Source: Pygmaiobacter sp.
GTDB taxonomy: Bacteria; Bacillota; Clostridia; Oscillospirales; Ruminococcaceae
Assembly: GCA_028689835.1 (NCBI GenBank)
Contig: JAQVCK010000002.1
Location: 1 to 63,128 of the forward strand
DNA length: 63,128 nt
Direction of reading: 5' to 3'
The notes beneath the pieces are model-generated. The model was not told the DNA's origin. It was given only the letters and a program-made list of their open reading frames with translations, and ran no database searches. Of this stretch, positions 1-63,128 are shown piece after piece (the stretch's first letter is position 1; each line of letters starts with the position of its first letter). The position numbers and the translations under genes are program-made.

Positions 1-56
1 GCAGTTTAAATAAAACGAAACAACACAACGCAGTTTTTGCATTAAAGGAGAGATAG

Positions 57-1913
<1,857 letters not shown>

Positions 1914-1957
1914 ACACATGCTTTTGCGGGGTTAGCCCCCAAAGCTTGTGCCCCCGA

Positions 1958-2034
1958 CCGACAGGGTTTTGCACCAAACTGCAAAACGCGCTGCGGCGGC
2001 CCATGGTGCCGCTGTAAGCCCCTGTCGGTTTTGT
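1958..2034 (+). terminator. Structured dnaK-dnaJ intergenic RNA; three-way-junction/terminator-like hairpin
   Basis: CCGACAGG 1958-1965 pairs with CCTGTCGG 2021-2028, enclosing GTTTTGC/GCAAAAC (1966-1972/1981-1987) and GCGGC/GCCGC (1993-1997/2008-2012); followed by TTTTGTGGGG. Confidence 0.55.
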
Positions 2035-2098
2035 GGGGTTTCATCCAGCGTTCCTGCCGGGTATCGGCGGATGCGAAGATAAGGTAAGGTGACTTTCA

Positions 2099-3265
2099 TT
2101 GGCAGATAAACGCGACTACTACGAGGTGCTGGGCATTGCCAAAGGCGCTTCGGAGGACGAAATTAAAAAGGCATACCGCAAGCAGGCCAAAAAGTATCAC
2201 CCTGATCTGCACCCCGGCGACAAGGAAGCCGAGGAGAAGTTCAAAGAGGTGAACGAAGCTTACGAGATATTAAGCGATGCCAATAAGCGCGCGCGGTACG
2301 ACCAGTTTGGCCACGCGGGCGTGGACCCGAACTACGGTGCGGGCGGGCAAGGTGGCTTTGGCGGGTTTTCGGGTTTCGACGGGGACATCGACCTCGGCGA
2401 TATTTTGGGCAACATGTTTGGCGGCTTTGGTGGCTTTGGCAACCGGGGGCGCTCGGCCGGGGCCAATGCGCCGCGCCGCGGCGCGGACATCCGTGTGTCG
2501 GTAACGCTGTCGTTTATGGAGGCGGCACACGGCTGTAAAAAGACCATCACGGTCAACCATCAGGATACCTGCCCCGAGTGTGGGGGCAGCGGTGCGGCTA
2601 AGGGCACTAGCCCCGAAACCTGCCCGGACTGCCACGGCAGCGGCACGGTGACCACCCAGACCCGCACCCCGTTTGGGGTCATGCAAAGCCAGCGGCCCTG
2701 CCAGCGTTGCGGCGGGCGTGGCAAAATCATCAAGACCCCCTGCCGCAAATGCTCCGGCACCGGCCGGGTCAACAGCAGCAAAAAGCTGGAGGTCAACATC
2801 CCCGCCGGTATCGACGACGACCAGAGCCTTGCGATGCGCGGCCTTGGCGACAAGGGGCTGAACGGCGGCCCCGCGGGCGATGTGATTGTGCTGATTTCGG
2901 TGCGTGCCGACGCATTGTTTGAGCGCGACAAGTACGATGTGTGGGTCACGGTGCCCATCACTTACTCGCAGGGGGTCATGGGGGCCGAGATTGTAGTGCC
3001 CACCATCGACGGCAAGGTAGAGTATACAGTGCCGGAGGGCACACAGAGCGGCACGGTGTTCCGGCTGAAAAGCAAGGGCATCCAGTACCTCAATGGCAAG
3101 GGCCGCGGCGACCAGTATGTGCGGGTCAATGTGGAGGTGCCAAAGCGGCTGAACCGCACCCAGCGCGACGCGCTGAAAAAGTTTGAAGAGACGTTGAAAG
3201 ACGAAAACTACGAACAGCGCAAGGGCTTTTTTAAGACCTTGAAAGAGATGTTCGGCACGACCTGA
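2099..3265 (+). CDS. dnaJ: Chaperone DnaJ (TTG start)
   Basis: J-domain RDYYEVLGI...[27 protein letters not shown]; four CxxCxGxG zinc repeats. Confidence 0.98.
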
Positions 3266-3269
3266 TTTA

Positions 3270-3310
3270 CAGGTGCCGCGGCGTTGGCAAAACGTCGCGG
3301 CACCTTTTTT
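3270..3310 (+). terminator. Intrinsic terminator after dnaJ
   Basis: AGGTGCCGCGGCGTT...AACGTCGCGGCACCTTTTTT. Confidence 0.85.
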
Positions 3311-3612
3311 GTGTTTATAAGTTGTATTTATGATAATTTTGCGCCGCTGCCCGCCCATTGCAAGGGGCGGGCGGCTTTTGTGTGTTTGCGGCCCGCCGGC
3401 ATAAACAGGCAGGGGCAAGCACAAAATGGGGGGTACCGGCACCGGCGCAAGGCGTTTTGCGGGGCAAAAAATAGCACGGCACCCCGCTTTTTGGCATGTT
3501 TTGCCCCGCAACCGCTTTGCAGCGGCGGCGCGGTTTGTTATAATAGGGTCGCTAGTAAAACAAAAACGGGGTTTGCACCGGCGGGGGCCGGGGGCTGAAA
3601 GGATGAAGACAA

Positions 3613-4797
3613 ATGCAACAAAACGAACCGCTGCGCGCCGCGGCGCTGGCCGCCCACAAAAAGTGGGGCGGCAAAATAGAGGTGAACAGCCGGGTGCCCC
3701 TGCGGGACGCGGCCGACCTTTCGCTTGCCTATACCCCCGGTGTGGCAGAGCCCTGCCGCGAAATAGAGCGGGACGAAACGCTAAGCTATACCTACACCCG
3801 GCGCGGCAACCTGGTGGCGGTCATCACCGACGGCACTGCGGTGCTGGGCCTTGGCGACATCGGCCCCGCGGCGGGCATGCCGGTGATGGAGGGCAAATGC
3901 GTGCTGTTCAAAGAGTTCGGCGGCATCGACGCGTTTCCCATCTGTGTGGATTCAAAAGACCCGGATGAGATTGTGCGCACGGTGCAGCTAATCTCCAAAA
4001 GCTTTGGCGGTATCAATTTAGAGGATATTGCGGCCCCGCGCTGCTTTGAAATTGAGCGGCGGCTGCAAGAGGTCTGCGACATCCCGGTATTTCACGACGA
4101 CCAGCACGGCACGGCCATTGTGCTGTGTGCGGCACTGCTGAACGCATTAAAAGTGGTGGGCAAGCCGGAGGGCACGGTGGAAATCGTCATCAACGGCGCG
4201 GGCGCCGCCGGTATTTCCATTGCGCGGCTGGTGCTGCAAATGGGCCTTGGCCGGGTGACACTGGTGGACCGCGAGGGCATTTTGTACGACGGCGCGCCGT
4301 TTGCAAACCCGGTGCAGGCCGAAATGGCCAAGGTGACCAATTTGTCGCACCGCACCGGCACCCTTGCCGATGCGATGCGCGGGGCCGATGTGTTCATCGG
4401 CGTTTCGCGCCCCGGGCTGGTGACGGCCGAAATGGTGGCCACCATGGCGCCGCAGCCCCTCCTGTTCCCCATGGCAAACCCCACGCCGGAAATTTTCCCC
4501 GACGAAGCAAAGCGCGGCGGCGCCGCCATTGTGGGCACCGGCCGCAGCGATTTTGCCAATCAGGTCAACAACATTCTCGCGTTTCCCGGCGTGTTTAAAG
4601 GGGCGCTTGCCGTGCGCGCGCCGCGCATTACCGACAGCATGAAAGAGGCGGCGGCCCGCGGCATTGCCGCAGCGGTGGCCCCAGACCAGCTGTGTGCCGA
4701 AAAGGTGCTGCCCTCGCCGTTTGACCGCGGGGTGGCCGATATTGTGGCAAAGGCCGTCGCCGACGAAGCGGTGCGCCTTGGCATCAACCGCATTTAA
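3613..4797 (+). CDS. NAD(P)-dependent malic enzyme
   Basis: [55 protein letters not shown]. Confidence 0.95.
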
Positions 4798-4808
4798 AGG
4801 AGAAGCCT

Positions 4809-5735
4809 ATGGAGTGGAAAGACATTAAAATTACCGTGTCCAAAAAAGACGCGGACACCGCCGAAGCCATTGCGACCGGCGTGTCGGGCGGCGGCATTTA
4901 TATTGAGGATTATTCTGACTTAGAGGCACAGGTGCAGGCCATCGCGCATGTGGATTTGATTGAAGAGGACCTGTTGCAAAAGGACCGCAACATCGTTGCC
5001 ATTCACCTTTACCTTTCGCCGGAGCAAAACCTTGCCGAGGTGGTGGACCTGCTGCACCAGCGCCTGCTTGCCGCCGAGGTGGCGGGCACGGTGGAGGTAC
5101 AGGGCATTGAGGAGGCCGACTGGGAAAACGGGTGGAAAGCCTTTTACCACGCGATGACGCTGGGCAGGCGGCTTGCCATCTGCCCCAGCTGGGAGAGCAT
5201 CGACGAGCCGGGGCGCGCCGTATTGCGGCTGGACCCCGGCATGGCCTTTGGCACCGGCACGCACGAGACGACCGCGCTGTGCCTTGTGGCGCTGGACGAG
5301 CTGGTGCAGGGCGGCGAGCGCCTGCTTGACATCGGCACCGGCAGCGGTATTTTGGCCATTGCGGCACTACTGCTGGGCGCCGCCAAAGCCGAAGGGGTGG
5401 ACATTGACCCCATGTGCGTGCGCACAGCGGGCGAAAACGCGGCGCTCAACGGCGTCAGCGACCGGTTTGTCGTCGAAATCGGCGATCTGTCCGACAAGGC
5501 GTCGGGGCAGTACGATCTCATCACCGCCAACATTGTGGCAAACGCCATCAAACAGCTTGCCCCGCAAATCCCCGCGCTGCTGGCGCCAAACGGCACCTTT
5601 ATTGCCAGCGGCATTATCGACGAGCGCGAGGACGAAGTGGCGCAGGCCATCCGCGCGGCAGGGCTTGCCGTGCGCGAAATCCGGCGCGACAACGGGTGGG
5701 TGTGCATTCTTGCAAACCACCCGGCAAAGGGGTAA
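4809..5735 (+). CDS. prmA: Ribosomal protein L11 methyltransferase
   Basis: LDPGMAFGTGTHETTALCL, LLDIGTGSGILAIAALLLGA, ITANIVANAI. Confidence 0.95.
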   Translation: MEWKDIKITVSKKDADTAEAIATGVSGGGIYIEDYSDLEAQVQAIAHVDLIEEDLLQKDRNIVAIHLYLSPEQNLAEVVDLLHQRLLAAEVAGTVEVQGIEEADWENGWKAFYHAMTLGRRLAICPSWESIDEPGRAVLRLDPGMAFGTGTHETTALCLVALDELVQGGERLLDIGTGSGILAIAALLLGAAKAEGVDIDPMCVRTAGENAALNGVSDRFVVEIGDLSDKASGQYDLITANIVANAIKQLAPQIPALLAPNGTFIASGIIDEREDEVAQAIRAAGLAVREIRRDNGWVCILANHPAKG

Positions 5736-5738
5736 TGT

Positions 5739-6476
5739 ATGAGCCACCGTTATTTTGCCTCGCAGATACAGGGCGACACCGCGCTGCTGCTGGGCGAGGA
5801 AGCCGCCCACGTGGCACGGGTGCTGCGCTGCAAGCCCGGCGAAGCGCTGCTGCTGTTTGACGGCAGCGGCAGCGAGTACGACGCCGAAATTGTAGAAGTT
5901 ACCCCCCAGCAGGTACGCCTTGCCATACGCGCGCGCCGCGCCGCCACCACCGAGCCGGGCGTTGCGGTAACGCTGTATGTGGGGCTGCCCAAGGGCGATA
6001 AGCTGGAGCTGATTGTGCAAAAGGCCACCGAGCTGGGCGCTGCGCGGGTGGTACCGTTTGAAAGCCGCTTTTGCGTGGCAAAAATAAAAAATGAAGCGGC
6101 GAAGCTGGAGCGCTGGGCCCGCATCGCAAAAGAGGCCGCAAAGCAAAGCGGCCGCGCACAGGTGCCCGAAGTGCTGCCCACCTTGGCGTTTAGCGCCATG
6201 TGCAAGCAGGCGGCCGCAGCCGATGTGGCGCTGTTTTGCTACGAGCGGGGGGGCGACGCCCTTGCCCCCGGCAGCGCGCTGCACACAAGGCTGGCCGCCG
6301 CCAAAACGGTGGCCATTATCACCGGCGCCGAGGGCGGCTTTGACGAGCAGGAGGCCGCGCAGGCCGTTGCCGCGGGCTGCACACAGGTGGGCCTTGGCCC
6401 GCGCATTTTGCGCTGCGAAACCGCGCCGCTGGCTGCCCTTGCCGCGGTGATGGTACTGACCGGCAATTTATCTTAA
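5739..6476 (+). CDS. rsmE: 16S rRNA m3U1498 methyltransferase
   Basis: LGLPKGDKLELIVQKATELGAARVVPF, IITGAEGGFDEQE, LGPRILRCETAPLAALAAVM; adjacent to prmA. Confidence 0.94.
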   Translation: MSHRYFASQIQGDTALLLGEEAAHVARVLRCKPGEALLLFDGSGSEYDAEIVEVTPQQVRLAIRARRAATTEPGVAVTLYVGLPKGDKLELIVQKATELGAARVVPFESRFCVAKIKNEAAKLERWARIAKEAAKQSGRAQVPEVLPTLAFSAMCKQAAAADVALFCYERGGDALAPGSALHTRLAAAKTVAIITGAEGGFDEQEAAQAVAAGCTQVGLGPRILRCETAPLAALAAVMVLTGNLS

Positions 6477-6543
6477 ACGCCCCGCCCCGGCTTTGCCTTG
6501 GCGGCGTAAATAAAAAAACAAAATCAAAAAAAGAGGTTTTACC

Positions 6544-7275
6544 ATGAGCATGCATATTACAGCCGCCCCCGGCGAAATTGCCGAGCGGGTTGTTTTGGTG
6601 GGCGACCCCGAGCGGGCGACCATGATGGCCGAAACATATTTAAAAGACAAGACCCTTGTAAACAGCCAGCGCGGCGCGCTGTGCTACACCGGTACCTTTG
6701 AGGGGGTGCGGGTGTCGGTGATGGCCGTCGGCATGGGCAACCCGTCGATGCTGATTTATGCCACCGAGCTTTGCCGCGATTTTGGCTGCAAAATCTTAGT
6801 GCGCGCCGGCACGTCGGGCGGCTACCTGCCCAGTATGCGCAAGTTTGACATTGTGCTCTCGCAGGCCACCAGCACCACGTCGGGCATCAACGATAACCTG
6901 TTCAACGGGCATTTTTCGCCGGTGGCAGATTTTGGCCTGCTGCGCGCCGCGGATGAGTTTGCGCGCGAGATGAACCTTGTCACCTATGTGGGCAACACCG
7001 TGTGCAATGACCGCATTTACCGCGACGAAAACTACAAGTCAAAGATGTGGGCAAAGTACGGCATTTTGTGCTCGGAGATGGAGGGCACCGCGCTGTACAC
7101 CGCGGCGGCGGAGTTTGGCAGCCGCGCATTGATGATGGTGGGCATCACCGTGGGCATTGCGTGGGATGAAAACGGCAACGAGACCTTTGAGGACCTGCCC
7201 ACCCGTGACGACCACCCCGGCAGCGTAGAGCAAATGGTACTGCTGGCACTGCGCACCGCCGCCCACGCACAGTAA
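6544..7275 (+). CDS. deoD: Purine-nucleoside phosphorylase (DeoD type)
   Basis: VLVGDPERATMMAETYL, VMAVGMGNPSMLIYATEL, CSEMEGTALYTAA. Confidence 0.88.
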   Translation: MSMHITAAPGEIAERVVLVGDPERATMMAETYLKDKTLVNSQRGALCYTGTFEGVRVSVMAVGMGNPSMLIYATELCRDFGCKILVRAGTSGGYLPSMRKFDIVLSQATSTTSGINDNLFNGHFSPVADFGLLRAADEFAREMNLVTYVGNTVCNDRIYRDENYKSKMWAKYGILCSEMEGTALYTAAAEFGSRALMMVGITVGIAWDENGNETFEDLPTRDDHPGSVEQMVLLALRTAAHAQ

Positions 7276-7317
7276 CTGCCGGGCAGCCCGGCATAAAATG
7301 AGTAAAGGAGACAAAAC

Positions 7318-7356
7318 ATGATCCTCTGCATTGCAAACGCTCCGTGCAAGGCCTGA
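7318..7356 (+). CDS. Putative leader peptide MILCIANAPCKA (12 aa)
   Basis: ATG ATC CTC TGC ATT GCA AAC GCT CCG TGC AAG GCC TGA, preceded by aaaggagacaaaac; 3' half lies in a strong hairpin. Confidence 0.55.
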   Translation: MILCIANAPCKA

Positions 7357-7414
7357 TTGCGGGTGGCCGCACGGAGCACGAAAATTGTCACCTGCAAGGG
7401 CTTTGCACCTTTTT
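7339..7414 (+). promoter_or_regulatory. Candidate ribosome-mediated attenuator (competing hairpins and U-tract) upstream of the MFS gene
   Basis: GCTCCGTGC-AA-GGCC (7339-7353) with GGCCGCACGGAGC (7365-7377); alternative GTGCAAGGCC (7344-7353) with GGCTTTGCAC (7399-7408) ending at CTTTTT. Confidence 0.55.
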
Positions 7415-7451
7415 AAAACCAAAAGGTTGAAAAGTAAAGGAGCAAAGTCAA

Positions 7452-8756
7452 ATGCAACAACAAACAAACAGGGCCTCATTGCGCCCTTTTTTACTACTCT
7501 GGTCCACCCAGTCGCTCTCGCAGCTGGGCAGTGCGATGACGTCTTTCGCGCTCATCATCTGGGCCTATGGCCAAACCGGTTCGGCGCTGTCCACCGCACT
7601 GCTGACGGTATGCTCGTACGCACCGTATGTCTGCCTTTCGGTGTTTGCGGGTGCGCTGTGTGACCGGTGGGACAAAAAAACCGTCATGCTGGCAAGCGAC
7701 AGCTTTGCCGCGCTGTGTACCGCCGCCGTGCTGGTGCTGTCTTTGGGCGGCGGGCTGCAAGTGTGGCACCTGTATGCCATCAATGTGCTTACCGGGCTGA
7801 TGAACACGGTGCAGCAGCCCGCGTCAGATGTGGCGGTTAGCCTGCTGGTGCCGCCGCAGTATTACCAAAAGGCGGGCGGCCTGCGCTATTTTTCAAATTC
7901 CCTCACCGGCATTTTGACCCCGGTGCTCGCCGCTGCCCTGCTGGGTTTTGGCGGGTTACAGGTTGTGCTGATGGCGGACCTTGCCAGCTTTTTTGTGGCG
8001 TTTGCCACCCTGCTGTGGGGCATTCACCTGCCGGGGGCACCGGTAAAACAGGCGGGCGGCGCTGGGGTACTTGCCGGGGCTGCCGCCGGCCTGCGGTACT
8101 TAAAGCAGCAGCGGGGCATTTTACACCTGATTTTATTTTTGGCGCTCATCAATTTTACTGCGTCGGTGTACAACGCGGCGCTCACCCCCATGCTGTTGTC
8201 CCGCCAGGGTGGCGGCCAGCAGGTATTGGGGTTGGTAAACGCCGTCACCGGGGCGGCCACACTGGTGGGCAGCTTGCTGGCCTCCACATTGCCCGCGCCC
8301 AAAAACCGGGTGCGGGTCGTGCTGAACACACTGCTGTTCTCGATGGGCACCGAAAATTTCATCCTCGCACTGGGGCGCAGCGCCCCGGCATGGTGTGTCG
8401 GCGCGGCCCTTGGCTGGGTGGGCATCCCGCTGATGGGGGCAAATTTAGACGTTCTGCTGCGCGGCAATGTGCCGCTGGCGCTGCAAGGCCGGGTGTTTGC
8501 CGCGCGCAACACGCTGCAATTCTTCACCATCCCGCTGGGCAACCTTGCCGGGGGGCTTTTGGTGGACCGTATGTTCGAGCCGCTGCTTGCGCGCCAAAGC
8601 GCCGCCAGCCCGCTGGTGGCACTGGTGGGGGCGGGCAAGGGCAGCGGGGCCGCACTGCTGTTTTTGGTGCTGGGGGCCGTGGGCCTTTTGACCTGCGTGC
8701 TGTTTCGGTTTGACAAGCCGCTGCGCGCGCTGGGGCAGCAGGATGGCCGGGGCTGA
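7452..8756 (+). CDS. MFS transporter, DHA3/Mef-like drug efflux family
   Basis: Multi-TM protein; LLLWSTQSLSQLGSAMTSFALIIWAYGQTGSALSTALL, AGALCDRWDKKTVMLASD, LRYFSNSLTGILTPVLAAALL. Confidence 0.85.
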   Translation: MQQQTNRASLRPFLLLWSTQSLSQLGSAMTSFALIIWAYGQTGSALSTALLTVCSYAPYVCLSVFAGALCDRWDKKTVMLASDSFAALCTAAVLVLSLGGGLQVWHLYAINVLTGLMNTVQQPASDVAVSLLVPPQYYQKAGGLRYFSNSLTGILTPVLAAALLGFGGLQVVLMADLASFFVAFATLLWGIHLPGAPVKQAGGAGVLAGAAAGLRYLKQQRGILHLILFLALINFTASVYNAALTPMLLSRQGGGQQVLGLVNAVTGAATLVGSLLASTLPAPKNRVRVVLNTLLFSMGTENFILALGRSAPAWCVGAALGWVGIPLMGANLDVLLRGNVPLALQGRVFAARNTLQFFTIPLGNLAGGLLVDRMFEPLLARQSAASPLVALVGAGKGSGAALLFLVLGAVGLLTCVLFRFDKPLRALGQQDGRG

Positions 8757-8805
8757 CCGGCAGAGCAATATTTCACTTTTATCTTTTTTATGTAATCTGT
8801 TCGAT

Positions 8806-8925
8806 GCACAGGCAAAAACACGGCCCGGTTGGTAGTCCGGGCGCGGCGTGGCTTTGGCCCCGCCGTCAGTAACCTGCCTCCTTGGTTGTCCGGCCTGTGC
8901 AGGTTGTTCTTTAAGGAGGTTGTTC
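8806..8925 (+). ncRNA. yjdF-type riboswitch-like leader
   Basis: P1 GCACAGGC 8806-8813 / GCCTGTGC 8893-8900; internal hairpins CCCGG..CCGGG and CGGCG..CGCCG; anti-SD CCTCCTT 8877-8883 complementary to SD AAGGAGG 8913-8919; directly upstream of a YjdF-family gene. Confidence 0.7.
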
Positions 8926-8928
8926 AGG

Positions 8929-9348
8929 ATGAAACCAACACAGGTTTCGTTTCGTGTTTTATTTGAAGACCCGTTTTGGGTGGGTGTCTGCGAGCGGTGG
9001 GAAAAAGACGGCTTGCAGGTGTGCAAGGTCACCTTTGGCGCCGAGCCGAAGGACGCGGAGATTTACGCGTTCATTTTAGCCCATTGGGATACGCTGCGGG
9101 TTGGCCCGGCCATCAAGGCCGACGCAAAACCGTCTGCACACAAAAACCCCAAACGCCGCCAGCGTGAAATACAAAAGCAGCTGGCCCCCGCCGGGGTGGG
9201 CACCAAGGCCCAGCAGGCATTAAAGGCGCAGCAGCAACAGGGCAAAACTGCCCGCAAGCAGCAAAGCCGCGTGCAAAAGCAGCAGGCGGCGGCGCACAAG
9301 CTGGCGCTGCACAGGGCAAAACAAAAGCAAAAGCACAACGGGCATTAA
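8929..9348 (+). CDS. yjdF: YjdF family (DUF2992) protein
   Basis: FRVLFEDPFWVGVCER...VCKVTFGAEPKDAEIYAFIL, NPKRRQREIQKQL..GTKAQQALKAQQQ; ATG 9 nt after AAGGAGG. Confidence 0.85.
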   Translation: MKPTQVSFRVLFEDPFWVGVCERWEKDGLQVCKVTFGAEPKDAEIYAFILAHWDTLRVGPAIKADAKPSAHKNPKRRQREIQKQLAPAGVGTKAQQALKAQQQQGKTARKQQSRVQKQQAAAHKLALHRAKQKQKHNGH

Positions 9349-9385
9349 ATGCCGCCCCGGTGGGGCGGCGTAGAGTAAACAACAA

Positions 9386-9420
9386 AAAACGCGGGGCATT
9401 GCCCCGCGTTTTTATTTTAG
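9386..9420. terminator. Bidirectional terminator
   Basis: AAAAACGCGGGGCATTGCCCCGCGTTTTTATTTTA between convergent genes. Confidence 0.85.
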
Positions 9421-9424
9421 TTTT

Positions 9425-10297
9425 TTACTTTTGGCTGCCCAGCCAAAACAGCGCCACCGTGCCGGGGCCCGAATGGCTGCCAATCACCGGCCCAATAAAA
9501 TTGGTCTCAATGTGCACAATCCCAAACCGTCCGTGCAGCTTTTCGGCCACATAATCGGCATCTGCGGCACAGTCGCCGTGGCTGAGGAAAATCGTCTCGT
9601 TTTCGCCCTCGGCAATCGTGTTCTCAAGGTGTTGTACCAGCGTGTCCAGGCTCTGCCGGCGGCCGCGCACCTTTTCCATCGGGATTAAATGGCCCTCGTC
9701 GTCCACATGCAGCACCGGCTTGATGCCCAGCATCGTACCCATCACCGCCGCCGCGCCGCTTACCCGGCCGCCCCGGTGCAAAAAGTGCAAATCATCCACC
9801 GTAAACCAGTGGCACAGGCGGTTGCGGTTTTGTTCCACCCAGTCGGCCACTTCGTTCAGCGAGTCGCCGGCAAGGCGGCGCATCGCCGCATGGTACACCA
9901 GCAGCCCTTCGCCCATGCTGGCAGCAAGGCTGTCCACCGCGCGCACCGTGCGCGCAGGGTAGTTGTGGCGCAGTTCTTCCGCCGCAAGGCGGCTGGAGTT
10001 AAAGCTGCCCGAAAGCCCGGACGAAAAAATCAAAAACAACACGTCCTGCCCCGCATCTAAAAATGGTTTCGCCACCTCGGTATAAGTTAAGGCGGTCACC
10101 TGTGCGGTGGTGGCCATGGCACCGCCGCGCAGTTTTGCATAAAAATCAGCGGGGTCAAGGTCGCGGTTGTCGGGGTAGTTGCGGTAGCTTTTGTCCTCGA
10201 TGGTAAACTCCATCGGGATGACTTCAACTTGCATCTTTTCGACGAGCGACGGGGAGAGGTCACAGGTGGAATCGGTGATGATGACGTAATTGTGCAT
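9425..10297 (-). CDS. DegV family fatty-acid-binding protein
   Basis: MHNYVIITDSTCDLSPSLVEKMQVEVIPMEF, SSGLSGSFNSSRLAAEEL. Confidence 0.93.
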   Translation of the reverse strand: MHNYVIITDSTCDLSPSLVEKMQVEVIPMEFTIEDKSYRNYPDNRDLDPADFYAKLRGGAMATTAQVTALTYTEVAKPFLDAGQDVLFLIFSSGLSGSFNSSRLAAEELRHNYPARTVRAVDSLAASMGEGLLVYHAAMRRLAGDSLNEVADWVEQNRNRLCHWFTVDDLHFLHRGGRVSGAAAVMGTMLGIKPVLHVDDEGHLIPMEKVRGRRQSLDTLVQHLENTIAEGENETIFLSHGDCAADADYVAEKLHGRFGIVHIETNFIGPVIGSHSGPGTVALFWLGSQK

Positions 10298-10338
10298 AAC
10301 AGCAGCTCCTTAGCTGCCGGTACCGCGGGGCGGCCCGG

Positions 10339-11949
10339 CTATCCTATCGTAATAAGTTCATCCAGCAGACGCTCTTTGACCTCTGCTATTGCGGGGGCGG
10401 CCATGGAAAGCCGCCGAATACCGGCACGGGTATACAGCAGTGCCGCGTCGGGGTCGGCCGCAGATTCGCCGCACACCGACACCTCAATGCCAGCGCCTCG
10501 CGCGGCATCCGCAATCATACGCAACAGCCGCAGCATGGCAGGGGAGGCCGGGGTGTAATACGGCTCTACCGCCGGGTTGACCCGGTCCACTGCGTGGGTG
10601 TATTGGGTGAGGTCGTTGGTGCCGATGCTGAAAAACGCACTTTGTGCGGCAAGCTCCTCTGCCATCAGCGCGGCTGCCGGTGTCTCCACCATAATACCAA
10701 ATTCTACCTTGTTTGAAAAGTCCTCTCCGCGCTCGGTTAAAATTTGCCGGGCCGTCTGCACCTCGGCAAGGGCGCGGGTCAAATCTTCGGGGGATGAGAT
10801 CATCGGGAACATCACTTTTAGTGGCCCGCAAAGGCCGGCTTTCAGCAACGCAATCAGCTGGGTGCGAAACAGGTCGGTGCGGGCCAGAGAAAACCGCAGC
10901 CCCCGCAGCCCCAGTGCGGGGTTGGGTTCGTCCAGCGTCAGGCCGGCAACCTCTTTGTCGGCCCCGATGTCCAGCGTGCGGATGGTGATGGGCCGCCCGC
11001 CCGCGGCGCGAATGCAGTCGCAATAAAAAGTGGTCTGCTCGGCTTCGCCGGGCTGCCCGCCGTCTAAAAACAAAAATTCGCTGCGCAACAGGCCAATGCC
11101 GTCCGCCCCCAGCTCAAACGCGCGGGCAATGTCGGCGGGGCCGCTGCAGTTTGCCAGCAGCGAAATGCGCACCCCGTCCCGGCTGATACACGGGGTGTCG
11201 CGCAGCCGCTCCAGCGACAGGCTGCGCCGCCGTGCCAGGTGAATGCGGTGGGCATACCGCGCGCGGGTGGCTTCGTCCGGGTCCAGCACGGCGGTACCCG
11301 CCCTGCCGTTCACGGCGCACAGCATACCGTCGGTCGCGAGCAGTACCTTGGGCCCCGCCAGCACAATGCCGGGGATGCCAAAGGTGCGCGCAATAATGGA
11401 GGCGTGGCTTTGGGTGGACCCGCTTGCCGTCACAATGGCCAGTAGTTTTTCGTGGTTGACCGAGACAAGGTCGCTGGGCAGCAATTCGTCTGCAATCAGC
11501 ACACAGGGCTCTTCAATCACCAGCCGCTCCCGCGGGCGGTCGTCCAAAATATCCACCACCCGGCGGCAGGCATCCTGAATGTCGCCCGCCCGCCCGGCAA
11601 GGTATTCGTCGGTGATGCTGCGTATCTGGGTGATATACAGCGCGGCAGCCCGCTCTACCGCGGCAGCGGCACCGGTACCGGCAGAGATGTACTGCCGTAT
11701 TTCAGACAGCAACCCCGCGTCGTTGAGAATTTCAACCTGAAAGGTAAAAATATCGCGGTCCCGCTCGGCCGCACGGTGGGCCAACGCCGCGATTTCCTGC
11801 TGTGCCAGCGCAACCGCTGCAAACAGCAATTCGTTTTCTTGCTCGGGGGGATGCACCACGCGCCCCTGTGCGGAATAGTGGCGGTTGATGACCCGCACGG
11901 GGCCCAGGGCAAAGCCGTTTGAAGCGCCGATTCCCTTGATTTCCTGCAT
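10339..11949 (-). CDS. ptsI: PTS phosphoenolpyruvate-protein phosphotransferase (Enzyme I)
   Basis: IKGIGASNGFALGPV, SGGSTQSHASIIARTFGIPGI-type His site (GSTQSHASIIAR), FGIMVETPAAALMAEEL, FFSIGTNDLTQYTHAVDR. Confidence 0.96.
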   Translation of the reverse strand: MQEIKGIGASNGFALGPVRVINRHYSAQGRVVHPPEQENELLFAAVALAQQEIAALAHRAAERDRDIFTFQVEILNDAGLLSEIRQYISAGTGAAAAVERAAALYITQIRSITDEYLAGRAGDIQDACRRVVDILDDRPRERLVIEEPCVLIADELLPSDLVSVNHEKLLAIVTASGSTQSHASIIARTFGIPGIVLAGPKVLLATDGMLCAVNGRAGTAVLDPDEATRARYAHRIHLARRRSLSLERLRDTPCISRDGVRISLLANCSGPADIARAFELGADGIGLLRSEFLFLDGGQPGEAEQTTFYCDCIRAAGGRPITIRTLDIGADKEVAGLTLDEPNPALGLRGLRFSLARTDLFRTQLIALLKAGLCGPLKVMFPMISSPEDLTRALAEVQTARQILTERGEDFSNKVEFGIMVETPAAALMAEELAAQSAFFSIGTNDLTQYTHAVDRVNPAVEPYYTPASPAMLRLLRMIADAARGAGIEVSVCGESAADPDAALLYTRAGIRRLSMAAPAIAEVKERLLDELITIG

Positions 11950-12132
11950 CGTTTGCCACCGCCTTTGCCGGCCCATATGGTCAGCGTAGTATTTTTAATT
12001 ATTGTAACATAAAATAAAAGCGGTGTTAAGCTGTTTTGCCACCGTCTTTCTTTTTTAAAAAAGAAGGCCTATAATAACAGATACCGAGTAAAATCTGCCA
12101 GAGCCCCCAATGCTGCAAAGGAGGCGATAAAG

Positions 12133-12411
12133 ATGCAAAAACTGACCCTGTTTGTGCTAAACGGTTGCCCGTACTGCGAGCAGGCAAAGGCATGGCTGGC
12201 CGATCTGGCGAGGGATCATCGCCCCTATGCGGCGGTGCCCGTTGAAGTGATTGAAGAGCGCGAGCAAAAGGCGCTTGCCGACAGCTATGATTATTATTAT
12301 GTACCTACTTTTTATATGGGCAAAACCAAGCTGCACGAGGGTGCCGCGACAAAAGAGGATGTCCGCCTCATACTGGAAACTGCACTGCACGCGCCGGCGG
12401 GGGAAGAGTGA
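12133..12411 (+). CDS. Glutaredoxin/thioredoxin-fold protein
   Basis: LFVLNGCPYCEQAKAWL (CPYC); YYVPTFYMG. Confidence 0.85.
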   Translation: MQKLTLFVLNGCPYCEQAKAWLADLARDHRPYAAVPVEVIEEREQKALADSYDYYYVPTFYMGKTKLHEGAATKEDVRLILETALHAPAGEE

Positions 12412-12430
12412 AACAATGTTTCAAACAAAT

Positions 12431-12460
12431 GGCAGTGTTGAAAAACACTGCCATCTTTGC
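12431..12460 (+). terminator. Terminator-like hairpin
   Basis: GGCAGTGTTGAAAAACACTGCCATCTTT. Confidence 0.6.
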
Positions 12461-12522
12461 TAAAATGAGGGTTATTAAACTTTAGGGGCTGCGAAAAGAA
12501 CGGCCGGGAACAGGAGAGAAAC

Positions 12523-13845
12523 ATGAAAAAAGAAATCAAAGGGGAGGAACTGCTGCGCTGCACATCGCCAATGGCACTTGCCGCGCTCGAAGGCCAAAAA
12601 GCCACCATCGAGGGTTGCGTGCATAATTTACGCGAGCTTGGCGGTATTGCATTTGTGATTCTGCGCACCGGCCGGTATCTGTTGCAGACAGTTTACGACC
12701 ACAGTGTATGTGCTAAAAGCCTGACGGAGCTGGAGGATGGCTGCTATGTGTCGGTCACCGGCACCGTGCGGCGCGAAGGCCGTGCCGCAGGCGGGGTAGA
12801 GCTGCTGATGGACGATTTTACCGTGCTTTCACGCCCGGCGGCACCTTACCCGCTGAACATGGCGGACCGCACACTGAAAGCCACCCTTGCCACCAACCTT
12901 GACTACCGCACGGTGGCGCTGCGCCACCCGCGTGAGCGCGCGGTGTTTCGCATTATGGAGGGCATTGAAACCGGCTTTCGCGAATTTATGCAGGCCAACG
13001 ACTTTGCCGAGATTCACTCGCCTAAAATCACCGCCATCAGCGCCGAGGGCGGCGCAGAGGTGTTTCGCCTAAAATATTTTGGCGCCGATGCCACACTGGC
13101 CCAAAGCCCGCAGCAGTACAAGCAGATGTGTGTGGCGTTTTTTGGCCGTGTGTTTGAGGCGGGCCCCGTTTACCGCGCCGAGCTGCACAACACCAGCCGC
13201 CATTTAAACGAGTACACCGGCCTTGATTTTGAGATGGGCTACATCCACAGCATGTACGACGTGATGAATATGGAGACCGCGATGCTGCGGTATGTCATGC
13301 GGGTGCTGGCCGAGCGCTATCGCCCGGAAATTGACCTGCTGAAAATTCAGCTGCCCGAGGTGGGGGCCATCCCGTCGATCAAATTTGCCGAGGCGGTCGA
13401 TTACCTGAAAACCGTGGGTGGCGGCAAAAACCGCAACGATTTGACCGCGGATGACGAGGTGCTGTTGTGCCGCCATATGCAGCAACAGACCGGCAGCGAG
13501 TTTGTGTTTGTCACCCATTTCCCATCCGGCAAACGGCCGTTCTACGTGATGGACGACCCCGAAAACCCGAAAGAGGCCTACAGCTTCGATTTGCTGTTCC
13601 GAGGCCTCGAAATCACGACCGGCGGCCAGCGCATCCACGATTACAACGAGCAGATTGCCAAGCTGAACGCCCGCGGCATGGACCCGGCCGGGTTTGAAAG
13701 TTACCTGTCCGCCCACAAATATGGCCTGCCGCCCCACGGCGGGCTGGGCATTGGCCTTGAGCGGCTGACGATGAAGCTGTGTGAGCTTGCCAATATTCGC
13801 GAGGCGAGTTTGTTCCCGCGAGACCTGAACCACCTCGACCCCTGA
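12523..13845 (+). CDS. Archaeal-type (class 2b) aspartyl-tRNA synthetase, possibly non-discriminating
   Basis: AEIHSPKITAISAEGGAEVFRLKYFGADATLAQSPQQYKQ, NTSRHLNEYTGLDFEMGYI, GLGIGLERLTM. Confidence 0.85.
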   Translation: MKKEIKGEELLRCTSPMALAALEGQKATIEGCVHNLRELGGIAFVILRTGRYLLQTVYDHSVCAKSLTELEDGCYVSVTGTVRREGRAAGGVELLMDDFTVLSRPAAPYPLNMADRTLKATLATNLDYRTVALRHPRERAVFRIMEGIETGFREFMQANDFAEIHSPKITAISAEGGAEVFRLKYFGADATLAQSPQQYKQMCVAFFGRVFEAGPVYRAELHNTSRHLNEYTGLDFEMGYIHSMYDVMNMETAMLRYVMRVLAERYRPEIDLLKIQLPEVGAIPSIKFAEAVDYLKTVGGGKNRNDLTADDEVLLCRHMQQQTGSEFVFVTHFPSGKRPFYVMDDPENPKEAYSFDLLFRGLEITTGGQRIHDYNEQIAKLNARGMDPAGFESYLSAHKYGLPPHGGLGIGLERLTMKLCELANIREASLFPRDLNHLDP

Positions 13846-13861
13846 TTAAAACATGTTTGTA

Positions 13862-13905
13862 AAAGCGCATGCGGCAATGGTTGCCGGGTGCGCTTTTGTT
13901 GTTTT
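13862..13905 (+). terminator. Intrinsic terminator
   Basis: AAAAGCGCATGCGGCAATGGTTGCCGGGTGCGCTTTTGTTGTTTTT. Confidence 0.8.
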
Positions 13906-14058
13906 TAAAACAGGAAAAAGGTGTTATTAGGGCGAAATATCAAAAATGTCTAAAAAACGAAAAATGTTTTGTCGGTTTTGCGAATAGAAAAAATCTGTAA
14001 ATCGAGTACAATATAAGCATGTGCTTAACAATTAAGCAAAAGCAAAGGAGTGAGCGCG

Positions 14059-15180
14059 ATGACCGAGCGGGAACAGCAGATCATGGACCTGCTGCGCCAA
14101 GACCCCATGCTGCCACAGGGGGAGATTGCAAAGCGTCTGGGCATCACCCGTTCGTCGGTGGGGGTACACCTGACCAACCTGTCTAAAAAAGGGCTGATCC
14201 TCGGTAAGGGCTATGTGCTGGCAGAGCAAAGCGCCCCGTATGTGGTGGGCATTGGCGCGGCCAATGTTGATTTAATGGGCCGCAGCCGCGAAAGCCTTGT
14301 GATGGAGGATTCAAACCCCGGCATCATCAGCATGTCGGTGGGCGGGGTGACCCACAATATCTGCGAAAACGCGGCGCGCATGGGTGCTGCGGTCAAGTTG
14401 CTTACCGTGACCGGTGACGACGTGTACGGCGAAAAAATCCGCCGTGAATGCGAAACCGCCGGTATTGATACCTCTGGGTTTATGGTGGTCGAGGGCGAAA
14501 GCTCGTCTACCTACCTGTCGCTGCACGATGCCAACGGCGAAATGGCGCTGGCATTGTCCGACATGCGGGTGCTGCAAAAGCTCAGTGTCGAATTTTTGAA
14601 AAGCCGTCATAAGCTGCTGCGCGGTGCGAGTGCCATTGTGATGGACGGCGGCCTGCCGCAGGATGTGCTGGACTATGTCACCGCGACCTACGGGGCAGAG
14701 ATCCCCATTTTTGCCGACACAGTGAGCACGACCTATGCGCGCAAATTTAAGGGCCGGCTGCACGGGTATCACACCATTAAGCCCAACCGGCTGGAAACCG
14801 AAATCATTGCGGGGCGCAGCATTGGCGGGCAGGACGATTTAAAAAAGGCCTGCTTTGAGTTGCTGGCACAGGGGCCGGAGCGCATTGTGGTCAGCGAGGG
14901 GCGCCGCGGATGCCTGTACGTGGACCAAACGGGAAAAACGCTGCGCGCGTACGGCCCGCCCATGGAACAGGTTGTCAACGCCACCGGCGCGGGCGATGCG
15001 TTTATGGGGGCGCTGGTCTACGCCAGCCTTGCCGGGCTGTCGGTTGAAAAAACACTGCTGTTTGCCACCGGGGCCTCCCGCATGGCCATCAGCCACCAGA
15101 ACACCATTAACCCCAATATCAGTGCGGAGAATATCTGGGCGCTCGTCGAGCGAGACCACCTGATGGTCGAAGCTGTCTGA
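14059..15180 (+). CDS. psuK: PfkB-family kinase with N-terminal winged HTH (probable pseudouridine kinase)
   Basis: EREQQIMDLLRQDPMLPQGEIAKRLGITRSSVGVHLTNLSKKGLI; PfkB GAANVDLMGRS and ATGAGDAFMGALVY; next to psuG. Confidence 0.82.
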   Translation: MTEREQQIMDLLRQDPMLPQGEIAKRLGITRSSVGVHLTNLSKKGLILGKGYVLAEQSAPYVVGIGAANVDLMGRSRESLVMEDSNPGIISMSVGGVTHNICENAARMGAAVKLLTVTGDDVYGEKIRRECETAGIDTSGFMVVEGESSSTYLSLHDANGEMALALSDMRVLQKLSVEFLKSRHKLLRGASAIVMDGGLPQDVLDYVTATYGAEIPIFADTVSTTYARKFKGRLHGYHTIKPNRLETEIIAGRSIGGQDDLKKACFELLAQGPERIVVSEGRRGCLYVDQTGKTLRAYGPPMEQVVNATGAGDAFMGALVYASLAGLSVEKTLLFATGASRMAISHQNTINPNISAENIWALVERDHLMVEAV

Positions 15181-15253
15181 AGCGCCCACCCCGCCTAGGG
15201 GAAAAGCAAGTTTGTCAATAAAGTCGATGGAACCAAGAAAGGAAGTTGTTTAC

Positions 15254-16168
15254 ATGAATCCGTATTTATCCATTTCTCCCGAAATTGAAAAGGCGCTTGC
15301 CGAGGGCAAGCCCGTTGTTGCCTTAGAGTCCACCATCCTCTCGCACGGCATGCCGTTCCCCGAGAACGTCGAGTTTTCACACAAGGTCGAAGAGATTGTG
15401 CGCGGTGAGGGCGCCATCCCCGCAACGACCGCCATCATCGGCGGCAAGCTGAAAGTCGGCCTGACGGCAGACGAGCTGGACCTGATGTGCCGCGCCGAGA
15501 ATGTGGGCAAAGTGAGCCGCCGCGATGTGCCGGTTTACCTTGCCACCGGCAAAACCGGTGCCACCACCGTTGCCACTACCATGATGCTGGCTGAGATGGC
15601 CGGGATCAAAGTGTTTGCTACCGGCGGCATTGGCGGCGTACACCGCGGCGCCGAGCTGACGTTTGACATCTCTGCCGACCTGCAAGAGCTGGCTTCCACC
15701 AAGGTTGCCGTCATCTGTGCCGGTGCAAAATCGCTGCTGGACATCCCGAAAACACTGGAATACCTTGAGACGATGGGTGTGCCGGTGCTGGGCATGGGCA
15801 CCGAGGACTTCCCCGCGTTCTACTGCCGCAAGAGCGGCTGCAAGGCCGACGCCAAAATTGACACCCCGGCCGAAATGGCAAAAATTCTGCAAACCAAATG
15901 GGCCCTTGGCTTAAAGGGTGGCGTCGTCATCGGCAACCCCATCCCCGCGGAGTACGAGCTGGATTACGATGAGATGGAAGCCGTCATCAACCATGCGCTC
16001 GAAGCCGCAAAGGAAGCAAACATCCACGGCAAAGACACCACCCCGTTCCTGCTGTCCCATATTAAGGATTACACAAAGGGCGTGTCGTTTGCGTCCAACC
16101 TGCAACTGGCCTACAACAACGCGCGGGTGGCTTCGCGCATTGCCATCGAGCTTGCAAAGCTCGGCTAA
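15254..16168 (+). CDS. psuG: Pseudouridine-5'-phosphate glycosidase
   Basis: ALAEGKPVVALESTILSHGMPFPENVEF, ATGGIGGVHRGAE, VICAGAKSLLDIPKTLEYLET. Confidence 0.97.
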   Translation: MNPYLSISPEIEKALAEGKPVVALESTILSHGMPFPENVEFSHKVEEIVRGEGAIPATTAIIGGKLKVGLTADELDLMCRAENVGKVSRRDVPVYLATGKTGATTVATTMMLAEMAGIKVFATGGIGGVHRGAELTFDISADLQELASTKVAVICAGAKSLLDIPKTLEYLETMGVPVLGMGTEDFPAFYCRKSGCKADAKIDTPAEMAKILQTKWALGLKGGVVIGNPIPAEYELDYDEMEAVINHALEAAKEANIHGKDTTPFLLSHIKDYTKGVSFASNLQLAYNNARVASRIAIELAKLG

Positions 16169-16181
16169 CCCCCTGTTTTTC

Positions 16182-16250
16182 TGCGGCGGGCGCTGCACTT
16201 TTTCATGCGAAAGTATGCAAAAGGCGGCGCCCGCCGCTTTTGTTTTGGGG
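16182..16250 (+). terminator. Intrinsic terminator after psuG
   Basis: GCGGCGGGCGC...GCGCCCGCCGC followed by TTTTGTTTT. Confidence 0.75.
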
Positions 16251-16386
16251 CGCCATTGTACAGGAAAGGGAGAATGTGGAAACGGTTTTACAGGGGGTTT
16301 TGTGACCTGTTTGTGGGGTATTACAGAGAAAAAGAGTGCGTATTGTGCAATACTACACAAATTGTTTACAGAAAAGAGAAAAGATA

Positions 16387-16437
16387 TTGACATTGACCAA
16401 AACCAAAAATATAATACAAATATGAAATCGGTTACAT
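16387..16437 (+). promoter_or_regulatory. Sigma-A-type promoter with LacI-like operator
   Basis: TTGACA (16387-16392), 17-nt spacer, TATAAT (16410-16415), then imperfect palindrome ATGAAATC|GGTTACAT (16422-16437). Confidence 0.7.
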
Positions 16438-16451
16438 GCGGGGGGATGACG

Positions 16452-17465
16452 ATGGGGAAATCGGTGACAATTCGGGATATTGCCAAAGAGGCAGGCGTCT
16501 CCGCAGCCACCGTTTCCCGGTTTCTCAACCGTACCGGTTATGTGGATGAAAAAACGGGGGCACGCATTGCAGCGGAGGTAAAGCGGTTCAACTACCGCCC
16601 CAGCCGCATTGCCCAAAGCCTGAAAACCAAAGTCAGCAAAAACCTGATGATGGTTGTGCCGGATATTCAAAACCCCTTTTACTCCAGAATGGCCAACGAA
16701 ATGCAGCATCTGGTATTTGCCGAGGGGTACACCATTACACTGTTTGATTCTGAGGGCAAGTTTGAAAGCGAAATGAAATGCCTTGCCCTTGCAGAGTCGA
16801 TTGGGGTGGATGGCATTTTATTCGCGTCGGTGGCGGTGCATCAGTCGGTGCTGCGCGAGCTGGGCCGCATGAACCTGCCGGTTGTGATGATCAATTCTTA
16901 CGATGCCTGCCCGTTTGATTCGGTGCATGGGGTGCGCAACGAGGGCACGTACTTGTCGGCCCGGCACCTCATCAGCCTGGGGCACCGGCGCATCGGGTTT
17001 GCCGGCGGGGCCGTGGGCACCGCCATTGCCGCAAGCCGCAAAGCGGGGTACCTGCACGCGATGCAGGAGGCCGGGCTGCCGGTGGAGAAACAGCTGATTT
17101 TTGAAATGGATTTTAACAGTGACGCAGGGCGCAAAAGCGGCACTTATTTTTCGGCCCTGCAACCGATGCCCACCGCCATTTGCTGTGCCAACGACATGAT
17201 TGCACTGGGGTTGCAACAGGTCTTGCTGGAGAGAGGTATTTCTGTGCCGGGCGACATTTCGCTCACCGGTATGGACAATGTGCGGTACGGCAGTGTTTGC
17301 AGCCCGCCGCTGACCACGGTGACCAACGACAGCGCGGCGTTTGCAAAGGAAGCGGTGCAGGCACTATTCGAGCGTATCCGCGGCACTTATACTGGGCCGC
17401 CCCGTGAAGTTTTAATTGGCAGAGAACTGATTGCACGAGGCAGCACGGCACCCCCAAGAGAATGA
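16452..17465 (+). CDS. LacI-family transcriptional regulator
   Basis: TIRDIAKEAGVSAATVSRFLNRTGYVDEKTGARI; C-terminal sugar-binding domain; alternative starts 16446 and 16422. Confidence 0.93.
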   Translation: MGKSVTIRDIAKEAGVSAATVSRFLNRTGYVDEKTGARIAAEVKRFNYRPSRIAQSLKTKVSKNLMMVVPDIQNPFYSRMANEMQHLVFAEGYTITLFDSEGKFESEMKCLALAESIGVDGILFASVAVHQSVLRELGRMNLPVVMINSYDACPFDSVHGVRNEGTYLSARHLISLGHRRIGFAGGAVGTAIAASRKAGYLHAMQEAGLPVEKQLIFEMDFNSDAGRKSGTYFSALQPMPTAICCANDMIALGLQQVLLERGISVPGDISLTGMDNVRYGSVCSPPLTTVTNDSAAFAKEAVQALFERIRGTYTGPPREVLIGRELIARGSTAPPRE

Positions 17466-17480
17466 GGAGGAGACAGAGGA

Positions 17481-18386
17481 ATGCGGATATTAAACCTGGG
17501 CTCGTTGAACATCGACAAAGTGTATGGCGTCGAGCATTTTGTAGCGGCGGGGGAGACAATCTCCTGCAACACGTTTGAGACCGGTTGCGGCGGCAAAGGG
17601 CTCAACCAGTCGGTCGCGCTGGCAAGGGCCGGCGCCGGGGTAGCACATGCCGGGGCCGTGGGCCCCGACGGTGATCTGCTGATTGACACACTGGAAGAGG
17701 CGGGCGTGGATATCCACCCGCTGCGCAAACTGGTGACGGTCAGCGGGCACGCGGTCATCCAGCGCACACCGGCAGGGCAAAACTGCATCATTGTTTGCCC
17801 GGGTGCAAACGGCGAAGTGACCACCGCCTATATCGACGAGGTGCTGGCCGGGTTTGAAGCAGGGGATATTCTGCTGTTGCAAAACGAAATCAGCAATGTG
17901 GATTACGCGATCCGCGCAGCCAAAAAACGGGGCATGAAAGTGGCGTTCAACGCCTCGCCCATCACCCCGCAGCTGTTGCAGTACCCGCTGGAGCTGGTAG
18001 ACTACTACCTGATTAACGAGGTGGAGGGCAAGGCGCTGGCCGGGGCAGAGGTGAACGGCAACGAGGAAATTTTGGCGGCGCTGGTGCGCCGGTTTGCCGG
18101 GGCCGCCATCGTGTTGACGGTTGGCAAAGACGGCGTGTATTACCAGTGCGGCACCGAGCGTGCGCACCACGGCATTTACGATGTGCCGGTGGTCGACACC
18201 ACGGCCGCGGGCGATACATTCTGCGGGTTTTTCCTCGCCAGCATCGCAAAGGGGCTTTGTGCCGCCGACGCGCTGCGGTACGCTAGCCTTGCCAGCAGTA
18301 TTGCGGTCAGCCGCAAGGGTGCTGCGGGCAGCATCCCCACCTGGGACGAAGTTGAAGTTTTTGCCCAAACGGCAACCGAACTTTAA
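17481..18386 (+). CDS. PfkB-family (ribokinase-like) kinase
   Basis: NLGSLNIDKVYGVEHFVAAGETI, GGKGLNQSVALARAGAG, DTTAAGDTFCGFF. Confidence 0.9.
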   Translation: MRILNLGSLNIDKVYGVEHFVAAGETISCNTFETGCGGKGLNQSVALARAGAGVAHAGAVGPDGDLLIDTLEEAGVDIHPLRKLVTVSGHAVIQRTPAGQNCIIVCPGANGEVTTAYIDEVLAGFEAGDILLLQNEISNVDYAIRAAKKRGMKVAFNASPITPQLLQYPLELVDYYLINEVEGKALAGAEVNGNEEILAALVRRFAGAAIVLTVGKDGVYYQCGTERAHHGIYDVPVVDTTAAGDTFCGFFLASIAKGLCAADALRYASLASSIAVSRKGAAGSIPTWDEVEVFAQTATEL

Positions 18387-18507
18387 GCACTGGTTTTTCT
18401 TTTTGAAAAAACAATTTGAAAAACAAAGATAATACGTTATAATGACTTGCAGCGGTGCACAAAACCGCTTCAAAATACAACACAGAACAGAAAGGAATGG
18501 AGCGATC

Positions 18508-19218
18508 ATGGCAAAATTAGAGGCACCGACTCCTCATATTCAAGCACAGGTAGGGGAGATTGCACCGACCGTTCTGCTGCCCGGCGACCCGCTGCGCGCG
18601 AAATTCATTGCGGAGACCTTTCTTGAGAACGTCAAGCAGTTCAACGCGACCCGCAATATGTTTGGGTACACCGGCACCTATAAAGGCAAACCTGTCTCGG
18701 TGATGGGCACCGGCATGGGCTGCCCGTCGATGGGCATTTACAGCTACGAGCTCATCCACATTTACGGCTGCAAAAACCTCATTCGCATCGGCACCGCAGG
18801 CACCCTGCAAAAAGAAGTCAAGATCAAAGAGATGGTTTTTGCAATGGGTTCTTGCACCAACAGCAACTATGTCAACTTGCTTGGCCTGCCCGGTAGCTAC
18901 TCCTGCATTTGCAGCTACGATTTGCTGGAAAAGGCCGTCGCCAGCGCCAAAGAGCTGGGCTATACCTACCACGTGGGCAATGTGCTCTCGTCCGACATGT
19001 TCTACGGTGTGCCGCTGCCTCAGGGCAAGTCGTGGAAAGAGATGGGCATTCTTGCCGTCGAGATGGAATCCGCCGCGTTGTATGCCAACGCCGCAGCCGC
19101 CGGGGTCAATGCCCTTTGCATCCTGACCATTTCTGACTCGGAGGACGAGGTGACCACCGCAGAAGAGCGCCAGCTTTCCTTTACACAGATGATGGAGGTT
19201 GCTCTCTCGCTTGCCTGA
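18508..19218 (+). CDS. deoD: Purine-nucleoside phosphorylase (DeoD type), second copy
   Basis: [54 protein letters not shown]. Confidence 0.96.
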
Positions 19219-19257
19219 TGTTAACTGTGCACACGGGCCGAAAGGACAAAAACTGTA

Positions 19258-20193
19258 ATGCAGCAAAAACGACCATTTTTGATCGACTGTGATACGGGTA
19301 CCGATGATGCGATTGCCATCATTGCGGCGCTGTACAGCAGTGAAATTGAAATTTGCGCTATCACATCCGTCAACGGCAATGTGCCGCACCGGTACGTTGC
19401 GCAGAACAACCTTGACCTTGTAGAATATCTCGGCGTCGACATCCCGGTATGCCGCGGGGCCGACAAACCGTTTCGTGACCGGGGGTATCACTCCGACGGC
19501 ACGCACGGCAAAACCGGCCTTGGCAATGTACAGCTGCCCACCGCACAGCACCGGCAGTTCGATGCAAAAATAGCGTCCCAAATGATTTACGACACCGCAC
19601 TTGCCAAGGGCGGCGAGCTGGAACTGCTTGTCACCGGGCCAATGACCAATATTGCCATTGCCTTGTTAGAGCACCCCGACCTGCCCGGCCTCATCCGCCA
19701 TTTGTACTTTATGGGCGGTGCGGCAACCGGCGGCAATGTCACCCCCACCGCAGAGTTCAATATCTGGGTCGACCCGGAGGCCGCGCATGTGGTGACACAA
19801 AGCGGCATCCCCATGACGATGGTGGGCCTTGATGTCACGCTGAAGGCGGCAATGCTGCCCGAGGACAGTGCCGCGATTCGCGCGGCAAACACCCGCGCCG
19901 GCACGGTAGTGGCCGATTTACTGGACTATATGTTTGTGCGCTGCGCTGCGGGTGGCGAGGATGCTTTGATGCATGACGCGCTGGCCTTGGCCGCCGCGCT
20001 GTGCCCGGACTGCATGACCTACGAGCACTGCTTTGTGGATGTAGAGTGCGCCGGTACCTATACGCTGGGCCACACCTTTGTAGACCGCCGCGGCCGCAGC
20101 AAAAAGACACCAAATGTTTCAGTTGCTCTTGACCTGGATGTACCAAAATTTCGCGCGTGGCTGGTAGAAAAGGTCACGCAGAGTGCAAAATAG
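19258..20193 (+). CDS. Inosine/uridine-preferring nucleoside hydrolase
   Basis: FLIDCDTGTDDAIAIIAAL; TGPMTNIAIALLEHPDL; AEFNIWVDPEAA. Confidence 0.93.
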   Translation: MQQKRPFLIDCDTGTDDAIAIIAALYSSEIEICAITSVNGNVPHRYVAQNNLDLVEYLGVDIPVCRGADKPFRDRGYHSDGTHGKTGLGNVQLPTAQHRQFDAKIASQMIYDTALAKGGELELLVTGPMTNIAIALLEHPDLPGLIRHLYFMGGAATGGNVTPTAEFNIWVDPEAAHVVTQSGIPMTMVGLDVTLKAAMLPEDSAAIRAANTRAGTVVADLLDYMFVRCAAGGEDALMHDALALAAALCPDCMTYEHCFVDVECAGTYTLGHTFVDRRGRSKKTPNVSVALDLDVPKFRAWLVEKVTQSAK

Positions 20194-20201
20194 GAGGGGA
20201 A

Positions 20202-21557
20202 ATGAAGTTTCTCATCAAAGAGAAGAGCTTCTACTCCGACCTGTTTTCACTGACACTACCCATCATGCTGCAGCAGCTGCTGCGCATCAGTGTTGATACT
20301 GTTAACAGCATTATGCTGGGCGGCATTGACCAGTTGCAGATGTCGGCTGTGTCCCAGGCGAGCCAGATCTTCTTCGTGTTTTACACCGTGTGTAATGGCC
20401 TTGCGGTGGGTGCCTGCGTACTGATTGCACAGTACTGGGGCCAGCGCAATGTCGATGCCATTCGCACTATTTTATCTACGGGGCTGCGGTATGCCGCCAT
20501 TTTCGGCCTTACCGTCAGCGTGTTGGTTATGGTGACCCCCACCACGTTTATGCGCATTTACAGCAGTGACCCTGCCCTGATTGAACTGGGCGCCGGGTAT
20601 CTGCGGGTCGTGGCCCTGATGTACGCGCCCTGCGCGCTCAGCGTGATGCTGTTTGCCGCCTGCCGCGGGGTCGAACAGGTGCGCATCATCCTTGCGACCA
20701 ACGTGATCTCTTATACGGTCAACATCTTCCTCGACTACTGCCTGCTGTTTGGCAAGTTTGGTTTCCCAAAACTTGGTATTCTGGGCATTGCCATTGGCAC
20801 GGTGGTGGCGCGTCTTGTAGAGCTTGTAATTTGCAGCATATTCGTGCTAAAATTTGAAAGCCGTATCAGCTTTCGGTTTCGGCACCTGAAACTGTGGGAC
20901 AAGCAGCTCAACCGCGACTTTATCAAGGTGGCCTCCCCCATTGCCGCGCACGAGGTCATCTGGTCGGTCGGCACCAGCGCAGCCAGCGCCATTACCGGGC
21001 AGCTGGGCACGTCGGTGGTGGCAGGCTTTAATGTAGCGGATGTGCTCTACCAGCTTACGGCGGCTGTCGGTAATGGCTTCCTCAATGCATGCAGTGTGGT
21101 AATCGGCAAAACGATTGGCAGCGGCAACATTGAGAAGGTCAAGCGCCAGGCCAAAACCATGATGCTGATGAGCGTAGTTGGCGGCGCGATGATCGGCCTT
21201 GTGCTGATTGCCGCCCGCAGCCCGTTTTTGTCGCTGTATAACCTGCAGCCCGACGCGGTAGACTATGCAAAACAGTTTATGTTGGTGCTCGGCTGCATTT
21301 GGCCGTTCTCGGCACTGGAAATGGTGGGCATGATCGCCATTTTGCGGGCCGGTGGAGACGGCAAGACCGGTTTTTATTCGGATATCGTCATCATGTGGAT
21401 CATTTGCATTCCCCTTGCGGCACTTGCGGCCTTTGTGCTGCACTTGCCCCCGGTACAGGTCATTTTGATTTTGAAGATGACCATTGTGCTGGAAGCGCTT
21501 GTCGGCACCATACGCGTGCTGTCAATGCGCTGGATCCGGGATCTCACCCGGCACTGA
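20202..21557 (+). CDS. MATE-family transporter
   Basis: 12-TM MatE pattern: LFSLTLPIMLQQLLRISVDTVNSIMLGGIDQLQMSAVSQASQI, VGTSAASAITGQLG. Confidence 0.9.
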   Translation: MKFLIKEKSFYSDLFSLTLPIMLQQLLRISVDTVNSIMLGGIDQLQMSAVSQASQIFFVFYTVCNGLAVGACVLIAQYWGQRNVDAIRTILSTGLRYAAIFGLTVSVLVMVTPTTFMRIYSSDPALIELGAGYLRVVALMYAPCALSVMLFAACRGVEQVRIILATNVISYTVNIFLDYCLLFGKFGFPKLGILGIAIGTVVARLVELVICSIFVLKFESRISFRFRHLKLWDKQLNRDFIKVASPIAAHEVIWSVGTSAASAITGQLGTSVVAGFNVADVLYQLTAAVGNGFLNACSVVIGKTIGSGNIEKVKRQAKTMMLMSVVGGAMIGLVLIAARSPFLSLYNLQPDAVDYAKQFMLVLGCIWPFSALEMVGMIAILRAGGDGKTGFYSDIVIMWIICIPLAALAAFVLHLPPVQVILILKMTIVLEALVGTIRVLSMRWIRDLTRH

Positions 21558-21625
21558 TTTTGGAACCCACTTTCCACTCCGGAAAGTTTGTTGAGTTCAA
21601 AAAAGAAAGCAAAAGGAGAGAAACA

Positions 21626-22765
21626 ATGAAAAAATTAGTATCCATCCTCCTGGTGGCAGCCATGGCCGTTTCGCTGGCAGCCTGCGGCGGCAGCAAATCC
21701 TCATCTGCTGCAACATCCACCCCTGCTGGTGACAGCACTGCTTCTTCGGCCCCTGCCGCTACAGGCACGAAGGGCAAAATTGCCTACATCGTTGGCAACC
21801 TCGGCGACAAGTCCTTCAGTGATTCGGGCCAACGTGGCATCGAAGAGCTGGCAGGCAATGGCTGGGACACCAAGACCATTGAGACCGGTGGCCCGGAAAA
21901 GGCAGACAAATACAACGATTACATCCTCGATGCAATCGACGAGGGCTATGAGTACATCGTGGCTTCCTCGACCTACGCTGACAACTGCATTGGCATCGCA
22001 AAAGATTATCCCGATGTGCATTTTGTCATCTTCGACACCAAGATGGACCCGGCTGACATGCCCGAGAACATGACCTGCATCTTCTATGCTCAGAACGAGG
22101 GCTCTTACCTTGTCGGCATGATGGCTGCTGCGATGAGCACCAGCAAAGTGGTTGCGGTTGACGTCGGTATGGATAACCCCGTTATCGCTGACTTCGTTAC
22201 CGGCTACATCAACGGCGTGCAGGATTATGATCCTACTGTGAAGGTCGTTAAGGCTGCTGTTGGTTCGTGGTCTGACCCCGCTAAGATGAAAGAGCTGTGC
22301 CTGACCCAGGCCCGCGACAACAAAGCGGACGTGTTCTATCAGGTAGCAGGTGGTTCGGGCGACGGCTTGTTCGAGGCTTGCGCTTCCAATGGCACCTGGG
22401 CAATCGGCGTGGACTCCGACCAATACGCTGCTTACAAGGATTCTGAGAACCCCGAGCGCGCCGATGTCATCCTGACTTCGATGCTCAAAGAGGTTGGCAA
22501 CTCCTTCGTTTCCATCTTCGGCAAGATCGAAGCCGGTGAGGACGTATGGCAGAAGACCATCACCTTGGGCCTTGCCGATAACTCGGTTGGCTATGTGGAC
22601 AACGCTTACTTCCAGGAGAAAGTGCCTGAGGACGTGCGTGCCAAGATGGAAGAAGCAAAGGCTAAAATCGCAAGCGGCGAAGTTACCGTAAAATCGTACT
22701 ACGACTTTACCGGCAGTGACGCTGAGGCCCAGTACGAAGCATACATTGCTTCCGTTCGCCCGTAA
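21626..22765 (+). CDS. BMP-family nucleoside ABC transporter substrate-binding lipoprotein
   Basis: Lipobox LAACGG; NLGDKSFSDSGQRGIEEL; YAQNEGSYLVGMMAAAMS; TSMLKEVGNSFVSIF. Confidence 0.93.
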   Translation: MKKLVSILLVAAMAVSLAACGGSKSSSAATSTPAGDSTASSAPAATGTKGKIAYIVGNLGDKSFSDSGQRGIEELAGNGWDTKTIETGGPEKADKYNDYILDAIDEGYEYIVASSTYADNCIGIAKDYPDVHFVIFDTKMDPADMPENMTCIFYAQNEGSYLVGMMAAAMSTSKVVAVDVGMDNPVIADFVTGYINGVQDYDPTVKVVKAAVGSWSDPAKMKELCLTQARDNKADVFYQVAGGSGDGLFEACASNGTWAIGVDSDQYAAYKDSENPERADVILTSMLKEVGNSFVSIFGKIEAGEDVWQKTITLGLADNSVGYVDNAYFQEKVPEDVRAKMEEAKAKIASGEVTVKSYYDFTGSDAEAQYEAYIASVRP

Positions 22766-22788
22766 GCTTACCTGATTTTGTCGCAATG

Positions 22789-22821
22789 GATAACCCGGGG
22801 GCGAAGGCAACCCGGGTTATC
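22789..22821 (+). terminator. Strong intercistronic hairpin after the substrate-binding-protein gene
   Basis: GATAACCCGGG / CCCGGGTTATC perfect 11-bp stem. Confidence 0.65.
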
Positions 22822-22919
22822 TTGTAGAAAGAGTTAAAACAGAACAAAAAGAAATGCGGGCTATGGGGCGGTACCGGCCGCCCCATGGCAACCGCAGATT
22901 GCAAAAGGGGGTCCAGTGC

Positions 22920-24470
22920 GTGGCAGACGAAGTACTGCGTATGCAAGACATCACCAAAATCTACCCGAACGGATTTGTGGCGAACAAAGATATTACGTTT
23001 GGGGTCGGCGAAAAGGAAATTCACGCCCTTGTGGGTGAAAACGGCGCCGGCAAAACCACGCTGATGAAAATTTTGTTTGGCATGGAAAGTTGCCAGGAGG
23101 GCAAGATCTTCATCAACGGCAAAGAAGAAAAAATGCAAAACCCGTTGGACGCCATCGCGAAAGGTGTCGGCATGGTGCACCAGCACTTTATGCTGCTGCC
23201 GTCGCTTAGCGTGGCCGAAAACGTGACACTGGGCGTTGAGCCGATGAAGCACGGCTTGTTTGATTTTGAAGCTGCGGTCAAGCAGACGCAGGAAATCGCA
23301 GACAAGTACAACTTCAACGTGGATGCGCGCCGCAAAGTGGCAGACCTTTCGGTCGGCCAGATGCAGAAGGTTGAGATCTTGAAGGCGCTGATCAAAGGCG
23401 CGAAGATTTTGATCCTTGACGAGCCCACCGCCGTGCTGACCCCGCAGGAGACAGAAGAACTGTTTGAGCAGCTGATGAAACTGCGGGATAACGGCCATTC
23501 GGTTATCTTTATTTCCCATAAGCTGGAAGAGGTCATGCGCATCTGCAGCCGCGTGACCATCCTGCGGCATGGCCGCTGCATGGGCACCCACGACACAAAG
23601 GACCTCACCGAAGCGTCTTTGTCTAAGCTGATGGTGGGCCGTGACGTGGTGCTGAAAATTGAAAAAGAGGACCCGACTGCCGGCAAGCCGATTGTCGAAA
23701 TCAAAGACGTCGTCAAAATCAACGCGTATGGCAAACGGGTGCTTGATGGGCTTTCGTTTACCATTCGCGAGGGTGAAGTGGTTGGTATTGCGGGCGTTGA
23801 GGGCAACGGCCAGACCGAGCTTTCCGACGTGCTGTGCGGCATGGGTGGCTTTGCCACCGGGGACGTGTTGCTGAACAGCGGGTCGATCAAAGGCAAAAGT
23901 GTGCGCGATATCCGCGAGATGGGCCTTGCCTATATCGCAGAGGACCGCATGGTGCATGGTGTTGCGGCAGACCTGTCGATCAAGACAAATATCGTCGCCG
24001 ACCGGTTTGACAAAAAAGAGTTCCGCCATGGGCTGTTTATGAACAGCAAAAAAATCGACGAAGTGGTCGACGGGTATATCAAAGAGTTTGAAATTGCCTG
24101 TGACGGCCGCAACCAGCCGGTGCGCATGCTGTCGGGCGGCAACATCCAAAAGGTGGTTGTCGCACGCGAGTTCACCAGCGGCGCCAACTTTATCTTGGCA
24201 AACCAGCCCACCCGTGGTATTGATGTGGGCACCGCGGAGATGATCCGCAAAACGATTGTGAGAAAATCGCGCACAGAGGGCACAGCGACCCTGCTGATTT
24301 CGGCAGACCTCAACGAGGTGCTGGAATGCTCGGACCGCCTGCTCGTCATGCGCAAAGGCAAAGTTGTCGGGGCATTTCCCAAGGCCAATGAGGTCTCGGA
24401 GGAGACACTGGGCGAATACATGCTTGGTGTAAAAGAAATGACACTCGAAGAGATGGAGGGCCTGTTATGA
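22920..24470 (+). CDS. Nucleoside/simple-sugar ABC transporter ATPase (double NBD; GTG start)
   Basis: GENGAGKTTLMKILFG, LSVGQMQKVEILKAL, LSGGNIQKVVVAREF. Confidence 0.95.
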   Translation: MADEVLRMQDITKIYPNGFVANKDITFGVGEKEIHALVGENGAGKTTLMKILFGMESCQEGKIFINGKEEKMQNPLDAIAKGVGMVHQHFMLLPSLSVAENVTLGVEPMKHGLFDFEAAVKQTQEIADKYNFNVDARRKVADLSVGQMQKVEILKALIKGAKILILDEPTAVLTPQETEELFEQLMKLRDNGHSVIFISHKLEEVMRICSRVTILRHGRCMGTHDTKDLTEASLSKLMVGRDVVLKIEKEDPTAGKPIVEIKDVVKINAYGKRVLDGLSFTIREGEVVGIAGVEGNGQTELSDVLCGMGGFATGDVLLNSGSIKGKSVRDIREMGLAYIAEDRMVHGVAADLSIKTNIVADRFDKKEFRHGLFMNSKKIDEVVDGYIKEFEIACDGRNQPVRMLSGGNIQKVVVAREFTSGANFILANQPTRGIDVGTAEMIRKTIVRKSRTEGTATLLISADLNEVLECSDRLLVMRKGKVVGAFPKANEVSEETLGEYMLGVKEMTLEEMEGLL

Positions 24471-25567
24471 ACAAAACCCAAAAAATCGAGGTCGGCATGG
24501 AGCTCCTGCGCATCCTCGCGGGTCTTGCCATCGCATATGCCACCGCGCTGATTATCCTGTTCTCGATCAGCCAAGAGCCGGTCAAAATCATCCAGCTGTT
24601 TGTTGCCGGCCCGTTTTCGTCGGCCCGCCGCATCGGCAGCCTTGTCAACCTTGCTATCCCGTTCACTATCTGCGGCCTGGCCATGTGCTTTATGTACGCG
24701 GTCAACAAGTTTAACCTCGTCGTAGAGGGCATTTTCATGATTTCCGCTTGCATGGTCACCTGGGCAGCACTTAGCGTCGCCCCGGCCAACCTGCCTGCGG
24801 GTGTCATGGTGCCGCTGATGTACGTTGTTGCCATTGCCACCGGTACGCTGGTTGCGTTTATCCCGGCCATTTTGGACCGGAAGTTCAAGGCGAACGTCGT
24901 TGTGGTATCCTTAATGCTCAACAGCATCATCGGTTTTTTCTGCACTTGGATTTTGCGCTATAAGATCAAAGATTCGAGCATTTCGTTCATCGGCTCGAAA
25001 GAGATCCCCGAAAGTGCGCAGATGGCATCAATTTTCGGTAAGTTCCGTATTCAGTCCGGCCTTGTGGTCGCACTGTTGTGCCTTGTAGTGGTTTCGGTGC
25101 TGTTTTACAAAACGCCGTTTGGCTGGAAGATGCGCATGGTTGGCGCGAACCCCAACTTCTCGAAGGCCGTGGGCCTTTCGGTCGTCAGCGTTTCGTTTGG
25201 TGCGCAGTTGCTGGGCGGCGCGGTGGCCGGTGTTGCCGGTGCAACCGAGATGATGGGCAACTACACCCGCTTCCAGTGGGTCGCCCCCACCGGCCACGGT
25301 TTTGACGGATTGCTGGTCGCCGTTTTGGCGCGGCGCAACCCGGTGCTGGTGCCCATTGCGGCGCTGTTCCTTGCGTACATCCGCATCGGCGCCGACGTGG
25401 TTAACACCACTGGTGATATCCCCACCGAGTTCGTCACGGTCGTTCAGGGCATCATCATCCTGCTGGTCGCGGCAGAATCCTTTATGGCTGGCACGAAAAA
25501 CCGTATCATCTTTAAAGAAGCCGAAAAAGACCTCAAAGCAAAAGAAGCAGCAAAGGCAATTGCCTGA
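24467..25567 (+). CDS. ABC transporter permease (BMP/nucleoside family)
   Basis: Multi-TM; adjacent to BMP SBP and ATPase; ATG overlaps ATPase stop. Confidence 0.92.
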   Translation: MNKTQKIEVGMELLRILAGLAIAYATALIILFSISQEPVKIIQLFVAGPFSSARRIGSLVNLAIPFTICGLAMCFMYAVNKFNLVVEGIFMISACMVTWAALSVAPANLPAGVMVPLMYVVAIATGTLVAFIPAILDRKFKANVVVVSLMLNSIIGFFCTWILRYKIKDSSISFIGSKEIPESAQMASIFGKFRIQSGLVVALLCLVVVSVLFYKTPFGWKMRMVGANPNFSKAVGLSVVSVSFGAQLLGGAVAGVAGATEMMGNYTRFQWVAPTGHGFDGLLVAVLARRNPVLVPIAALFLAYIRIGADVVNTTGDIPTEFVTVVQGIIILLVAAESFMAGTKNRIIFKEAEKDLKAKEAAKAIA

Positions 25568-25585
25568 GTTTAAGGAAAGGAGTGC

Positions 25586-26554
25586 ATGTGCTTTTTTAAA
25601 AAAGCCATGCGAACAGCGATTATGAATATCAACTGGATTGAATTTTTTGCAACAGCCGTTCGCCTTGCCACCCCGCTGGTCTTTGCTGCTCTCGCCGCTG
25701 CGATTAACAGTAAAGCAGGCATGTTTAACATGGGTATTGAAGGTATGATGCTCTGCTCGGCCCTTGGCGCGGTCATCTTCGCGCAGATGGGCGGCGTGTG
25801 GGTCGGCCTTTTGGGGGCAGTGCTCGTTGGGCTGCTGTCCGGCATGATCATCAGCTTTGCCTCTCTGACCGGCAAAACGGACTTGTACCTTACCTGTATC
25901 GCGTTTAACCTTGCGGCCACCGGTGGCACGGTGTTCATCATGTACCTGCTGACGGGCGAAAAGTCCACCACCAGCGGTGCGATGCGTGCCTATGAGATCC
26001 CGCAGGTCAGCATCCCGTTCCTCAAAGACATCCCGTTCATCGGCCGTGTGTTGTTCCAGCAGAGCCTGCTCACCTATCTTGCTGCATTTGCGGTGTTTGC
26101 GGTGTGGTTCCTGCTGAAAAAAACCCGCATCGGCCTGCGGCTGCGCTCGGTGGGTGAAAACCCCAAAGCGGCGGAATCCGTCGGCATTTCGGTGACAAAG
26201 ATCGGTTACATTGCCTTTGCCATTTCCGGCATCCTGTGCGGCTTTGCCGGTGCGTTTATGTCGATGAGCTGGGTCACCTTCTTCATGAAAAACATGGTTA
26301 ACGGCCGTGGCTATATCGGCCTGTCGGCGATGAATATGGCCAGCGCAAACCCGGTGGGTGCGGCACTCGCCTCACTGTTCTTCGGCTTCTCAGACGCGGC
26401 GGCGACCACGCTGAAAACCCAGAGCAAATTCCCCACCGAGTTCCTTGAGATGATCCCGTATGTTGCGACCATTCTCAGCATTGTGGTCATTAACCTGATT
26501 CGCATCGTCAAGCTGCGCCGCGTTGAAAAAGGCAGCGCAGTCACCGCAAAATAA
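25586..26554 (+). CDS. ABC transporter permease (BMP/nucleoside family)
   Basis: TPLVFAALAAAINSKAGMFNMGIEGMMLCSALGAV; GLRLRSVGENPKAAESVGI. Confidence 0.93.
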   Translation: MCFFKKAMRTAIMNINWIEFFATAVRLATPLVFAALAAAINSKAGMFNMGIEGMMLCSALGAVIFAQMGGVWVGLLGAVLVGLLSGMIISFASLTGKTDLYLTCIAFNLAATGGTVFIMYLLTGEKSTTSGAMRAYEIPQVSIPFLKDIPFIGRVLFQQSLLTYLAAFAVFAVWFLLKKTRIGLRLRSVGENPKAAESVGISVTKIGYIAFAISGILCGFAGAFMSMSWVTFFMKNMVNGRGYIGLSAMNMASANPVGAALASLFFGFSDAAATTLKTQSKFPTEFLEMIPYVATILSIVVINLIRIVKLRRVEKGSAVTAK

Positions 26555-26572
26555 ACCCAAAAGGAGACGGAG

Positions 26573-27541
26573 ATGCCCAAACGAGTAATCATCGACTGTG
26601 ACACCGGAATTGATGATGCCATCGCCCTGCTGCTCTGCTTTCGGCACCTGGACGTTGTAGGCATCACCACGGTGGCGGGTAATGTGGCGCTGGCCAATAC
26701 CCAGCGCAACACCTGCTATGTCACCGAGCTTGCCGGCAGGCAGGACATCCCCGTTTATGCGGGTTGCGACCGCCCATTGCTGGTGCCGCTGGAGACAGCG
26801 GCCGCCGTGCACGGTGCGGGCGGCCTTGGCGATATTGAAATCCCGCAGCCCACAAAGCGGCCCGAAGAGCTGCACGCCGTCGATTACCTGATTCGCACTT
26901 ATGCAGACAGTGCAAACCGGGACATCACGCTGGTGACCATTGGCCCGCTGACCAATGTGGCCGTTGCGCTGTTGCGCGAGCCAAGGCTGGCCGAGTGGAT
27001 ACCAGAGATTGTGTGTATGGGTGGCAGCCTGACCTATGGCAACCACACCCCGGCGGCAGAGTTTAACGTCTACGCCGACCCCGAGGCCGCGAAAGTTGTG
27101 TTTGAGGCGGGTATCCCGCTGCGCATGGTGGGCTTAAACCTCACCCGGCAAAACGCAATGACGGCGCAGGACGTCGAGACCTTGCGCGACATGGGCAACG
27201 CCCCCGCGGCGTTTGCCGCCCGGCTGCTGGATTATGTCGTGCGCCAGGACGGCCGCGGCTGCCTGTGTGATGCCTGTGCGGTGATGTGGCTGATTGAGCC
27301 TTCGGTTATCACGAAAAGCCTGCCGCTGCATGTGGTGGTGGAAACAAAGGGCGAGTTTACACGGGGTATGACCCTGTGCGATTACCGCCACCTGATTGGC
27401 AGCGACGCGGCGCGGGATATTGAGCATGTGCCGCAGTACGCGGCCCATGGCGCACCGCCCAATGTGACGGTGGCGCTGGAAATGGACCTTGCGGCATTCA
27501 ATAAAGTATTATTTGATACGATGAACAGTTATACGCAGTAA
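26573..27541 (+). CDS. Inosine/uridine-preferring nucleoside hydrolase, second copy
   Basis: VIIDCDTGIDDAIALLLCF; IGPLTNVAVALLREPRL; AEFNVYADPEAA. Confidence 0.93.
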   Translation: MPKRVIIDCDTGIDDAIALLLCFRHLDVVGITTVAGNVALANTQRNTCYVTELAGRQDIPVYAGCDRPLLVPLETAAAVHGAGGLGDIEIPQPTKRPEELHAVDYLIRTYADSANRDITLVTIGPLTNVAVALLREPRLAEWIPEIVCMGGSLTYGNHTPAAEFNVYADPEAAKVVFEAGIPLRMVGLNLTRQNAMTAQDVETLRDMGNAPAAFAARLLDYVVRQDGRGCLCDACAVMWLIEPSVITKSLPLHVVVETKGEFTRGMTLCDYRHLIGSDAARDIEHVPQYAAHGAPPNVTVALEMDLAAFNKVLFDTMNSYTQ

Positions 27542-27610
27542 CGGCGCCAGTGCGGCAACGTGCTGTACGGGCTGCCGGGCCCCTTTGAAAACCGGTAGTT
27601 TCAAAGCGCA

Positions 27611-27650
27611 GACGGCGCGGGCAATCGCCCGCGCCGTCTTTTTGTTTTTT
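27611..27650 (+). terminator. Intrinsic terminator of the nucleoside block
   Basis: GACGGCGCGGGCAATCGCCCGCGCCGTCTTTTTGTTTTTT. Confidence 0.9.
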
Positions 27651-27783
27651 GTGGTGTGCCCGTTGCATACCGGTGTGCCACAAAAGGCGGGGCAACATGG
27701 GGGCCATGTGCCCGCCGCTTTGCCATACAAAAGTTTGGGGCCGGCACGCAGGGCAACGGGGTTGTGGGTTTTACAAAGCAAAA

Positions 27784-27835
27784 AAGCAGCAGGCCGGCAC
27801 GGAAATACCCGTGCCGGCCTGCTGCCGGTTTTATT
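27784..27835. terminator. Large hairpin terminator
   Basis: AGCAGGCCGGCACGG...CCGTGCCGGCCTGCT with flanking A/T runs. Confidence 0.7.
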
Positions 27836-27877
27836 CTACTTTTGCGCTTTTTGCGTTTTGGCCCAAGGCCGCAGGGG

Positions 27878-28270
27878 TCAATAAGGGTAAAACGGCAGGT
27901 TGCGCAGAATGCCAAACACCACCAGCGCGCCAATGCAGCACCAAAGCAGTACCCGCTCGGCGCGGGTGGGGGCAATGGCGCCGGTGCGCACCCAGCGGGC
28001 AGTCAGCCGCACCGCCAAAAAGGCAAAAGCGGGCGACAACACAAAAAACGCGGGGTTTGCGCGCCAGGCGGCAGCAAAGTTGCCTTGCACCAGTGCGGCC
28101 ACAAGGTGGGTGCCGCCGCAGCCGGGGCAGTACAGCCCGGTGACGGTGTGAAACAGGCAGGGGATCCCCATCCCCGCCCAAAACAGTGCAAGCCCACCCA
28201 CGCCAAGGCCCACTAGTACAAGCACCAGCAGGGCCAGCTTTTTTAGCCGTTTTGCAATTTCCGGGGGCAT
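27878..28270 (-). CDS. DUF2752-like small membrane protein
   Basis: GIPCLFHTVTGLYCPGCGGTHLVAALVQGNFAAAWRANP. Confidence 0.8.
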   Translation of the reverse strand: MPPEIAKRLKKLALLVLVLVGLGVGGLALFWAGMGIPCLFHTVTGLYCPGCGGTHLVAALVQGNFAAAWRANPAFFVLSPAFAFLAVRLTARWVRTGAIAPTRAERVLLWCCIGALVVFGILRNLPFYPY

Positions 28271-28271
28271 G

Positions 28272-28631
28272 TTATACCGCCGTGGGGGTGGACATGGCGT
28301 TCAGTTCATTTTGCAGCAGTGCCCAGGCAATGATGCTGAAACCGAACAGGGTCAGCAGTAGGTATACAATACCATTGTTCTGCGAGGGCAACCCGTGGCG
28401 CTGGCGCGCAACGTCAATCTTGTCGCCCGCGCGGTACATCCAGTAGATCTGGTAGATGTTGCAGGTGACGATGCTCAGTAGCACGACCACGATGCCCGAG
28501 GTGTCGCCGGTGTTGTCTGATACCGTGTTCACATCGTCTGCAAGGCAGGACAGCCAATACAGGCCGTAAATGCCACAGGTGACGATTGAGAGAATAATGC
28601 AGATGGCAATGTCTCTTCTTTGAATCATCAT
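28272..28631 (-). CDS. DUF4234-like small membrane protein
   Basis: RDIAICIILSIVTCGIYGLYWLSCLADDVN; two repeated SIVTC..IY..YW hydrophobic segments. Confidence 0.75.
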   Translation of the reverse strand: MMIQRRDIAICIILSIVTCGIYGLYWLSCLADDVNTVSDNTGDTSGIVVVLLSIVTCNIYQIYWMYRAGDKIDVARQRHGLPSQNNGIVYLLLTLFGFSIIAWALLQNELNAMSTPTAV

Positions 28632-28908
28632 GATTCCTCCTTTTTATTCCGTCGGCAGGCAAGGGGCCGCAAAAGCCTGCGTTCTGCTTTTAGCATAACA
28701 AACCAATAGGATGTGGTCAATCTTTTTTTATGGAAACAGTAAGAAATAGCAGAGAGAAGCAAAGGATACAAAATAAATGTATAATTTTTGTAAAAATCAA
28801 TAAAATAAGGTGAGTGAAATGCCCGGTTGTCTGGTTGATTAAGAGAAAAAAACCAAACTGTCCCAAAATCCGTTGCTTTTGTGGGCCAAACAATCTAAGA
28901 TATAGATG

Positions 28909-29169
28909 TATTTCTTTGCTGTGGGCGCGCCGGAAAACCCCGCGCGCTCGTTCCACCGTTTTTCATCGTACGAAAAGGGGGAGAAGGATGCGTCGATACC
29001 GTAAGTTGCGGCCCGGTAGTTCCGGGTACCCATTCAGAAGCAAAGCGGGATTGCTGCCGGATTTTAACAGGCTAGGAGCAACCTTCGACGGCTGCACGAA
29101 CAACATAGGTGTAGCTGCATCTAAATATGAAACCTAAGGTTATGGCAGAATATTGCCATAACCTTTTTT
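28909..29169 (+). ncRNA. Structured RNA with intrinsic terminator upstream of purE (family not assigned; 6S-like RNA or cis-regulatory leader)
   Basis: Several stems including GCGCGC hairpin 28925-28947, CCCGG/CCGGG 29012-29026, CGTCGA/TCGACG 28991-28996/29085-29090; terminator AGGTTATGGCA/TGCCATAACCT + T6 at 29137-29169; no plausible CDS. Confidence 0.55.
29137..29169 (+). terminator. Intrinsic terminator 56 nt before purE
   Basis: AGGTTATGGCAGAATATTGCCATAACCTTTTTT. Confidence 0.9.
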
Positions 29170-29224
29170 CGTGCCTTTTTGAGAAGAAAAACAAAAAACA
29201 AGGGATACAAAGGAGGACAAACAG

Positions 29225-29722
29225 ATGAAGAAGGTCGGTATCTTAATGGGCAGTGACAGTGACCTGCCTGTCGTACAAAAGGCGTTTTCGGTACTGCGAG
29301 AGCTGGGCATCCCGTTTGAAGCGCATGTGATGAGTGCCCACCGCACACCGGGAGAAACCGCGCAGTTTGCCAAAGAGGCGGCGGCAAACGGGTTTGGCGT
29401 GCTGATTGGCGCAGCCGGTATGGCGGCCCACCTTGCGGGTGCGCTGGCGGCAAACACCGTATTGCCGGTCATCGGCCTGCCCATCAAAGGCGGCGCGGCA
29501 GACGGCATGGACGCACTGCTTGCCACGGTAGAAATGCCCGCCGGCATCCCGGTTGCCACCGTGGCACTGGGCGGCGGGGCCAACGCCGCACTGCTGGCGG
29601 CACAGATTTTGGCCGTGGGCGACGAAACACTTACCGAAAAACTGCGCGCCCGCCGCCGGTCAGAGGCACTGCGCCTTGCCGAAAAAGACGAAACCCTGCA
29701 AAAAACACTGGCCAACTTATAA
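29225..29722 (+). CDS. purE: N5-carboxyaminoimidazole ribonucleotide mutase
   Basis: [59 protein letters not shown]. Confidence 0.97.
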
Positions 29723-29804
29723 ATTGCACCGCGCGGGCCCATGCCCGCAGGCAGATAGAAGCAGACAACAAGCAATAGCTAACATAAAACGGGAGGAAAC
29801 GACA

Positions 29805-30515
29805 ATGGAAAAACGGGAACAGCTGTATGAGGGAAAAGCCAAAAAGGTGTACGCGACCGATGATGCCACGCTGGTGCTGGTAGAGTATAAAGACGATGCC
29901 ACCGCGGGCAACGGCGCCAAAAAAGGCACCATTCGCGGCAAAGGCGTTGTCAACAACAAGGTGACCAACTCGCTGATGGCCCTTTTGGAGAGCAAAGGCG
30001 TGCCGACCCACTTTGTCAAACAGCTCTCCGACCGCGAGACGCTGGTGAAAAAGGTGCAGATTGTGCCGCTGGAGGTCATCGTGCGCAACGTGGCCGCCGG
30101 CAGTTTTAGCGCCCGCCTTGGCGTAAAAGAGGGCACCCGGTTTGCCTCCCCGACGCTGGAATACAGCTATAAAGACGACGCGCTGGGTGACCCGCTAATC
30201 AATAATTACTTTGCCATTGCGCTGGGGGCCGCCACCAAAGAGGAGCTTGCCACCATCGACGCGCTGGCGTTTAAGGTAAACGACGTGCTGAAAAGCTACC
30301 TTGCGGGCTTTGACATCGACTTGATTGACTTTAAGCTGGAGTTTGGCCGCCTGCCGGATGGCACCATTATACTGGCCGACGAGATTAGCCCCGACACCTG
30401 CCGCTTTTGGGATGCCAAAACCGGCGCGCACCTGGATAAAGACCTGTTCCGCCGAGACCTTGGCGGCGAAGAGGAAGCGTACCGGGAGGTGCTGCGGCGC
30501 CTTTTGGGGGAATGA
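29805..30515 (+). CDS. purC: SAICAR synthase
   Basis: [42 protein letters not shown]-type [13 protein letters not shown]. Confidence 0.97.
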
Positions 30516-31993
30516 GCATGCACAAACAGCAGGCAGAAAAACTGCATGAGGAGTGCGGCGTTTTTGGGGTGTTTGCGGGCAAAGAGCAACTGGACGTGGC
30601 AGCCCTGACCTATTACGGTTTGTATGCGTTGCAGCACCGCGGGCAGGAGAGTTGCGGCATTGCGGTCAACGACGACGGGGTGTTTACCGTGCACAAGGAT
30701 GTTGGCCTTGTGAACGAGGTGTTTCGCCCCCGTGCGTTGGAGGCACTGGGCACTGGCAAAATGGCGGTGGGGCATTGCCGTTACGCCACCACCGGCACCG
30801 GCAGCCGTGCCAACGCACAGCCAATGGTGGTGCGGCACATCAAGGGCAGCATGGCCCTTGGACACAACGGCAACCTGACCAATGCCACCGAGTTGCGTGA
30901 AAAGTACGAGCTGGAGGGTGCTATCTTTCACACGACCAGCGACACCGAGGTCATTGCCTATGCCATTACCAAGGCGCGGCTGGAAACCCCCAGCATTGAA
31001 GAAGCGGTCGAAGTGGCAATGGACACGCTGGCCGGGGCGTACAGTCTCGTCATCGCCTCCCCCAGCAAGCTGATTGCCGTACGCGACCCCCACGGGTTTC
31101 GCCCGCTGTGCATGGGCCGCATCGGCGACAGTGTGCTGTTTGCCAGCGAGTCCTGTGCGCTGGACGCGGTGGGCGCCGAGTTTGTGCGGGATATCGAGCC
31201 GGGCGAAATTGTGGTCGCAGGCGACGACGGCATTAAAACCTTGCGCCGCCACTGCGGCGGCCCGTCGTCGATGTGTGTGTTTGAGTTTATTTACTTTGCT
31301 CGGCCCGATTCTGTCATCGACGGTTCTAGCGTGCACACGGCGCGCCAGCGCGCCGGCACGTTTTTGGCGTTGCAACACCCGGTGCAGGCCGATGTGGTCA
31401 TCGGTGTGCCGGATTCCGGGCTCGACGCGGCACTGGGCTTTTCCAAGCAAAGCGGCATCCCGTATGACATTGGGTTTCTCAAAAATAAATACATCGGGCG
31501 CACCTTTATTGCACCCAGCCAAAAGCAGCGCGAAAACGATGTGCGCATCAAGCTGAACCCCATCGCCTCGGTGGTGGCGGGCAAACGGGTCGTGCTGGTG
31601 GACGATTCGATTGTGCGCGGCACCACCAGCCTTAAAATCGTGCAGTTGCTGCGCGAGGCCGGGGCAAAAGAAGTGCATATGCGCCTGTCGGCACCGCCGT
31701 TTTTATACCCGTGCTACTTTGGCACCGACATCGACTCCAGCGAGCATTTGATCGCCTACCGTCACACGGTGGAGGAGATCCGCGCCATCATTGGGGTGGA
31801 CAGCCTGGGCTATTTGGACGTGGACAGCCTTGACATGCTGGCCGACCGCTCTACCTGCGGCTTTTGCAAGGGCTGCTTTACCGGCAATTACCCGGCACCC
31901 AAGCCCAACAGGGCACAAAAAAGCAAGTTCGAACAAAAAATTTCCGCCGCAAAGCGTGCGGCAGGGGAGGCACAGGATGGAAAAAAGCTTTAG
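30512..31993 (+). CDS. purF: Amidophosphoribosyltransferase
   Basis: [62 protein letters not shown]. Confidence 0.97.
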
Positions 31994-33014
31994 CGACAGT
32001 TACCGCGCCGCCGGGGTGGACATCACTGCCGGGTACGCCGCGGTAGAGCTGATGAAAAGCCATGTGGCGCGCACGATGACCCCCGGTGTGCTGGGGGGCC
32101 TTGGCGGCTTTGGCGGCCTGTTTGCCCCCGACCTCACCGGCATGAAACAACCGGTATTGGTGTCGGGCACCGACGGGGTGGGCACGAAGCTGAAACTTGC
32201 TTTTTTGCTGGACAAACACGACACTGTGGGCATCGACTGTGTGGCCATGTGCGTCAACGACATCATTTGCAGCGGCGCAAAACCCCTGTTTTTTTTGGAT
32301 TATATTGCCTGTGGCAAAAATGTGCCCGAGCGCATTGCATCGATCGTTGCCGGGGTGGCCGAGGGCTGCGTGCAGGCCGGTGCGGCGCTGATTGGCGGCG
32401 AGACGGCTGAAATGCCGGGTTTTTACCCGGAAAACGAATATGACCTTGCGGGCTTTTCGGTCGGCATTGTGGACAAAGAGCGCATGTTTGACAACACGGC
32501 CATGCGCGCGGGCGATGCGCTGATCGCGCTGCCCTCCAGCGGCGTGCATTCAAACGGGTTCTCCCTGGTGCGCCGCGTGTTTGACCTTGAGGGCGGCGCC
32601 GCAAGTGAGTACCTGCCGGAACTTGGCACCACGCTGGGCGAAGCGCTGCTGGCACCGACCCGCATTTATGTCAAACCCCTGCTGGCACTGGCCCAGCAAG
32701 TGCAGGTGCTGGGCGCCAGCCACATCACCGGCGGCGGTTTTTACGAAAACATCCCCCGCTGCCTGCCGGATGGCCTCGTAGCCCGTATTGCCAAAAGCGC
32801 CGTGCGCACCCCGCCACTATTCGAGCGCATTGCCAAAGCGGGCGCAGTGCCCGAGCGCGATATGTTTAATACTTTTAATATGGGGGTCGGCCTTTGCGTC
32901 GTGGTGGGTGCGGCGCAGGCAGATGAAGCGCTGCGGGTGCTGCGGGCACAGGGCGAAGATGCCTACCTGCTGGGCGAAGTTGCCGCAGGCGAAGGCGGTG
33001 TCGAGCTGTGGTAA
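31977..33014 (+). CDS. purM: AIR synthase
   Basis: [45 protein letters not shown]. Confidence 0.97.
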
Positions 33015-33634
33015 AGGTCGCGGTACTGGTGTCCGGCGGTGGCACCAACCTGCAAGCCATTTTAGACGCCAAAGCGGCGGGTAAGCTGCCCCACGCCGAG
33101 CTTGCGCTGGTGGTTGCCAGCAAGCCGGGGGTGTACGCGCTGCAACGCGCTGCGGGCGCCGGGGTAAAAACGGCGGTCGTGTGGCGCAAAACCTGCCCCA
33201 ACAGTGCCACCTTTGACGAGGCACTGTTGCGGGTACTGCAACAAAACAACATCGACGTGGTCGTGCTGGCGGGGTTTCTTTCTATTTTAGGCCCGTCGGT
33301 GATCGCCGCTTACAGCGGGCGCATCCTCAACGTACACCCCAGCCTCATCCCCAGCTTTTGCGGCAAAGGGTTTTATGGCTTAAAAGTGCACGAGGCGGTG
33401 CTGGCAGCCGGCGTAAAAGTGACCGGGGCAACGGTACACCTTGTCAATGAGGTACCGGATGGTGGTAAAATAGTAGCACAGCGTGCCGTGCGGGTGCACC
33501 GCGGCGATGACGCCGCCACGCTGCAACGCCGCGTGATGGAGCAGGCCGAGTGGAAACTGCTGCCCCGCGCGGTAGAGCAGCTTTGCGCCGCACTTTGGCG
33601 AAAACAACAAACAAACAAGCGAAAGGGAGTTTGA
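33008..33634 (+). CDS. purN: GAR formyltransferase (GTG start)
   Basis: [64 protein letters not shown]. Confidence 0.96.
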
Positions 33635-33637
33635 CAA

Positions 33638-34405
33638 ATGGGAACACAAGACCTTGAAAGCTTGCTGCGGCAAAACAGTTACCCCGGCCGGGGTGTCCTG
33701 CTGGGCCTGAGCCCCAGCGGGTCGTTTGCCGTTGCCGCCTACTTTATTATGGGGCGCAGTGCCAACAGCCGCAACCGCGTGTTTACGCAGCGGGGCGACG
33801 GCATCATCACCGAAGCGGCGGACGAAAGCCGCATGCGGGACCCGTCGCTGATTTTGTACGCCCCGGTGCGCGCACTGGGCGACCAGGTGCTGATCGTGAC
33901 GAACGGCGACCAGACCGATACGATTTACGACGAGCTGGAGCTTGGCGGCAGCTTTGCCCGCGCTTTGCGCCGGCGCAAGTTCGAGCCGGATGCCCCAAAC
34001 TACACCCCGCGCATCAGCGGTTACATCAAGCGCACCGGCGGGCGCATGCGCTACCGCATGGGCATTATTAAAAGTGCTTGCGGTAACCCGGATTCCGTGC
34101 AGCGGTATTTTTACGAGTACCCGCAGCCGGTGGCAGGGCAGGGGCATTTGATCCACACCTACGAAGGGGACGGCGACCCGCTGCCCAGCTTTGTGGGCGA
34201 GCCGCGCTGTGTCGCGCTGCCGGAGACGATTGACGAGTTGACCGACCTGTTGTGGAACAGCCTTAACACCGAAAACAAGATCAGCCTGTTTGTGCGCTAC
34301 CTGCCCCTTGGCGCAGGCGAGCAGCAGACCCGCATTTGCAACCGCTACGAAAAAACACAGGTGCCTGCGAAGCCGGAGGTCATCAGCCCCGAGCAGCTGC
34401 GCTAA
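33638..34405 (+). CDS. purO: IMP cyclohydrolase, PurO-like
   Basis: NSYPGRGVLLGLSPSGSFAVAAYFIMGRSANSRNRVF; ISGYIKRTGGRMRYRMGIIKSA; between purN and an AICAR transformylase-only gene. Confidence 0.82.
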   Translation: MGTQDLESLLRQNSYPGRGVLLGLSPSGSFAVAAYFIMGRSANSRNRVFTQRGDGIITEAADESRMRDPSLILYAPVRALGDQVLIVTNGDQTDTIYDELELGGSFARALRRRKFEPDAPNYTPRISGYIKRTGGRMRYRMGIIKSACGNPDSVQRYFYEYPQPVAGQGHLIHTYEGDGDPLPSFVGEPRCVALPETIDELTDLLWNSLNTENKISLFVRYLPLGAGEQQTRICNRYEKTQVPAKPEVISPEQLR

Positions 34406-34425
34406 AGAAAGGGGAACCTAGTAAA

Positions 34426-35598
34426 ATGACCGAACTGGAACTGAAGTACGGTTGTAACCCCAACCAAAAACCCGCCCGCATTTTTGCACGGCAGGGCGAA
34501 TTGCCGTTGCAGGTACTCAATGGGCGGCCCGGGTACATCAATTTTATGGATGCGCTGAATGGCTGGCAGCTGGTGCGCGAGCTTGCCGCCATGAGCGGCC
34601 TGCCCGCCGCCGCCAGCTTTAAGCATGTCAGCCCCGCCGGTGCCGCGCTGGGCCTGCCGCTTAGCGAAACGCTGCAAAAAATTTATTTTGTCGAGGGCAT
34701 GCAGCTTTCGCCCCTTGCGTGTGCCTATGCCCGCGCGCGCGGTGCCGACCGGCTGTCAAGCTTTGGCGACTGGGTGTCGCTGAGCGAAATTTGCGACGCC
34801 GACACCGCCCACCTGATCCAAAAAGAGGTGTCGGACGGCGTGATTGCGCCGGGCTACACCGATGAAGCGCTTGCCATTTTAAAAACCAAGAAAAAGGGCG
34901 GCTACAACATTGTTGTTATCGACCCGGCTTATGCGCCCCCGGCGCTGGAACAGCGCGACATTTTTGGCATCACGTTTGAGCAGGGCCACAACGACCTTGC
35001 CATCACTGAAACCCTGCTGCAAAATGTCGTGACCCAAAACAAAACGCTGACCAGCGAGCAGAAGCGCGATTTGCTGGTGGCGCTCATCACCCTCAAATAC
35101 ACCCAGTCAAACTCGGTGTGCTATGCAAAAGACGGGCAGGCTATTGGGGTGGGCGCCGGCCAGCAAAGCCGCATCCACTGCACCCGCCTTGCGGGCAACA
35201 AGGCCGACATCTGGCACCTGCGCCAACACCCGCAGGTGCTGGCACTGCCGTTTAAAGCAGGCATCAGCCGCGCGGTGCGCGACAATGCCATTGATGTGTA
35301 CATCAGCGAAGAGAGCGACGACGTGCTGCGCGACGGCGCGTGGCAGCAGGTGTTTACCACCTGCCCGCAGCCGCTGGCGCTTGCCGAAAAAAAGGCCTAC
35401 CTTGCCAAGGTGCGCGGTGTGGCGCTGGCAAGTGACGCGTTTTTCCCATTTGGCGACAACATCGAGCGCGCTGCCCGCAGCGGGGTAGAGGCCATTGTCC
35501 AGCCCGGCGGCTCAGTGCGCGACGACCAGGTCATCGAGACCTGTGACCGCTATGGCATTGCCATGGCTTTTTGCGGGCTGCGTCTGTTTCACCATTGA
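34426..35598 (+). CDS. purH: AICAR formyltransferase (PurH transformylase domain only)
   Basis: LKYGCNPNQKPARIF; SFKHVSPAGAALGLPL; TQSNSVCYAKDGQAIGVGAGQQSRIHCTRLAGNKAD; FPFGDNIERAARSGVEAIVQPGGSVRDDQVI. Confidence 0.93.
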   Translation: MTELELKYGCNPNQKPARIFARQGELPLQVLNGRPGYINFMDALNGWQLVRELAAMSGLPAAASFKHVSPAGAALGLPLSETLQKIYFVEGMQLSPLACAYARARGADRLSSFGDWVSLSEICDADTAHLIQKEVSDGVIAPGYTDEALAILKTKKKGGYNIVVIDPAYAPPALEQRDIFGITFEQGHNDLAITETLLQNVVTQNKTLTSEQKRDLLVALITLKYTQSNSVCYAKDGQAIGVGAGQQSRIHCTRLAGNKADIWHLRQHPQVLALPFKAGISRAVRDNAIDVYISEESDDVLRDGAWQQVFTTCPQPLALAEKKAYLAKVRGVALASDAFFPFGDNIERAARSGVEAIVQPGGSVRDDQVIETCDRYGIAMAFCGLRLFHH

Positions 35599-37694
35599 CT
35601 GGGGCAAAGGCCAAAGCGGGCCGCTTTACAACCGCTGCCGCCTTTGCCGTGACCGTTTTATCGTTTGGTGGGGCTGCCGCGCTGGCGCAGTGCGCGGGCG
35701 GCAGTGCGGCCGGGTATGGTTTTGCGCTGCTGTGCGGGGTGCTGTGTGTGCCGGTGCCCGCGGTTTTTGCGGCACAGGTGATTTTTAAAAAGCTGGCGGG
35801 CCCGGCGGCACAGGCCGCAGGGCTGGTGCTGGCGTTTGTGTTGTTTGCGGGGCTGGCGGTGTTTTCCAGCGCGGTGGGCAGCGTGTGGCCGGTGCGGCTG
35901 TTGCCACTTGCCGCTGTGCTGGGCCTGCCGGTAGCCGCAAGGCGTTGCCGTGGCTCGTTTGCCGCCGTGTTGCAAACGCTGCGCGCATATCTGCCGCTGG
36001 CGGCGTTTGCCGGGGTATTGGCACTCATCAGTGCCGCGGGTGCGGGGCTGTTTGCCCACCCGGCTGCCGTGGGGCAAATTACCCCCAGCCAGGACTTTTT
36101 TTGGAACCTTGGCAACGCCGAAAGTTTTTTGCTGGGCTTCCCGCCCGCCGACCTGCGGTTTGCGGGGGTGACGCTGACCTATCATTATCTCACCGAGCTT
36201 TTGGCGGCAGGCCTTTCAATGGCAAGCGGCCTTGCGGTGTATGACGTGCTGGCCTTTTACCAAACACCGCTGCTTCTGGCACTGCTGGTGTGGGCGCTGT
36301 GGCGGCTGGGGCAGGCGATGCTTGGCGGCAGCCGCGCCAAAAGCGCGCTGTTGCTGGCAGCCACTTTTTTGCTGGGCTGTGTCAGCCTTTATAAGGTGTG
36401 GCCCAGCGGCCAAAGCCGGTTTTGGAACACCGGCATTCGCCATTTGTTGACCAACATCAACGGGCAGGCCACCGCCACGCTGTTTTTGTGCCTGTTTGTG
36501 CTGCTGTTTTGGCAGCTGGCCGGGCAAAAATTTCGTGCGGGGGCGCCGCTTTGGGCTGCACTGGTGCTCTGCTTTGGGTTGCTTTGCTTTGCCAAAGGGC
36601 CGGTTGCGGGCATCGTGGCCATTGCGGCAGTGGCGGCGGTAGTATGGGGCGGCTTGCGCGGCGGCATTTCGCGCGGCGGCACCTTGTTGTTTGTGTTGCT
36701 AGTGGGCGGCGGGTTTTGGCTGCTGTACCGGTTTTACTTTGCGGCGGGTGCTTCCACCAGCATGGTGTTCAGCCCTGCGGGCACGCTGCAAAAATCGTAT
36801 TTTGCAAATTATGTTGCGCTCATCACGGCAAAAAGCCCGCTTTTAGGCAAACTGCTGCTGCCCGTTTTTATGCTGCTGCAAACCTTTTGCATGGCACCTG
36901 CCGGGGTGGCGCTGTACCTGTTTGCCCTGCTGCGGGATGTGCGCCGCCTGCCCCGCCTGGACGTGCCGCACCTGTTTTGGCACGCGGGCGCAGTGGGCGG
37001 CATGGCAGCGTTTTTTCTGTTTGACCACTACGCAATGAGCCAGATCTATTTTGGCTTTGCAGGGTTGTTTTTCATCAACCTGCTGGCGCTGGACGCGCTG
37101 GGCGATGCGAAAAACTGGTTTGCAAAGCGCCTGCCCGCAGTGCGCAAAGTGGCGGTGGGCACGTTGGGGGTGCTGGTTGCCGCCAGTGCCGCCACCGGGC
37201 TGCTGATGCAGGCGCAGCTTGCGTTTGCGGGCTTGCAGGTGTTGGCATCCCCGCTGGAAATCGCGGCGCAAAGCACTGCGCAGCACGGCACAGTGCCACT
37301 GACAGCGGCAGAGGAAACCGGCATGTACTGGCTTGCCGCGGCGTTGCAGCCGGGCGAATTATTTGCCACCAACCGCATCCACACCGGCGCCGCACAAGAG
37401 GGGCTGAGCAATGTGTACTCCGGCCTTTCAGGCCGCGGCGCTTATATGGAAAGCTTTAAATATGCCGTTAGCAACATGGGGGTGGCCGGTGCGCAGGTGG
37501 AAGAGCGGCTGGCGGTAATAACGGCGATTTTTAATGCCGATACCCCGCACAGCACGGTGCAGAGCCTTTGCAAGGCGCGTGACATTCGCTACCTTGCGTA
37601 CTGCCCGGCCTTTGACGGGGCCATTGCCCAGTTTGCCGGCTTTTTATGTGTTTACGACAGCGAACAGCTGAAAATTTACGAAGTACCCGCATAA
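35571..37694 (+). CDS. Large polytopic membrane protein, GT-C glycosyltransferase-like
   Basis: About 12-14 hydrophobic segments; FFWNLGNAESFLLGFPPADLRFAGVTLTYHYLTELLAAGLS; TTG start overlapping purH stop. Confidence 0.7.
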   Translation: MRAASVSPLTGAKAKAGRFTTAAAFAVTVLSFGGAAALAQCAGGSAAGYGFALLCGVLCVPVPAVFAAQVIFKKLAGPAAQAAGLVLAFVLFAGLAVFSSAVGSVWPVRLLPLAAVLGLPVAARRCRGSFAAVLQTLRAYLPLAAFAGVLALISAAGAGLFAHPAAVGQITPSQDFFWNLGNAESFLLGFPPADLRFAGVTLTYHYLTELLAAGLSMASGLAVYDVLAFYQTPLLLALLVWALWRLGQAMLGGSRAKSALLLAATFLLGCVSLYKVWPSGQSRFWNTGIRHLLTNINGQATATLFLCLFVLLFWQLAGQKFRAGAPLWAALVLCFGLLCFAKGPVAGIVAIAAVAAVVWGGLRGGISRGGTLLFVLLVGGGFWLLYRFYFAAGASTSMVFSPAGTLQKSYFANYVALITAKSPLLGKLLLPVFMLLQTFCMAPAGVALYLFALLRDVRRLPRLDVPHLFWHAGAVGGMAAFFLFDHYAMSQIYFGFAGLFFINLLALDALGDAKNWFAKRLPAVRKVAVGTLGVLVAASAATGLLMQAQLAFAGLQVLASPLEIAAQSTAQHGTVPLTAAEETGMYWLAAALQPGELFATNRIHTGAAQEGLSNVYSGLSGRGAYMESFKYAVSNMGVAGAQVEERLAVITAIFNADTPHSTVQSLCKARDIRYLAYCPAFDGAIAQFAGFLCVYDSEQLKIYEVPA

Positions 37695-37699
37695 CCGGG

Positions 37700-37721
37700 G
37701 GTGCGGCGGGCCTGCCGCACC
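37700..37721 (+). promoter_or_regulatory. Intercistronic hairpin before purD
   Basis: GGTGCGGCGGGCCTGCCGCACC, not followed by a U-tract. Confidence 0.5.
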
Positions 37722-37743
37722 GTAAAAAAGGGAGGTACGAACG

Positions 37744-39048
37744 ATGAAAGTTGCAGTGATCGGCGGCGGCGGGCGCGAACATGCGATCATCCGAAAGCTG
37801 AAAGAAAACCCCACCATCACCGAGCTCTATGCGCTGCCGGGCAACGGCGGCATCGGGTTTGACGCGCAGTGCGTCGAGATCCCGGCGACCGAAATTGACC
37901 GCATCGTGGAATTTGCGCAGCAAAAAGCGCTGGATTTTGTGGTGGTGGCGCCAGACGACCCGCTGGCCCTTGGGCTGGTAGACCGGCTGAACGCGGTGGG
38001 CATTGCCGCGTTTGGCCCCACGGCTGCCGCCGCTGAAATTGAAAGCAGCAAGGTGTTCAGCAAGGGCCTGATGAAAAAATACGGCATCCCCACCGCCCGG
38101 TACGAGGTGTTTACCAATGCCGACGCGGCGGCGGCCTATGTCGAGCAGGCGCATCAGTTCCCGCTGGTGCTGAAAGCCGACGGCCTTGCGCTGGGCAAGG
38201 GCGTGCTAATCTGCGAGGATAAAAAAGAGGCGCTGGCCGGGGTGCGCACCATCATGCGGGACCGTTTATTTGGCAGTGCCGGCAACCAGATGGTAATCGA
38301 AGAATACCTGACCGGGCCGGAGGTCAGCGTGCTGGCCTTTACCGACGGCACCACCATGGTGCCGATGGTGAGCAGCATGGACCACAAGCGCGCGTTTGAC
38401 GGCGACGCGGGGCCCAACACGGGCGGCATGGGCACCGTGGCCCCAAACCCGTTTTACACCCCTGAAATTGCCGCGCGCTGCGAGCGGGAGATCTTTTTGC
38501 CCACGATGGCGGCGATGAACGCCGAGGGGCGGCAGTTCCACGGTTGCTTGTACTTTGGCCTGATGCTGACACCCGACGGCCCGAAGGTGATTGAGTACAA
38601 CTGCCGGTTTGGCGACCCGGAAACGCAGGTGGTATTGCCGCTGTTGCAAAGTGACCTATTGACCATTATGCTGGCGGTCAGCGAGGGGCAGCTTGCAAAG
38701 GTGCCGGTGCAGTTTGCACAGGGCGCTGCGGCCTGTGTGGTGCTGGCCTCCGGCGGGTACCCGCAAAGCTACCGGCGCGCGCTGCCCATCACCGGCCTTA
38801 CACAGGGCCAGCTGCCGGGCACAGGCGTCACCGTGTACCACGCGGGCACAAAGCAGGCGGCGGGCGGCCTTGTCACCGCGGGCGGCCGGGTGCTGGGTGT
38901 TACGGCCACGGCCGATAATTTACAGCAAGCCGTGCAGCGCGCGTATGCGGGCGCTGCCAAAATTCGTTTTGAGGGCGCACATTACCGGCGCGACATCGGC
39001 GCGCGGGCACTGGCGGCCCTTGGCCCCAGCAGCGAAAGGAGCATCTGA
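37744..39048 (+). CDS. purD: Phosphoribosylamine-glycine ligase
   Basis: VAVIGGGGREHAIIRKLKENP; AFGPTAAAAEIESSKVFSKGLMKKYGIPTA; NCRFGDPETQVVLPLL. Confidence 0.97.
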   Translation: MKVAVIGGGGREHAIIRKLKENPTITELYALPGNGGIGFDAQCVEIPATEIDRIVEFAQQKALDFVVVAPDDPLALGLVDRLNAVGIAAFGPTAAAAEIESSKVFSKGLMKKYGIPTARYEVFTNADAAAAYVEQAHQFPLVLKADGLALGKGVLICEDKKEALAGVRTIMRDRLFGSAGNQMVIEEYLTGPEVSVLAFTDGTTMVPMVSSMDHKRAFDGDAGPNTGGMGTVAPNPFYTPEIAARCEREIFLPTMAAMNAEGRQFHGCLYFGLMLTPDGPKVIEYNCRFGDPETQVVLPLLQSDLLTIMLAVSEGQLAKVPVQFAQGAAACVVLASGGYPQSYRRALPITGLTQGQLPGTGVTVYHAGTKQAAGGLVTAGGRVLGVTATADNLQQAVQRAYAGAAKIRFEGAHYRRDIGARALAALGPSSERSI

Positions 39049-39051
39049 CCC

Positions 39052-42000
39052 ATGGTATATCGCATTTATGTTGAAAAACGGCCCGAGGTCGCCGTGGAGG
39101 CGGGCCACCTGCTGGCAGAGCTGCGCACCCAGCCGGGCGCGGGCGGGCTTGCCGGGGTACGGGTGCTCAACCGCTATGATGTAGAGGGCATTTCGCCCGA
39201 GCTATTCGCGCGCAGCATTGGCGTGGTATTTAGCGAGCCGCAGCTTGACTTTACTTACGACACGCTGCCCACCGGGGCCGACGCGGTGCTGGGGGTGGAA
39301 TACCTGCCCGGCCAGTTTGACCAGCGGGCGGATTCGGCCGCAGAGTGCATGCAGTTGCTCAGCCAGGGCGAGCGGCCGGTGGTGCGCACGGCAAAAATTT
39401 ACCTGCTGTCCGGCAGCCTTAGCCAGCAGGCGCTTGCCGCGATTGAAAAATACCTCATTAACCCGGTGGAGGCCCGCCGTGCGTCGCTAAAAACAAAAGA
39501 GACGCTGGCCAGCGCCCAGCCGCAGCCGCAGCCGGTGGAAACCCTTGCCGGGTTTTGCGCTATGGACGCCGAGTCACGCGCCGCGTTTGCCGCGCACTGG
39601 GGCCTTGCGATGGACGATGCCGACCTTGCCTTTTGCCAGCAGTATTTTGCGGGTGAACAGCGCGAGCCCACCGTGACCGAATTGCGGGTGATTGACACTT
39701 ACTGGAGCGACCACTGCCGCCACACCACGTTTGGCACGCTGCTGGACGAAGTAAAAATTGAGGACGAGACGGTCAACGCGGCATGGCAGCGCTACCTTGC
39801 GCTGCGGCGCGGCCTTGCGCGCACCAAGCCCGTCACCTTAATGGATGTGGCCACCTGCGGCATGCGCGCACTGCGCGCGGCGGGCCGCCTGCCGGGCTTG
39901 GACGAGAGCGAAGAAATCAACGCCTGTACCGTAAAAATTAAAATCCGGGTAGACGGCCGGCTGCAAGACTGGCTGCTGCTGTTTAAAAACGAGACGCACA
40001 ACCACCCCACCGAAATCGAGCCGTTTGGCGGTGCCGCCACCTGCATCGGCGGCGCGATACGCGACCCGCTTTCCGGCAGGTCGTACGTTTACCAGGCCAT
40101 GCGGGTCACCGGCGCTGCCGACCCGCTGCGCCCGTTGCAAGAGACGCTGCCCGGCAAGCTGCCGCAGCGCAAGCTCGTCACCACCGCGGCGGCGGGGTAT
40201 TCGTCTTACGGAAACCAAATCGGCCTTGCCACGGGGCTGGTGGACGAAGTGTACCACCCCGGCTATGCGGCAAAGCGCATGGAGATCGGCGCCGTGCTGG
40301 GCGCCACCCCCGCCGCCAACGTGCGGCGAGAGGTGCCCAAGGCGGGCGACGTGGTGGTGCTGCTGGGCGGGCGCACCGGGCGTGACGGCATTGGCGGGGC
40401 CACCGGCTCCTCTAAGGCGCACACCGCCGAAAGCTTAGAGACCTGCGGGGCCGAGGTGCAAAAGGGCAACGCGCCCATCGAGCGCCGGTTGCAGCGGCTG
40501 TTCCGCGACGGGGCCGTCACCCGGCTCATCAAGCGCTGCAACGACTTTGGCGCGGGTGGCGTTGCCGTCGCCATTGGCGAGCTGGCCGACGGGCTGACCA
40601 TTGACCTTGACGCCGTGCCCAAAAAATACGACGGCCTTGGCGGCACCGAGCTTGCCATCAGCGAAAGCCAGGAGCGCATGGCCGTGGTGCTGGCCCCGGC
40701 AGACCTTGACGAATTTTTGGCCGCCGCAACGGCAGAAAATTTAGAGGCCACCACCGTGGCCGTTGTCACCGAAACCCCGCGCATGGTGATGCACTGGCAG
40801 GGGCAGACCGTCGTCGATTTGTCGCGGCAGTTCCTCAGCTCCAACGGGGCACAAAAGCACACGCGGGTCGAGGTGGGGGTGCAAACCCTGGCCCAAACCC
40901 CGCCGCAGGGCGACAGCTTGCAGCAAAAGCTGGCTGCGCTGGTGGGTGACCTTAACGTGTGCAGCAAAAAGGGCCTTGCCGAGCGGTTTGATTCCACCAT
41001 TGGGGCTGCCACGGTGCTGATGCCGTTTGGCGGTGCAAGGCAGCTGACCCCCGCCCAGCTGATGGCGGCTAAATTGCCGGTGCTGGAGGGCGAGACCGAT
41101 GCCGCCAGCGGCATGGCCTACGGCTTTGCGCCCGAAATCAGCGACCAAAGCCCGTATTACGGCGCTTACCTTGCCGTCACCGAAAGCATTGCAAAATTGG
41201 TTGCCGGCGGGTTTTCGCATGAAAAAGCATACCTGACTTTTCAGGAATATTTTGAGCGGCTGGGCGAAGACCCCGCCCGCTGGGGCAAGCCGCTGGCCAG
41301 CCTGCTGGGCGCGCTGGACGCGCAGATGAGCCTTGGCGTCGCGTCGATTGGCGGCAAGGACAGCATGTCCGGCAGCTTTGAAGCACTGGACGTGCCGCCC
41401 ACCCTTGTGTCGTTTGCGGTGGCCATGGGCACTGCCGAGGGGGTGCTTTCGCCAGAGTTTAAGCAGGCGGGCAACACCATTGCGCTGCTTGCCCCCACGG
41501 TGGGCGAGGGCTTTTTGCCCGACCCGCAAAGCCAGCTTGCCGTGTTTAGCGAGATGCAGGCCCTTGCCCGTGCCGGGCGGCTGCGCGCCGCGTGGGCCGT
41601 GGGCTGGCACGGCGCCGCCGAAGGCCTGTTTAAAATGTGCCTTGGCAACCGCCTTGGGGTAGAGCTGGACAACGGCATTTCGCCCGACCAGCTATTCCGT
41701 TGCGGCATCGGCAGCTTTTTGCTAGAGCTTGCCCCCGGTGACAGTGTGGGCGAACGGCTGGGCGAAGTGAGCGAAGAGTACGTGTTTGCCGCCGCGGGAG
41801 AGCGCATTGCGCTTGACAAGCTGCAACAAATCTGGGAGGATAAGCTGGAACCGGTGTTCCCGTACCATACGGGCGAAGCGCGTGCCGTGCAAACCCTCAC
41901 CGTGCCGCTAAAAACCCCGCTGGCCGGCGGCCCGTCACTGGACGGGGCAAAGCCGCGGGTGCTCATCCCCGTGTTCCCCGGCACCAACTGCGAGTACGAC

Positions 42001-42750
42001 ACCGCCCGCGCGGTGCAGCAGGCAGGCGGCCGCCCGCAGATTTTGGTCGTCAACAACCTCACCCCGGCCCATGTGGCCGAAAGTGCCGCGGCACTGGCAA
42101 AGGCCATCGGCCAAAGCCAGATTGTGATATTGCCCGGCGGGTTTTCGGGCGGGGACGAGCCGGACGGCAGCGGTAAGTTTATTACGGCGCTGTTCCGCGC
42201 GCCCGCCATTGCCGAGGAGGTCACCGCATTGCTGCAACAGCGCGACGGCCTGATGCTGGGCATCTGCAATGGCTTTCAGGCGCTCATCAAGCTGGGGCTG
42301 TTGCCGTTTGGCCAGATACAAAAAACCAATGCCAGCTGCCCCACGCTGACCTACAACACCATTGGCCGCCACCAAAGCATGCTGGTGCGCACCCGCATTT
42401 CGTCCAGTGGTTCGCCGTGGCTTTCGCGCACCCAGCCGGGCGAAATTTACAGTGTGGCCATCAGCCACGGCGAGGGGCGGTTTGTCGCAAACGAAGAGAC
42501 TCTGCGCCGCCTTGCCGAAAACGGGCAGATTGCCGCGCAGTATGTGGACGAGCAGGGCCGCGCCACCATGCAGCCGGGTGCAAACCCCAACAGCAGTATG
42601 CTGGCAGTGGAAGCACTGCTGAGCCCGGATGGCCGTGTGCTGGGCAAAATGGGCCACAGCGAGCGCTGCGGCGAACACCTGTACCGCAACGTGCCGGGCG
42701 AGCATTGCCAGCCCATCTTTGCGGGCGGCATTGAATATTACAAATTGTAA
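39052..42750 (+). CDS. purL: FGAM synthase, fused PurL-PurQ type
   Basis: [50 protein letters not shown]; C-terminal glutaminase [15 protein letters not shown]...[19 protein letters not shown]. Confidence 0.97.
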   Translation: [1232 protein letters not shown]

Positions 42751-42780
42751 TTTACACACAGATAAAAACCGGAGGGAATC

Positions 42781-44214
42781 ATGCAGCAGGATCGTTATAT
42801 CAGCCCGTTTGAAACCAGATACGCCAGTAAAGAGATGCAATACCTGTTTTCGCCCGACCACAAGTTTAAGACCTGGCGCCGCCTTTGGGTGGCACTGGCC
42901 CGCGCCGAGCAAAAGCAGGGCCTTGCCATCACCAACGCGCAGATCGCCGAGCTGGAGCGGTATCAGGACGACATCAATTACGATGTGGCCGAAGCGCGCG
43001 AAAAAGAGGTGCGCCACGACGTGATGAGCCATGTTTATGCCTATGGCGTGCAGTGCCCAAAGGCGAAGGGCATCATTCATCTTGGGGCAACCAGCTGCTA
43101 TGTGGGCGACAACACCGACATCATCATCATGCGCGAAGCGCTGGGCGTCGTGCGCCGCAAGCTACTGAACGTTATTGCACTGCTTGCCGATTTTGCCGAC
43201 AAGTACAAAGACATGCCGGCGCTCGCCTACACCCATTTGCAGCCCGCGCAGTTGACCACGGTGGGTAAGCGTGCCAGCCTGTGGCTGCAAGATTTGATGA
43301 TGGATTTCGACGAGATTGAATACCGCACCGGCACGCTGGCGCTGCTGGGCAGCAAGGGCACCACCGGCACCCAAGCCAGCTTTGTAGAACTGTTTGACGG
43401 CGACGCCGCAAAAATCAAAGCGGTGGAAGAAGACATTGCAACCGAGATGGGCTTTACCAAGGTCGTGCCGGTGTCGGGGCAGACGTACAGCCGCAAGGTG
43501 GATTCGATGGTGCTGAACACGCTGGCCGGCATTGCCGAAAGCGCGATGAAGTTTGCGACCGACCTGCGCATTTTGCAAAACTTCAAAGAGATGGAAGAGC
43601 CGTTTGAAGCGCATCAGATCGGCTCGTCCGCCATGCCCTACAAGCGCAACCCGATGCGCAGCGAGCGCATCTGTGCGCTGGCCCGCTACCTGCTGGCCGA
43701 CACGCTGAACCCCGCCTTTACCGCGGGCAGCCAGTGGTTTGAGCGCACGCTGGACGATTCTGCCAACAAGCGCATCGCGATGGCAGAGGGTTTCCTTGCG
43801 GCCGATGCGATTTTGGGTATCCTGCTCAACGTCTGCGACGGGCTGGTCGTTTACCCCAAGGTGGTGCGCGCGCGGGTACTGGCCGAGCTGCCGTTTATGG
43901 CGACCGAAAACATCATGATGCACGCCGTCAAAAAGGGCGGTGACCGGCAGGAGCTGCACGAGCGGCTGCGGCTGCACTCCATTGCCGCGGGCAAGGTGGT
44001 CAAAGAGGAGGGCGGCGCCAACGATTTGATCGCCCGCGTGCTGGCCGACCCGGCGTTTGGGTTGGTGCAGGCGGATATTGACGGCCTGTTGGTGCCCGAG
44101 CACTTTATTGGCCGTGCCCCGCAGCAGGTGACCGAGTACCTTGACAGTGCGGTGCGCCCACTGCTGAAACAAAACGAGCAACTGCTGGGCGAGCGGTACG
44201 TGCTGAGCGTGTAA
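42781..44214 (+). CDS. purB: Adenylosuccinate lyase
   Basis: IHLGATSCYVGDNTDIIIMREAL; THLQPAQLTTVGKRA; GSSAMPYKRNPMRSERICALAR. Confidence 0.97.
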   Translation: MQQDRYISPFETRYASKEMQYLFSPDHKFKTWRRLWVALARAEQKQGLAITNAQIAELERYQDDINYDVAEAREKEVRHDVMSHVYAYGVQCPKAKGIIHLGATSCYVGDNTDIIIMREALGVVRRKLLNVIALLADFADKYKDMPALAYTHLQPAQLTTVGKRASLWLQDLMMDFDEIEYRTGTLALLGSKGTTGTQASFVELFDGDAAKIKAVEEDIATEMGFTKVVPVSGQTYSRKVDSMVLNTLAGIAESAMKFATDLRILQNFKEMEEPFEAHQIGSSAMPYKRNPMRSERICALARYLLADTLNPAFTAGSQWFERTLDDSANKRIAMAEGFLAADAILGILLNVCDGLVVYPKVVRARVLAELPFMATENIMMHAVKKGGDRQELHERLRLHSIAAGKVVKEEGGANDLIARVLADPAFGLVQADIDGLLVPEHFIGRAPQQVTEYLDSAVRPLLKQNEQLLGERYVLSV

Positions 44215-44349
44215 CCCACCCCTTGCGCCGCGCCGTTTTGGCCCCCGTGCGGCAAAGCGGCCGGTGCGGGCCATGTGCTAATGGCGCCCCCAATGCCTGC
44301 CGGCGGCAGGGCTAGGCGAAAAAATGCGTAAAAAGCAAGCATATAAAAT

Positions 44350-44405
44350 AAAGCACCCCGTTTGCGGCAGCGTGTACTGCGGCACAAACGGAGTGCTATT
44401 TTTTA
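44350..44405. terminator. Bidirectional terminator between purB and convergent small gene
   Basis: AGCACCCCGTTTG...CAAACGGAGTGCTATTTTTT. Confidence 0.75.
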
Positions 44406-44422
44406 CCTATTTGGGGTGAGGG

Positions 44423-44644
44423 CTATTTTTCCTCAATGGTATAGGTAAACTGGTACTGCTCTTGCAGCGCCTTTACCTTGGCCTCATTGTCTTCAATAAA
44501 GGTTTCGGTGTAAATCGACTTGCCCTGTTTCTGGTAATCTTTCACGATTTGATTCAGCTTTTCCCAGCACTCGGCATGCTTCGGCTCTTTCTCCTCGTCC
44601 ATCGAAATCACAAACTCGCGGTGTTTCGGAATACGTGCTTTCAT
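44423..44644 (-). CDS. Small hypothetical protein (73 aa)
   Basis: ORF with RBS-like gaagtgagg upstream, charged soluble composition. Confidence 0.6.
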   Translation of the reverse strand: MKARIPKHREFVISMDEEKEPKHAECWEKLNQIVKDYQKQGKSIYTETFIEDNEAKVKALQEQYQFTYTIEEK

Positions 44645-44714
44645 CCGTTGTCCCTCACTTCATTTTTTTCACACTTGCAACAGTATACGGCATCTGCAGC
44701 CCTTTGGCAAGGGG

Positions 44715-45818
44715 CTACAGCTCGGCGGCACCTGCCACCCGGCGGCGCAGCGGCACAAAGCCGTCCCCCGCCGCCTTTACGCTGCGCGCCACCTTGCGGT
44801 ACAGGGTGGGGCTGGTCAGTGCCGCGGCAATCAAATCGCCAAAGCGGTCGCAGCTTACCAGCCGGCAGCCCGGCGCCAGAATATCCACCGTGCGGTAGCC
44901 ATCGTCCAGTACTTTTTGTACGGCCTGCTCTATGGCGGCGCACTCGGCAGTCAACCCAAACGCATATTTTAACAGCATGGCGGCGGCAAATACCGCCCCC
45001 ACCGGGTTTGCAAGGTTTTGCCCGGCCATGTCGGGCGAGGGGCCCAGCACCGGGTGGTACAGCCCGCGGCTGCCCGCGCCCAGCATCGCGCAGCTCATCA
45101 TGCCCGCACAGCCGGTCAGCCCGGCGGCCTCCCCGGCCAAAAATTCGGCGCAAATCCCGTCTGCTAAAATCACGTCAAACTGCACCGGCTCGCGCAATAA
45201 CTGCGACGCGGTGGCCGAAGCGGTTTGTATCGACACCGACACGCGGGGAAACTGGTGTGCGGTGGTTTGCACCACCTCGCGCCACAGCTGGTTACAGTTG
45301 GGCGCGCCGGGCTGCTCTACAAACACCACCCCGCCCCGGCGCAGCTCGGCCGTGCGAAACGCAATGCGCGCGGCGCGCTCGGCCTCTGCGGCGCGGCAAA
45401 CCAGCGTGTCCTGCGCGCGGTCTTTGCCATGTTGCGGTGCGGGCTGCGGGCCGGCCATGCTGTCCAGCGCCTGCACCAGCATCAGGTCAATATCTCCTTT
45501 GACCAGTGTGGGGGCAAGGGGGCTTGCCTCGGCAAGCTGTGGGTACAGCAGTGCCGGGCGCATGCTGGCCTGCAAATGCAGGGCCGCCGTCAGCTGGCGC
45601 AGCGCTTCGCCGGTGCCAATGCCGGCCAGCACACTGTCGGCTGTGGTACAAACCGCAAGCTCGCTTTCCGCCAGCGGCGCGTTGGCACCGCCGCTAACCT
45701 CTATTGTTTCAAACCGGTGATTAAATTTTGAAGCGACCGACCGCAACACTTTGTCGGCTTCGGCCAGCACTTCGGCCCCAATCCCCGCGCCGGGTATCAT
45801 TGCAATTTTCTTTTCCAT
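44715..45818 (-). CDS. LeuB-like protein (isocitrate/isopropylmalate dehydrogenase fold), apparently catalytically degenerate
   Basis: IPGAGIGAEV; NQLWREVVQ; PVQFDVILADGICAEFLAGEAAGLTG; LGPSPDMAGQNLANPVGAVFAAAMLLKYAF. Confidence 0.82.
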   Translation of the reverse strand: MEKKIAMIPGAGIGAEVLAEADKVLRSVASKFNHRFETIEVSGGANAPLAESELAVCTTADSVLAGIGTGEALRQLTAALHLQASMRPALLYPQLAEASPLAPTLVKGDIDLMLVQALDSMAGPQPAPQHGKDRAQDTLVCRAAEAERAARIAFRTAELRRGGVVFVEQPGAPNCNQLWREVVQTTAHQFPRVSVSIQTASATASQLLREPVQFDVILADGICAEFLAGEAAGLTGCAGMMSCAMLGAGSRGLYHPVLGPSPDMAGQNLANPVGAVFAAAMLLKYAFGLTAECAAIEQAVQKVLDDGYRTVDILAPGCRLVSCDRFGDLIAAALTSPTLYRKVARSVKAAGDGFVPLRRRVAGAAEL

Positions 45819-45865
45819 GCAGCCCCCACCTTTTGTTTTTGGTTTTGCCCGGCAGGCAGACAAAA

Positions 45866-46131
45866 ACAAAAAAGCCTCGTCTGCCGCCGGGGAAGGCGAG
45901 AGACGAAGCAGTTGCTCCGCGGTACCACTCTCATTGCCGCCGCAGCGGCCTCTTTGCCCCGTCCAGTAACGGGCGCCCGGTTAACGGCGGGCTGTGCCGG
46001 CAAGGCCTACTGTACTTCGGCCCGCTGCTCCCAGGGGACAGCCGGTGGTGCCGTTACTGCCTTGCACCAGCCGGCAGCTCTCTAAAAACGGGTAACCCAC
46101 AGGCAAAAACCTGTTCATCGCATTTATTGTT
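45866..46131 (-). promoter_or_regulatory. T-box leader (tRNA-responsive), probably Leu
   Basis: Minus strand carries AGAGAG, GGTGCAAGGCAG, GGGAGCAGCGGGCCGAAGTA, T-box GAGAGTGGTACCGCGGAG (45917-45932) and terminator GCTTCGTCT/AGACGAGGC + T6 (45868-45909). Confidence 0.95.
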
Positions 46132-46137
46132 ACTGTT

Positions 46138-46166
46138 AGTGTAGCGCGCACAAACGCGATTGTCAA
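46138..46166 (-). promoter_or_regulatory. Promoter of the T-box transcript
   Basis: Minus strand TTGACA (46166-46161), 17-nt spacer, TACACT (46143-46138). Confidence 0.75.
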
Positions 46167-46286
46167 GCGCGCAAAAGTGTGGCCCCAATTGCCGCGAAAT
46201 GTAAAAATATACGGTAAAAAGTAAAAAAAACAGGCGAATAGTCGTTGACAAACCGGTGGTGGTATGATATTATGATACTCGCATTC

Positions 46287-46363
46287 GCGCCAGTAGCTCA
46301 GCTGGATAGAGTGTCTGGCTACGAACCAGAAGGTCGGGGGTTCGAGTCCCTCCTGGCGCACCA
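46287..46363 (+). tRNA. tRNA-Arg (anticodon ACG), CCA encoded
   Basis: GCGCCAGTAGCTCAGCTGGATAGAGTGTCTGGCTACGAACCAGAAGGTCGGGGGTTCGAGTCCCTCCTGGCGCACCA. Confidence 0.97.
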
Positions 46364-46373
46364 TGCAAGCAAC

Positions 46374-46412
46374 CGCACAAGGCTGTGTAACAACAGCCTT
46401 GTGCGGTTTTGT
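46374..46412 (+). terminator. tRNA terminator
   Basis: CCGCACAAGGCTGTGTAACAACAGCCTTGTGCGGTTTTGTT. Confidence 0.9.
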
Positions 46413-46758
46413 TATATTATAAAAAATTATTTCTGTTGTATATGTTTATTAGCATTTTGCAACTCGTTATACCCAAAGGGCAAAACAGCTACCGAGAATG
46501 GTTTAACCGTTTTTTCAATAGTCCAATAGAAAGATACAAAAGAAAAATCCGGTCTTTGGGATGCATACAAAATAAGACTGTTTTTAATCGAACTTTCTGG
46601 TATAATATTCCTATCAATAATAAAAACAAGTTAAACAATAAAACCTTTGGACGTCATGGCGGATACGATCTTTTATATTGGATATAGGGATATATAATAA
46701 GTGTAATGTAGAAGAAATTAAACAGAAAACCTAATTATGATTTAAGGAGGCGTTATTT

Positions 46759-46992
46759 ATGGCAAAGAATACACATCATGTAGTACCTAGTAGTAATGGG
46801 GGGTGGGATGTTAAACGTGGCGGGGCACAGCGCGCAAGTGTTCATACCGAAACAAAGGCCGATGCTATAAAGGTTGGAAGAGTAATCAGCCAAAGAGCAA
46901 GAAGTGAGTTTGTAATCCATGGCATGGATGGTAAAATTCAGCGTTCAGATAGTCATGGAAACGACCCTTGTCCGCCGAAAGATCAAAGATAA
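46759..46992 (+). CDS. DUF2188 domain protein
   Basis: THHVVPSSNGGWDVKRGGAQRASVHTETKADAIKVGRVISQRARSEFVIHGMDGKIQRSDSHGNDP; RBS aaggaggcg. Confidence 0.88.
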   Translation: MAKNTHHVVPSSNGGWDVKRGGAQRASVHTETKADAIKVGRVISQRARSEFVIHGMDGKIQRSDSHGNDPCPPKDQR

Positions 46993-47005
46993 GAGGTGAT
47001 ACTTT

Positions 47006-47857
47006 ATGCGAAGCAAGGAACCTGTTTTGGCTTTGATGTATGATTTTGATAAGACTTTGTGCACGACGGATATGCAGGAATATACTTTTATTCCTAAGGT
47101 CGGAATGACTTCAGAAACATTTTGGAAAAGGTCCAATACGCTTGCCAGCGAAAGCGGCATGGATAAGATACTTGCATACATGAGGGTAATGCTCGAATGT
47201 GCGCATGAAGCAAAAAAAAGTATTTGCCGAGATGAGTTTGTAAAACTGGGAAAGGATCTTCAATTTTATCCTGGAGTTGCAGATTGGTTTAAACGTATAA
47301 ACCAAATTGGAAACGAACTAGGAATGAAAATTGAACATTACATAATATCTTCTGGACTTCGTGAAATTATTGAAGGCTCAGACATTTATGATTTTTTTAA
47401 AGACGTTTTTGCTTGTGAGTTTTTATATGATGAAAACAAAATTGCATGTTGGCCAAAAAATGTTGTTAATTATACAACTAAAACTCAATTTCTTTTTCGC
47501 ATAAATAAGGGCGTGCTTGATTTATCAAATGATGATGATTTGAATAAATTTACGCCAGAAGATGATCGTCCAATACCTTTTCGTAATATGATATATATTG
47601 GTGATGGTTTAACCGATGTTCCTTGCATGAAACTCGTTAAAGCAAATGGTGGCTATTCAATTGCGGTATATGCAGAAGGAAAAAAAGAAAAAGTTGAGGA
47701 ATTGTTATTGCACGATAGAGTTGATTTTTTGGCACCTGCCAATTATACAGAGAATAGTGAACTTGATGTTACGGTAAGGGACATAATTTGTAAAATGGCG
47801 ATGGTTGATTCTTTAAAAAGAAAAAACAAGGAACAGCTAAGTATTATTGAAAAATAA
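47006..47857 (+). CDS. HAD-superfamily phosphatase
   Basis: LMYDFDKTLCTTDM (motif I DxD-like), IISSGLREII (motif II), IYIGDGLTDVPCMKLV (motif IV). Confidence 0.88.
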   Translation: MRSKEPVLALMYDFDKTLCTTDMQEYTFIPKVGMTSETFWKRSNTLASESGMDKILAYMRVMLECAHEAKKSICRDEFVKLGKDLQFYPGVADWFKRINQIGNELGMKIEHYIISSGLREIIEGSDIYDFFKDVFACEFLYDENKIACWPKNVVNYTTKTQFLFRINKGVLDLSNDDDLNKFTPEDDRPIPFRNMIYIGDGLTDVPCMKLVKANGGYSIAVYAEGKKEKVEELLLHDRVDFLAPANYTENSELDVTVRDIICKMAMVDSLKRKNKEQLSIIEK

Positions 47858-47959
47858 CAATTTACTCAAAAAATATAACTATATGATTCTACTTAATAGT
47901 ACAAAATAAATACTTCATGGACTTTTCTTAATATAAAAACAGCTAAAATAGTACAACAC

Positions 47960-48003
47960 CAAAACTGCACAGAAATGGTACGCCCACAATGTGCGGTTTT
48001 TAT
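47960..48003 (+). terminator. Terminator-like hairpin at end of islet
   Basis: AACTGCACA...TGTGCGGTTTTT. Confidence 0.55.
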
Positions 48004-48095
48004 TATGGACATATTTGATGAATTGTGTTTCTCACACTACATCGTTCCGCCGCTCTTGGATGTGATTTGTGCCTTATGGCAAAGGTGAAATTTTT

Positions 48096-48124
48096 GTTGT
48101 GGTAGTGCGGCGTATATGGTATAA
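48096..48124 (+). promoter_or_regulatory. Promoter-like element upstream of the MinD-like gene
   Basis: TTGTGG, 17-nt spacer, TATAAT. Confidence 0.5.
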
Positions 48125-48216
48125 TAATCATAAGTCAATGCAGCTTGCGGCGAGGTATGATGTTTTTGGCAAAGGGGGCCGCCCTGCCGCAGCCATGCGA
48201 TGGGGGGAGGCAGCCT

Positions 48217-48951
48217 GTGACAGGCAGGGTATTGATGGTGGCTTCCGGCAAGGGGGGCACCGGCAAAAGCACGCTTGCGGTATACCTTGGTGCGCGCCTT
48301 GCGGCCCATGGGGCGCGGGTGCTGCTGATTGAGCTCGACTCCGGCCTGCGCAGCGTCGACATCATCGCCGGCGTGTGCGGCAAAACGGTCTACGATATCG
48401 AGGATATTTTATCCGGTCGCTGTGAAGCGGACAAGGCGGTGGTGCAAAGCCCGCTTTACCCGGGGCTGTCCGTCGTCAGCGCACCGTACAGCGGCGGCGA
48501 AATTCGCCCGCAGGCGCTGCGGGTGCTCACCGGCAAAATGGCCGGCGTGTTTGACTATGTGTTGCTGGACACCGCCGCGGGCCTTGGTGCCCCGTTTCAG
48601 GCCGCTGCCGCCGTGTGCGCCGCAGGGCTGATTGTCATCACGCCGGACCCCGTCACCATGCGGGACGGGCGCATTGTCAGCGACGAGCTGTTTGCGGCAA
48701 AAATACCGTCGGTACGGCTGATTATCAACCGGGTGCGCACCGGCAGGTTTGCAAAAAACCCGGTGCAGAATTTAGACGAATGCATCGACACGGTGGGTGC
48801 ACAGCTGATTGGCGTGGTGCCCGAAAGCACCGAGCTTGCCACCGCTGCTGCGGGCTTGCAGGCATTGCCGCCGTCTTCACAGGCGTTTGCCGCACTGGAT
48901 GCCATTGCCCGCCGCATTGCGGGTGAAGATGTGCCGCTGGTGGTGCGGTAA
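48217..48951 (+). CDS. MinD/ParA-family ATPase (probable GTG start after GGGAGG)
   Basis: VASGKGGTGKSTLAVYLGARLAAHGARVLLIELDSGLRSVDIIAG; DYVLLDTAAGLG; VITPDPVTMRDG. Confidence 0.88.
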   Translation: MTGRVLMVASGKGGTGKSTLAVYLGARLAAHGARVLLIELDSGLRSVDIIAGVCGKTVYDIEDILSGRCEADKAVVQSPLYPGLSVVSAPYSGGEIRPQALRVLTGKMAGVFDYVLLDTAAGLGAPFQAAAAVCAAGLIVITPDPVTMRDGRIVSDELFAAKIPSVRLIINRVRTGRFAKNPVQNLDECIDTVGAQLIGVVPESTELATAAAGLQALPPSSQAFAALDAIARRIAGEDVPLVVR

Positions 48952-49019
48952 AAGAATGTTACTTTTTTCGCGGTGAAAGCCGCGGTTTTCGAGATTATCG
49001 TAAACGGAGGTAGAGCGTA

Positions 49020-49424
49020 TTGAATATCGCACTCATTGCGCATGATTCTAAAAAGGAACTCATGGTACAGTTCTGTATTGCGTACTGCCGCGTGCTCAGC
49101 CAGCACAATCTGGTTGCCACCGGCACCACAGGGAAGCTGGTGGGGGAAGCTACCGGCCTCTCCATTCAGCGCTTTCTCCCCGGTACGCATGGCGGCGACC
49201 AGCAAATCGCGGCGCGCATCGCCTGCAACGAGATCGACCTGTTGCTGTTCTTCCGCGACCCGATCTCGGCAAAACCGCACGAGCCCAACGAGCTGAATTT
49301 GCTGCGGCTTTGTGATGTGCACAACATCCCCGTTGCCACCAACATTGCAACGGCGGAGGTGCTGATCCACGGGTTGGAGCGCGGCGACCTTGACTGGCGC
49401 AACATCGTCAACCCCAAAGCTTAA
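49020..49424 (+). CDS. mgsA: Methylglyoxal synthase (TTG start)
   Basis: [57 protein letters not shown]. Confidence 0.96.
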
Positions 49425-49545
49425 ACCCACTTTTTAAAACGCAAACTTTTAGTACAGGTCTGCCTGCGGGCCGGCCTGTATTTTTAGGTAACTGCCCGCT
49501 GCGCGCAAGGCGCCGGTGCGGGCCGCTTAGACAGGATGTGAATGC

Positions 49546-50823
49546 ATGGAAAAGATTATTGCCCAAAAGGGCACAAAAGACATTTTACCGGCAGAGAGCT
49601 ACCGTTGGCAACATATTGAAGCGAGGCTGAAAGAGACGGTGGCACGGTTTGGCTATAAAGAAATTCGCCTGCCGACCTTTGAAGCGACCGAGCTGTTTCG
49701 CCGCGGTGTGGGCGAAACCACCGACGTGGTGGGCAAAGAGATGTACACCTTTGACGACAAGGGCGGGCGCAGCATCACACTGCGCCCCGAGGGCACGGCC
49801 GCTGTGGTGCGTGCCGCATTAGAGCATGGCCTGCTGGCCGAGGCGTTGCCGCTGCGCGCGTATTACCTGCAAAGCTGTTTCCGGTACGAAAAGCCGCAGT
49901 CGGGCCGCCTGCGCGAGTTTCACCAGCTGGGCATTGAACTGTTTGGTGCGGCGGGCCCCGCTGCCGACGTGCAGGTGATCGCCACCGGTGCCGCCTGCCT
50001 TGAAAGCGTGGGGGTCAAGTCGGTGCGGCTGGAGCTCAATTCCATCGGCTGCCCAAACTGCCGCCCCAAGTACCACGACGCGCTGCGCAGTTATTTTGCC
50101 AGCCATTTGGACGAGCTGTGTGACACCTGTAAAGACCGGCTGCAGCGCAACCCGCTGCGCATTTTAGACTGCAAAAACCCGTCTTGCGCCGCCGTGGCAA
50201 AAGGCGCGCCGCTGATGCGCGAATTTTTGTGCGACGATTGCAAAGCACACCACACTGCCGTCAAAGAGGGGCTTGATAACATCGGCATCGCCTATGTTGA
50301 AAACCCCACCATTGTGCGCGGGCTGGATTACTACACCCGCACGGTGTTTGAATTTGTGCACACCGGCGCGGGTGCACAGGGCACCGTGTGCGGCGGTGGG
50401 CGGTACGACGGCCTGGTAGAAGAGCTGGGCGGCAAGCCCACGCCGGGCATTGGCTTTGGCATGGGTATCGAGCGTCTGCTGATGGTACTGGAGGCCGAGG
50501 GGGTGGCGCTGCCGCCCGACCGTGTGCCGGACATTTACCTGTGCAGCATGGGCACGCAGGCTGCCCTGCTTGCCGAGCGTGTGGCCGCCGCGCTGCGCGC
50601 AACCGGTTGCTGGGCCGAGACCGATTTAATGGGCCGCGGGCTGAAACCGCAGATGAAATACGCCAATAAAATTGGCGCGCGCTACACAATGGTGCTGGGC
50701 GAGAGCGAGGTTGCCACAGGCAGTGCAAAGCTGAAACGGATGAGCGACGGCGAAGAGTGCGAAATTTTGCTAACGGCTTTGCAGCGCGACGGGCTTGCCG
50801 CCGCAGAAAAGCAGTTCGCTTAA
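49546..50823 (+). CDS. hisS: Histidyl-tRNA synthetase
   Basis: QKGTKDILPAESYRWQHIEA; TLRPEGTAAVVRA; GLDYYTRTVFEFVH; GGGRYDGLVEELGG. Confidence 0.98.
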   Translation: MEKIIAQKGTKDILPAESYRWQHIEARLKETVARFGYKEIRLPTFEATELFRRGVGETTDVVGKEMYTFDDKGGRSITLRPEGTAAVVRAALEHGLLAEALPLRAYYLQSCFRYEKPQSGRLREFHQLGIELFGAAGPAADVQVIATGAACLESVGVKSVRLELNSIGCPNCRPKYHDALRSYFASHLDELCDTCKDRLQRNPLRILDCKNPSCAAVAKGAPLMREFLCDDCKAHHTAVKEGLDNIGIAYVENPTIVRGLDYYTRTVFEFVHTGAGAQGTVCGGGRYDGLVEELGGKPTPGIGFGMGIERLLMVLEAEGVALPPDRVPDIYLCSMGTQAALLAERVAAALRATGCWAETDLMGRGLKPQMKYANKIGARYTMVLGESEVATGSAKLKRMSDGEECEILLTALQRDGLAAAEKQFA

Positions 50824-50891
50824 CAGGGGTTAGTTTAAGTAGTAATACGGCCCTGCGCCGCTGCGCGGGCAGGAAAGAGGGACAGGAAATA

Positions 50892-52676
50892 ATGGATAAA
50901 ATGGGGACACTGCGCCGTACCGATTATTGCGGCGAGCTGACTGCCGCAAAAGTGGGCAGTACGGTAACGGCCTGCGGGTCGATTGCAAAAAGCCGCAACC
51001 TTGGCGGGGTAATTTTTGCCGACCTGCGCGACACGACCGGCATTTTGCAGCTGGCATTTGACGATGGCACTGACCGCGCGGTGTTTGAAAAGGCCGCCGG
51101 GCTGAAAAGTGAGTATGTGGTGGTGGCACAGGGCACCCTGCGCAAGCGCGAAAGCGTGAATAAAGCATTGCCCACCGGCGATATTGAGCTGTATGTCACC
51201 GACCTGCGGGTGCTGAGCGCCGCCGAGACCACACCGTTTGAAGTGCGCGACGAAGTGAAGGTGGGCGACGATTTGCGCCTGAAATACCGTTACCTTGACC
51301 TGCGCCGCCCCGGCATGCACGCACCCATTGTGTTGCGCAGCCGCATTGCCAAGCTGGTGCGCGACTATTATGACCAAAACCATTTCTGCGAAGTGGAAAC
51401 ACCGATGATGATCAAATCCACGCCGGAGGGCGCGCGCGATTATCTGGTGCCCAGCCGCGTGCAGCCCGGCCATTTTTACGCGCTGCCGCAGTCCCCGCAG
51501 CTGTATAAACAGATTTTGATGCTGTCCGGCTTCGACCGGTATTTCCAGATTGTGCGGTGCTTCCGCGACGAGGACCTGCGTGCCGACCGCCAGCCGGAGT
51601 TCACCCAGATTGATATGGAAATGTCGTTTGTGGATGAAACCGACATCGAGACGATGAACGAGGGCCTTGTCAAAAAAATCTTTAAAGAAGTGCTGAACGT
51701 CGATGTGCCCACCCCGTTTTTGCGCATGCCGTATACCGAGGCCATGGCGCGGTTTGGCTCTGACAAGCCCGACACCCGGTTTGGGCTGGAACTGCAAGAT
51801 GTGTCCGACATCGTGCGTGGCTGCGGATTTGCCGTGTTTGACGGCGCGTTGCAGGCAGGCGGCAGTGTGCGCTGCATCAACGCCAAGGGCCTTGCCGACA
51901 AACTGAGCCGCAAAGAGATCGACAAGCTGGTCGATACCGTAAAGACCTACGGGGCCAAGGGCCTTGCCTACACCCGCTGCACGGCGGAAAACGAGACGTC
52001 CAGCTTTGAAAAGTTTTTGAGCGACGAGACCAAAACCGCGTTGCGCACCGCCGCCGGGGTAGAGACCGGTGACGTGTTGCTGGTGGTGGCCGATGCCAAA
52101 AACAGCGTGGTGTTTGCGGCGCTGGGCGCCCTGCGCCTTGCCATTGCCAAAAAGCACGGGCTGATTGACGAGGGCAAATTCAACTTCTTGTGGGTCACCG
52201 ATTTCCCGTTTTTCGAGTACTCGGAGGAAGAGGGCCGCTTTATGGCGATGCATCACCCGTTTACAATGCCAAACGAAGCCGACCTTGACAAGGTGGAGAC
52301 CGACCCCGGTGCCGTGCGCGCCCGCGCCTACGACATGGTGCTCAACGGCTGTGAGCTGGGCGGCGGTTCAATCCGCATCAATGACCCCGTGCTGCAAAAC
52401 CGCATGCTGAAAGCCCTTGGCTTTACCGAGGCGCGCGCCCGTGAGAGCTTTGGCTTTTTGATGGACGCCTACCGCTACGGCGCACCGCCCCACGGCGGCA
52501 TGGCCTTTGGGTTTGACCGGCTGGTTATGCTGATGCTGGGCATGGATTCGATTCGCGATGTAATTGCCTTCCCCAAGGTGCAAAACGCGGGCGAACCGAT
52601 GAGCGGTTGCCCCGAGACGGTGGACGAAAAACAGCTGCGGGAGTTGTCAATTCAGCTGGTGCTGCCGCAGGAATAA
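50892..52676 (+). CDS. aspS: Aspartyl-tRNA synthetase, bacterial type
   Basis: RTDYCGELTAAKVG; RYLDLRRPGM; QSPQLYKQILMLSGFDRYFQIVRCFRDEDLRADRQPEFTQID; bacterial GAD insertion domain. Confidence 0.98.
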   Translation: MDKMGTLRRTDYCGELTAAKVGSTVTACGSIAKSRNLGGVIFADLRDTTGILQLAFDDGTDRAVFEKAAGLKSEYVVVAQGTLRKRESVNKALPTGDIELYVTDLRVLSAAETTPFEVRDEVKVGDDLRLKYRYLDLRRPGMHAPIVLRSRIAKLVRDYYDQNHFCEVETPMMIKSTPEGARDYLVPSRVQPGHFYALPQSPQLYKQILMLSGFDRYFQIVRCFRDEDLRADRQPEFTQIDMEMSFVDETDIETMNEGLVKKIFKEVLNVDVPTPFLRMPYTEAMARFGSDKPDTRFGLELQDVSDIVRGCGFAVFDGALQAGGSVRCINAKGLADKLSRKEIDKLVDTVKTYGAKGLAYTRCTAENETSSFEKFLSDETKTALRTAAGVETGDVLLVVADAKNSVVFAALGALRLAIAKKHGLIDEGKFNFLWVTDFPFFEYSEEEGRFMAMHHPFTMPNEADLDKVETDPGAVRARAYDMVLNGCELGGGSIRINDPVLQNRMLKALGFTEARARESFGFLMDAYRYGAPPHGGMAFGFDRLVMLMLGMDSIRDVIAFPKVQNAGEPMSGCPETVDEKQLRELSIQLVLPQE

Positions 52677-52707
52677 CCCCCGCCGCAAAAGTTGCAAAAA
52701 ACAGCCA

Positions 52708-52742
52708 AAACACCGCACAAATTTTGTGCGGTGTTTTTTGTG
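52708..52742 (+). terminator. Intrinsic terminator after aspS
   Basis: AACACCGCACAAATTTTGTGCGGTGTTTTTTGTG. Confidence 0.9.
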
Positions 52743-52911
52743 CGGCAGGCGGGTTTGCGCAGCACAGCAAAAAGCACACTGTTTTTGTAGACTTTTTTTG
52801 AAAACCCGGTAGAAATACAGGGTTTTTGTGGTATAATAAAAACCGGCGTGCGGGCCCGCTTGTTTTTTAATGCCGCACAGATTTTGTTTTTGTTTGTTTG
52901 GAGGTACCCGA

Positions 52912-53643
52912 ATGCTGGAATTAAAGCATATTTCATTCCGTGTGGAGGATGGCGGTAACAAGGATATCCTTGACGACATCAGCCTCACGGTGGGCGATAA
53001 CCGGTTTGTGGTCATCACCGGCCCAAACGGCGGTGGCAAGTCCACCCTTGCCAAAATTATTATGGGCATCGAGCAGCCCACGGCCGGGCAGATTTTATTT
53101 GAGGGGCAGGACATCACCGCGCTGTCGGTGACCGAGCGCGCTGCGCTGGGCATTGCCTATGCGTTTCAGCAGCCGGTGCGGTTTAAAGGGCTGACGGTCA
53201 GTGATTTGATTGAGCTGGCGGCCGGCCATTCGCTGGAGCGCGGCGACCTTTGCGGTTACCTGACCGAAGTGGGCCTTTGCGCGCGTGATTACATTGACCG
53301 CGACGTGAACGCCAGCTTGTCGGGCGGCGAGATTAAGCGCATTGAAATTGCCATGGCGCTGGCCCGCGGTGCCCACTTGACGGTATTTGACGAGCCGGAA
53401 GCCGGCATTGACCTGTGGAGCTTTAACCACCTGATTGCCGTATTTCAAAAGCTGCGGCGCGAAACGCGCGGCACCTCGCTGATCATCTCGCACCAAGAGC
53501 GCATTTTGGATATTGCAGACGAGATTGTTGTGCTGGCGGGCGGGCACATTGTGGCCCGCGGCCACAAAGAGGCGGTGCTGCCTAAATTGCTGGAAACCGG
53601 TAGCAGCGTCAATTTCTGTGAAGGGAAGGCGGAGCAGCTATGA
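52912..53643 (+). CDS. sufC: Fe-S assembly ATPase SufC-like
   Basis: GPNGGGKSTLAKIIMG; LSGGEIKRIEIAMALARGA; FDEPEAGIDLWSF; followed by a SufB/D scaffold gene. Confidence 0.9.
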   Translation: MLELKHISFRVEDGGNKDILDDISLTVGDNRFVVITGPNGGGKSTLAKIIMGIEQPTAGQILFEGQDITALSVTERAALGIAYAFQQPVRFKGLTVSDLIELAAGHSLERGDLCGYLTEVGLCARDYIDRDVNASLSGGEIKRIEIAMALARGAHLTVFDEPEAGIDLWSFNHLIAVFQKLRRETRGTSLIISHQERILDIADEIVVLAGGHIVARGHKEAVLPKLLETGSSVNFCEGKAEQL

Positions 53644-54557
53644 ACCAGATCACGGAAGATTTGCTAAAAATCGTGTCGGACTGGAACGGCATCCCCGACG
53701 CCGCTTACAACATCCGCGAGGATAGCGGCTGTGCGGGCCGCCGCTCGACCGAGCATATTCAAATTGACTCAAAAGAGGATTTGCCGGGCATCAACATCAC
53801 CGTGCAGCCGGGCACCAAGGGAGAGATGGTCTACATCCCGGCCTGTGTGACCCATAGCGCGGTGGACGATTTGGTGTACAACGACTTTTATATCGGCGAA
53901 GGTGCCGATGTCACCATCGTGGCGGGCTGCGGCATCCATTCGGATGGCGAAGAGGAATCGCGCCACAACGGCATTCACCGCTTCTTTATAGAGAAAGGCG
54001 CCAAGGTGCTTTACCTTGAAAAGCACATCGGCACCGGTAAGGGCAGCGGCGCGCGGGTCATCAACCCGGTCACCGAGGCGACGTTGGCCGAAGATGCTTA
54101 TATGGAGATGAACACCACGCAGATTGGCGGGGTGGATTCGACCGTGCGCAAAACAAAGGCCACGTTGCAGCAGGGTGCCAAAATGGTCGTCAAAGAAAAA
54201 CTGCTCACCGAGGGCACGCAGCGCGCCGAGAGCGATTTTGTCATTAACCTCATCGGTGAGGGCAGCGGCGCGCATTTGGTGTCGCGCTCAGTCGCCAAGG
54301 GGCATTCTGAACAGCTGTTCCGCTCTTGCCTGGTGGGTGAAGCCGCCTGTAGCGGCCATTCAGAATGCGATGCCATTATTATGGATGACGGCAAGGTTTC
54401 GGCAACACCGGAGTTGACGGCCCACAATGTGGATGCGGCACTGATTCACGAGGCCGCCATTGGCAAAATTGCGGGCGAACAGATCACGAAGTTGATGACC
54501 TTGGGCCTGACGGAGCATGAAGCAGAAGAAAAAATTATTGAGGGTTTTTTGCGCTAA
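53640..54557 (+). CDS. sufB: SufB/SufD-family Fe-S scaffold protein
   Basis: Beta-helix SufBD pattern: SDFVINLIGEGSGAHLVSRSVAKGHSEQLFRSCLVGEAACSGHSECDAIIMDDGKVSATPELTAHNVDAALIHEAAIGKI. Confidence 0.9.
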   Translation: MNQITEDLLKIVSDWNGIPDAAYNIREDSGCAGRRSTEHIQIDSKEDLPGINITVQPGTKGEMVYIPACVTHSAVDDLVYNDFYIGEGADVTIVAGCGIHSDGEEESRHNGIHRFFIEKGAKVLYLEKHIGTGKGSGARVINPVTEATLAEDAYMEMNTTQIGGVDSTVRKTKATLQQGAKMVVKEKLLTEGTQRAESDFVINLIGEGSGAHLVSRSVAKGHSEQLFRSCLVGEAACSGHSECDAIIMDDGKVSATPELTAHNVDAALIHEAAIGKIAGEQITKLMTLGLTEHEAEEKIIEGFLR

Positions 54558-54585
54558 ACTCTCTTTGCAAAGGTAATAATAAAAA

Positions 54586-54632
54586 CGGCAGTTTTTCACA
54601 ATTTCGTGAAAAACTGCCGTTTTTTTACAGCT
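54586..54632 (+). terminator. Intrinsic terminator after sufB
   Basis: AAAACGGCAGTTTTTCACAATTTCGTGAAAAACTGCCGTTTTTTT. Confidence 0.92.
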
Positions 54633-54759
54633 AGTTTAGTTTCCTGAATCAGCAACTAAAAATTTGTATAAGTTTTAATGTTTTTTACCAAAAAACCAAC
54701 TTTTGCGACTTTGTGGTGACTGGCAAATGACATAATATTAAAAGCATAGAAATGCAGTG

Positions 54760-54799
54760 TGCTTTTTTGCGTTGCTTGCCACAAGCAAGCGGCGAAGCA
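54760..54799 (+). promoter_or_regulatory. Stem-loop in 5' UTR of the adhesin gene
   Basis: CGTTGCTTGC-CACAA-GCAAGCGGCG continuous helix, flanked by TGCTT/AAGCA. Confidence 0.5.
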
Positions 54800-54840
54800 T
54801 AAAAAAATGAGAACCTGCCGGAGAGGAGCAGAAAACCCCC

Positions 54841-57800
54841 ATGAAACATAATTGGTTCATTTTCCGCTTTTTGCAGCATGAAAAAAGGCCGCAAGAGCAA
54901 AAAAATCGCTTTACCCATACTGGGCGCAGGGTGGTTCCGCTTTCTCTGTGGCTGGGTGCCGTGGCACTGGCATTGTGCTTGTTTGCGGGCATTGGGCTGT
55001 CGGCTTACCCACTGATGGCCAGCGCGGCACAAGCCGAAAGCAGTTCAGCAGTGAGCAGCAGTGAGGCACCCGCGCCGCAGACGACCCCGGTGCCAGAGAC
55101 GACACCCGCGCCAGAGACGACCCCGGTGCCGGAGATGACCCCGGTGCCGGAAGCGACACCAGTGCCGGCCCCCACCGCGACCCCTGCCGCAAGCGCGACC
55201 CCGGCGCCGGAGTTGACCCCGACCCCCACCCCTGCCGCGAGCACAGTACCCGAAGCGAGTGAAGCCCCTGCGCCAACGGCCACCCCGGCACCCACAGCCA
55301 CACTGGGGGCGGCGCTGTTTGCCGAGCCCACGGCAACCCCCACACCAAGCCCAACCGCAACCCCCACGGCAACGCCGGCCGCAACGCCGGTACCCGCCCC
55401 GCAAGAGGTGGACCTTTCAGCGTTTCTTACCAGCAAAACCGTCACCATCAACGGTACCGAGCTAGATGAAAGCTCTACCCAGCAGGTGCAATACGGTGAC
55501 CCGTTTACCATTCAGCTTGCATGGCTTTTGGACAACCAGAACACCTATACGCCGGATGACGTGTTTTACTATACCCTGCCGGATAATCTGGACCTCATCT
55601 TTAGTACCAGTGCCACCGGCGACGTGCTAGATTCGACCAGTACGGCAGTGGGCACCTATGCCATCGACAGCGCAAACCACCGCATCAACATCCATTATAA
55701 TGAATCGGTGTTTCAAAACAACAGCGGCAACATCGCGGGGACGATGTACCTTGCGGGCACCATCACACACGACGCGGGCTCCGGGCAAAATGGTGGCACC
55801 ATTACGGTCACCTTCCCGGGTGTGGGGTCGTTCCCAATAAACATCGAGCGCGACGACAGTGCCGACACGCTGTCGGTGCAAAAATACGCGCCGGTGCAGT
55901 CGCCCACCGACCCGCAGCAGTACACCTTTGTGGTAAAGGTGCAGGCAAGCGGCCCGCAGCAAAATGTCGTGATTACCGATACGATGGGCAGTTATCTGAC
56001 CTATCTCGACGGGTCAATTGCCTATTTCACCGATGAAGCCCTCACTACATCGTACGCGGGCACTGAGCCCACCTTTGCCACCCTTACCGAGGGCAACGGC
56101 TTTACTGCGACCTTTAGCCAGCTGGGTGGCACCGATGCCACCGGCAATGCCACGCAGGAGACCGTGTACCTGCGATATACCGCCACATTAAACGCCGATG
56201 CGGTGTTTAACATCAACAATTCGTCGGCGCGCACCAACACGGTAACCGCCAAAAGCGATACCCGCACCCCGCCGTCGTCCAGCAGCACCGTTACGCTGGA
56301 CAAAACATGGCTCACAAAAAGCAATACCACCCACCGGGATACTGCCACGTATGCTGCCAGTATCGACTGGTCGGTGTATGTCAACCTTGGCACTACTGTG
56401 GCAAGCCTTGACGGCATGACCCTGACCGACTGGTTTGACACCCAGGACCTGCCCGACATTACCGGCCTTGACAGCGTGGTTGTGAGCATGTACCAGCTGC
56501 CGGGTGGCAGTGTGACCCAAAGTACCGCCGCCGCAGCGGACTGGGGCACCCCCACCGCGCTGACCTGGGCGCAGTTTGCAAGCTATGCATTTGGCAATAC
56601 GACGAGTGCGTACAAATTCACCTATACGACACAGGTAAAAGACAACGACAACCTGGTACAGGACAGTTATAAAAACAATGTCAAGCTGGAAAACGGCACC
56701 GGCACCGTCGGCAGCACCAGCAGTACGGGACACATTGGCACCAACTTTGTTTACATTACCAAAAGCACCAGCGACGCACGGGTCGTGATTGAAAAGCTGG
56801 AAAAGGACCCCGTCACCGGCACCCCGCTGCTGCACTGGACCAGTAAGGTAAACGTGCCTTATAACTGGGCGGGCGGCGATATTACCTTTACCGACACGCT
56901 GGGTGCGGGCCACACGCTGAAAAGTGACTCCATTGTCATTCAGCGCGGCACCGACATCATCATCCCCGCGGTTAGCACCATGGCAAGCGGGTTTAGCTTT
57001 ACCATCGCAAGCCCGCAGCCGAACGACGTTTACACCATTACCTATACCACGGTGATGGATACGACCCCCACCAGCGCGGGCAGTTACCAAAACACCTCTA
57101 AAGTAGAGGCGGGTGGCCTGACAAAGCAAGCGGGCGCCACGTATACCGTGCAGTTTTTGCAGGGGCCGCTGGCCGCCAAAACACTGCTGAACAATTCAGA
57201 AAAGCAGTACGGTCTGTTCCGTTGGGGGCTGCAGCTGAAATATTACGGCAACGACCTCACGGGCACCAACAACTATCTGGACCAGAACCCGGACGGCAGC
57301 TACCCCACGGTGACCATTGTGGATACGCTGCAAAAGGACGCCACCCATAACGGCCAGCTGTACCTTGCCGGCAGCGCCATGTTGGTGCGCAACACCGGCG
57401 ACACCACCGGCGTTGCCCTGCCGGACCCCGTTATAACCACTCTGCCCGGCGGCAGCACCCAGTTGACCTTTACCATCACCGATGAGGATGTTGCAAGCTT
57501 TAAAGATGCAAACGGCAAGGTGTGGACCTTCTATCTCGTCTACAAAACCCAAACCGAGGACCTGTTTGCCACAGATGCGCACCAGACCTTTAAAAACACC
57601 GCCACTGTGGTGGGCTTTGAAAAGAACCAAAAAAGTGCCGAGACCACGACCGACCTTGCGAAACTGGTGGACAAGAACTTTGTGTACGCCAACCCCCCGT
57701 TTGTAGAATACACGGTAAAGGTGAACCAGGGCGGGCTGGACCTCATAGAGGGCAAGGACACCTTAACGCTGGTGGACACGATGGGTGAAGCCATTGCCTA

Positions 57801-58854
57801 TCTGCCGGGCACCGCGCAGTACACCCTTGCGTCGGGCGGTGCCAGCGTGCCGCTGAGCCCCAGCTATGACCCGGTTGCCCACACCTTGACCTTTACCGTG
57901 CCCGACAGCACTGCCCTGACCTTGACCTATAAAACCAAGGTCACCTTAAAACCCGGTGTTTCTTTTGGTGAGCTTGGCCGCAACAGCATCACGCTGACCG
58001 GCGTCGTAACCGACCGCAATGGCGACGAAGTGAAGCTGGAAGGCGATGTGAAGATGATTACCGCCGGCGTCATCAGCGAAAACTATTACCTTGAAGTGTA
58101 TAAACACGACAAGGATGATACCAGCCTGCTGCTGCCCGGCACAAAGTTCGATGTGTATAAAGTGGCCTTGCAGCCGGGTGGCAGCTATTTGCTGGCGGAA
58201 AAAGTCAGCTCTGGCACGACCGACAGCAACGGTGTGTTTAAAGCGCTGGATTGCAAGCCAGGCATTGTGTATGCTTTGGTAGAAACCGCTGCCGCGCCCG
58301 GCTACCAGCTGGACAGCACCCCGTATTATTTTGTAAAGGACGACGGCAATTACACCGGTGTCAACAGCATCACCATCAATGGCACCGCAGCGGCGCTAAA
58401 CGTGTATTCGCAGGATACGGTGTTCCCCATTACCTATTTTGCCAACACCAAAACGCCCGCCGCCACCCCGACCCCGGTGCCGACCCCGACCCCCACCGCG
58501 ACGCCGGTGGTGACGCCGACACCGACGCCAACTGCCACGCCGGTGGTGACACCGACCCCGACCCCCACCACCCCAACAACGGTGTATGTGGTGCCTACCC
58601 CGACACCGACCCCGTCGGCCCCGGCCCCTGCCGGGCCGGTCACCCCCACGCCCACCCCGCGCCCGTACCCTGCGCTGGTGATGTTTGAGGATAACCGTGT
58701 CCCGCTGGGCCGCCTGCCGCAAACCGGGCAGGAAAATTTGAAAGTCTGGGTGACGGCCACCGCAGGCATACTGCTGGTGGGCGGCGGCGCAGTGGGCCTG
58801 CTGTGGGATAAAAAACGCCGCAACAGCGAAAAGGGTGCAGGGCATGAAGCGTAA
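54841..58854 (+). CDS. Sortase-anchored surface adhesin/pilin-like protein
   Basis: N-terminal hydrophobic signal segment; Pro/Thr-rich stretch; repeated DTLG/DTMG beta-domain pattern; SpaA/Cna_B-like EVYKHDKDDTSLLLPGTKFDVYK...; C-terminal LPQTG + TM + KKRRNS. Confidence 0.9.
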   Translation: MKHNWFIFRFLQHEKRPQEQKNRFTHTGRRVVPLSLWLGAVALALCLFAGIGLSAYPLMASAAQAESSSAVSSSEAPAPQTTPVPETTPAPETTPVPEMTPVPEATPVPAPTATPAASATPAPELTPTPTPAASTVPEASEAPAPTATPAPTATLGAALFAEPTATPTPSPTATPTATPAATPVPAPQEVDLSAFLTSKTVTINGTELDESSTQQVQYGDPFTIQLAWLLDNQNTYTPDDVFYYTLPDNLDLIFSTSATGDVLDSTSTAVGTYAIDSANHRINIHYNESVFQNNSGNIAGTMYLAGTITHDAGSGQNGGTITVTFPGVGSFPINIERDDSADTLSVQKYAPVQSPTDPQQYTFVVKVQASGPQQNVVITDTMGSYLTYLDGSIAYFTDEALTTSYAGTEPTFATLTEGNGFTATFSQLGGTDATGNATQETVYLRYTATLNADAVFNINNSSARTNTVTAKSDTRTPPSSSSTVTLDKTWLTKSNTTHRDTATYAASIDWSVYVNLGTTVASLDGMTLTDWFDTQDLPDITGLDSVVVSMYQLPGGSVTQSTAAAADWGTPTALTWAQFASYAFGNTTSAYKFTYTTQVKDNDNLVQDSYKNNVKLENGTGTVGSTSSTGHIGTNFVYITKSTSDARVVIEKLEKDPVTGTPLLHWTSKVNVPYNWAGGDITFTDTLGAGHTLKSDSIVIQRGTDIIIPAVSTMASGFSFTIASPQPNDVYTITYTTVMDTTPTSAGSYQNTSKVEAGGLTKQAGATYTVQFLQGPLAAKTLLNNSEKQYGLFRWGLQLKYYGNDLTGTNNYLDQNPDGSYPTVTIVDTLQKDATHNGQLYLAGSAMLVRNTGDTTGVALPDPVITTLPGGSTQLTFTITDEDVASFKDANGKVWTFYLVYKTQTEDLFATDAHQTFKNTATVVGFEKNQKSAETTTDLAKLVDKNFVYANPPFVEYTVKVNQGGLDLIEGKDTLTLVDTMGEAIAYLPGTAQYTLASGGASVPLSPSYDPVAHTLTFTVPDSTALTLTYKTKVTLKPGVSFGELGRNSITLTGVVTDRNGDEVKLEGDVKMITAGVISENYYLEVYKHDKDDTSLLLPGTKFDVYKVALQPGGSYLLAEKVSSGTTDSNGVFKALDCKPGIVYALVETAAAPGYQLDSTPYYFVKDDGNYTGVNSITINGTAAALNVYSQDTVFPITYFANTKTPAATPTPVPTPTPTATPVVTPTPTPTATPVVTPTPTPTTPTTVYVVPTPTPTPSAPAPAGPVTPTPTPRPYPALVMFEDNRVPLGRLPQTGQENLKVWVTATAGILLVGGGAVGLLWDKKRRNSEKGAGHEA
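55066..55405 (+). repeat. Low-complexity Pro/Thr/Ala coding repeat
   Basis: Encodes APAPQTTPVPETTPAPETTPVPEMTPVPEATPVPAPTATPAA... Confidence 0.85.
58459..58665 (+). repeat. Low-complexity Pro/Thr coding repeat including two TATPVVTPTPTP units
   Basis: ATPTPVPTPTPTATPVVTPTPTPTATPVVTPTPTPTTPTTVYVVPTPTPTPSAP. Confidence 0.85.
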
Positions 58855-59476
58855 CCTGCGCCGCACACTCAGCGTGCTGTTATTGGTGGCGGGCATTGCC
58901 GTGCTGGGCATTGCGGGCGTGTTTGCGCTGCAAAACGAAGCCGAGGCCAACAGGGCTGCGGCGGACGCGAGTGCCTTATTGGCGCGCACACAGGCGTTGC
59001 AGCAAGCGGCGCTGAAAGAGAAAAAAGCCCCAAAACCCTACCGCGACCTTGCCACCGCAATGGCCGATGTGCAGGCACAGGGGCTGCTTGGCACCATCTC
59101 AATCCCCGCGTTTGACATTGAGCTGCCGGTGCAAAGCGAGTATGAATTTGAAGGGCTGAAAGAATCCCCGATGCGCTATCAGGGTACCGGCGGTGAAATT
59201 GCGCGGCTGGTACTTTGCGCACATAACTATAAGGCCCATTTTGGGCGCATTGGCGAATTGCAGCCGGGGGATGAAGTGGACTTGACTGCGATGGATGGCA
59301 CCAGTTACAAGCTACAGGTGAGCGAAGTGTTTACCATCGGTGCATGGGGCGCCGAAAACCTGCAAACCGGCGACTGGGACCTTTCGCTGTTTACCTGTAC
59401 GCCGTCCGGCAAAAACCGCGTGCTGGTGCGCTGCACTTTAGTTGACCCTGCACAGCTGACACAGGCCGATGCCTGA
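58844..59476 (+). CDS. Sortase
   Basis: N-terminal TM; GTISIPAFDIELPV; catalytic LVLCAHNYKAHFG (His) and LFTCTPSGKNRVLVRC (Cys, Arg); directly after an LPQTG protein. Confidence 0.9.
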   Translation: MKRNLRRTLSVLLLVAGIAVLGIAGVFALQNEAEANRAAADASALLARTQALQQAALKEKKAPKPYRDLATAMADVQAQGLLGTISIPAFDIELPVQSEYEFEGLKESPMRYQGTGGEIARLVLCAHNYKAHFGRIGELQPGDEVDLTAMDGTSYKLQVSEVFTIGAWGAENLQTGDWDLSLFTCTPSGKNRVLVRCTLVDPAQLTQADA

Positions 59477-59496
59477 ATAAAGGAGGAACCCGTTTC

Positions 59497-60165
59497 ATGA
59501 AATCACTGCTGCGCGCTGCACTGGCGCTTCTTTCGGGGCTTTTACTAGTTTCTCTCACCGCTTGCAATGGCAGTGCAGTGGCAAGCTCGGTGCCCGCCGC
59601 ATCGTCTGTGGCCGCCGCGTCACAGGCAGGTACCGCCGCATCACAGGCGACAAACCCCGCGATAGAGGGGGAGCTGTTCCCCGCGGGCGATTACCTTGGC
59701 TTTATGAAAATTACAGATGCCAAGGGTGTGTATCAAGGCTACGAGGGCGACGAGCTGGAAAGCGCGGTGCGCGTCGTGGTGGACCCCGCCACCGGCAAGG
59801 GTAAGCTGTATCTCTGCCTGTTGGACAAAGACGGCAACTCGCTGTTTGATTTAAGCGGTACCAACGATAACGGCGATTTGCTGGTGCAGGGCACCTACCT
59901 TGGCACCGAGGTGAAGGGCTGGCGGCTTGCAGCGGGTGACGATGGGCTGTACACAATGGTGGGCCAGTATGAGGAAGAGCCGACCGAGGATGGGGTGAAA
60001 CCCGGCTTTGTGATGAACTTTTCACTGCGTGCATGGGGTGCTGCCTGGCCGGACGGTGCGCCGAAGCCGGATGACAACACCCTGAGCTGGGCCGCCCAGC
60101 ACACGATGGAAGAGTATGTGAAAATCCGCGGCGGCAAGCTAAGTGAGCTGCCCGCGTTGAAGTAA
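59497..60165 (+). CDS. Putative lipoprotein
   Basis: Signal peptide with lipobox LTACNG, Ala/Ser linker. Confidence 0.8.
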   Translation: MKSLLRAALALLSGLLLVSLTACNGSAVASSVPAASSVAAASQAGTAASQATNPAIEGELFPAGDYLGFMKITDAKGVYQGYEGDELESAVRVVVDPATGKGKLYLCLLDKDGNSLFDLSGTNDNGDLLVQGTYLGTEVKGWRLAAGDDGLYTMVGQYEEEPTEDGVKPGFVMNFSLRAWGAAWPDGAPKPDDNTLSWAAQHTMEEYVKIRGGKLSELPALK

Positions 60166-60195
60166 GGGCGGCCGTAGGGCCTGTTTCAAAATTGC

Positions 60196-60240
60196 AATCC
60201 CCCCGCTATGGGCATGGGGCCCATAGCGGGGGGATTTTGT
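60196..60240 (+). terminator. Intrinsic terminator
   Basis: AATCCCCCCGCTATGGGCATGGGGCCCATAGCGGGGGGATTTTG. Confidence 0.85.
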
Positions 60241-60569
60241 TGATTTAAAGACCGTCGGCCCGCCGGTGGCGGGTGCCCGTAGCTTTAGTGGTAGGCGCCA
60301 AGCACAGCGGGCTAGAACATGTTGAGACTGCGGTTTAGGCAAAACAGGTAAAAGCAGGGGATTTGCCCGTTAGAGGGCGGTGGGGCACGGGTTACATGGG
60401 GCAGACTATGGATGCATTTTAAAATACACGCCCGTACCACGCCTTTCTGGGCCGAGTGCACACCCCCAGTTGAACAGGTGACCGGTTGCAGTACCCACGG
60501 CAAAACGCAGTGGAGAAAGGGCCCTTACTCCACCCCCAAAGGCCCCAAAAACAAAAAAATCTGCCCTCA

Positions 60570-60602
60570 TAAAAGGGGCAGATTTTTTGTCGCTGTAGAT
60601 GA
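60570..60602. terminator. Bidirectional terminator-like hairpin
   Basis: AAAAAATCTGCCCTCATAAAAGGGGCAGATTTTTT. Confidence 0.8.
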
Positions 60603-60655
60603 AATAATAAAAAGCAGGCAGTTTTCCACAGTGGATAGGCCCTTTGGTGGAAAAC

Positions 60656-61594
60656 TCAACTAAAGTACACCACTTCTTCGCCCGGCTTTTGGGCGGGCTG
60701 CACGTCACTTGCCACCAGCACCGGGCCCTTACCGCCATAAATGGCCGCATACTCAATTTTAATCTTGGCCGTAATGGTCACCCAGTCGCGGTCTTTCAAG
60801 CTTTCGACCTTTTCGTACTTGCACACCAGCCCCACAAAGGTAATGTCCTCCACACAGCAGGTCATCACAAAGCGGCCGGGCGCAAACGCGCCCTTTGGCA
60901 CGCGCGGGGTCTGGCACACCTGTGCCAAAAAGCGCACCTGCTTGCCCGCGTATTTCTGCGGGTCTTCGGTGATGTCCATGTACCACAGGCCAAAATCGTT
61001 GTCGGCAATTTCTACGACATCCGCTTCAAGGTCAAACGGCAGGGGGTCTTCAATCTCGTCATAATCCACACTACCGTTTTCATACTCGTAGGCAATTTCG
61101 CTGCGGCGGTTCGACGAGCGCACAATTTTGTGCAGCTCCATCTTGTCGGTGTCGGCATTGCAGCGGTTAAAAAGTACCATCTCCGCGCCCGAAAACCGCT
61201 CGATGACGAGGCTGCGCATATTGGCGTTATATAGCGCAAAGCTGGGCGCCGCCGCAAGCGAGATATGCTGGTACATCTGCCAATTTTTCGGCATGTTTTC
61301 ATATAATAGCGACAGCTGCCACATGCCGTTATACTCCATCAGCACGCGGTCACTGTGGTGCTTTGCGGCAAGGTTGCGCAGGTATTCGCGGGTAAAGGCC
61401 TCTTTGCTGTCAATCGTGACAATCGTCACGTTTTGTGAGGCGAATTTTTTGGGCTCGTATTCCACTTCGCCCTCTTCGCACAACACAAGCAGTGTTTTTT
61501 CATCGGTCGAAAACCGGGGGTCCTCCAGTGTTTCCTGAATAAACTTCGTTTTGCCGCTGTCCAGAAAGCCGGTAAACAGGTATAAAGGGATCAT
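60656..61594 (-). CDS. CobW/G3E-family GTPase with C-terminal DUF1980/TIGR03943-like domain
   Basis: MIPLYLFTGFLDSGKTKFIQETL (P-loop); C-terminal YAGKQVRFLAQVCQTPRVPKGAFAPGRFVMTCCVEDITFVGLVCKYEKVESLKDRDWVTITAKIKIEY. Confidence 0.85.
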   Translation of the reverse strand: MIPLYLFTGFLDSGKTKFIQETLEDPRFSTDEKTLLVLCEEGEVEYEPKKFASQNVTIVTIDSKEAFTREYLRNLAAKHHSDRVLMEYNGMWQLSLLYENMPKNWQMYQHISLAAAPSFALYNANMRSLVIERFSGAEMVLFNRCNADTDKMELHKIVRSSNRRSEIAYEYENGSVDYDEIEDPLPFDLEADVVEIADNDFGLWYMDITEDPQKYAGKQVRFLAQVCQTPRVPKGAFAPGRFVMTCCVEDITFVGLVCKYEKVESLKDRDWVTITAKIKIEYAAIYGGKGPVLVASDVQPAQKPGEEVVYFS

Positions 61595-61608
61595 CGTTGC
61601 GGCTCCTT

Positions 61609-62760
61609 TCAAGCAAGCTGAAACAGCTCGGCCAGCGCTTCATTGTCCAGTTTCGAGCCAATGACACACAGCCGGCCGGTCACGTCGGCGGCGCCGTGGC
61701 GCACATTGCTCTCGCCCGGCACATAGTCAAAATGCAGCCAGCTGCCATCCTGTGCAGGCACAATGCCCTTGGCGCGCAGCACAATGCCGTAATTCACCGC
61801 ATCGGCCAGCGCGGCCAGTGCCGCGGTGATTTGCTGCTCGGTAAACGGGTGGGCGGTCTCTACGCCCCAGCTTGAAAATACTTCATCGGCATGATGATGG
61901 TGGTGGTCATGCTCGTGGTCGTGGTCATGGCAGCCGCAGGTGCAATCCTCACCGTGTTCCTGCTCGTGCGCATGGTCGTGATGGTGTTCGTGCTCGTCAT
62001 GCTCATCATGGTCGTGGCAGCCGCAGGTGCAGTCTTCGCCATGTTCGTGCTCGTGTTCATGTTCGTGGTCATGATGATGCTCGTGTTCATGGTCATCCTC
62101 ATCGTCATGCTCATGGCTGTGCTGTGCTTCTTCGGCAAGGCGTTGCAATTCGCTTTGCAGGGTGTCCTGCCGCTCCATTGCCGTTAAAATCTGTGCGCCC
62201 TCTAATTCGTCCCACGGGGTGGTAATCAGTGTTGCGTTGGGGTTTTGGCTGCGCAGCAGGGCGGTGGCGGCATCCAGTTTTTCAGTCGGCATGTCGTTTG
62301 TACGGCTTAAAATAATCGTGCCGGCGTTTTGAATCTGGTCATTGTAAAACTCGCCGAAGTTTTTACTGTACACGCGGCATTTGGTGGCATCCGCCACAGT
62401 GGTAAAGCTGCTCAGCGCCACGTCGGTGTGCTTGGCCACGCCCTGCACGGCGCGAATCACATCCGACAGTTTCCCCACGCCGGACGGCTCAATTAAAATA
62501 CGGTCGGGCGCATACTCGGCCAGCACCTTTTCAAGTGCTTTGCCAAAGTCGCCCACCAGGCTGCAACAAATACAGCCGGAGTTCATTTCGGTAATCTCAA
62601 TGCCGGCCTCTTTTAAAAAGCCACCGTCAATGCCAATTTCGCCAAATTCGTTTTCGATCAGCACCAGTTTTTCGCCGGTGTAAGCCTCTTGAATTAGCTT
62701 TTTAATCAGCGTGGTTTTGCCCGCGCCAAGAAAGCCGGAAAAGATATCTATTTTGGTCAT
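61609..62760 (-). CDS. CobW/G3E-family GTPase (metal chaperone) with His/Cys-rich insert
   Basis: KIDIFSGFLGAGKTTLIKKLI; MNSGCICCSLVGDFGKAL (CxCC); HEHEHEHGEDCTCGCHDHDEHDEHEHHHDHAHEQEHGEDCTCGCHDHDHEHDHHHHH. Confidence 0.95.
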   Translation of the reverse strand: MTKIDIFSGFLGAGKTTLIKKLIQEAYTGEKLVLIENEFGEIGIDGGFLKEAGIEITEMNSGCICCSLVGDFGKALEKVLAEYAPDRILIEPSGVGKLSDVIRAVQGVAKHTDVALSSFTTVADATKCRVYSKNFGEFYNDQIQNAGTIILSRTNDMPTEKLDAATALLRSQNPNATLITTPWDELEGAQILTAMERQDTLQSELQRLAEEAQHSHEHDDEDDHEHEHHHDHEHEHEHEHGEDCTCGCHDHDEHDEHEHHHDHAHEQEHGEDCTCGCHDHDHEHDHHHHHADEVFSSWGVETAHPFTEQQITAALAALADAVNYGIVLRAKGIVPAQDGSWLHFDYVPGESNVRHGAADVTGRLCVIGSKLDNEALAELFQLA

Positions 62761-62885
62761 AAACAACTTCCTTAACCTATAAATTTAGCCGCCCGCAGAC
62801 CCGCTGCGGGCAGAAAGCTCTGCTTTTATTATACTACTTTTGTCAAGTTAATATTCCCCCGTTTTGCGCCATGATATCCGGGGCA

Positions 62886-62914
62886 AAAAAACAGGGCTAC
62901 CCACGGCAGCCCTG
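62886..62914 (-). terminator. Intrinsic terminator for the truncated minus-strand gene
   Basis: Minus strand CAGGGCTGCCGTGGGTAGCCCTGTTTTTTTG. Confidence 0.8.
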
Positions 62915-62926
62915 CTGTATATTGCA

Positions 62927-63128
62927 TTATCCTTTGCAGTCGATATCTTCCCAGTCACCAGAAAAATCGACCGACTGGGCCAGTTTCATCGGGTCAATGG
63001 GGGCCCCTTCGCCGGCATCGTCCGCCTTTGGCATTTCTTCACTGCCTTTGCCGGCAAAATCAACGGCCTTTGCCATGGCAAGCGGGTCCACGTCTTCGGC
63101 TTCCTGCGCTTCGTCGGGCGCGGGGATC
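62927..63128 (-). CDS. 3' end of an acidic protein truncated by the window edge
   Basis: Open frame ...IPAPDEAQEAEDVDPLAMAKAVDFAGKGSEEMPKADDAGEGAPIDPMKLAQSVDFSGDWEDIDCKG*; terminator downstream. Confidence 0.6.
   Translation of the reverse strand, partial: IPAPDEAQEAEDVDPLAMAKAVDFAGKGSEEMPKADDAGEGAPIDPMKLAQSVDFSGDWEDIDCKG

Follow-up and report, generated by a model that had tools for sequence, protein, structure and literature searches.

The gene at positions 44715..45818 on the minus strand of the window (the whole stretch of 63,128 nucleotides of Pygmaiobacter DNA analysed here) encoded a 367-aa protein that had the LeuB fold but a dismantled active site. Degenerate orthologs with the same losses and 64-68% identity were found in four other Pygmaiobacter species represented by metagenome-assembled genomes (MAGs), so that the carriers were G000 (the genome of the window), G001, G002, G003 and G006. 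The protein was almost certainly no longer a dehydrogenase. The gene probably had a new job, either non-enzymatic or at least different from the original one.

The LeuB scaffold and its active site

The open reading frame started with the ATG at 45818, ended with the stop at 44715 and contained no internal stops. The product matched the Pfam Iso_dh profile with E=1.9e-54 and scored 185.7 bits against PF00180 (the cut-off is 27), which together with the matching fold placed it in the isocitrate/isopropylmalate dehydrogenase superfamily as a member closest to LeuB. Its nearest solved structures were isopropylmalate dehydrogenases (IPMDHs; 3u1h, E=1.8e-66). Additionally, a monomeric AlphaFold2 model based on 32 sequences had a mean pLDDT of 83.8 and a pTM of 0.84, and the best 50 PDB matches listed by Foldseek were all IPMDHs, at a TM of about 0.8. 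These results agreed with a first-pass annotation of the sequence, which had described a full-length frame on a LeuB scaffold. On the other hand, the score against the NCBI LeuB equivalog TIGR00169 was 205.4 bits, below the LeuB threshold of at least 353 bits.

The roles of the IPMDH residues that contact the substrate, the metal and NAD or perform catalysis are well established. We verified each substitution in its column of an alignment of 32 sequences, where Thermus numbering was assigned by motif and 25 canonical LeuB sequences from related genomes served as the comparison set. The GDGIG Asp, R94, R104, R132, Y139, K185, D241 and D245 were present in 25/25 of the canonical sequences and D217 in 24/25 (with one gap), while H273 had a single Gly exception. 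From the eight substrate, metal and catalytic residues, R104 alone (R87 in the window protein) remained in the window protein and its four orthologs. In the window protein, the Asp of the GDGIG motif was replaced by A11, R94 by T77, R132 by Q116, K185 by Q169, D217 by S201, D241 by E225, D245 by G229 and H273 by L258, and the position of Y139 was located within a deletion. The five degenerate proteins had T, S, A or G instead of R94, Q instead of both R132 and K185, S or T instead of D217, E or A instead of D241 and G instead of D245, and the E87 (nicotinamide) loop was deleted. Hence, five species had lost both catalytic residues (Lys and Tyr), all three metal-binding Asp and two of the three substrate Arg. 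The Glu at position 241 was peculiar to the window protein, since the relatives carried Ala, and was thus not a conserved new acid. D278, N286 and D326, which lie on the adenosine side of the IPMDH NAD site, were invariant in all five proteins; H273 and E87, further NAD contacts, were both lost.

The changes at the GDGIG Asp, R132, Y139, K185, D217, D241 and D245 had already been listed by the first-pass annotation and were all correct, although it overlooked the loss of R94, the retention of R104, the deletion of the E87 loop and the H273 to L258 substitution. It had also named an intact Lys/Asp/Asp set elsewhere in the protein as a possible refutation. The phmmer and HMM alignments spoke against such displaced residues because they were collinear over residues 1-335 and the positions were unambiguous in strongly conserved blocks. 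Chance or misalignment was rejected as well, because four other species had the same losses. A functional IPM or 3-methylmalate dehydrogenase with unusual residues would be consistent with the overall fold and the retained R104. However, the Lys, the Tyr and the three metal Asp were gone in five species, and leuA/leuC and ilvC were not found in the same genome, making this explanation very improbable. The earlier opinion that ordinary IPM dehydrogenation was unlikely was backed by the orthologs, the dN/dS values and the predicted structure.

Selection and stepwise origin

The frame was open in all five species, and 203 columns were invariant across the degenerate proteins. Moreover, 57 family-specific switches (deletions included) were invariant in the five species, many of them around the old cleft. 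Since the window and its relatives were separated by a high dS (1.1-1.95), only close pairs were informative, and their dN/dS was 0.07 (G001-G006) and 0.25 (G002-G003). The neighbouring genes had comparable values in the same pairs, namely 0.07 and 0.31 for a histidine kinase, 0.02 and 0.05 for a response regulator, and 0.20 for TtcA. We were therefore highly confident that the gene was functional and under purifying selection. A pseudogene on its way out would account for the lost catalytic residues, the monocistronic arrangement and the seemingly auxotrophic host. Nevertheless, it was extremely improbable given the five open frames, the invariant columns, dN/dS values similar to those of the neighbours and a T-box that was conserved and in which nine pairs had changed on both sides. 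The homolog and dN/dS checks proposed in the first-pass annotation thus gave a clear answer: the substitutions and the T-box were conserved in four other Pygmaiobacter species, and the selection on the close pairs was unlike that on a decaying pseudogene. With its essential residues lost under purifying selection, the protein can be considered a pseudoenzyme that is presumably catalytically dead.

In a maximum-likelihood tree, the five degenerate proteins formed a single clade (100/100). Its stem had 1.6 changes per column while the branches inside were much shorter, a pattern that points to a burst of change followed by renewed constraint. Further degenerate members were not found among 299 genomes of the taxonomic family, and six short peptide patterns searched against 85,462 species genomes matched four Pygmaiobacter loci and no others. 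Two weak matches, G005 and G235, were rejected as extra members because the former was an intermediate and the latter an ordinary leuCDB operon.

The intermediate LeuB proteins were encoded in G004 (L041 6867-8033, minus strand) and G005 (L039 7266-8456, plus strand), and both had an active site that was intact except for D245G. From the 52 near-invariant LeuB columns lost in all five degenerate proteins, 38 remained intact in both intermediates. In the unrooted tree, the intermediates were placed next to the five degenerate proteins (branch support 94/89); the tree was drawn with a midpoint root, and the sister relation relied on this unrooted branch together with synteny, D245G and a shared tail, the C-terminal extension SPxxYRKxAR. 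In G004, leuB was followed by the same small conserved protein that was located downstream of the degenerate gene in the window (44423..44644, minus strand; 73 aa, MKARIPKHREF..., no Pfam match). This leuB was also close to the TtcA and group B1 [FeFe] hydrogenase genes, which in G002 and G003 neighbour the degenerate gene. This synteny supported an orthology between the intermediates and the degenerate genes. The homologs of the 73-aa protein were 96% identical between G001 and G006, and we used the gene as a marker of orthology and did not claim it as a part of the mechanism. In G005, the neighbour of the lone D245G leuB was a gene for the branched-chain amino-acid exporter AzlC.

The T-box was absent upstream of both intermediates but present at 5/5 of the degenerate genes, so it arose on the branch where catalysis was lost. 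Judging from these sequences, D245G came first, the other residues were lost wholesale along a single long branch, and constraint then returned. With slightly less than even confidence, we propose that bacteria which no longer make branched-chain amino acids converted a LeuB scaffold in steps that living species still show. D245G would have been followed by the remaining losses and the gain of the Ile/Val T-box, and the outcome would be either a new enzyme or a sensor that works alone and is induced by starvation.

The T-box leader and the branched-chain amino-acid metabolism of the host

A T-box leader RNA (RF00230) was located at 45896..46127 on the minus strand and scored 94.7 bits, with a gathering threshold of 93. 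It contained Stem I, a specifier and the T-box motif with the antiterminator (GAGUGGUACCGCG...; 45896..45930, minus strand). An intrinsic terminator hairpin with a T run (45868..45909, minus strand), competing with the antiterminator, was conserved in three relatives; in G001 the leader was cut by the contig end. Covariation was observed as well: nine pairs of the predicted structure had changes on both sides among the window and the three relatives, which was supportive but, with four sequences, not a proof. Thus, the T-box was intact over the gene, as the first-pass annotation had stated.

According to the alignment to RF00230, the specifier triplet in the window was GUC (Val; 46037..46039, minus strand), and AUC (Ile) occupied this position in G002, G003 and G006. 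The reading was calibrated on other leaders, for which we assigned the downstream genes by visual inspection of their sequences: GUC for valS, GCC for alaS, UUC for pheS, UGG for trpB and AUG for Met transporters, while leaders of canonical leuB/leuA read CUG (Leu). The base 3' of the specifier was C rather than a purine, which did not disqualify the reading because C also followed the specifier of the pheS leader in this genome. A Leu specifier was considered, since in the window a CUG precedes the homologous position by 2 nt, and was rejected; the relatives had no Leu codon there, and the homologous triplet was AUC or GUC. The proposed amino-acid-responsive leader was therefore intact and conserved, although its specifier was Val (Ile in the relatives) and not Leu, and uncharged tRNA-Val or tRNA-Ile would likely trigger production of the protein. 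Elsewhere in the window, an azaaromatic (yjdF) riboswitch aptamer was found at 8802-8909 on the plus strand (85.9 bits).

In G000, a fragmented MAG that was 94.7% complete, leuA, leuC, canonical leuB, ilvC and ilvD were not found, and ilvE was present. The ilvC gene was also missing across the searched genomes of the genus (fragmented MAGs), with the exception of one weak partial match in G003. The gut bacteria of this genus were probably branched-chain amino-acid auxotrophs, the absences being provisional in fragmented MAGs. The second leuB that the first-pass annotation had asked about was not found in G000, and a canonical copy existed in G003 and G006, where it was about 41% identical to the degenerate protein. 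In these two genomes leuA and leuC were not found, and a Leu (CUG) T-box preceded the canonical leuB and, after it, a gene for a CitMHS/MatC-N carrier (L037 5638-8324 in G006 and L038 6552-9219 in G003). This unit looks like a leucine-salvage system that takes up a 2-hydroxy or dicarboxylic acid, for example 3-isopropylmalate. In contig C191 of G000 (L083 285-1697), a GUC (Val) T-box was located upstream of an iron-containing alcohol dehydrogenase (Fe-ADH) family gene, perhaps serving 2-hydroxy-acid salvage for valine. Two other contigs of this genome, C29 (L070) and C97 (L059), had Leu T-boxes (CUC and CUG) upstream of apparent transporter genes, a CstA-type and another membrane transporter, identified by eye.

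Possible functions and comparison with known systems

The first-pass annotation suggested a new function or a regulatory or partner role. The gene was indeed retained and selected, but an obligate partnership with LeuB became less likely because no canonical LeuB was found in the genome of the window. Such a regulatory subunit would form a heterodimer with a live dehydrogenase (either canonical LeuB or Icd, whose gene adjoins that of aconitase), similar to IDH1 or IDH3-gamma. The same superfamily provides a precedent in the regulatory subunits of NAD-IDH, where the metal-binding Asp is replaced (PMC5241874), and G003 and G006 hold both LeuB types. However, canonical LeuB was not found in G000, G001 and G002 (MAGs that were 94.7, 85 and 91% complete), the identity to LeuB of G003/G006 was only about 41%, and Icd, although present in all five carriers, belonged to another subfamily and was encoded in an aconitase operon. 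We thus regarded a partner subunit as quite unlikely.

A new enzyme, using the LeuB scaffold for different chemistry in the salvage of Val/Ile from exogenous acids, was a somewhat unlikely but more plausible option. Its candidate residues would be R87, Q116, E168, Q169, D220, C223 and H255, which were fixed in the degenerate family. The family-specific switches around the old cleft were in line with this option. Since the host had ilvE and lacked ilvC/ilvD, keto acids could be used, and other T-box genes of the genus resembled acid-salvage dehydrogenases (leuB with the carrier for Leu, and Fe-ADH for Val). Nevertheless, a conserved acid pair for metal was absent, with E or A at position 241, no known enzyme motif was present and the nicotinamide loop was deleted.

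Our best reading, to which we give an even chance, was a neofunctionalised stand-alone LeuB pseudoenzyme that is induced by Ile/Val starvation and most likely acts as a homodimeric binder or regulator through the part of the cleft where the nucleotide side is retained. Uncharged tRNA-Val (tRNA-Ile in the relatives) would stabilise the antiterminator, and the protein would then be produced as Val/Ile run short. The remodelled cleft of the homodimer may hold a small branched-chain acid, an adenine nucleotide or dinucleotide, or both kinds of ligand. Rather than oxidising 3-isopropylmalate, the protein could signal or tune salvage or metabolism. The loss of the NAD contacts H273 and E87 counted against a binder or regulator, and the retention of the three adenosine-side residues could be structural.

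Neither a LeuB pseudoenzyme nor a T-box leuB with an Ile specifier was described in the open-access literature that we searched. The genus provided a rare graded series, from an intact enzyme through the loss of one metal ligand to a fully dismantled site, with regulation changed at the same step. The order of the conversion from enzyme to pseudoenzyme can thus be tested by reconstruction and assay. The series also suggested that gut amino-acid auxotrophs recycle remnants of lost pathways under an old class of amino-acid switch, and it cautioned that a leuB annotation in an auxotroph need not denote a dehydrogenase.

In comparison to LeuB itself (TIGR00169; PDB 3u1h, 3r8w and 2ayq), the degenerate proteins shared the fold, the full-length collinearity and 62/131 near-invariant columns that were retained in all five. 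They differed by the 52/131 columns gone in all five, including K185, Y139, D217, D241, D245, R94, R132 and the E87 loop, and by a score far under the equivalog cut-off. The regulatory subunits of NAD-IDH (yeast IDH1 and human IDH3 beta/gamma) were similar in the decarboxylating-dehydrogenase fold and in the loss of the metal-site Asp. In the eukaryotic NAD-IDH, the subunit that is deficient in catalysis is the one to which nucleotide and citrate bind. These subunits function in heteromers together with an active paralog, whereas a LeuB paralog was not found in the genome of the window, and a larger share of the active site was lost in the degenerate LeuB. Finally, T-box control of branched-chain amino-acid genes such as leuA and ilv-leu is known in Firmicutes (PMC2494555), and the leader described here belonged to the same RNA class with the same terminator/antiterminator layout. 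In contrast to those systems, its specifier was Val/Ile and the controlled gene was a degenerate leuB without the pathway.
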